The position numbers and the translations under genes were made by a program. A stretch of 22,145 nt of DNA from a virus, in IMG/VR virus record IMGVR_UViG_3300048554_000680, positions 1 to 22,145 of that record. One strand, given 5' to 3'. The notes under the pieces are model-generated. The model made no database searches. It saw only the letters and a program-made list of their open reading frames with translations, and was not told the origin of the DNA. Shown here one piece after another: positions 1 to 22,145 of this stretch (position 1 is the first letter of the stretch; every line of letters starts with the position of its first letter).

Positions 1-1
1 T

Positions 2-1207
2 GATCCACTTGTTACATTTGGTGTAAAGCAAGTACCTGAACGTACAGATGTTCTTACAGGACAAGGACTAGCATGGCCTGTGTTTAAAGAACTTGCACGT
101 AAACTTGTTGACCGTAGTCTTACTGGACATGCGGCACGTGATGCAATTATTTTGTGTAAAGATACAGCAACTACAGAACAGTGGAACGGTTGGTATCGTA
201 GAATCCTTATCAAAGACTTACGTTGTGGCGTTAGTGAAAAAACTGTAAACAAAGTTGCAAAGAAATTTAATGCTAAAGGCGAAACAAAATATACAGTACC
301 TGTGTTTACATGTTCGCTTGCACATGACTCAGCTAACCACGAAAAGAAGATGGTAGGCAACAAGCAAATTGAAGTTAAACTAGATGGTGTAAGAGTCCTT
401 GCAGTATGTAAAGGTGGTAAGGTAGAATTGTTTAGTCGTAATGGTAAGCAGTTTCATAACTTCCCACACATTATCGAAGAGATTGAATCAGTATTAGCAG
501 TTAAGCCTGCTCCATATGATTGTGTGCTTGACGGTGAAGTAATGAGCAAAGACTTTCAAGACCTTATGAAGCAAGTACATCGTAAAGATGGTAAAGCCGC
601 AACTGACAGTGTATTACACTTGTTTGATTTTATTCCACTATCAGACTTTTTAAAAGGTGGATGGGACAAGCCACAGACATATAGAAGTAACCTTGTTAAG
701 TATTGGGTGTTAGAAAATATAGACGTCTTAAAGCACGTTGTAGCATGCGAATGGGAAGAAGTAGACCTAAGTACTACTGAAGGTAACAAACGCTTTGTAG
801 AGCTTAATAAGACGGCTGTAGACGGTGGTTACGAAGGGGTTATGATCAAAGATGTTGATGCACCCTATGAATGTAAAAGAACACATAGTTGGTTAAAGGC
901 AAAACCGTTTATTGAAATTACTCTTAATGTCGTTGACGTCGAGCCAGGCACTGGACGTAACGAAGGAAGACTAGGTGCCATAATAGTAGAAGGAGAAGAC
1001 GATGGATACAATTATCGCCTTAACTGTGGGAGCGGCTTCACTGATGCTCAACGTGATGAGTACTGGGCTGAACGTGATAGTCTCATTGGTCAGTTAGTTG
1101 AGATAAGAGCAGATGCTCGTACAAAGTCGCAAGACAGCGACACATATAGTTTGAGATTTCCACGTTTCAAAACGTTTCGTGGATTTGAAGTAGGCGAAAA
1201 AGTATAA
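2..1207 (+). CDS. ATP-dependent DNA ligase, T4 gp30-like (5' end outside window)
   Basis: The enzyme would seal DNA nicks by an ATP-dependent ligase-adenylate mechanism during phage replication and repair. The frame is open from base 2, so the gene begins upstream. The GTG at 80 is internal, because clear coding sequence (..FGVKQVPERTDVLTG..) precedes it. 401 residues are visible, against about 490 for T4 gp30. Nucleotidyltransferase motifs appear in order: motif I EVKLDGVR with the adenylated Lys codon at 377-379, motif III DCVLDGEVM near 525-550, motif IV GYEGVMIKD near 828-855, and motif V WLKAKP near 890-910. An OB-fold-like region follows (VEPGTGRNEGRLGAI). The stop overlaps the next ATG by one base (TAATG). 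The family assignment is firm; closeness to T4 gp30 itself is inferred from motif spacing. Confidence 0.93.
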   Translation, partial: DPLVTFGVKQVPERTDVLTGQGLAWPVFKELARKLVDRSLTGHAARDAIILCKDTATTEQWNGWYRRILIKDLRCGVSEKTVNKVAKKFNAKGETKYTVPVFTCSLAHDSANHEKKMVGNKQIEVKLDGVRVLAVCKGGKVELFSRNGKQFHNFPHIIEEIESVLAVKPAPYDCVLDGEVMSKDFQDLMKQVHRKDGKAATDSVLHLFDFIPLSDFLKGGWDKPQTYRSNLVKYWVLENIDVLKHVVACEWEEVDLSTTEGNKRFVELNKTAVDGGYEGVMIKDVDAPYECKRTHSWLKAKPFIEITLNVVDVEPGTGRNEGRLGAIIVEGEDDGYNYRLNCGSGFTDAQRDEYWAERDSLIGQLVEIRADARTKSQDSDTYSLRFPRFKTFRGFEVGEKV

Positions 1208-1719
1208 TGTATAAAGTAACCGCCTACTTTAAAGATCATAAGGTCGTTCAAAAATTCTATGACCTATATGACGCAATAGATTTTAGAGATAGTGCAGATG
1301 CAAACTATCCTAAAGAAGTAAAATTTGAAAAGGTAAGAGACATGAGAGAATGGGTATTTAATTGTTGGAATGTAGTAATGGATGACAAAAGGAATCCTTT
1401 AAGTTCTATTCCCGATTTTAGTACAAGGCACATGATCATGCAGGTACTAGCATGGATGTGGTGTACAGTATTTGGTATTATTGTAGGCAGTATGTATATG
1501 GGGGTGTTTAGTATGGTCCTTCATACTTTACTACTAGGCGCTATTGCAGTAACAGTAGCAACATTTGAAACTGCAAAACGTAAGCCGGGAGCATTTAATT
1601 TTATGAACGGATATCGTTCACATGGTAGAGCAAGAACCTATACTATCTGGAGAGATGCAAAAGGTAATGCAAAGAAAGTTCCGTTGGATCCAGGTGACCC
1701 AGGCGGCGAACACGAATAA
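1207..1719 (+). CDS. Hypothetical two-pass membrane protein
   Basis: This 170-aa protein has no function I can assign. The first ~75 residues are soluble and charged. Residues about 76-120 form two adjacent hydrophobic segments (IMQVLAWMWCTVFGIIVG and VLHTLLLGAIAVTVATF) that look like a helical hairpin in the membrane. The tail is basic and then acidic (GYRSHGRARTYTIW..., ending DPGDPGGEHE). The ATG overlaps the ligase stop by one base, so translation is probably coupled to the ligase. It may be an inner-membrane protein made during infection. The reading frame is well supported by its position and codon use. Confidence 0.75.
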   Translation: MYKVTAYFKDHKVVQKFYDLYDAIDFRDSADANYPKEVKFEKVRDMREWVFNCWNVVMDDKRNPLSSIPDFSTRHMIMQVLAWMWCTVFGIIVGSMYMGVFSMVLHTLLLGAIAVTVATFETAKRKPGAFNFMNGYRSHGRARTYTIWRDAKGNAKKVPLDPGDPGGEHE

Positions 1720-1726
1720 AAAATAG

Positions 1727-1755
1727 TTGACAAATTTATAAGTAGACTATATACT
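1727..1755 (+). promoter_or_regulatory. sigma70-type promoter, TTGACA-N17-TATACT
   Basis: TTGACA lies at 1727-1732 and TATACT at 1750-1755, with the ideal 17-base spacer. The predicted start is near 1762, giving a leader of about 17 nt that contains AGGAG (1768-1772) before the GTG at 1779. It lies just after the stop of the membrane protein gene. Confidence 0.85.
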
Positions 1756-1778
1756 GTACAAAACAGCAGGAGATTTAT

Positions 1779-3071
1779 GTGGCTATTCCAAAGAAGACTA
1801 AAAAGAAAGTTGTACGAGGCGCACCTCGTATCAAACGTGGTAACAAACTTACAGAACCTAGCTGGGAAGGCTGGGAAGAATGGAGCGGAGAACAGTTCCA
1901 TCGTGCGGCACAACATGCCCGAGCTTGGTACTATGAAAATTTCAAACCAGTAGATCTTTATCCTGCCGTTTGGCAATGGATGGGTCTTAACGGCTATACT
2001 AAAGAGCAGATTAAACAAGCCAAAGCCGCTCCTAGTTATGAACTAAGCATTACAGGAAGTATTACTGCAAAGCTCTTAATGAATGGCATGCCTGACTACA
2101 ACGAGAAGCATGACAAGTATTGGGAGAGTCTGCCAGGTACAATGGGTAATACTGCTCCTGCATCAAAGTTTCTAAAGGAACGGATCGAACGTGCTATTGC
2201 TACAGGATCTGTTGTTGTAGAACAAAAGCAAGAAGTTGAAAAAGAAAAGTCAAAAGTATATACGCCTACTATACAAGAACGTATACGAGACCAAGCGTAT
2301 ATTCAGAGCGAAGCAATTGATGATTGGTTAGAAGGCTGGATAACAGACCCAAAGTCATTCGACCCGAAAGGGTTCGACTTTAAAAAACACTTCAGTGAAA
2401 TGAGTGTGACACAAGCACATGCTCGTAAACTGAAAACGTTTTATGTAGATGCCCTAGTAGATTTTGATGAGCTAGAACGATTCCCTACAGCAGGACAACT
2501 TAAAAAGATGAGTGAACTTGAAGCTGATCTTTGGTTACAATTAAAAGAAGGTCTTGGACATATTAAAAAGCCTGACATAAAAAATTACAGGATTGCAATT
2601 GGCGAACTTATTGCCGCTCTTGACTTTGTAATTGACAGTGCTAAAGCAACACGTAAGCCACGCAAGCCAAAGGTGTACAGTGCAGATAAACTAGTTGCAA
2701 AATTAAAGTATGCTAAAGTAGATCCTAAATATAAATTAGCAAGTGTAAATCCTGCAGATATTGTTGGTGCAAATGAGCTATGGGTATTCAATACTAAAAC
2801 ACGTAAACTAGGAAAGTATGTGGCTAAAAATATTGATCCTAAAGGAATGCGTAGAGAAGGCAGTGGATTAAGTGTAAAAGGCACTACTATATTAGGTTTT
2901 GACGAAGCATCAAGTATACAAAAAACTTTACGTAAACCAGATGTACAATTAAAAGAATTTAAAGATGCTGGCAAAGTAAAATTGCGTAAGTTTTTAGATG
3001 AAATACCTACTACTGATACAAAGCTAAATGGTCGGTGCAATCCTGAAACTGTGCTTCTGAAGATAAACTGA
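1779..3071 (+). CDS. Conserved phage protein of unknown function, 430 aa, GTG start
   Basis: A soluble, lysine-rich protein. It has a basic N-terminus (MAIPKKTKKK), a middle rich in charged helices, and a C-terminal domain (residues about 295-430) with a globular pattern: GLSVKGTTILGFD, KTLRKP, LNGRCNPETVLL. I recognise the C-terminal pattern as typical of marine T4-like phage proteins but cannot give a function. GTG at 1779 is chosen because AGGAG (1768-1772) is 6 nt upstream. An ATG two bases earlier (1777) opens a different frame that ends after 58 codons, at 1953. Its own sigma70-type promoter suggests early or middle expression. The stop overlaps the late octamer of the next gene. Confidence 0.85.
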   Translation: MAIPKKTKKKVVRGAPRIKRGNKLTEPSWEGWEEWSGEQFHRAAQHARAWYYENFKPVDLYPAVWQWMGLNGYTKEQIKQAKAAPSYELSITGSITAKLLMNGMPDYNEKHDKYWESLPGTMGNTAPASKFLKERIERAIATGSVVVEQKQEVEKEKSKVYTPTIQERIRDQAYIQSEAIDDWLEGWITDPKSFDPKGFDFKKHFSEMSVTQAHARKLKTFYVDALVDFDELERFPTAGQLKKMSELEADLWLQLKEGLGHIKKPDIKNYRIAIGELIAALDFVIDSAKATRKPRKPKVYSADKLVAKLKYAKVDPKYKLASVNPADIVGANELWVFNTKTRKLGKYVAKNIDPKGMRREGSGLSVKGTTILGFDEASSIQKTLRKPDVQLKEFKDAGKVKLRKFLDEIPTTDTKLNGRCNPETVLLKIN

Positions 3072-3077
3072 TAAATA
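3070..3077 (+). promoter_or_regulatory. T4-type late promoter octamer GATAAATA
   Basis: GATAAATA overlaps the TGA stop of the upstream gene. Five bases (TTAGT) separate it from the ATG at 3083. In T4, the late octamer spans -13 to -6, so transcription would begin at the A of that ATG. There is no Shine-Dalgarno, so the mRNA may be leaderless. Confidence 0.7.
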
Positions 3078-3082
3078 TTAGT

Positions 3083-4180
3083 ATGGAACAACTTGACAAA
3101 GATATACTTACAGTACAAAATGGCCTTAAAGCCGCAGCAGATGCAATAAGCAGTATTGCTAAAGCACCTGCTATAGTTCCTGAAGCTGCAGATCGTAGCA
3201 TTTCAGGCAATAAAATCAACGGTGGAAAAATAACTAATTTTTCTAGCAACGGCATAATTGATAGGTCAACAGAGCAAAATGTTCATATTACAGATGAAGG
3301 CATATCAGTTCCATCTTTAACTACCCCAGTAATTAATTCAGCAGTCACAGTCAAAGGCGAACTTACTGTACAAGGTCAAATCACAGCAAACAGATTGCAT
3401 GTAGATGAGATTAGTGCAGACATAAGAAACGAAAGAACTAGTCCTTTAGAGTTTAAAGGACCCGCACTAGCAGGCAAAGGATTAATTTGGACTGGCAAGG
3501 GTAATACTAAACAGTTTACTTTCCAAGAAAATGAAGACAGAATTTTCAGTAGTGAAAATTTAGATTTATTTAATGGCAAGCAGTATATGGTTGACAACAA
3601 TCCTGTGCTGAGTTTAGATACACTTGGTGCTACTGTGCATACAAGTAGTTTAAGAAAAGTCGGTACTTTACAAAATTTACAAACAACCGGGCATTTAAAT
3701 GTAGACAATTTTATATTTTGGGACAGTGACAGTATGCGCTTAGGCATTGGTACTGAAAGTCCAAATGGTATGGTAAGTGTGAAAAATCTAGAACATGAAT
3801 TTGTTATTGATTACACTGAAGACTTACAATATAAAGTTGGTACATGGACATCAACAGGTTTAAAAATTGTTACTGATGACGTAGACAGAATTACTGTAAA
3901 CGCAACAGGACAGATTACATTGCATGACCGAGTAAACATAAACGGTCGATTAGGCATAGGAGTTAATAACTTCAATGATGTTGATATCAGTACAGCAGGC
4001 CCCGTTAAGTTTCAAAATAAAAAGTTTGAAGTATCGAATAGTCCCCCTACATCAGGATCTTATAACCAAGGTGATATTGTTTGGAACGATACACCAGCAC
4101 CGACATCACATGTTGGCTGGGTATGCACTAGAACAGGTTCGCCAGGTGAGTGGAAACCATTCGGTCAAATAGGATCGTAA
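3083..4180 (+). CDS. Virion structural protein, fibre-like
   Basis: A 365-aa protein, probably part of the tail, baseplate or a short fibre. A helical N-terminus (about 35 residues) is followed by repeating short beta patterns typical of trimeric phage fibres: SGNKINGGKI, VNSAVTVKGELTVQGQ and RNERTSPLEFKG. The C-terminus (residues about 320-365) has a compact Gly/Trp-rich motif (GDIVWNDTP ... GWVCTRTGSPGEWKPFGQI), which recurs at the ends of phage tail fibre and tailspike proteins. Expression is probably late, from GATAAATA. The start has no SD. Structural role is inferred; the exact particle location is unknown. Confidence 0.75.
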   Translation: MEQLDKDILTVQNGLKAAADAISSIAKAPAIVPEAADRSISGNKINGGKITNFSSNGIIDRSTEQNVHITDEGISVPSLTTPVINSAVTVKGELTVQGQITANRLHVDEISADIRNERTSPLEFKGPALAGKGLIWTGKGNTKQFTFQENEDRIFSSENLDLFNGKQYMVDNNPVLSLDTLGATVHTSSLRKVGTLQNLQTTGHLNVDNFIFWDSDSMRLGIGTESPNGMVSVKNLEHEFVIDYTEDLQYKVGTWTSTGLKIVTDDVDRITVNATGQITLHDRVNINGRLGIGVNNFNDVDISTAGPVKFQNKKFEVSNSPPTSGSYNQGDIVWNDTPAPTSHVGWVCTRTGSPGEWKPFGQIGS

Positions 4181-4186
4181 ACACAA

Positions 4187-4486
4187 ATGAATAAGAAGAA
4201 ACAGCATAGAGCATGGCTCTTGGCCGCTCGCATTGGTCCATTAGTAGCCATGATGGCAATGTTATTTTGCCTAATATTAGAATTAGACACTTTATTAGAA
4301 TATATACTATATGGTATTGCAATACTATTTGCTATAATTGCATTCAGTTGGTGGTTCTGGATTATGGATATTGCAAAAGGAATGATGCAATTACTAGAAT
4401 CAGCAGCAGCTAGGTTTGAAGAAATACGAGAACAAATACGACAAATTAAAAAAGATATAGATGATGGGAAAGATGACAGAAGATGA
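4187..4486 (+). CDS. Small membrane protein with C-terminal coiled coil
   Basis: A 99-aa protein. Two hydrophobic segments at about residues 11-30 and 35-58 (IGPLVAMMAMLFCLILEL and YGIAILFAIIAFSWWFWI) are followed by a highly charged helix (ARFEEIREQIRQIKKDI) likely to be a coiled coil. The layout resembles small phage spanin or holin-like and signalling proteins, but nothing assigns a role. It starts 6 bases after the structural gene and overlaps the next gene by ATGA (4483-4486), so it belongs to a coupled transcription unit. Confidence 0.7.
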   Translation: MNKKKQHRAWLLAARIGPLVAMMAMLFCLILELDTLLEYILYGIAILFAIIAFSWWFWIMDIAKGMMQLLESAAARFEEIREQIRQIKKDIDDGKDDRR

Positions 4487-5049
4487 TAGTCATAGGAAAT
4501 GGCGAAAGTCGTTTACCTATAGACCTTTCGCTACAAACAGGAATAAAGATTGGTTGCAATGCAATCATTAGGGATTTTTTTGTAGACCATTTAGTCTGTG
4601 TAGACAGACGTATGGTGCAGGAAGCTCTGTCTCTCAAAACAAAATCTGTTATATATACAAGACGTGAATGGATAAGTTCATTTGATTTTCCTGTAATGCC
4701 ATTACCTACAATACCTTACAAAGGCGACAAAAGACCAGACGAACCCATGCAATGGGGTAGTGGGCCGTATGCAGTTTTACTTGGAGCTCTTTTATCTAAG
4801 CAAGTAAAAATGCTAGGATTTGATTTATACAGCGAAACAAAAGCAGTTAATAACATTTATAAAGATTCAGATAATTATGATGCTGGAACTAAACGTCCTG
4901 TAGACCCTAGATATTGGATTTACCAAATAGGGAAAGTTTTTGAAATTTTCCCACAAACCCAGTTTAAAGTGTACAATAAATTAGGCTGGATTTTGCCAAA
5001 AGAATGGCAACTACCTAATGTTTCACTTGACAATGTCAATGCTTTCTAG
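4483..5049 (+). CDS. Rossmann-like protein, possibly DUF115/MptE-like or glycosyltransferase-related
   Basis: A 188-aa protein. Its N-terminus IVIGNGESR, then GCNAIIRDF and DHLVCVDRRM, is the pattern of a nucleotide-binding Rossmann fold as seen in DUF115-type proteins (6-hydroxymethylpterin pyrophosphokinase MptE or sialyltransferase-like). A later MQWGSGPYAVLLGALL / VKMLGFDLY pattern fits the second half of such a fold. It sits two genes before a GT8-like glycosyltransferase and directly before a pterin enzyme, so both a glycan and a pterin role are conceivable. The fold is a moderate-confidence inference; the substrate is unknown. Its 3' end contains the -35 and spacer of the queD promoter. 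Confidence 0.65.
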   Translation: MIVIGNGESRLPIDLSLQTGIKIGCNAIIRDFFVDHLVCVDRRMVQEALSLKTKSVIYTRREWISSFDFPVMPLPTIPYKGDKRPDEPMQWGSGPYAVLLGALLSKQVKMLGFDLYSETKAVNNIYKDSDNYDAGTKRPVDPRYWIYQIGKVFEIFPQTQFKVYNKLGWILPKEWQLPNVSLDNVNAF

Positions 5050-5055
5050 TATAAT
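5027..5055 (+). promoter_or_regulatory. Perfect consensus sigma70 promoter TTGACA-N17-TATAAT
   Basis: TTGACA is at 5027-5032 and TATAAT at 5050-5055, with exactly 17 bases between them. This is full consensus. The -35 and spacer lie inside the end of the upstream gene. The predicted start is at about 5062, which is the A of an ATG and 9 bases before the leader hairpin. Confidence 0.9.
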
Positions 5056-5061
5056 AAGTAC

Positions 5062-5131
5062 ATGACACACAGAGGACTTTTATACGTCGACCCTCTTAAA
5101 ATACTCCGCCGTTCATATAGAGGAGAATATA
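5062..5131 (+). promoter_or_regulatory. Structured 5' leader of the queD-like gene (possible riboswitch-like switch)
   Basis: The ~70-nt leader starts 9 bases before AGAGG (5071-5075), which can pair with CCTCT (5092-5096) across a 16-nt loop. After this comes an A/T-rich tail (TTAAAATACTCC). The same AGAGG recurs at 5119-5123 within the Shine-Dalgarno AGAGGAG (5119-5125), so CCTCT could alternatively cover the SD. CTCC (5104-5107) could also pair with GGAG (5122-5125). The string ACCCTCTTAAAATACT resembles the 3' half of preQ1-I aptamers, which fits a queuosine-type gene. However, I cannot place the required pseudoknot pairing, so this is a structured leader with an unproven ligand. Confidence 0.45.
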
Positions 5132-5145
5132 ATGGCTTATTATAG
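5062..5145 (+). CDS. Possible 27-aa leaderless leader peptide upstream of queD
   Basis: An ATG at 5062 lies exactly 6 nt after the TATAAT, where transcription should start, and opens a 27-codon frame that ends at TAG 5143-5145, 14 bases inside the queD-like gene. If it is translated as a leaderless message, ribosomes would cross the hairpin and the queD Shine-Dalgarno. They would then terminate next to the queD start, giving coupling or attenuation. No family match is recognisable. It could be chance. Confidence 0.3.
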   Translation: MTHRGLLYVDPLKILRRSYRGEYNGLL

Positions 5146-5608
5146 CACAAAAACATACGGACACAACATCGGACTTTCAGCGGTGTTCCGTCAACCAAAT
5201 GCAGATCACTCACATTGTCATCTGCTACATGGATACAGTTTGCAATTTAAATTTACATTTGGATGTGCAAAACTAGATAACAAAAATTGGGCTGTCGACT
5301 TTGGTGGCTTGAAACAAGTTAAAGCATGGCTTGAAGATTCCTTTGATCATAAACTTTGTATAGACAAAGATGACCCAATGAAAGATGATTTGTTATTACT
5401 AGAATCAAAAGGACTTGCAGAGATTAGACAGTTTGATGGTGTTGGTGCAGAGAAGTTTGCAGAACACGCATTTAACTTTGCAGACGAATTAATTAGAAAA
5501 GCAACTGACGATCGTTGTTGGGTTGAATCTGTCGAGTGTGCTGAGCATGGAGCAAATAGTGCAATCTATACTCCATTCGAATCACAGAAGATTAGATTTG
5601 ATGGCTAA
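5132..5608 (+). CDS. queD: QueD/PTPS-like 6-carboxy-tetrahydropterin synthase homologue
   Basis: Enzymes of this family turn dihydroneopterin triphosphate into 6-carboxy-tetrahydropterin (7-deazaguanine/queuosine route) or 6-pyruvoyl-tetrahydropterin. The 158-aa protein keeps Cys29 in HCHLLHGY, DFGGLK (56-61), the Asp72-His73 pair (FDHK), VGAEKFAEHAFN with Glu107, and VECAEHG near 134-140. The usual zinc His in the FSAAH motif appears as Phe19, and the HGH motif is HGY (His33, Tyr35). Two of three classical zinc ligands therefore seem replaced. His26, His28 and His30 lie nearby. Marine phage homologues, as I recall them, share this variant. Regulation is by a consensus sigma70 promoter and a structured leader; SD AGAGGAG is 6 nt upstream. 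The end overlaps the next gene by 8 nt. Confidence 0.85.
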   Translation: MAYYSTKTYGHNIGLSAVFRQPNADHSHCHLLHGYSLQFKFTFGCAKLDNKNWAVDFGGLKQVKAWLEDSFDHKLCIDKDDPMKDDLLLLESKGLAEIRQFDGVGAEKFAEHAFNFADELIRKATDDRCWVESVECAEHGANSAIYTPFESQKIRFDG

Positions 5609-6422
5609 GATTGATAAAAGCCAGTATACAAAAGAACAATGGCAAGTTATAAAAGCACAACGCAAGGCGGACAAAGAACTTAACCGCCTTCGAAAAAATC
5701 ATAACATTGACGACAGCAATACAGATCAAAAATATATACTTTGTTTAAAACATGGACAAAAATATTCTAGCGATTATGTAAACAAATTGTACAACATGTG
5801 CAAACGCAACTGTACAAATTTTAAGTTTGCATGTTTAACAGATGATCCAACAGGTATTGATCCTGATGTAATAATTTTAGACTTGCCAAAAAATCTTGCA
5901 GGATGGTGGTGCAAACCTTACATCTATTCGCGAGACCTACCTATTAAAGGTGTAATATTATATATGGACTTAGATGTTGTTATTGCATCTAACATAGATC
6001 ATTTGTTCGAATACTTTCCAGATGACTGGTGTGTTATAAGAGATTTTACAAGAGTTATGCGTCCTAAGTGGGAAAAGTATAATTCAAGTGTAGTAAGATT
6101 TAAAACAGGCCAATTACATTTTGTTTGGGAAAGATTTGCTAGACAACAGCAAGTAATTCAAAAAAGACATTTTGGAGATCAAGACTGGCTGTGGGAAGCC
6201 GCTAGAGGAACTGCTAAACTATTTCCAGACAATTGGATTAAGAGTTGGAAATGGGAAATAAGAAGAAGTAAAGAGTGGGCACCTGGTGGAACTAAAGGTA
6301 CTCGTAAATTTAAATATGTTGAAAACATTACACCCCCAGATCAATGCTGTATTGCAGTATTTCATGGAGATCCTAATCCGCACAGATGTGAAGATCCATG
6401 GGTGGTTGACAACTGGAAATAA
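5601..6422 (+). CDS. GT8-like glycosyltransferase
   Basis: This is probably a nucleotide-sugar-dependent glycosyltransferase that modifies virion, DNA or host surface glycans. The 273-aa protein begins with a charged helix (residues 1-40). A GT-A-like domain follows, with strand YILCLKHG (45-52) and the metal-binding DxD at Asp123/Asp125 (YMDLDVVI). A C-terminal VFHGDPNPH resembles the conserved HxGxxKPW region of GT8. ATG 5601 is chosen over an earlier TTG because MAKIDKSQYTKEQ reads as a proper N-terminus and gives the usual 8-nt overlap with queD. Acceptor and sugar are unknown. Its last codons contain the -35 of the uvsE promoter. Confidence 0.78.
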   Translation: MAKIDKSQYTKEQWQVIKAQRKADKELNRLRKNHNIDDSNTDQKYILCLKHGQKYSSDYVNKLYNMCKRNCTNFKFACLTDDPTGIDPDVIILDLPKNLAGWWCKPYIYSRDLPIKGVILYMDLDVVIASNIDHLFEYFPDDWCVIRDFTRVMRPKWEKYNSSVVRFKTGQLHFVWERFARQQQVIQKRHFGDQDWLWEAARGTAKLFPDNWIKSWKWEIRRSKEWAPGGTKGTRKFKYVENITPPDQCCIAVFHGDPNPHRCEDPWVVDNWK

Positions 6423-6434
6423 AGATTGTATAAT
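6406..6434 (+). promoter_or_regulatory. Perfect consensus sigma70 promoter TTGACA-N17-TATAAT upstream of uvsE
   Basis: TTGACA is at 6406-6411 and TATAAT at 6429-6434, with a 17-base spacer. Six bases (AAAACT) then lead to ATG 6441, so the predicted +1 is the A of the start codon. No SD precedes this ATG, consistent with a leaderless message. Confidence 0.9.
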
Positions 6435-6440
6435 AAAACT

Positions 6441-7535
6441 ATGACAACAACGCAACGTATAGGTTTTGCATGTAAGTACATGCACCCAGATCAAACGCAG
6501 AAGAAGAAACTGCTAGAAGAAATTCAACGGCCGCTAAATACTCGTAGCACAACAGTACAGTGGCTCAATAGACAAACTGTAGATGTTGCTGAAGAACGCT
6601 TATGGGAACTTATGGTTCACAACATTGCGTCCTACAAGAGGTTGATTGAATATGTGGGAAGCCTTCCTCCAGAGCTTAGAATGGTCCGATTGGGTAGCGA
6701 TGTACTTCCTGTTTATACCGAGCCTACTTGGTGTTATTATTGGCGCAAGCCTGATGTTATTGCGTACTGTGAAAAAGCCTTTGCAGAAGTCGGCGAAACG
6801 GCAAGAGCCCTCGATGTCCGACTATCGATGCACCCAGGCCAATTTACTGTACTTGCGAGCGACAACCCCGAGATTGTCGAAAGATCAATAGAGGAGTTTG
6901 AATACCATGTTAATTGCATCAGATGGATGGGCTATGGCCAATCGTTCCAAGACTTTAAATGCAACGTCCATATATCCGGTAGGCAAGGTCCAGCCGGTAT
7001 CAAACACGCAGTTAACAACAGACTTTCTCCAGAAGCGAGAAATACGATTACGATCGAAAACGACGAGAACAAGTGGGGACTCGACGCAAGCCTTGAGCTT
7101 GTCGACACCTGCGCATTGGTACTCGACATACACCATCACTGGTGCCGTGAAGGTGAATATATACGTCCCACCGACGATAGATTTGCTCGCGTGATAGATA
7201 GCTGGCGTGGTGTGCGTCCTGCGATACATTATTCATACAGCCGCAACGAACACTTACCCGAAGGCTACAATCATATAGGTATGCCTGATATGCCTACATT
7301 ACTAGAGTCAGGCTACAAAAAAGCAAAACTTAGAGCACACAGTGACTACTATCCAAACAATGCTGTCAATGACTGGGCATTGTCGTTTTTGCCATATGCA
7401 GATATTATGTGCGAATCCAAATGTAAGAACTTGGCAAGTATCGCTCTATATAAATACAATACGGAGAAACACTATGAGTTATCTAAACAAAATGTACGGC
7501 AGGAACAAAGCCAACCCGACCCAATCATCATCTGA
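6441..7535 (+). CDS. uvsE: UV damage endonuclease (UvsE/UVDE family)
   Basis: This TIM-barrel endonuclease nicks DNA 5' of UV photoproducts, starting an alternative excision repair. The 364-aa protein has the family pattern in order: GFACKYMHPDQ, MVRLGSDVLP, RLSMHPGQFTVL, FKCNVHISGR, NTITIENDE (metal-binding Glu/Asp), VLDIHHHWC, PAIHYSYSR, LRAHSDYY and ADIMCESKCKN. The length suits the family. The ATG at 6441 is chosen because a consensus promoter puts +1 there; an in-frame TTG at 6426 would lie within the promoter. The middle of the gene has markedly higher G+C than its neighbours (about 50% over 7021-7140), suggesting a recent gain. The last 62 bases overlap the next gene and hold its late promoter. 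Confidence 0.92.
   Translation: MTTTQRIGFACKYMHPDQTQKKKLLEEIQRPLNTRSTTVQWLNRQTVDVAEERLWELMVHNIASYKRLIEYVGSLPPELRMVRLGSDVLPVYTEPTWCYYWRKPDVIAYCEKAFAEVGETARALDVRLSMHPGQFTVLASDNPEIVERSIEEFEYHVNCIRWMGYGQSFQDFKCNVHISGRQGPAGIKHAVNNRLSPEARNTITIENDENKWGLDASLELVDTCALVLDIHHHWCREGEYIRPTDDRFARVIDSWRGVRPAIHYSYSRNEHLPEGYNHIGMPDMPTLLESGYKKAKLRAHSDYYPNNAVNDWALSFLPYADIMCESKCKNLASIALYKYNTEKHYELSKQNVRQEQSQPDPIII
7449..7456 (+). promoter_or_regulatory. T4-type late promoter TATAAATA inside the uvsE 3' end
   Basis: This is an exact T4 late octamer. The predicted start is at about 7462, followed by GGAG (7463-7466) and ATG 7474. It lies within uvsE coding sequence, so it separates late expression of the downstream gene from the early-type uvsE promoter. 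Confidence 0.75.
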
Positions 7536-7758
7536 TAAAAACCCTAATAGAGTTACAGGTGGACTAAAAGGACAAGGTGTTGACCATGTTGTAATGGTAA
7601 GTGAAGATGGTGCTGAAAACCAGATTCCTACACAACGCTATGTACAAAGTTTAGAGGATCAAATTCGTAAACAACGTGCGGCTATTAATGTACTAGAACG
7701 CAAAATATCTAGAGTTGAAACATCAATAGCAACACAAATGAGGAGTAGAAATGATTAG
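7474..7758 (+). CDS. Coiled-coil phage protein, 94 aa
   Basis: A small hydrophilic protein with a disordered N-terminus (residues 1-40, rich in Asn/Ser/Lys), a short beta-like segment (VDHVVMVSEDGAENQIPT) and a C-terminal coiled coil (VQSLEDQIRKQRAAINVLE). ATG 7474 is chosen because it has SD GGAG 7 nt upstream and a TATAAATA promoter. It overlaps uvsE by 62 nt in another frame, which is large for this genome. Late control suggests a virion or assembly role; function unknown. Confidence 0.72.
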   Translation: MSYLNKMYGRNKANPTQSSSDKNPNRVTGGLKGQGVDHVVMVSEDGAENQIPTQRYVQSLEDQIRKQRAAINVLERKISRVETSIATQMRSRND

Positions 7759-7915
7759 AAAATGGATTAACAATAGACTTGAAGAACGTACATCTTGGGA
7801 TGGAGCAGTTCTTATTGCAGTTGGTGTAATCGTGCTTATAGCAGGACCATTTGCTAAACTTGCAGCCTATGCGGCTATTGCATATGGTGCTTGGACTATT
7901 TGGAAAAAAGACTAA
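7751..7915 (+). CDS. 54-aa single-pass membrane protein
   Basis: A short ORF with a strong SD (AGGAG, 7741-7745) and ATG 7751, overlapping the upstream gene by 8 nt. A charged N-terminus (MIRKWINNRLEERTSW) is followed by two hydrophobic stretches (AVLIAVGVIVLIAGPF and LAAYAAIAYGAWTIW) and a Lys-Lys-Asp end. It resembles small membrane proteins I recall from marine T4-like phages. A role in lysis or membrane remodelling is only a guess. The convergent zinc-ribbon gene overlaps its last 4 bases. Confidence 0.72.
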   Translation: MIRKWINNRLEERTSWDGAVLIAVGVIVLIAGPFAKLAAYAAIAYGAWTIWKKD

Positions 7916-7923
7916 AGTTTTCC
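7902..7923. terminator. Weak candidate bidirectional terminator between convergent genes
   Basis: GGAAAA (7902-7907) and TTTTCC (7918-7923) can form a 6-bp A/T-rich hairpin around the convergent stop codons, with T-rich runs on either strand. The stem has little G/C, so efficiency is doubtful. Confidence 0.22.
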
Positions 7924-8199
7924 TATAGGCAAATTACTACTAGCACTTAAATTCCAAACTTGTTTACGCTCAATACCTTTACGTTGAGCAAACTTCTTAC
8001 TATCGCAGTTTTTACATACGTGAAAGTAATTATTACTTAACCTATTAGGATCCATGCTTCCGCGAGGTCTTGTAAACTCTGTATCACAATTATCACACCT
8101 TAACACACATATAGTCTGTTCACGCTTGTAGGCGTGTTCCTTGCCGGTTTTGCTTTTACGAACATGCCGGGTTTGCTTTTTAAATTCTTCTATGAACAT
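7912..8199 (-). CDS. Small zinc-ribbon protein, the only minus-strand gene
   Basis: A 95-aa basic protein. A Lys/Arg-rich N-terminus (FKKQTRHVRKSKTGKEHAYKR) is followed by two CxxC knuckles (CDNC and CKNC) flanking RPRGSMDPNRLSNNYFHVC, a typical treble-clef or zinc-ribbon arrangement. The start at 8199 is preferred to longer options because the region upstream is hydrophobic and belongs to the promoter zone. I recognise the RPRGSMDP...NYFHVC pattern from marine T4-like phages but know no function; nucleic-acid binding is inferred. No SD is present. GTTAAATA on the minus strand lies five bases before the ATG. Confidence 0.75.
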   Translation of the reverse strand: MFIEEFKKQTRHVRKSKTGKEHAYKREQTICVLRCDNCDTEFTRPRGSMDPNRLSNNYFHVCKNCDSKKFAQRKGIERKQVWNLSASSNLPIGKL

Positions 8200-8204
8200 A
8201 ACTA

Positions 8205-8212
8205 TATTTAAC
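8205..8212 (-). promoter_or_regulatory. Late-type octamer GTTAAATA for the minus-strand gene
   Basis: Read on the minus strand, GTTAAATA differs from GATAAATA by one base and is followed by TAGTT and then ATG 8199. This is the spacing seen at 3070-3083, so the transcript may be leaderless. A TATAAT (8219-8224, minus strand) without a good -35 is an alternative promoter. Confidence 0.45.
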
Positions 8213-8233
8213 ATTAAGATTATAAAACACAAC

Positions 8234-8241
8234 GATAAATA
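8234..8241 (+). promoter_or_regulatory. T4-type late promoter GATAAATA upstream of the IscA-like gene
   Basis: GATAAATA predicts a start at about 8247. SD AGGAG (8251-8255) and ATG 8261 follow. It probably drives the Fe-S carrier and the giant fibre gene together, since only 11 bases separate those two genes. Confidence 0.75.
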
Positions 8242-8260
8242 ACAGTAATAAGGAGTTCCT

Positions 8261-8626
8261 ATGGACATATGTACGCTTACAGACGCCGCAAAACAGCAAA
8301 TAGACACCATTTGTGATGAGAATAATGTTTATGCAGTTACGCTGAATATGAAAGGCGGTGGGTGTGCAGGATTCGAATATCAATGGGGAACATACGCTAC
8401 TGCCGAAGAATTAGCAGATGACGATCAAATCATCTATGCTACAAAAGACGCTACATTTATTGTAGGTGCAGCAAGCATGATGTTCTTGTTTGGAACTACA
8501 ATAGATTACAAAAAAGATATAATGGGGTCGATGTTTGACATAAGCAACCCTAATGCACAAAGTTCTTGCGGATGCGGAGTTAGTGTAAATTTTGATATGG
8601 ACAAATTGTCAGAACCAGTAATATAA
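8261..8626 (+). CDS. IscA/SufA/HesB-type Fe-S cluster carrier protein
   Basis: A-type carriers hold Fe-S clusters (or iron) and pass them to apoproteins. The 121-aa protein keeps the three ligand cysteines: Cys35 in GGGCAGF and Cys103/Cys105 in SCGCG. Length is normal for the family. An acidic insertion (residues about 45-57, TAEELADDD) is near the middle. It is preceded by a late promoter and lies 11 bases before the giant fibre gene. It is therefore made with the structural proteins rather than early metabolic genes. It may load Fe-S or iron into a virion protein, or support the host late in infection; both are inference. Confidence 0.9.
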   Translation: MDICTLTDAAKQQIDTICDENNVYAVTLNMKGGGCAGFEYQWGTYATAEELADDDQIIYATKDATFIVGAASMMFLFGTTIDYKKDIMGSMFDISNPNAQSSCGCGVSVNFDMDKLSEPVI

Positions 8627-8637
8627 CGGAGTAATAA

Positions 8638-11600
8638 ATGGCTAAGCAAGATATTAATATTGGTGTAGAGGGTAACGACGGTACCGGCGATAGTATTCGC
8701 GAGTCGTTTAAGAAAACCAATGAAAACTTTACAGAACTGTATGCAGTATTTGGACTAGGTGGTTCGATAACATTTAAAAGTTTATCAGACACACCAGAAA
8801 CACTTACTCCAGGAACTATATTAGGTTCCGATGCTACTGGAACAAATGTACTTAATTTAGAACTTGCTTCTAATAGTGCTTTAGGATCAGGTCCTGAGTT
8901 TGAAGATACAATTGGTTTTGATACTACTAGTGTTCCTGGTAAAGTTATTTTCAAAGTAAACAAAACACAAATATTATTAGATACAAATCCAAAACTTGGT
9001 GGACACTTAGATGCCGCAGGTAGAGCAATTGGTGGTGTTGGAATAAGTCAATCAAAAGCAGATGCACTTAGTGACCAACAAGGACTTATAGGTAATGATA
9101 GATATAACGTTGACGACCTTGTAATTACAAGAGGATATGCTGACCAAAGATATATTACATCTAGTCCTGAGCTTAGAGTTGCATCAGAGCCTGCAACAGT
9201 TACTCAATATACAAAAACAATAGAACAGTATGTTAACGGTAACGTGCAAATTACTTCACATGGATTTGACAGTGGTGACAACGGATTAGCATTTACATTT
9301 AACGCTGAAGATACAGATCCAACTAACCTAGTTAGTGGTACTACATATTATATTAGATATGCAACTGATGATCAATTAAGTTTGTTCACAGAAGCAAACA
9401 AAGCATATGCAACTGATGAAGACGACTCTGTAGCACAAACAAACAAAGTTAATATTACTGGCGCTATTGCTGCTGATGACACACATACTATTGTAGACTC
9501 GTTTTACGATCCGTTACTTGCAGGCAATTTTTTAAGTAATGTTGCACTGCCAAGAGACAGTATCGTTAGACGTCAAGGTGACACAATGGAAGGTGCTCTT
9601 TATCTAAATGACCATCCAGGAGACCTTGCAGGAGATGGTACTCCAAATGGAGAAGAAGATTTACAAGCGGCAACAAAATATTATGTTGACAATACATCAT
9701 ACAGCTCACCAGAAGTATTATTTGTTAGTACAAAAGGCGATGACAGAATGTTTGGCGTACCTTCAGGCAAAGAAGGAACAAGTTACACATATGCATATAA
9801 AACAATTAATGCCGCGGCGGCAAGAGCAGAAGAACAAATAAAAACCGCAGCTTTTGAATTAGGTCCATACAGACAAACAATGACCTACAACGGTGGTGCA
9901 AACAATGCAGAAACATTTACAGTAGGTGTAGAAAGTCCGGCGGCTGCAAACGTAAGAGCTTCACAAATTATTACTGCAAACAAAGATTATATTATTAAAG
10001 AAGCAACAGGCTTTATTGATTTTACATATCCTGATTTTGCATATAATGTTGACCGTTGCGAACTTGACTTACAATTAGTATTACAGGCTGTAGCATTAGA
10101 TATACAACGTGGCGACACTGCAAACTATCTAACAAGACTTGCAGCTGAAAGATATTTTAGTTCTTCAAGTGGACGTAAAGCAATTACTACACAAAAAACA
10201 CAAACTTTAGCACTATACAATTTTGTAAAAGACTTAACTGATAGCCAATTAGAACAAGTTTATTATCAACAAAAACAAATTAGTTCTATTACTAAAGTTG
10301 CAGGCGGTACTCCAGTTTCAAAAATTACACTTGCATCTACACACGGACTAGTAGATGGTAATAGAATACAATTCCATTTAAACACAGATCCTTCAGCATC
10401 TCCAGGCATGACACAAATACAAGATGTAATTGTTTATGTAAAAGCAACAGGACTTGCTACAAACGAATTAGAACTGTATACAGACAAAGCATTAACAACA
10501 CCATATGACAACAGTTCATTTACAAATTTTGTTGATGAATCAGGTGCTGGTTATCCAAGTTATATTGCAGTAAGATATCAAGACAAAGAAGAACAAGTAA
10601 TTGATGGTGCGGCAGCAGGATTAACACAGCAATCATCTGTTGAAAACTTGTTTACATTGTTAACAACAATTATTACAAGCGGTATTGAAGCAGGCACAGG
10701 AATTGTGTATGGTAAGAGATATCAATTAGTAGTTGACGCTGGCGCAACGTCTGGATCACCTGCATCCTATCTAGATCAAACAAATCCTACAAACTTAGAT
10801 GTTATACCGGGTAAAGTTGTACGTGGTAAGATATCTGGTGCGATAGGGCAAATTATTGAAGTAACAAATAATGCTCCAGTTTCAGGAAGAGTTACAATTA
10901 CACTTAACTTGCTTGAGCCATTTGACTTTGTTGCAGGTGAAGAATTAATTTACGCTAACATTGTTAAAAAGAAACAAGTTACTATTATGGTAGAGTCTGG
11001 TATTTACGAAGAAGACTTTCCAATTAGACTTTCAAGAAACTGTTCATTAAAAGGTGACGAATTTAGACGTGTTATAATACGTCCAAAAGATCGTATATCA
11101 CAATCTAAATATGCAGACACTTATTTCTTTAGAGATGCAACATTTGACGGACATACACTTGCATCTACAGGTACTCCATTTACAAACCAAATAGGTGTAA
11201 CACAAGGATACTTTGGTTATCATTATCTGTTAGACAATACTGAGGTTAGTAATACAGGAACAAAACCTGACAATCCAGGAACGTACGGTACAAAAGCAGC
11301 AAACATTTTAAAACTAAACAAAAAATGGATTGTTCAAGAAGTTATAGAATTTATTACAGCAACATATCCTTCACTTAGTTACAATCAATCTAAGTGTGAA
11401 AGAGATACAGGATTAATTGTTGATGCACTTGTAAAAGATTTAACTAAAGGCGGAAGTGAAAATACATTAGAAGCACAAGGTGAATACTATGCAGGCGCAG
11501 TATCAGGACAAGAAACAGAAACAGCAGCCGCGATAGGATATATTTCTACACTTGCACAAGCACTAATACGTGCAAACGTAAGTGGACTGACTATCAGAGG

Positions 11601-14600
11601 CACAGCGTTAACACAGGACCTTACACTAGGTGCTGATGCTGATGCTGAAACAGCTGGCGACAAAGTTGGTACAGCAATAATTGCAAACGCACTTGTAAAC
11701 CTAGTAGTGTTTGCATTCAATGCTAGTTACAATCCACCATTACGCAACGACCAAATGGATATGTTCCTAATGGACGATGCTACTATTATTAGAAACGTAA
11801 CATGTCAAGGACACGGCGGATTTATGTGTGTACTTGATCCTGCGGGACAAATTTTAACTAAGTCACCATATATTCAAACAGCATCAAGTTTTAGTAAAAG
11901 TGAAAACAAAAAAACATTTGCTGGAGGAATGTATGTAGATGCATTTGTTGGTAACTTGCCTTGTAGTGTTCCACTAACAATTGATCCAGGTGCTAACGCA
12001 AGTATACCAGGAAGTCAAAGTGGTAAAGTAAACGCATTTAGTATTTGGGTACAAAGTGCGGCTGGAGAAGGATTAAGATTAAGAGCTCCACAATTACCTG
12101 CACCATTCTATATTGACGGACAGCGTTACCAAGTTAATGCTATATCTGATTATGATAGTGCAAATGGTTGGGCAAGACTATACTTAGATTCAACATCAAA
12201 TGGCGGCAATGGTTATAACTTTACAGGTAGTGATATTGCTAAAGACATCTTTATACAAACAGCTGGTAACAGATCAATACTTGCAAACGACTTTACACAG
12301 ATAAATGATCTAGGTTATGGATTGGTTGCAAACAACTCTGCATTCTCAGAACAAGTATCAACATTTACATATTACAACCATGCGGCGATGTACAGTAATA
12401 ACGGTTCTGAAATTAGAGCTCTTAACTGTTCAAACGGTTATGGTAACTTTGGTCTTGTAGCTGAAGGTGCTAACCCTAACGAAATTCCAGATCAGGTTAC
12501 ACTTGAACAAAACATGTCAATGCCGTTGAAAGCATTTACTACATCTACATTTACAAATGCTACAGAGCTTACTACATTAACAGCATATGATGCACAGTTT
12601 AAACCTAAAAACAATTCTGTAATTACAGTTGACCACGGCGGCGCCATTGGACAAAAGCGTTACAAAATATCTCGTGTTACAACACTTAGTGATACAGATA
12701 CAGATGGAACGCCAGGTGAAGCAGGTACTGATGTAGTCAACACTGGTGTAGCAACATTAGATCCAGGTAGTGTTACAGTTTCAAACGTATCAGGTGTGGC
12801 TACAACAACTTACACCGGAGTTGCAACGCAAGGTGCAGCCAGTGGCGGTACAGGTTGTACACTAAACATTACTTTTACAAATGGTAATCCAAATGCAGCA
12901 ACAGTTACACTTAACACAGTAGGTGAAGGTTATGCTACTACTGATACACTTACAGTATTAAATTCAAATATACCTGTAGCAACAAGTAACTTAACTGTAG
13001 ATGTTGCAACAATATTTGGTACAACACCAGCTTCAACTAATGGTACAAACAGAGTTTATAGATTTGAAATTATCGAAGACAAAACTTTTGCAGATGATTT
13101 TCCTGCAGACATCGCAGACACAATTACGCACAACACTGTAATTGAGTACAGAGATAGTGCTAACTTTGTGTTTGACGGAGTTGCAGATACAAGCGGACTT
13201 GTAACAAGACCAAGTACTGCTATCAACTTTGATGAAAGCGATACAGAAACTTACAGAAGTATTTCTTTTAGTACTAAAGATACATTTAATCAAGATTTAG
13301 ATAATGTCGATAATGATAGTATCCTAACAACGTTTGACACAGACTTTAATGATGTTGAAATGATTGTTAAAAAAGCAAACCTTACAGGTGGATACGGTTC
13401 GGCTTCTGGCGATACTAAAATTGCAATTACAAGAATTGAAAACACTAGACTAGCACAAAGACTATTTACAGATGGTACAATACAAACATTAAGAGCACCT
13501 GGTGATGCAGGATATGCTGGCGGTATGATATTTACATACAGTGGTAAAACGCATCGCATAACAAAGTATGGTGCAAATGATGCTGGACAAAAAGGCGAAG
13601 AAACAATTACTGGCATTGCAAAAACTGTTGTAGGTCTAGTTACAAAACTAACTGTAACAAGTGCAAGTCATGGACTAAGCAACGGTCAAGCAATTACAAT
13701 CTTTAACAACAAAGGTATGACTGAGGTAAATGGCTTAACATTATACGCAGGTAATGTAGCAACTAATACATTTGACTTATACACAGATGCTGGACAAACA
13801 GCATTTTTAGATGGTGCTACTTTTACTGCACACAGCGGCTCAGATGGTTATTGGACATTAGATGATGCTGATAGACATTACATTGAGTTTACTGATGTTG
13901 CAAACAGTGATATTAATACTCCTGCAAGTAGTGCAGGTATAGCAACTGCATTGAGTGCCACTATAGACAAAAACTTGTTTGGTACACTGCCGGCAGGCGC
14001 AACTGCTGAAATTACTGTAGCAATTTCGTTGCTACGTGCAACTGGACATGACTTTACACAAATTGGTACAGGTGGATTTAATGACAGTAACTATCCTAAA
14101 GTATTGTTTGGTGATCCAGTAGGTGGAACAAATGCTAAGGCAGACTTCTATGTTGATTCAAACGATAGTTTAAAAGGACAAGTTTGGGAAAGACGTAAAG
14201 GTAGAGTATTCTTTATTAGTTCTGATAACGATGGATTCTTCCGTGTTGGTAAGTTCTTTAGTGTAGACCAATCAACAGGTGATATTAGTTTTGCAGGTGA
14301 AATTGGTATTTCAAACGCAAACAGTTTAGGATTTAAACGTGGTGTTACTATTAACGAATTTAGTTCAGATGATAGTTTTGCTGATCTTAGTGGACAAGCA
14401 GTTCCTACAGAAAAAGCAATTGATGCATACATTAGTAAAAGATTAGGTTATGGTAGAACAGGACCACAACTTACAGGTGGTTCAAGAATTGGACCAGGTG
14501 TACTTACACTAGATGGTATTCCTAATATGGAAGGTGATCTTAACTTAGGAGGCAACAAATTAGAAAATGTTGCAAATCCAACTTCAGGATCAGATGGTGC

Positions 14601-17025
14601 AAATAAAAATTATGTTGACGATAACGACAAAGCATTTGATGAACTTCCAAACTTAAGAAACGTTGATATTGATTCTACAGCGGGCGGCGACTTGTTTGTT
14701 GCAAGTGGTAAGAAAAAGATTATTGTTGACACAGCAAGCATAAGCAACGGACCTTTCAGCGTAGGTGACACAATTGAACAAGGTGGTACTAACGGTGTTA
14801 TAGTTGACGTCAAAGCATATACTGATGAAATATATGGCAGTGTAAATGAAATTACATACACTCCTGGTTCAGGTACATTTACTACAGGTTCAGCTGTGTC
14901 AGTTGACGAAAGTGCTCCTGTAACATCAGCATCTACTGTATATGAAGCAGATGTAGATGAGTATATAAACGCACCATTGTTAAAAACAGGTAGTGCAGGC
15001 GATTCAACTTTTAGTGATTTAGATGTTACAATTACAAGAACAAATTCAACTAGAAATGTAAACATACAACTTACAGCAGACAGTATTAAAAATGCTGATG
15101 TTAACTCAAGTGCAGGTATTGCTCAAAGTAAAACATTGTTTAACAGAGCCTCAACAAAAGCAGACAGCAGTAGTTTGTTTGGTTTAGATAGTTCTGATCA
15201 AGGACAAGGTTATAGAGGACTTGCAGTATTTGAAGATGATAGTTTTGCTGAAGATATTACTGTAGTACTAAGCGGTGCAATAAGTGCGGCAGCAGGTGAT
15301 AAACTTATACAAGATGGTGGACAAGAAGGTGTTGTTGTAAACACAGTCAGTGGTTCAGCAACTGTTGTAATTAGAACTTCAGTTACTTGGGTAGCTGATG
15401 GAACATCTGATATTAGTAAAGCAACACTTACAAGCGGAGTATATGGTACTCCAGCAAGTTTAAGTGTAACAGTTACATCAGGCGGTATTACACGTTCTGG
15501 TTATATTAGTTTAGCAGATAGAAGTTTACCTTATAGAGCTTTCCAAACATTAACAGGTGCAACAACAGGCGTTGGTGGTTCTGTAATAGGACGAGCATCT
15601 AACGGTAGCGGTGTAGCAGAAGAAGTAAGTTTTGCAACTGTTATTACACAAGGTTTAGGACTTGCAGACGGAGACTTTAATAGTACAATAGGTGATGTTG
15701 CAGATGACGGTAATGCTCTTACACAAACAGGAACTGGTGCATATGGTATCACAGATATTAGTACAGCATTTGCAAGTAACAGTATTGTAAAAAGAGATGC
15801 AAGTGGTAACATTGCAGGTACTGCTCTTATACTAGGTGGTGACATAACTTATGTTGTTGCTGACGTTGACGGTACATCTTTAAGATTAAAAACACCAGGT
15901 GGTGGAGTTATTGCAACTTCAACAGGTGCAACTAAACCTACACTTGAAACAGGTGGCGCAGTTAGAGTTGGTGACATTGGAGCATATTCAGAAAGTAGTT
16001 TCCATAGTGCAAGTACATTTGGTACAGTAGGTGGATCAGGTGGAACAGTTGAAACTAGTGCTATTGCGGCTCGTTGGACATACACTTCATTTATTGAAGC
16101 ACCAGATGAGAAAAATGCAACTTCAACAGGTATTGGTATAGGTGCAGGCACAGGATTCAGTGCAGGCGGCGCAGATATTATTACACACGTTACTGGTGGA
16201 CAAGTTAGAGCTACAACAAGTAACACAGGTGTTGCTACAGATTCATTAACAAGTCTAACAGCAGATACTAATTTAACACTTAGTGGTAATGGTACAGGCA
16301 TAGTAACAATATCAGATAGTTTAGATGTTGACAGTATTGAGTCAAGAAGTACAGATACAGATTTAACAATTACAGCAAATGGTTCAGGTAAAGTTTATAT
16401 TAACGATAACCTAACTGTTAGTGGTAATACAACATTAGGTGATGCAGATACCGACCAAGTAATATTTGGTGCAGATGTACATAGTAACATACTACCAGAT
16501 GCAACAGGAAGCAATAGAAACTTAGGTGGTTCTGGAAAAATATGGAACACTGTATACGCTACAAATATTACATCAGGAAGTAACGCAACAGCAGGTACAA
16601 TTACAGGCGATTGGACTTTAACATCAGGAAGTACTTTCCAAGCAACATACGCTGACTTGGCAGAATATTATGAAGGTGATAAAGAATATGAAGCAGGAAC
16701 TGTATTGGTATTTGGTGGTGATAAAGAAGTAACAACAATTACTGAAAAAGGTTCACGCAGAGTTGCAGGAGTTGTTAGTACAAATCCAGCATACACAATG
16801 AATGCAGAATGTCCTGGTATTAAAATATGTGTTGCATTACAAGGTCGTGTTCCAGTTAAGGTACTTGGACAAGTACGCAAAGGTGACTTACTTGTGTCAA
16901 GTGCAATAGAAGGACATGCTATTGTAGATAATGATCCTAAAGTAGGAACAGTAATTGGTAAAGCAGTTGCAGACAAATTAGACGAAACACGTGGTATAGT
17001 TGAAGCAGTGGTAGGTAGAGTATAA
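8638..17025 (+). CDS. Giant tail fibre / adhesin-like virion protein, 2795 aa
   Basis: This is probably a long tail fibre or baseplate-attached adhesin. The N-terminus (INIGVEGNDGTGDSIRESFKK) matches the start of the protein at 17440 and is probably the attachment module. Three copies of a beta module with SHGL/F..G and a YTD-type ending lie near residues 200-255, 560-640 and 1670-1740. A helical module with a TYP...YN...CE core is duplicated at about 442-515 and 887-955. A short beta-helix-like motif (SRNCSLKGDEFRRVIIRP) is near 800. The C-terminal stretch from about 2270 is rich in Gly/Thr/Ser beta repeats. The last ~125 residues (DLAEYYEGDKEYEAGTVLV, RVAGVVSTNPAY) resemble a G2-type intramolecular chaperone/autoprotease domain. 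SD GGAG is 5 nt upstream of the ATG. Confidence 0.85.
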   Translation: MAKQDINIGVEGNDGTGDSIRESFKKTNENFTELYAVFGLGGSITFKSLSDTPETLTPGTILGSDATGTNVLNLELASNSALGSGPEFEDTIGFDTTSVPGKVIFKVNKTQILLDTNPKLGGHLDAAGRAIGGVGISQSKADALSDQQGLIGNDRYNVDDLVITRGYADQRYITSSPELRVASEPATVTQYTKTIEQYVNGNVQITSHGFDSGDNGLAFTFNAEDTDPTNLVSGTTYYIRYATDDQLSLFTEANKAYATDEDDSVAQTNKVNITGAIAADDTHTIVDSFYDPLLAGNFLSNVALPRDSIVRRQGDTMEGALYLNDHPGDLAGDGTPNGEEDLQAATKYYVDNTSYSSPEVLFVSTKGDDRMFGVPSGKEGTSYTYAYKTINAAAARAEEQIKTAAFELGPYRQTMTYNGGANNAETFTVGVESPAAANVRASQIITANKDYIIKEATGFIDFTYPDFAYNVDRCELDLQLVLQAVALDIQRGDTANYLTRLAAERYFSSSSGRKAITTQKTQTLALYNFVKDLTDSQLEQVYYQQKQISSITKVAGGTPVSKITLASTHGLVDGNRIQFHLNTDPSASPGMTQIQDVIVYVKATGLATNELELYTDKALTTPYDNSSFTNFVDESGAGYPSYIAVRYQDKEEQVIDGAAAGLTQQSSVENLFTLLTTIITSGIEAGTGIVYGKRYQLVVDAGATSGSPASYLDQTNPTNLDVIPGKVVRGKISGAIGQIIEVTNNAPVSGRVTITLNLLEPFDFVAGEELIYANIVKKKQVTIMVESGIYEEDFPIRLSRNCSLKGDEFRRVIIRPKDRISQSKYADTYFFRDATFDGHTLASTGTPFTNQIGVTQGYFGYHYLLDNTEVSNTGTKPDNPGTYGTKAANILKLNKKWIVQEVIEFITATYPSLSYNQSKCERDTGLIVDALVKDLTKGGSENTLEAQGEYYAGAVSGQETETAAAIGYISTLAQALIRANVSGLTIRGTALTQDLTLGADADAETAGDKVGTAIIANALVNLVVFAFNASYNPPLRNDQMDMFLMDDATIIRNVTCQGHGGFMCVLDPAGQILTKSPYIQTASSFSKSENKKTFAGGMYVDAFVGNLPCSVPLTIDPGANASIPGSQSGKVNAFSIWVQSAAGEGLRLRAPQLPAPFYIDGQRYQVNAISDYDSANGWARLYLDSTSNGGNGYNFTGSDIAKDIFIQTAGNRSILANDFTQINDLGYGLVANNSAFSEQVSTFTYYNHAAMYSNNGSEIRALNCSNGYGNFGLVAEGANPNEIPDQVTLEQNMSMPLKAFTTSTFTNATELTTLTAYDAQFKPKNNSVITVDHGGAIGQKRYKISRVTTLSDTDTDGTPGEAGTDVVNTGVATLDPGSVTVSNVSGVATTTYTGVATQGAASGGTGCTLNITFTNGNPNAATVTLNTVGEGYATTDTLTVLNSNIPVATSNLTVDVATIFGTTPASTNGTNRVYRFEIIEDKTFADDFPADIADTITHNTVIEYRDSANFVFDGVADTSGLVTRPSTAINFDESDTETYRSISFSTKDTFNQDLDNVDNDSILTTFDTDFNDVEMIVKKANLTGGYGSASGDTKIAITRIENTRLAQRLFTDGTIQTLRAPGDAGYAGGMIFTYSGKTHRITKYGANDAGQKGEETITGIAKTVVGLVTKLTVTSASHGLSNGQAITIFNNKGMTEVNGLTLYAGNVATNTFDLYTDAGQTAFLDGATFTAHSGSDGYWTLDDADRHYIEFTDVANSDINTPASSAGIATALSATIDKNLFGTLPAGATAEITVAISLLRATGHDFTQIGTGGFNDSNYPKVLFGDPVGGTNAKADFYVDSNDSLKGQVWERRKGRVFFISSDNDGFFRVGKFFSVDQSTGDISFAGEIGISNANSLGFKRGVTINEFSSDDSFADLSGQAVPTEKAIDAYISKRLGYGRTGPQLTGGSRIGPGVLTLDGIPNMEGDLNLGGNKLENVANPTSGSDGANKNYVDDNDKAFDELPNLRNVDIDSTAGGDLFVASGKKKIIVDTASISNGPFSVGDTIEQGGTNGVIVDVKAYTDEIYGSVNEITYTPGSGTFTTGSAVSVDESAPVTSASTVYEADVDEYINAPLLKTGSAGDSTFSDLDVTITRTNSTRNVNIQLTADSIKNADVNSSAGIAQSKTLFNRASTKADSSSLFGLDSSDQGQGYRGLAVFEDDSFAEDITVVLSGAISAAAGDKLIQDGGQEGVVVNTVSGSATVVIRTSVTWVADGTSDISKATLTSGVYGTPASLSVTVTSGGITRSGYISLADRSLPYRAFQTLTGATTGVGGSVIGRASNGSGVAEEVSFATVITQGLGLADGDFNSTIGDVADDGNALTQTGTGAYGITDISTAFASNSIVKRDASGNIAGTALILGGDITYVVADVDGTSLRLKTPGGGVIATSTGATKPTLETGGAVRVGDIGAYSESSFHSASTFGTVGGSGGTVETSAIAARWTYTSFIEAPDEKNATSTGIGIGAGTGFSAGGADIITHVTGGQVRATTSNTGVATDSLTSLTADTNLTLSGNGTGIVTISDSLDVDSIESRSTDTDLTITANGSGKVYINDNLTVSGNTTLGDADTDQVIFGADVHSNILPDATGSNRNLGGSGKIWNTVYATNITSGSNATAGTITGDWTLTSGSTFQATYADLAEYYEGDKEYEAGTVLVFGGDKEVTTITEKGSRRVAGVVSTNPAYTMNAECPGIKICVALQGRVPVKVLGQVRKGDLLVSSAIEGHAIVDNDPKVGTVIGKAVADKLDETRGIVEAVVGRV

Positions 17026-17135
17026 TGGCAAACAAACCAATAGTACAAGAGGATAAAGATAAGATTATCAAAATCTATACAAATCCTGCAAAACGCCCAG
17101 TAATAGTAATAGAACAGAGGAAACAAAATGGCTAA
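17025..17135 (+). CDS. 36-aa small ORF between fibre genes
   Basis: ATG 17025 overlaps the giant-gene stop by one base (TAATG), and the ORF ends 8 nt into the next gene, the same coupling style as real genes here. The peptide is lysine-rich (KDKIIKIYTNPAKRPVIVI). It fills a gap that would otherwise be about 100 nt. It is probably translated by reinitiation; function unknown. Confidence 0.5.
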   Translation: MANKPIVQEDKDKIIKIYTNPAKRPVIVIEQRKQNG

Positions 17136-17418
17136 TAGATTCCCATTAATAGTTGATACAAGTGACGAAAATAAAATAAAAGAATTACCTAGCGGTGATA
17201 GTTTAGACCTTACAGGCGGCGGTGTACAAAATGCTTCGGATATTGGCACTACAAATGTAACAGCATCAGAACAAGTTTCAGCTCAAATTTTTAAAGCCAA
17301 TGGTTATACACAAGCCCAACGTGATTCGCTAAGTGCTACAAACGGAATGATTATTTACAATACAGATAGTAATAAATTCCAAGGACATGCAAATGGCGTA
17401 TGGGTAGATTTACACTAA
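17128..17418 (+). CDS. Small virion structural protein, 96 aa
   Basis: It has an N-terminal module (ANRFPLIVDTS..KIKELPSGDSLDLTGG) typical, in my recollection, of marine T4-like phage structural proteins. A C-terminal module with MIIYNTDSNKFQGHANGVW, common at phage fibre and adhesin ends, follows. SD AGAGG is about 7 nt upstream. It overlaps the 36-aa ORF. It is probably a small fibre or collar component made with the late block. Confidence 0.75.
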   Translation: MANRFPLIVDTSDENKIKELPSGDSLDLTGGGVQNASDIGTTNVTASEQVSAQIFKANGYTQAQRDSLSATNGMIIYNTDSNKFQGHANGVWVDLH

Positions 17419-17421
17419 ATA
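17415..17421 (+). promoter_or_regulatory. Late-type promoter variant CTAAATA
   Basis: CTAAATA overlaps the stop of the 96-aa gene. The predicted start near 17427 gives a leader holding GAGGAG (17428-17433) before ATG 17440. It differs from GATAAATA at one or two positions, so support is weaker than for the other late sites. Confidence 0.5.
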
Positions 17422-17439
17422 CTATACGAGGAGCACACA

Positions 17440-18141
17440 ATGGCAATACAGCAAATTAATTTAGGAAGTGCGGCTAACGATGGTACAGGTGACGATCTTA
17501 GAGTAGCATTTGCAAAAGTAAATAATAACTTTGCAGAATTAAATGATAGACAAGTTGATAATACATTAGCAACAAACATCGGTGATACAGATGCAATAGG
17601 AATATTTGCAAGTAAAGACGGTGATACATTACAATTCAAAAAAATTAAGGCTGGTAACAATGTTACTCTTAGCACAACAGCAGACACAGTTACAGTAAAT
17701 ACAAACGATAGTATTAGTTCGCTTACTTTACCTACTGACACTGGTACGCTTACTATAAACAGCAACGGCACATATAGTATATTAGGTGGACAAAATATAC
17801 AAACAAGTGTGCAAGGCAATGACATAAGCATACGTATTACAGGAACAGATTTACTTTTACAAGACCCTGCTCCTAAACTACTAGCAAATTTAGACGCAAA
17901 TCTAAAAAATATTAACAATGCAACTACAGTTACAGCAAACAGTTTTGTAGGTGATTTAACAGGCTTAGTATACGGAATTGATGTAAGATCTTTAGATACA
18001 TTAGTTGCAGGTTCTGATTTCGGTGCTATAACTCCTACAGCAACTTCTCTAGTTGATATATTAACAGTATTTACTGATGTTGATTACGGTACATATTCAG
18101 CACCTGTATCACTAACTTCTGACTTCGGCAGCTTTGCATAG
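17440..18141 (+). CDS. Fibre-like virion structural protein, 233 aa
   Basis: The N-terminus (QINLGSAANDGTGDDLRVAF) repeats the attachment-like module of the giant protein. The remainder is short Thr/Asn/Asp-rich beta repeats (FKKIKAGNNVTLSTTADTV). It reads like the N-terminal part of a longer fibre and may be a paralogue reduced in length. SD GAGGAG lies 6 nt upstream of ATG. Confidence 0.77.
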   Translation: MAIQQINLGSAANDGTGDDLRVAFAKVNNNFAELNDRQVDNTLATNIGDTDAIGIFASKDGDTLQFKKIKAGNNVTLSTTADTVTVNTNDSISSLTLPTDTGTLTINSNGTYSILGGQNIQTSVQGNDISIRITGTDLLLQDPAPKLLANLDANLKNINNATTVTANSFVGDLTGLVYGIDVRSLDTLVAGSDFGAITPTATSLVDILTVFTDVDYGTYSAPVSLTSDFGSFA

Positions 18142-18149
18142 ACTAAAGC

Positions 18150-18157
18150 GATAAATA
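18150..18157 (+). promoter_or_regulatory. T4-type late promoter GATAAATA
   Basis: GATAAATA predicts a start near 18163. SD AGGAG (18166-18170) precedes ATG 18179. It lies in the 37-base gap between two structural genes. Confidence 0.75.
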
Positions 18158-18178
18158 TGCTATATAGGAGTAATTCAT

Positions 18179-20764
18179 ATGGCTATTGACATTAGCAAAT
18201 TATCAGTATCAAACACAGTAGGAAATTATCCTAGTACTACTTCTATTATAACGTCACCCACTGAATTCGGCGGTCAAACAGGATGGACTACACAAAGTGG
18301 TAGACTAATAGCAACATTACAAGAACGTATTACAATAAGTTTGCCTTTGCCTATACAAAACTTTTCTGGCACAGTAAAACTTATTAGCGGAACATTACCT
18401 CCGGGCGTTAGATTAGAAAATACAAATTTAGTAGGAACACCTTTAGAGGTAGCTAGAGATACAGATTTTCAATTTGTTTTAAGAGCGCAAAACGGTGACG
18501 AAATATCAGATCGCACATTTATTATTAAGGTAATAGGTCCTGACAGCCCTTTATGGGTGACTCCAGAAGACTTACTTGCAATTGGCAATAATGAAACATT
18601 TTTTATAATTGATAACCAACCTGTTAACTTTCAACTTACTGCTATTGACAACGACACTAGTGCAGGGCAAGTATTAGATTATTTTATTGGTTCAGGTGAT
18701 GGAAGTCTACCTCCAGGATTAACACTTACATCAGATGGACGAATTGTAGGAATAGTAGATCCTATACTTGCAATTACAAAAGAAACAGGTAGTGGTGAAT
18801 ACGATACATCAGCTTATGACGCAGATCAAGCCGCAGGCTTTGACTTTGGTATTAGATCAAGCAACGGCTTTGAAAGTTTCTTTTATGATACTACAACATA
18901 TGATTTAGCAATACCAACACGTTCACCAAAAAAATTAAATAGATATTATGAATTTACTGTAAGCGTTTCAGATGGTGACACTGTTAGCAGAAGAACATTT
19001 AGAATTTATGTTGTTGGTGATGATTATCTAAGATCAGACAACACAATAATGCAAATAGGAACTGGTATATTTAGAGCAGATAATTCTCATATACGTGTTC
19101 CAATTTGGCTAACACCAGCAGACTTAGGATACAAAAGAGCAAACAACTATGTTACAATACAATTAGATATTATTGACAGTAACACACTGTCTGGTGTAGT
19201 TGTTTATACTTTAGAGTCAGGAGCATTACCTCCAGGATTACAATTAGATTCAACCACAGGCGAGATAGCAGGATATGTTCCTTATCAACCAGCTGTGACT
19301 AAGCCATACAGTTTTACAATTAAAGCAGTAAGAGCAACAAGTGGCGAGGGTGAACTTGCTGAAAGCAGCAAAACATTTACTGTAAAAATATTAGGAGAAA
19401 TTGATAGCACAATTTCCTGGAAAACACCTGCAGACTTAGGAACAATCAACAGTAACTATATTAGTACATTATCTGTAAAAGCAAATACCACAGTACCAAA
19501 TGCTGTATTGTTGTATTCATTAGAAAGCGGAACACTTCCTCCAGGTTTAAGTTTAAAGTTTGATGGAGAGATTGTAGGAAAAATAAACAACTTTGGTTCA
19601 GCAACAAATCCAGGAATGACTATATTTGATAATGCTAAATTAAAGTTTGACAACAATACAACAACTATTGATAGACAATATAAATTTACAATCAAAGCAA
19701 AAGATCAATTTGGCTTTAGTGCAATAGAACAAGAATTTAAAATTGCAGTATCAGACCCAGATGACAAACTTTACAGTAATTTATACATGAAGCCTTTCTT
19801 AAAAAATACTTTAAGAACAAAATACAGAGACTTTATTAATAATGCTGAAATTTTTCCATCAGACAGTATATATAGACCTAATGATAAAAACTTTGGTTTA
19901 CAAACTGAAATTAAAATGTTAGCATATGCAGGAATAGAGAGCAGAGACATTGCTGAATACACAACTGCAAGTACAAAAAATCACAAACGTAAAACTTTTA
20001 GATTTGGTGAACTTAAAACAGCAGTAGCAAAAACTCCTGGTACAAATGATGTTGTATATGAAGTTGTATATTTAGAAGTTTTAGATCCCTATAAAAATAG
20101 CAAAGGCGTTGCTCGCAAAACTGTAGACATAAGATCAAAAAATAAGATTACTGCCGACATACAATTACAAACACCTAATGGTGCTGAAGCAGCGTACGAT
20201 CTAAGTGTATTAGAAATTTATGGACGTTCAAAAATATTAAAAAATAAATTCCATGCAGGTGTAGTTGTACATGGAAGATCAGGGCTATACAAATATAACA
20301 TTACAAATGTAATTGAGGTAGGCACAAGAACACAAAATGTAGAAATACCTTTCGAAAAAGGTACAATAGAATCACGGCAGTTTGACCCAACTTATCCTAC
20401 TACACTTAAGATTGATAGTGATGTAATTACAATAGACTCTGCAACTGATAACAAACGTTATATTAGTAGTATAGATCATATGAGAGATGCTATAAAAGAG
20501 CTGGGTGAAACAGAGAAAAATTTCTTACCACTATGGATGCGTACACCACAAGGAAATACACCTAAAGAACTAGGTTATATATTAGCAGTACCTCTTGTAT
20601 TTTGTAAACCAGGAACTGCATCAAGTATCAAAAATAGTATAGAATTTAATAAATTTAATTTCAAGGATTTCCAATTAGATATAGACAGATATGTGATTGA
20701 TAGCACTACAGGCGACTCAAACGAACAATATATTGTTTTCGGAAACCAAAGATATAATGTATAA
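18179..20764 (+). CDS. Virion structural protein with four He_PIG (Ig-like) repeats, 861 aa
   Basis: A likely baseplate, tail or adhesion protein. Four Ig-like repeats carry the He_PIG signature: SGTLPPGVRLENTNLVGTP near residue 70, GSLPPGLTLTSDGRIVG near 178, SGALPPGLQLDSTTGEIAG near 350, and SGTLPPGLSLKFDGEIVG near 453. Each follows a strand and a Trp-containing linker (WVTPEDL, WLTPADL, WKTPADL). Residues about 525-861 form a different, lysine-rich C-terminal region (KPFLKNTLRTKYRDF, YEVVYLEVLDPYK) that I do not recognise outside phages. Such repeats bind carbohydrates or make stalks in many phages. SD AGGAG lies 8 nt upstream. Confidence 0.85.
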   Translation: MAIDISKLSVSNTVGNYPSTTSIITSPTEFGGQTGWTTQSGRLIATLQERITISLPLPIQNFSGTVKLISGTLPPGVRLENTNLVGTPLEVARDTDFQFVLRAQNGDEISDRTFIIKVIGPDSPLWVTPEDLLAIGNNETFFIIDNQPVNFQLTAIDNDTSAGQVLDYFIGSGDGSLPPGLTLTSDGRIVGIVDPILAITKETGSGEYDTSAYDADQAAGFDFGIRSSNGFESFFYDTTTYDLAIPTRSPKKLNRYYEFTVSVSDGDTVSRRTFRIYVVGDDYLRSDNTIMQIGTGIFRADNSHIRVPIWLTPADLGYKRANNYVTIQLDIIDSNTLSGVVVYTLESGALPPGLQLDSTTGEIAGYVPYQPAVTKPYSFTIKAVRATSGEGELAESSKTFTVKILGEIDSTISWKTPADLGTINSNYISTLSVKANTTVPNAVLLYSLESGTLPPGLSLKFDGEIVGKINNFGSATNPGMTIFDNAKLKFDNNTTTIDRQYKFTIKAKDQFGFSAIEQEFKIAVSDPDDKLYSNLYMKPFLKNTLRTKYRDFINNAEIFPSDSIYRPNDKNFGLQTEIKMLAYAGIESRDIAEYTTASTKNHKRKTFRFGELKTAVAKTPGTNDVVYEVVYLEVLDPYKNSKGVARKTVDIRSKNKITADIQLQTPNGAEAAYDLSVLEIYGRSKILKNKFHAGVVVHGRSGLYKYNITNVIEVGTRTQNVEIPFEKGTIESRQFDPTYPTTLKIDSDVITIDSATDNKRYISSIDHMRDAIKELGETEKNFLPLWMRTPQGNTPKELGYILAVPLVFCKPGTASSIKNSIEFNKFNFKDFQLDIDRYVIDSTTGDSNEQYIVFGNQRYNV

Positions 20765-20768
20765 CAAC

Positions 20769-20776
20769 GATAAATA
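20769..20776 (+). promoter_or_regulatory. T4-type late promoter GATAAATA
   Basis: The octamer in AACGATAAATAA predicts a start near 20782, at the beginning of SD AGGAG (20782-20786), with ATG 20793. The wording AACGATAAATAA is the same as at 8231-8242. Confidence 0.75.
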
Positions 20777-20792
20777 AGTATAGGAGACTTAT

Positions 20793-21350
20793 ATGGCAAG
20801 TGGTATTAATTCAACTGATATAGACGGAAATTTTCCGGTAGCAGGACAAGACAACGATAGTCAAGGCTTTCGTGACAATTTTACAACAATTAAAAACAGT
20901 TTAGCAACGGCTAAAACTGAAATTAGTACATTACAAAGCACTTCTGCAAAACTAAATGCAGAGAATGATTTTAATGGAACTATTGTAAGAGGTGCTAGTT
21001 TTATCGGTACTACTGAAGAAGTATATCCACAGGGCAATGTTACAGCATCGCAGAACGTAAGTTTTACTAACGGTCATTATCAACTTATCCAAGTTGGTGC
21101 AGATGTAACTTTAACATTAGCTGACTGGCCTGCAACTAACTTAATGGGCAAATTAAGACTGCAAATAACATCAGACGGAACTCCTAGAGATATTACATGG
21201 TCTGTTGCAAATGGCGGTGCTTTAAAATATGCTGCAGATTGGCCAGGAACATTTACAGTAACAAGTCAAACTAATCCTATCATTGTTGACTTCTGGACAA
21301 CAAATGCTGGTACAACTGTATTTGCACAATACCACGGACAATATACGTAA
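20793..21350 (+). CDS. Fibre-like virion structural protein, 185 aa
   Basis: The N-terminus (GNFPVAGQDNDSQGFRDNF) followed by a short coiled coil (TTIKNSLATAKTEISTLQS) is a divergent form of the module seen in the other two fibres. A beta-rich domain follows (residues about 75-185, HYQLIQVGADVTLTLADWP, WSVANGGALKY) that looks like a compact trimeric fibre head. It is probably a structural protein at the tail or a fibre tip. Confidence 0.77.
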   Translation: MASGINSTDIDGNFPVAGQDNDSQGFRDNFTTIKNSLATAKTEISTLQSTSAKLNAENDFNGTIVRGASFIGTTEEVYPQGNVTASQNVSFTNGHYQLIQVGADVTLTLADWPATNLMGKLRLQITSDGTPRDITWSVANGGALKYAADWPGTFTVTSQTNPIIVDFWTTNAGTTVFAQYHGQYT

Positions 21351-21353
21351 AAC

Positions 21354-21587
21354 ATGTTTAACCCTTTAATTGATAATATCAACGATTTGAATGATATGCA
21401 GGTTGAAGAAAAGGTTGCAGAACTTAGTAAAAAGTATTGGCAAACTCGGAACCCTGAAGTACAGATGCAAATTGGCACAGCATTAAATCAATTTAAAGAA
21501 GAACTTTATATTAGAAAACAAAAAGAGGCGAATAAACCTGTAGATGATGGTGATAATTCTCTTGACAAACTAATAAAAGTAAGTTAA
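21354..21587 (+). CDS. Small helical phage protein, 77 aa
   Basis: A hydrophilic protein predicted to be mostly alpha-helical (DLNDMQVEEKVAELSKKYW, QMQIGTALNQFKEELYIRK) with an acidic tail. It follows the fibre gene by three bases without a clear SD, so it is probably translated by reinitiation. I recognise it as typical of marine T4-like phages but with no known function. The -35 and most of the spacer of the next promoter lie in its 3' end. Confidence 0.7.
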   Translation: MFNPLIDNINDLNDMQVEEKVAELSKKYWQTRNPEVQMQIGTALNQFKEELYIRKQKEANKPVDDGDNSLDKLIKVS

Positions 21588-21590
21588 AAT
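21562..21590 (+). promoter_or_regulatory. sigma70-type promoter TTGACA-N17-TAAAAT
   Basis: TTGACA is at 21562-21567 and TAAAAT at 21585-21590, with a 17-base spacer. Six bases (ATACGT) then lead to ATG 21597, with no SD. The predicted +1 is the A of the start codon. Confidence 0.8.
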
Positions 21591-21596
21591 ATACGT

Positions 21597-22118
21597 ATGA
21601 TCATGAAAACTGATAACCTAGGAATACCACGATTCTCGAATAGAGATCTAATAGACATGATATACAGCGGCAACGCTGATAAGTGTCATGTAGTTCTATG
21701 CGAAGAATCAGATGACGTAGATAAGTTTAATGAGGCTATGGAAGAACAAGGCCTTAGCAAACTACAAAAGTATATTCCACTAGACGTAGATCAAAAGACT
21801 TTTGACGGTGTATGTCAAAGTGAATGGTTTATGCCTGATGAATATAAGAATTTAGATATTTCAAAATTTTTACAAGATAAATGTAAAACACAAGAAGAAC
21901 TTACACGTTACTTTGAAGAATATGCAGAGTTTAACAAACGAGGTATGCTACCATTACTACGGTATATGGTTTATCTTGTAGACTTTATGCGTGAGAACAA
22001 TATTGTATGGGGTGTAGGTAGAGGTAGCTCTGTAGCATCATATGTGCTATACTTAATAGGTGTACACAAGATTAATTCAATCCAGTTTGGCCTGGATTGG
22101 CGAGAGTTCTTAAGATAA
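21597..22118 (+). CDS. Truncated DNA polymerase III alpha (DnaE)-like protein
   Basis: The 173-aa protein ends with a pattern characteristic of the palm of C-family polymerases: VYLVDFMRENNIVWGVGRGSS (residues about 125-145), then SYVLYLIGVHKIN and WREFLR, equivalent to the DnaE sequence running from PGRGSAAGS to FERFL. In DnaE the catalytic DFDxDF aspartates come roughly 8 residues after FERFL; here the frame stops at FLR. The N-terminal ~100 residues are acidic and helical and I do not recognise them. T4-like phages replicate with a B-family polymerase, so this is not expected to polymerise. It could bind DNA or the host replisome, by inference. It is driven by its own sigma70-type promoter. 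Confidence 0.75.
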   Translation: MIMKTDNLGIPRFSNRDLIDMIYSGNADKCHVVLCEESDDVDKFNEAMEEQGLSKLQKYIPLDVDQKTFDGVCQSEWFMPDEYKNLDISKFLQDKCKTQEELTRYFEEYAEFNKRGMLPLLRYMVYLVDFMRENNIVWGVGRGSSVASYVLYLIGVHKINSIQFGLDWREFLR

Positions 22119-22130
22119 GTAGATTAAAAT

Positions 22131-22145
22131 AGGAGACATAACATG
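22131..22145 (+). promoter_or_regulatory. SD and start codon of a gene continuing beyond the window
   Basis: AGGAGA (22131-22136) precedes an ATG at 22143-22145, 6-7 nt away. Only the start codon is visible, so nothing can be said of the product. Confidence 0.55.

Follow-up and report, generated by a model that had tools for sequence, protein, structure and literature searches.

The window analysed here is the 22,145-nt virus record IMGVR_UViG_3300048554_000680. It carries a queD-like gene behind a promoter and a leader with complementary segments, which raises the question whether this leader controls the gene and to what effector it would respond. The coordinates of the features are given in Table 1. 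The elements described in the original prediction were all found again: AGAGG (5071-5075), CCTCT (5092-5096), the second AGAGG (5119-5123) and CTCC (5104-5107) lie where it had placed them, the promoter it called perfect reached the full consensus score in our scan, and the gene it called queD-like is assigned to PTPS/QueD by both profile searches. The promoter is not unique within the window, with a second 12/12 match at 6406-6434 and an 11/12 match at 1727-1755, and its -35 box and spacer overlap the 3′ end of an upstream ORF (4483-5049). The second perfect TTGACA-N17-TATAAT ends 6 nt 5′ of ATG 6441 of a UvdE-like gene, so the mRNA of that gene would be leaderless or nearly so. As for QueD itself, the motif that presumably reads HGH in the E. 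coli protein is HGY in the phage family, which also lacks what we take to be the first zinc histidine of E. coli QueD, so the metal site may differ. A leader peptide starting from ATG 5062, in a frame running through the leader, was considered and rejected, as this ATG is missing from many relatives and the loops vary in length without keeping the frame.

Table 1. Promoter, RNA elements and gene around the queD leader (positions in the window)
Feature	Position	Strand	Sequence or pairing	Basis
queD promoter, sigma-70-type	5027-5055	+	TTGACA (-35, 5027-5032)-N17-TATAAT (5050-5055)	12/12 consensus match; similar promoter at the same place in many relatives
P1 5′ strand	5071-5075	+	AGAGG	covaries with 5092-5096
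Loop L1	5076-5083	+	ACUUUUAU	length varies; second position C in 35/38 aligned leaders
P2 5′ strand	5084-5089	+	ACG (5084-5086), unpaired U (5087), CG (5088-5089)	P2 variants and inner-pair counts
Loop L2	5090-5091	+	AC	C 5091 directly 5′ of the P1 3′ strand
P1 3′ strand	5092-5096	+	CCUCU	covaries with 5071-5075
Loop L3	5097-5106	+	UAAAAUACUC	A-rich; invariant A, U and C, the invariance of UC being partly built into the search pattern
P2 3′ strand	5107-5112	+	CG (5107-5108), C 5109 facing U 5087, CGU (5110-5112)	
Alternative hairpin P3	5108-5136	+	GCCGUU (5108-5113) and AUAU (5115-5118) with AUAUAAUGGC (5127-5136)	predicted minimum free energy fold (MFE) of the leader
Shine-Dalgarno (SD)	5121-5125	+	AGGAG	kept in relatives
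queD-like gene, 6-carboxytetrahydropterin / 6-pyruvoyltetrahydropterin synthase	5132-5608	+		PF01242 (4e-14); phrog_2389, QueD-like (2.8e-39)

Folded on its own, the leader of the window was unremarkable in comparison with shuffled sequences (z -0.59), so the question became a comparative one. A QueD protein search of IMG/VR gave 80 close relatives, whose leaders were compared side by side, and a conserved block was seen between the promoter and the SD. Three classes of leader are exemplified by AGAGGACTTTATGCGTCGACCCTCTTTAAATACTCCGCCGT (class A, the kind found in the window), AAGGACTTGGCGTCAACCCTTCTAATTCTGCCGCC (class B) and AGTGGACTAGGTGTTCGACCCACTATAAATATTCCGCACAC (class C), and pattern scans enlarged the family to at least 134 distinct relatives, mostly from IMG/VR. 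The block is an H-type pseudoknot of about 35-45 nt, and both of its helices covary strongly among the relatives. In permutation tests, all of which treat related phages as independent, partners were exchanged among distinct variants; the pairing score was 279 for P1 against 206.6 ± 10.1 (p 0.0002) and 364 for P2 against 260.5 ± 11.8 (p 0.0002). An alignment of 38 diverse leaders gave the same picture for P1 and P2 together, with 87.4 % of cells paired (63.5 ± 1.7 % after shuffling), a covariation score of 0.565 (0.153 ± 0.023) and 74 cells changed on both sides (23.6 ± 4.6), and the signal was lost when the partner was slid by 1-3 columns. The variants of P1 include AGAGG/CCUCU, AGUGG/CCACU, AGACG/CGUCU, AGCGG/CCGCU and UAGG/CCUA, those of P2 GGCG/CGCC, GUGU/ACAC, AGGA/UCCU, AACAG/CUGUU and GACAU/GUGUC, and one P2 pair (alignment columns 21-50) takes five standard pair types. 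The absence of covariation among homologous leaders had been named beforehand as grounds for giving up the original prediction; the AGAGG/CCTCT pairing proposed there is P1, which is conserved and covaries, so this half of the case against it falls away. The pseudoknot strand that it considered impossible to place can now be placed as P2, in which ACG (5084-5086) pairs with CGU (5110-5112) and CG (5088-5089) with CG (5107-5108).

P2 consists of three to four outer pairs, a U.N mismatch (a bulged U in the GGA-type subgroup) and two inner pairs. One inner pair (columns 25-46, window 5088-5108) is always C-G in the 38 aligned leaders, and the other (columns 26-45, window 5089-5107) is G-C or A-U in 38/38. 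In the 134 distinct sequences listed, this R-Y pair is concordant throughout (75 G-C, 59 A-U). The search patterns let R and Y each change on its own, but they did specify UC, C and UCYG, so the invariance of these positions is partly built in. Both states of the R-Y pair occur inside several P1/P2 groups. L2 has two bases (A, U or C, followed by C), and the A-rich L3 contains one invariant A and three As in 31/38 leaders, being shortened in class B, about half of which also have a P1 of just 3 bp. The conserved bases cluster at the helix junction. Comparison among the relatives thus establishes P1, P2, the inner R-Y pair and the linkage to queD described below. A P2 register shifted by one column was tried and fails overall, though it seems to be the one used in a small subgroup of GGA type. 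Five relatives (L282, L313, L344, L377 and L393) form a further subgroup in which L1 starts with AUGG, an extra GGCA or GCG precedes UCG, P2 is longer (e.g. UACAAG/CUUGUA) and GGCC follows downstream. We also noticed that the first base after the P1 5′ strand tends to equal the base before the invariant C (columns 7 and 28; A/A in 97 and U/U in 15 of 134), which may point to a contact between them in the putative pocket.

The P2 3′ strand, together with the nucleotides that follow it, can instead form a second hairpin, P3, by pairing to the SD or start codon. In the predicted MFE structure of the window, where 5108-5112 belong to both the P2 3′ strand and the P3 5′ strand, the SD lies in an 8-nt loop and the start codon inside the stem. 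Because P2 and P3 have bases in common in most leaders they are mutually exclusive, and P1 is compatible with both. Over 126 leaders the P3 duplex energy was -6.72 kcal/mol in comparison with -5.28 ± 0.13 kcal/mol after permutation, and P2b was paired with the SD or AUG occluded in 107 of 126 fragments (82.6 ± 4.4 permuted). Permutation within groups was significant for GGCG (0/400), AGCG (5/400) and GGGA (2/400), and not significant for class A, the window's own subgroup (63/400). The GGA group gave no P3 signal (202/400), and the test was likewise not significant in the GUGU group, where P3 is invariant (ACUCC/GGAGU). In class B, the tail CAU accompanies 12/19 genes starting with AUGGG vs 2/30 starting with AUGGC (Fisher p 3e-5). 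The predicted P3 pairing therefore tracks the SD or start sequence across and within several subgroups. The leader had been expected to hold two competing pairings, and exclusive pairings do exist in the form of P2 and P3, but not the ones drawn: for CCTCT with the SD the mean longest helix was 3.52 (3.46 permuted) and 5 bp were reached in just 1.7 % of leaders, and for CTCC with GGAG it was 4.21 (4.14 permuted). The leader thus has two hallmarks of a riboswitch, a conserved aptamer-like fold that always precedes queD and a platform, P3, that excludes P2 and whose pairing beats permuted partners in all leaders taken together and within three subgroups, class A not being one of them.

To describe the distribution of the RNA we used a covariance model (R1) containing the P1 pairs alone. 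The model recognised the RNA in 59 of the 80 close queD relatives; the remaining 21 (including L010, L014, L018, L019, L023, L047, L056 and L057) lack it, many of them having short plain leaders. One strong copy each is present in 20 of 21 phage records, the largest of which measures 316 kb; the weakest true match has 29.8 bits, and none of the others exceeds 16.6 bits. Wherever an intact gene follows a match it is a PTPS gene, the very divergent ones included. R1 matches none of the eight cultured phages whose queD is about 50 % identical, and in several of these queD lies directly behind another gene. In bacterial genomes, the pattern scan returned, among the matches listed, chance matches and two MAG contigs carrying phage genes. 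These two (L427 and L470), labelled Bacteroidetes and Rickettsiales, have the RNA, queD and phage-type genes, and are probably phage contigs binned with bacteria. A model search across one bacterial class recovered one of 289 genomes, the one holding a MAG contig with phage genes, and a further match of 23.6 bits lies in one of the two genomes that hold these contigs. Judging from the sequences, the RNA is common before queD in many aquatic phages, and in the present search it was confined to phage or phage-like contigs.

We favour, with a probability of roughly 60 %, the reading that the leader belongs to an undescribed family of phage cis-regulatory RNAs, an H-type pseudoknot of about 45 nt with an expression platform, resembling a translational riboswitch, that would control QueD by sensing a pterin or a 7-deazaguanine, with the pseudoknot as the ON state. 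P1 would be present whether the switch is ON or OFF. When it is ON, the P2 3′ strand would pair with the P1 loop and so be kept off the ribosome-binding region; when it is OFF, this strand and the nucleotides following it would form P3 with the SD or start codon instead. This assignment is the simplest, since the strand able to mask the ribosome site is tied up in the pseudoknot. The effector would stabilise the pseudoknot and move the balance to ON. It would most likely be a small molecule of the FolE-QueD-QueE pathway, bound where P1 and P2 meet and close to the invariant C; candidates are pterins (dihydroneopterin triphosphate, carboxytetrahydropterin) and 7-deazaguanines (CDG, preQ0). We infer that the effector is a metabolite, which metabolite it may be, and that it turns translation on.

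Control by a protein could yield similar conservation. The pseudoknot would then bind QueD or a phage translational regulator, and the choice between P2 and P3 would follow binding. The linkage of a single copy to queD fits autogenous control, and H-type pseudoknots are used in phage autoregulation: the leader of T4 gene 32 is such a pseudoknot, bound by gp32, and controls translation. The T4 leader resembles ours in being an H-type pseudoknot in a phage mRNA leader; it differs in being bound by a protein and is unrelated in sequence, and we know of no P3-type competitor in it. Two observations make protein control unlikely. The conserved bases sit at the helix junction, as in pseudoknots that sense small molecules, and the loops vary little while the QueD proteins encoded behind them diverge widely.

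Another possibility is a diverged true preQ1-I riboswitch with canonical binding of preQ1 or preQ0. Several features are shared with preQ1-I (RF00522, types I-III): both have an H-type pseudoknot of about 35-45 nt, a P1 with at most 5 bp and an invariant closing G-C, an A or U and then C directly before the P1 3′ strand, an A-rich L3 and a queuosine-pathway gene downstream. The one invariant A of the phage L3 may or may not be the counterpart of the L3 adenine by which preQ1-I touches its ligand. AC or UC at this position, with C as the specificity base, is a criterion for preQ1-I (PMC11625349). The two nucleotides are AC in 104, UC in 18 and CC in 12 of 134 phage sequences (thus A or U before C in 122/134), the C itself being part of the search pattern. 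Since the invariant C occupies the place of the preQ1-I specificity base, directly before the P1 3′ strand (PMC11625349, PMC10622847), the ligand may well present a face resembling that of guanine or of a pterin. There are also differences. The conserved U after the P1 5′ strand, a contact to preQ1 in preQ1-I (UU in types I and III), is mostly missing (AC 104, UC 23, AU 5 and CC 2 of 134), and P2 is longer, with the U.N mismatch and the R-Y pair. Unlike in the translational types of preQ1-I, the P2 3′ strand does not overlap the SD, which lies about 6-19 nt downstream of it (median 11 nt), and the SD or AUG is handled by a separate hairpin, P3, that shares the P2 3′ strand. The phage RNA also stays below the RF00522 cut-off wherever it was scored (0/21 records above it; the best score at a queD leader was 14.6 bits vs 39, a weak match in one relative), and differs from preQ1-I in being found, in the present search, just in phage or phage-like contigs. 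The enzymes that make preQ0 and preQ1, QueC and QueF, were mostly not detected, although both compounds could come from the host. Canonical preQ1-I is thus quite improbable.

The leader had been suspected to be a preQ1-type or other switch, perhaps of a new class, and a search with the Rfam preQ1 models had been suggested as a check. None of these models matches: those of preQ1-I (RF00522), preQ1-II and preQ1-III all had no match in the window and 15 relatives. What holds is that the leader is conserved, preQ1-I-like, equipped with exclusive pairings and uncatalogued. In the same set of sequences Rfam as a whole, at the gathering cut-off and at E up to 10, returned chance matches alone (Mu-gpT-DE with 12.4 bits in the leader). 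The riboswitches preQ1-II and preQ1-III are likewise pseudoknots before queuosine-precursor genes, but they are larger and of the HLout type (PMC11625349). The manA and wcaG leader RNAs from marine metagenomes and cyanophages are similar in that they are structured and precede metabolic genes of aquatic phages (PMC2864571), but belong to other genes, and Rfam gives no match for the queD leaders. No report of a queD-leader RNA was found in the part of the literature searched, which was open access. Overall, it looks like a new RNA that is preQ1-I-like in design and is not classed as preQ1-I. A constitutive 5′ structure without switching, either an mRNA stabiliser or a ribosome standby element, would fit the leaders in which the predicted transcription start lies at or near P1, so that the pseudoknot caps the mRNA, but it is very improbable because it predicts neither conserved loop bases, nor an alternative helix that changes along with the start codon region, nor restriction to queD.

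Returning to the metabolite-sensing pseudoknot, we can extend it tentatively to a new phage-confined riboswitch class that would sense an early metabolite (pterin or CDG), switch QueD ON and thereby time the synthesis of 7-deazaguanine for DNA modification in aquatic phages. To our knowledge, virus-only RNAs of riboswitch type have rarely been described, and we know of none for phage 7-deazaguanine genes. With the queD-leader RNA, the small sensors built as H-type pseudoknots would gain a further design. As it is a common phage leader with a structure backed by covariation and a named gene behind it, the pathway ligand, the direction of control and its timing are directly testable. The products of phage 7-deazaguanine genes protect phage DNA from restriction (PMC6884629).

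The genes around queD bear on the choice of ligand. The window is too short to show pathway genes; the gene content given here is that of 20 large records, which may be incomplete. FolE (GTP cyclohydrolase I) is encoded in 15/20, and in several records queD or folE is adjoined by QueE-like matches that do not reach the cut-off set for the B. subtilis QueE model. QueC was above cut-off in 1/20, QueF in 0/20 and TGT in 0/20, although DpdA-type enzymes may escape the TGT model. One contig (L066, 1-6428) contains folE, queD, a phosphoribosyltransferase and a QueE-like ORF within 6.5 kb; the last has no Pfam match and its assignment rests on the match to the QueE model. FolE, QueD and QueE together would give CDG (PMC6884629). 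Because folE is common, QueE-like genes are near and QueC, QueF and TGT are mostly undetected, the pattern suggests that the product of the pathway is a compound such as CDG rather than preQ0, and for the same reason a pterin or deazaguanine ligand is favoured. Two of the records, both single phage records (G013 with L272, 205 kb, and G020 with L069, 110 kb), have 18 radical SAM matches each.
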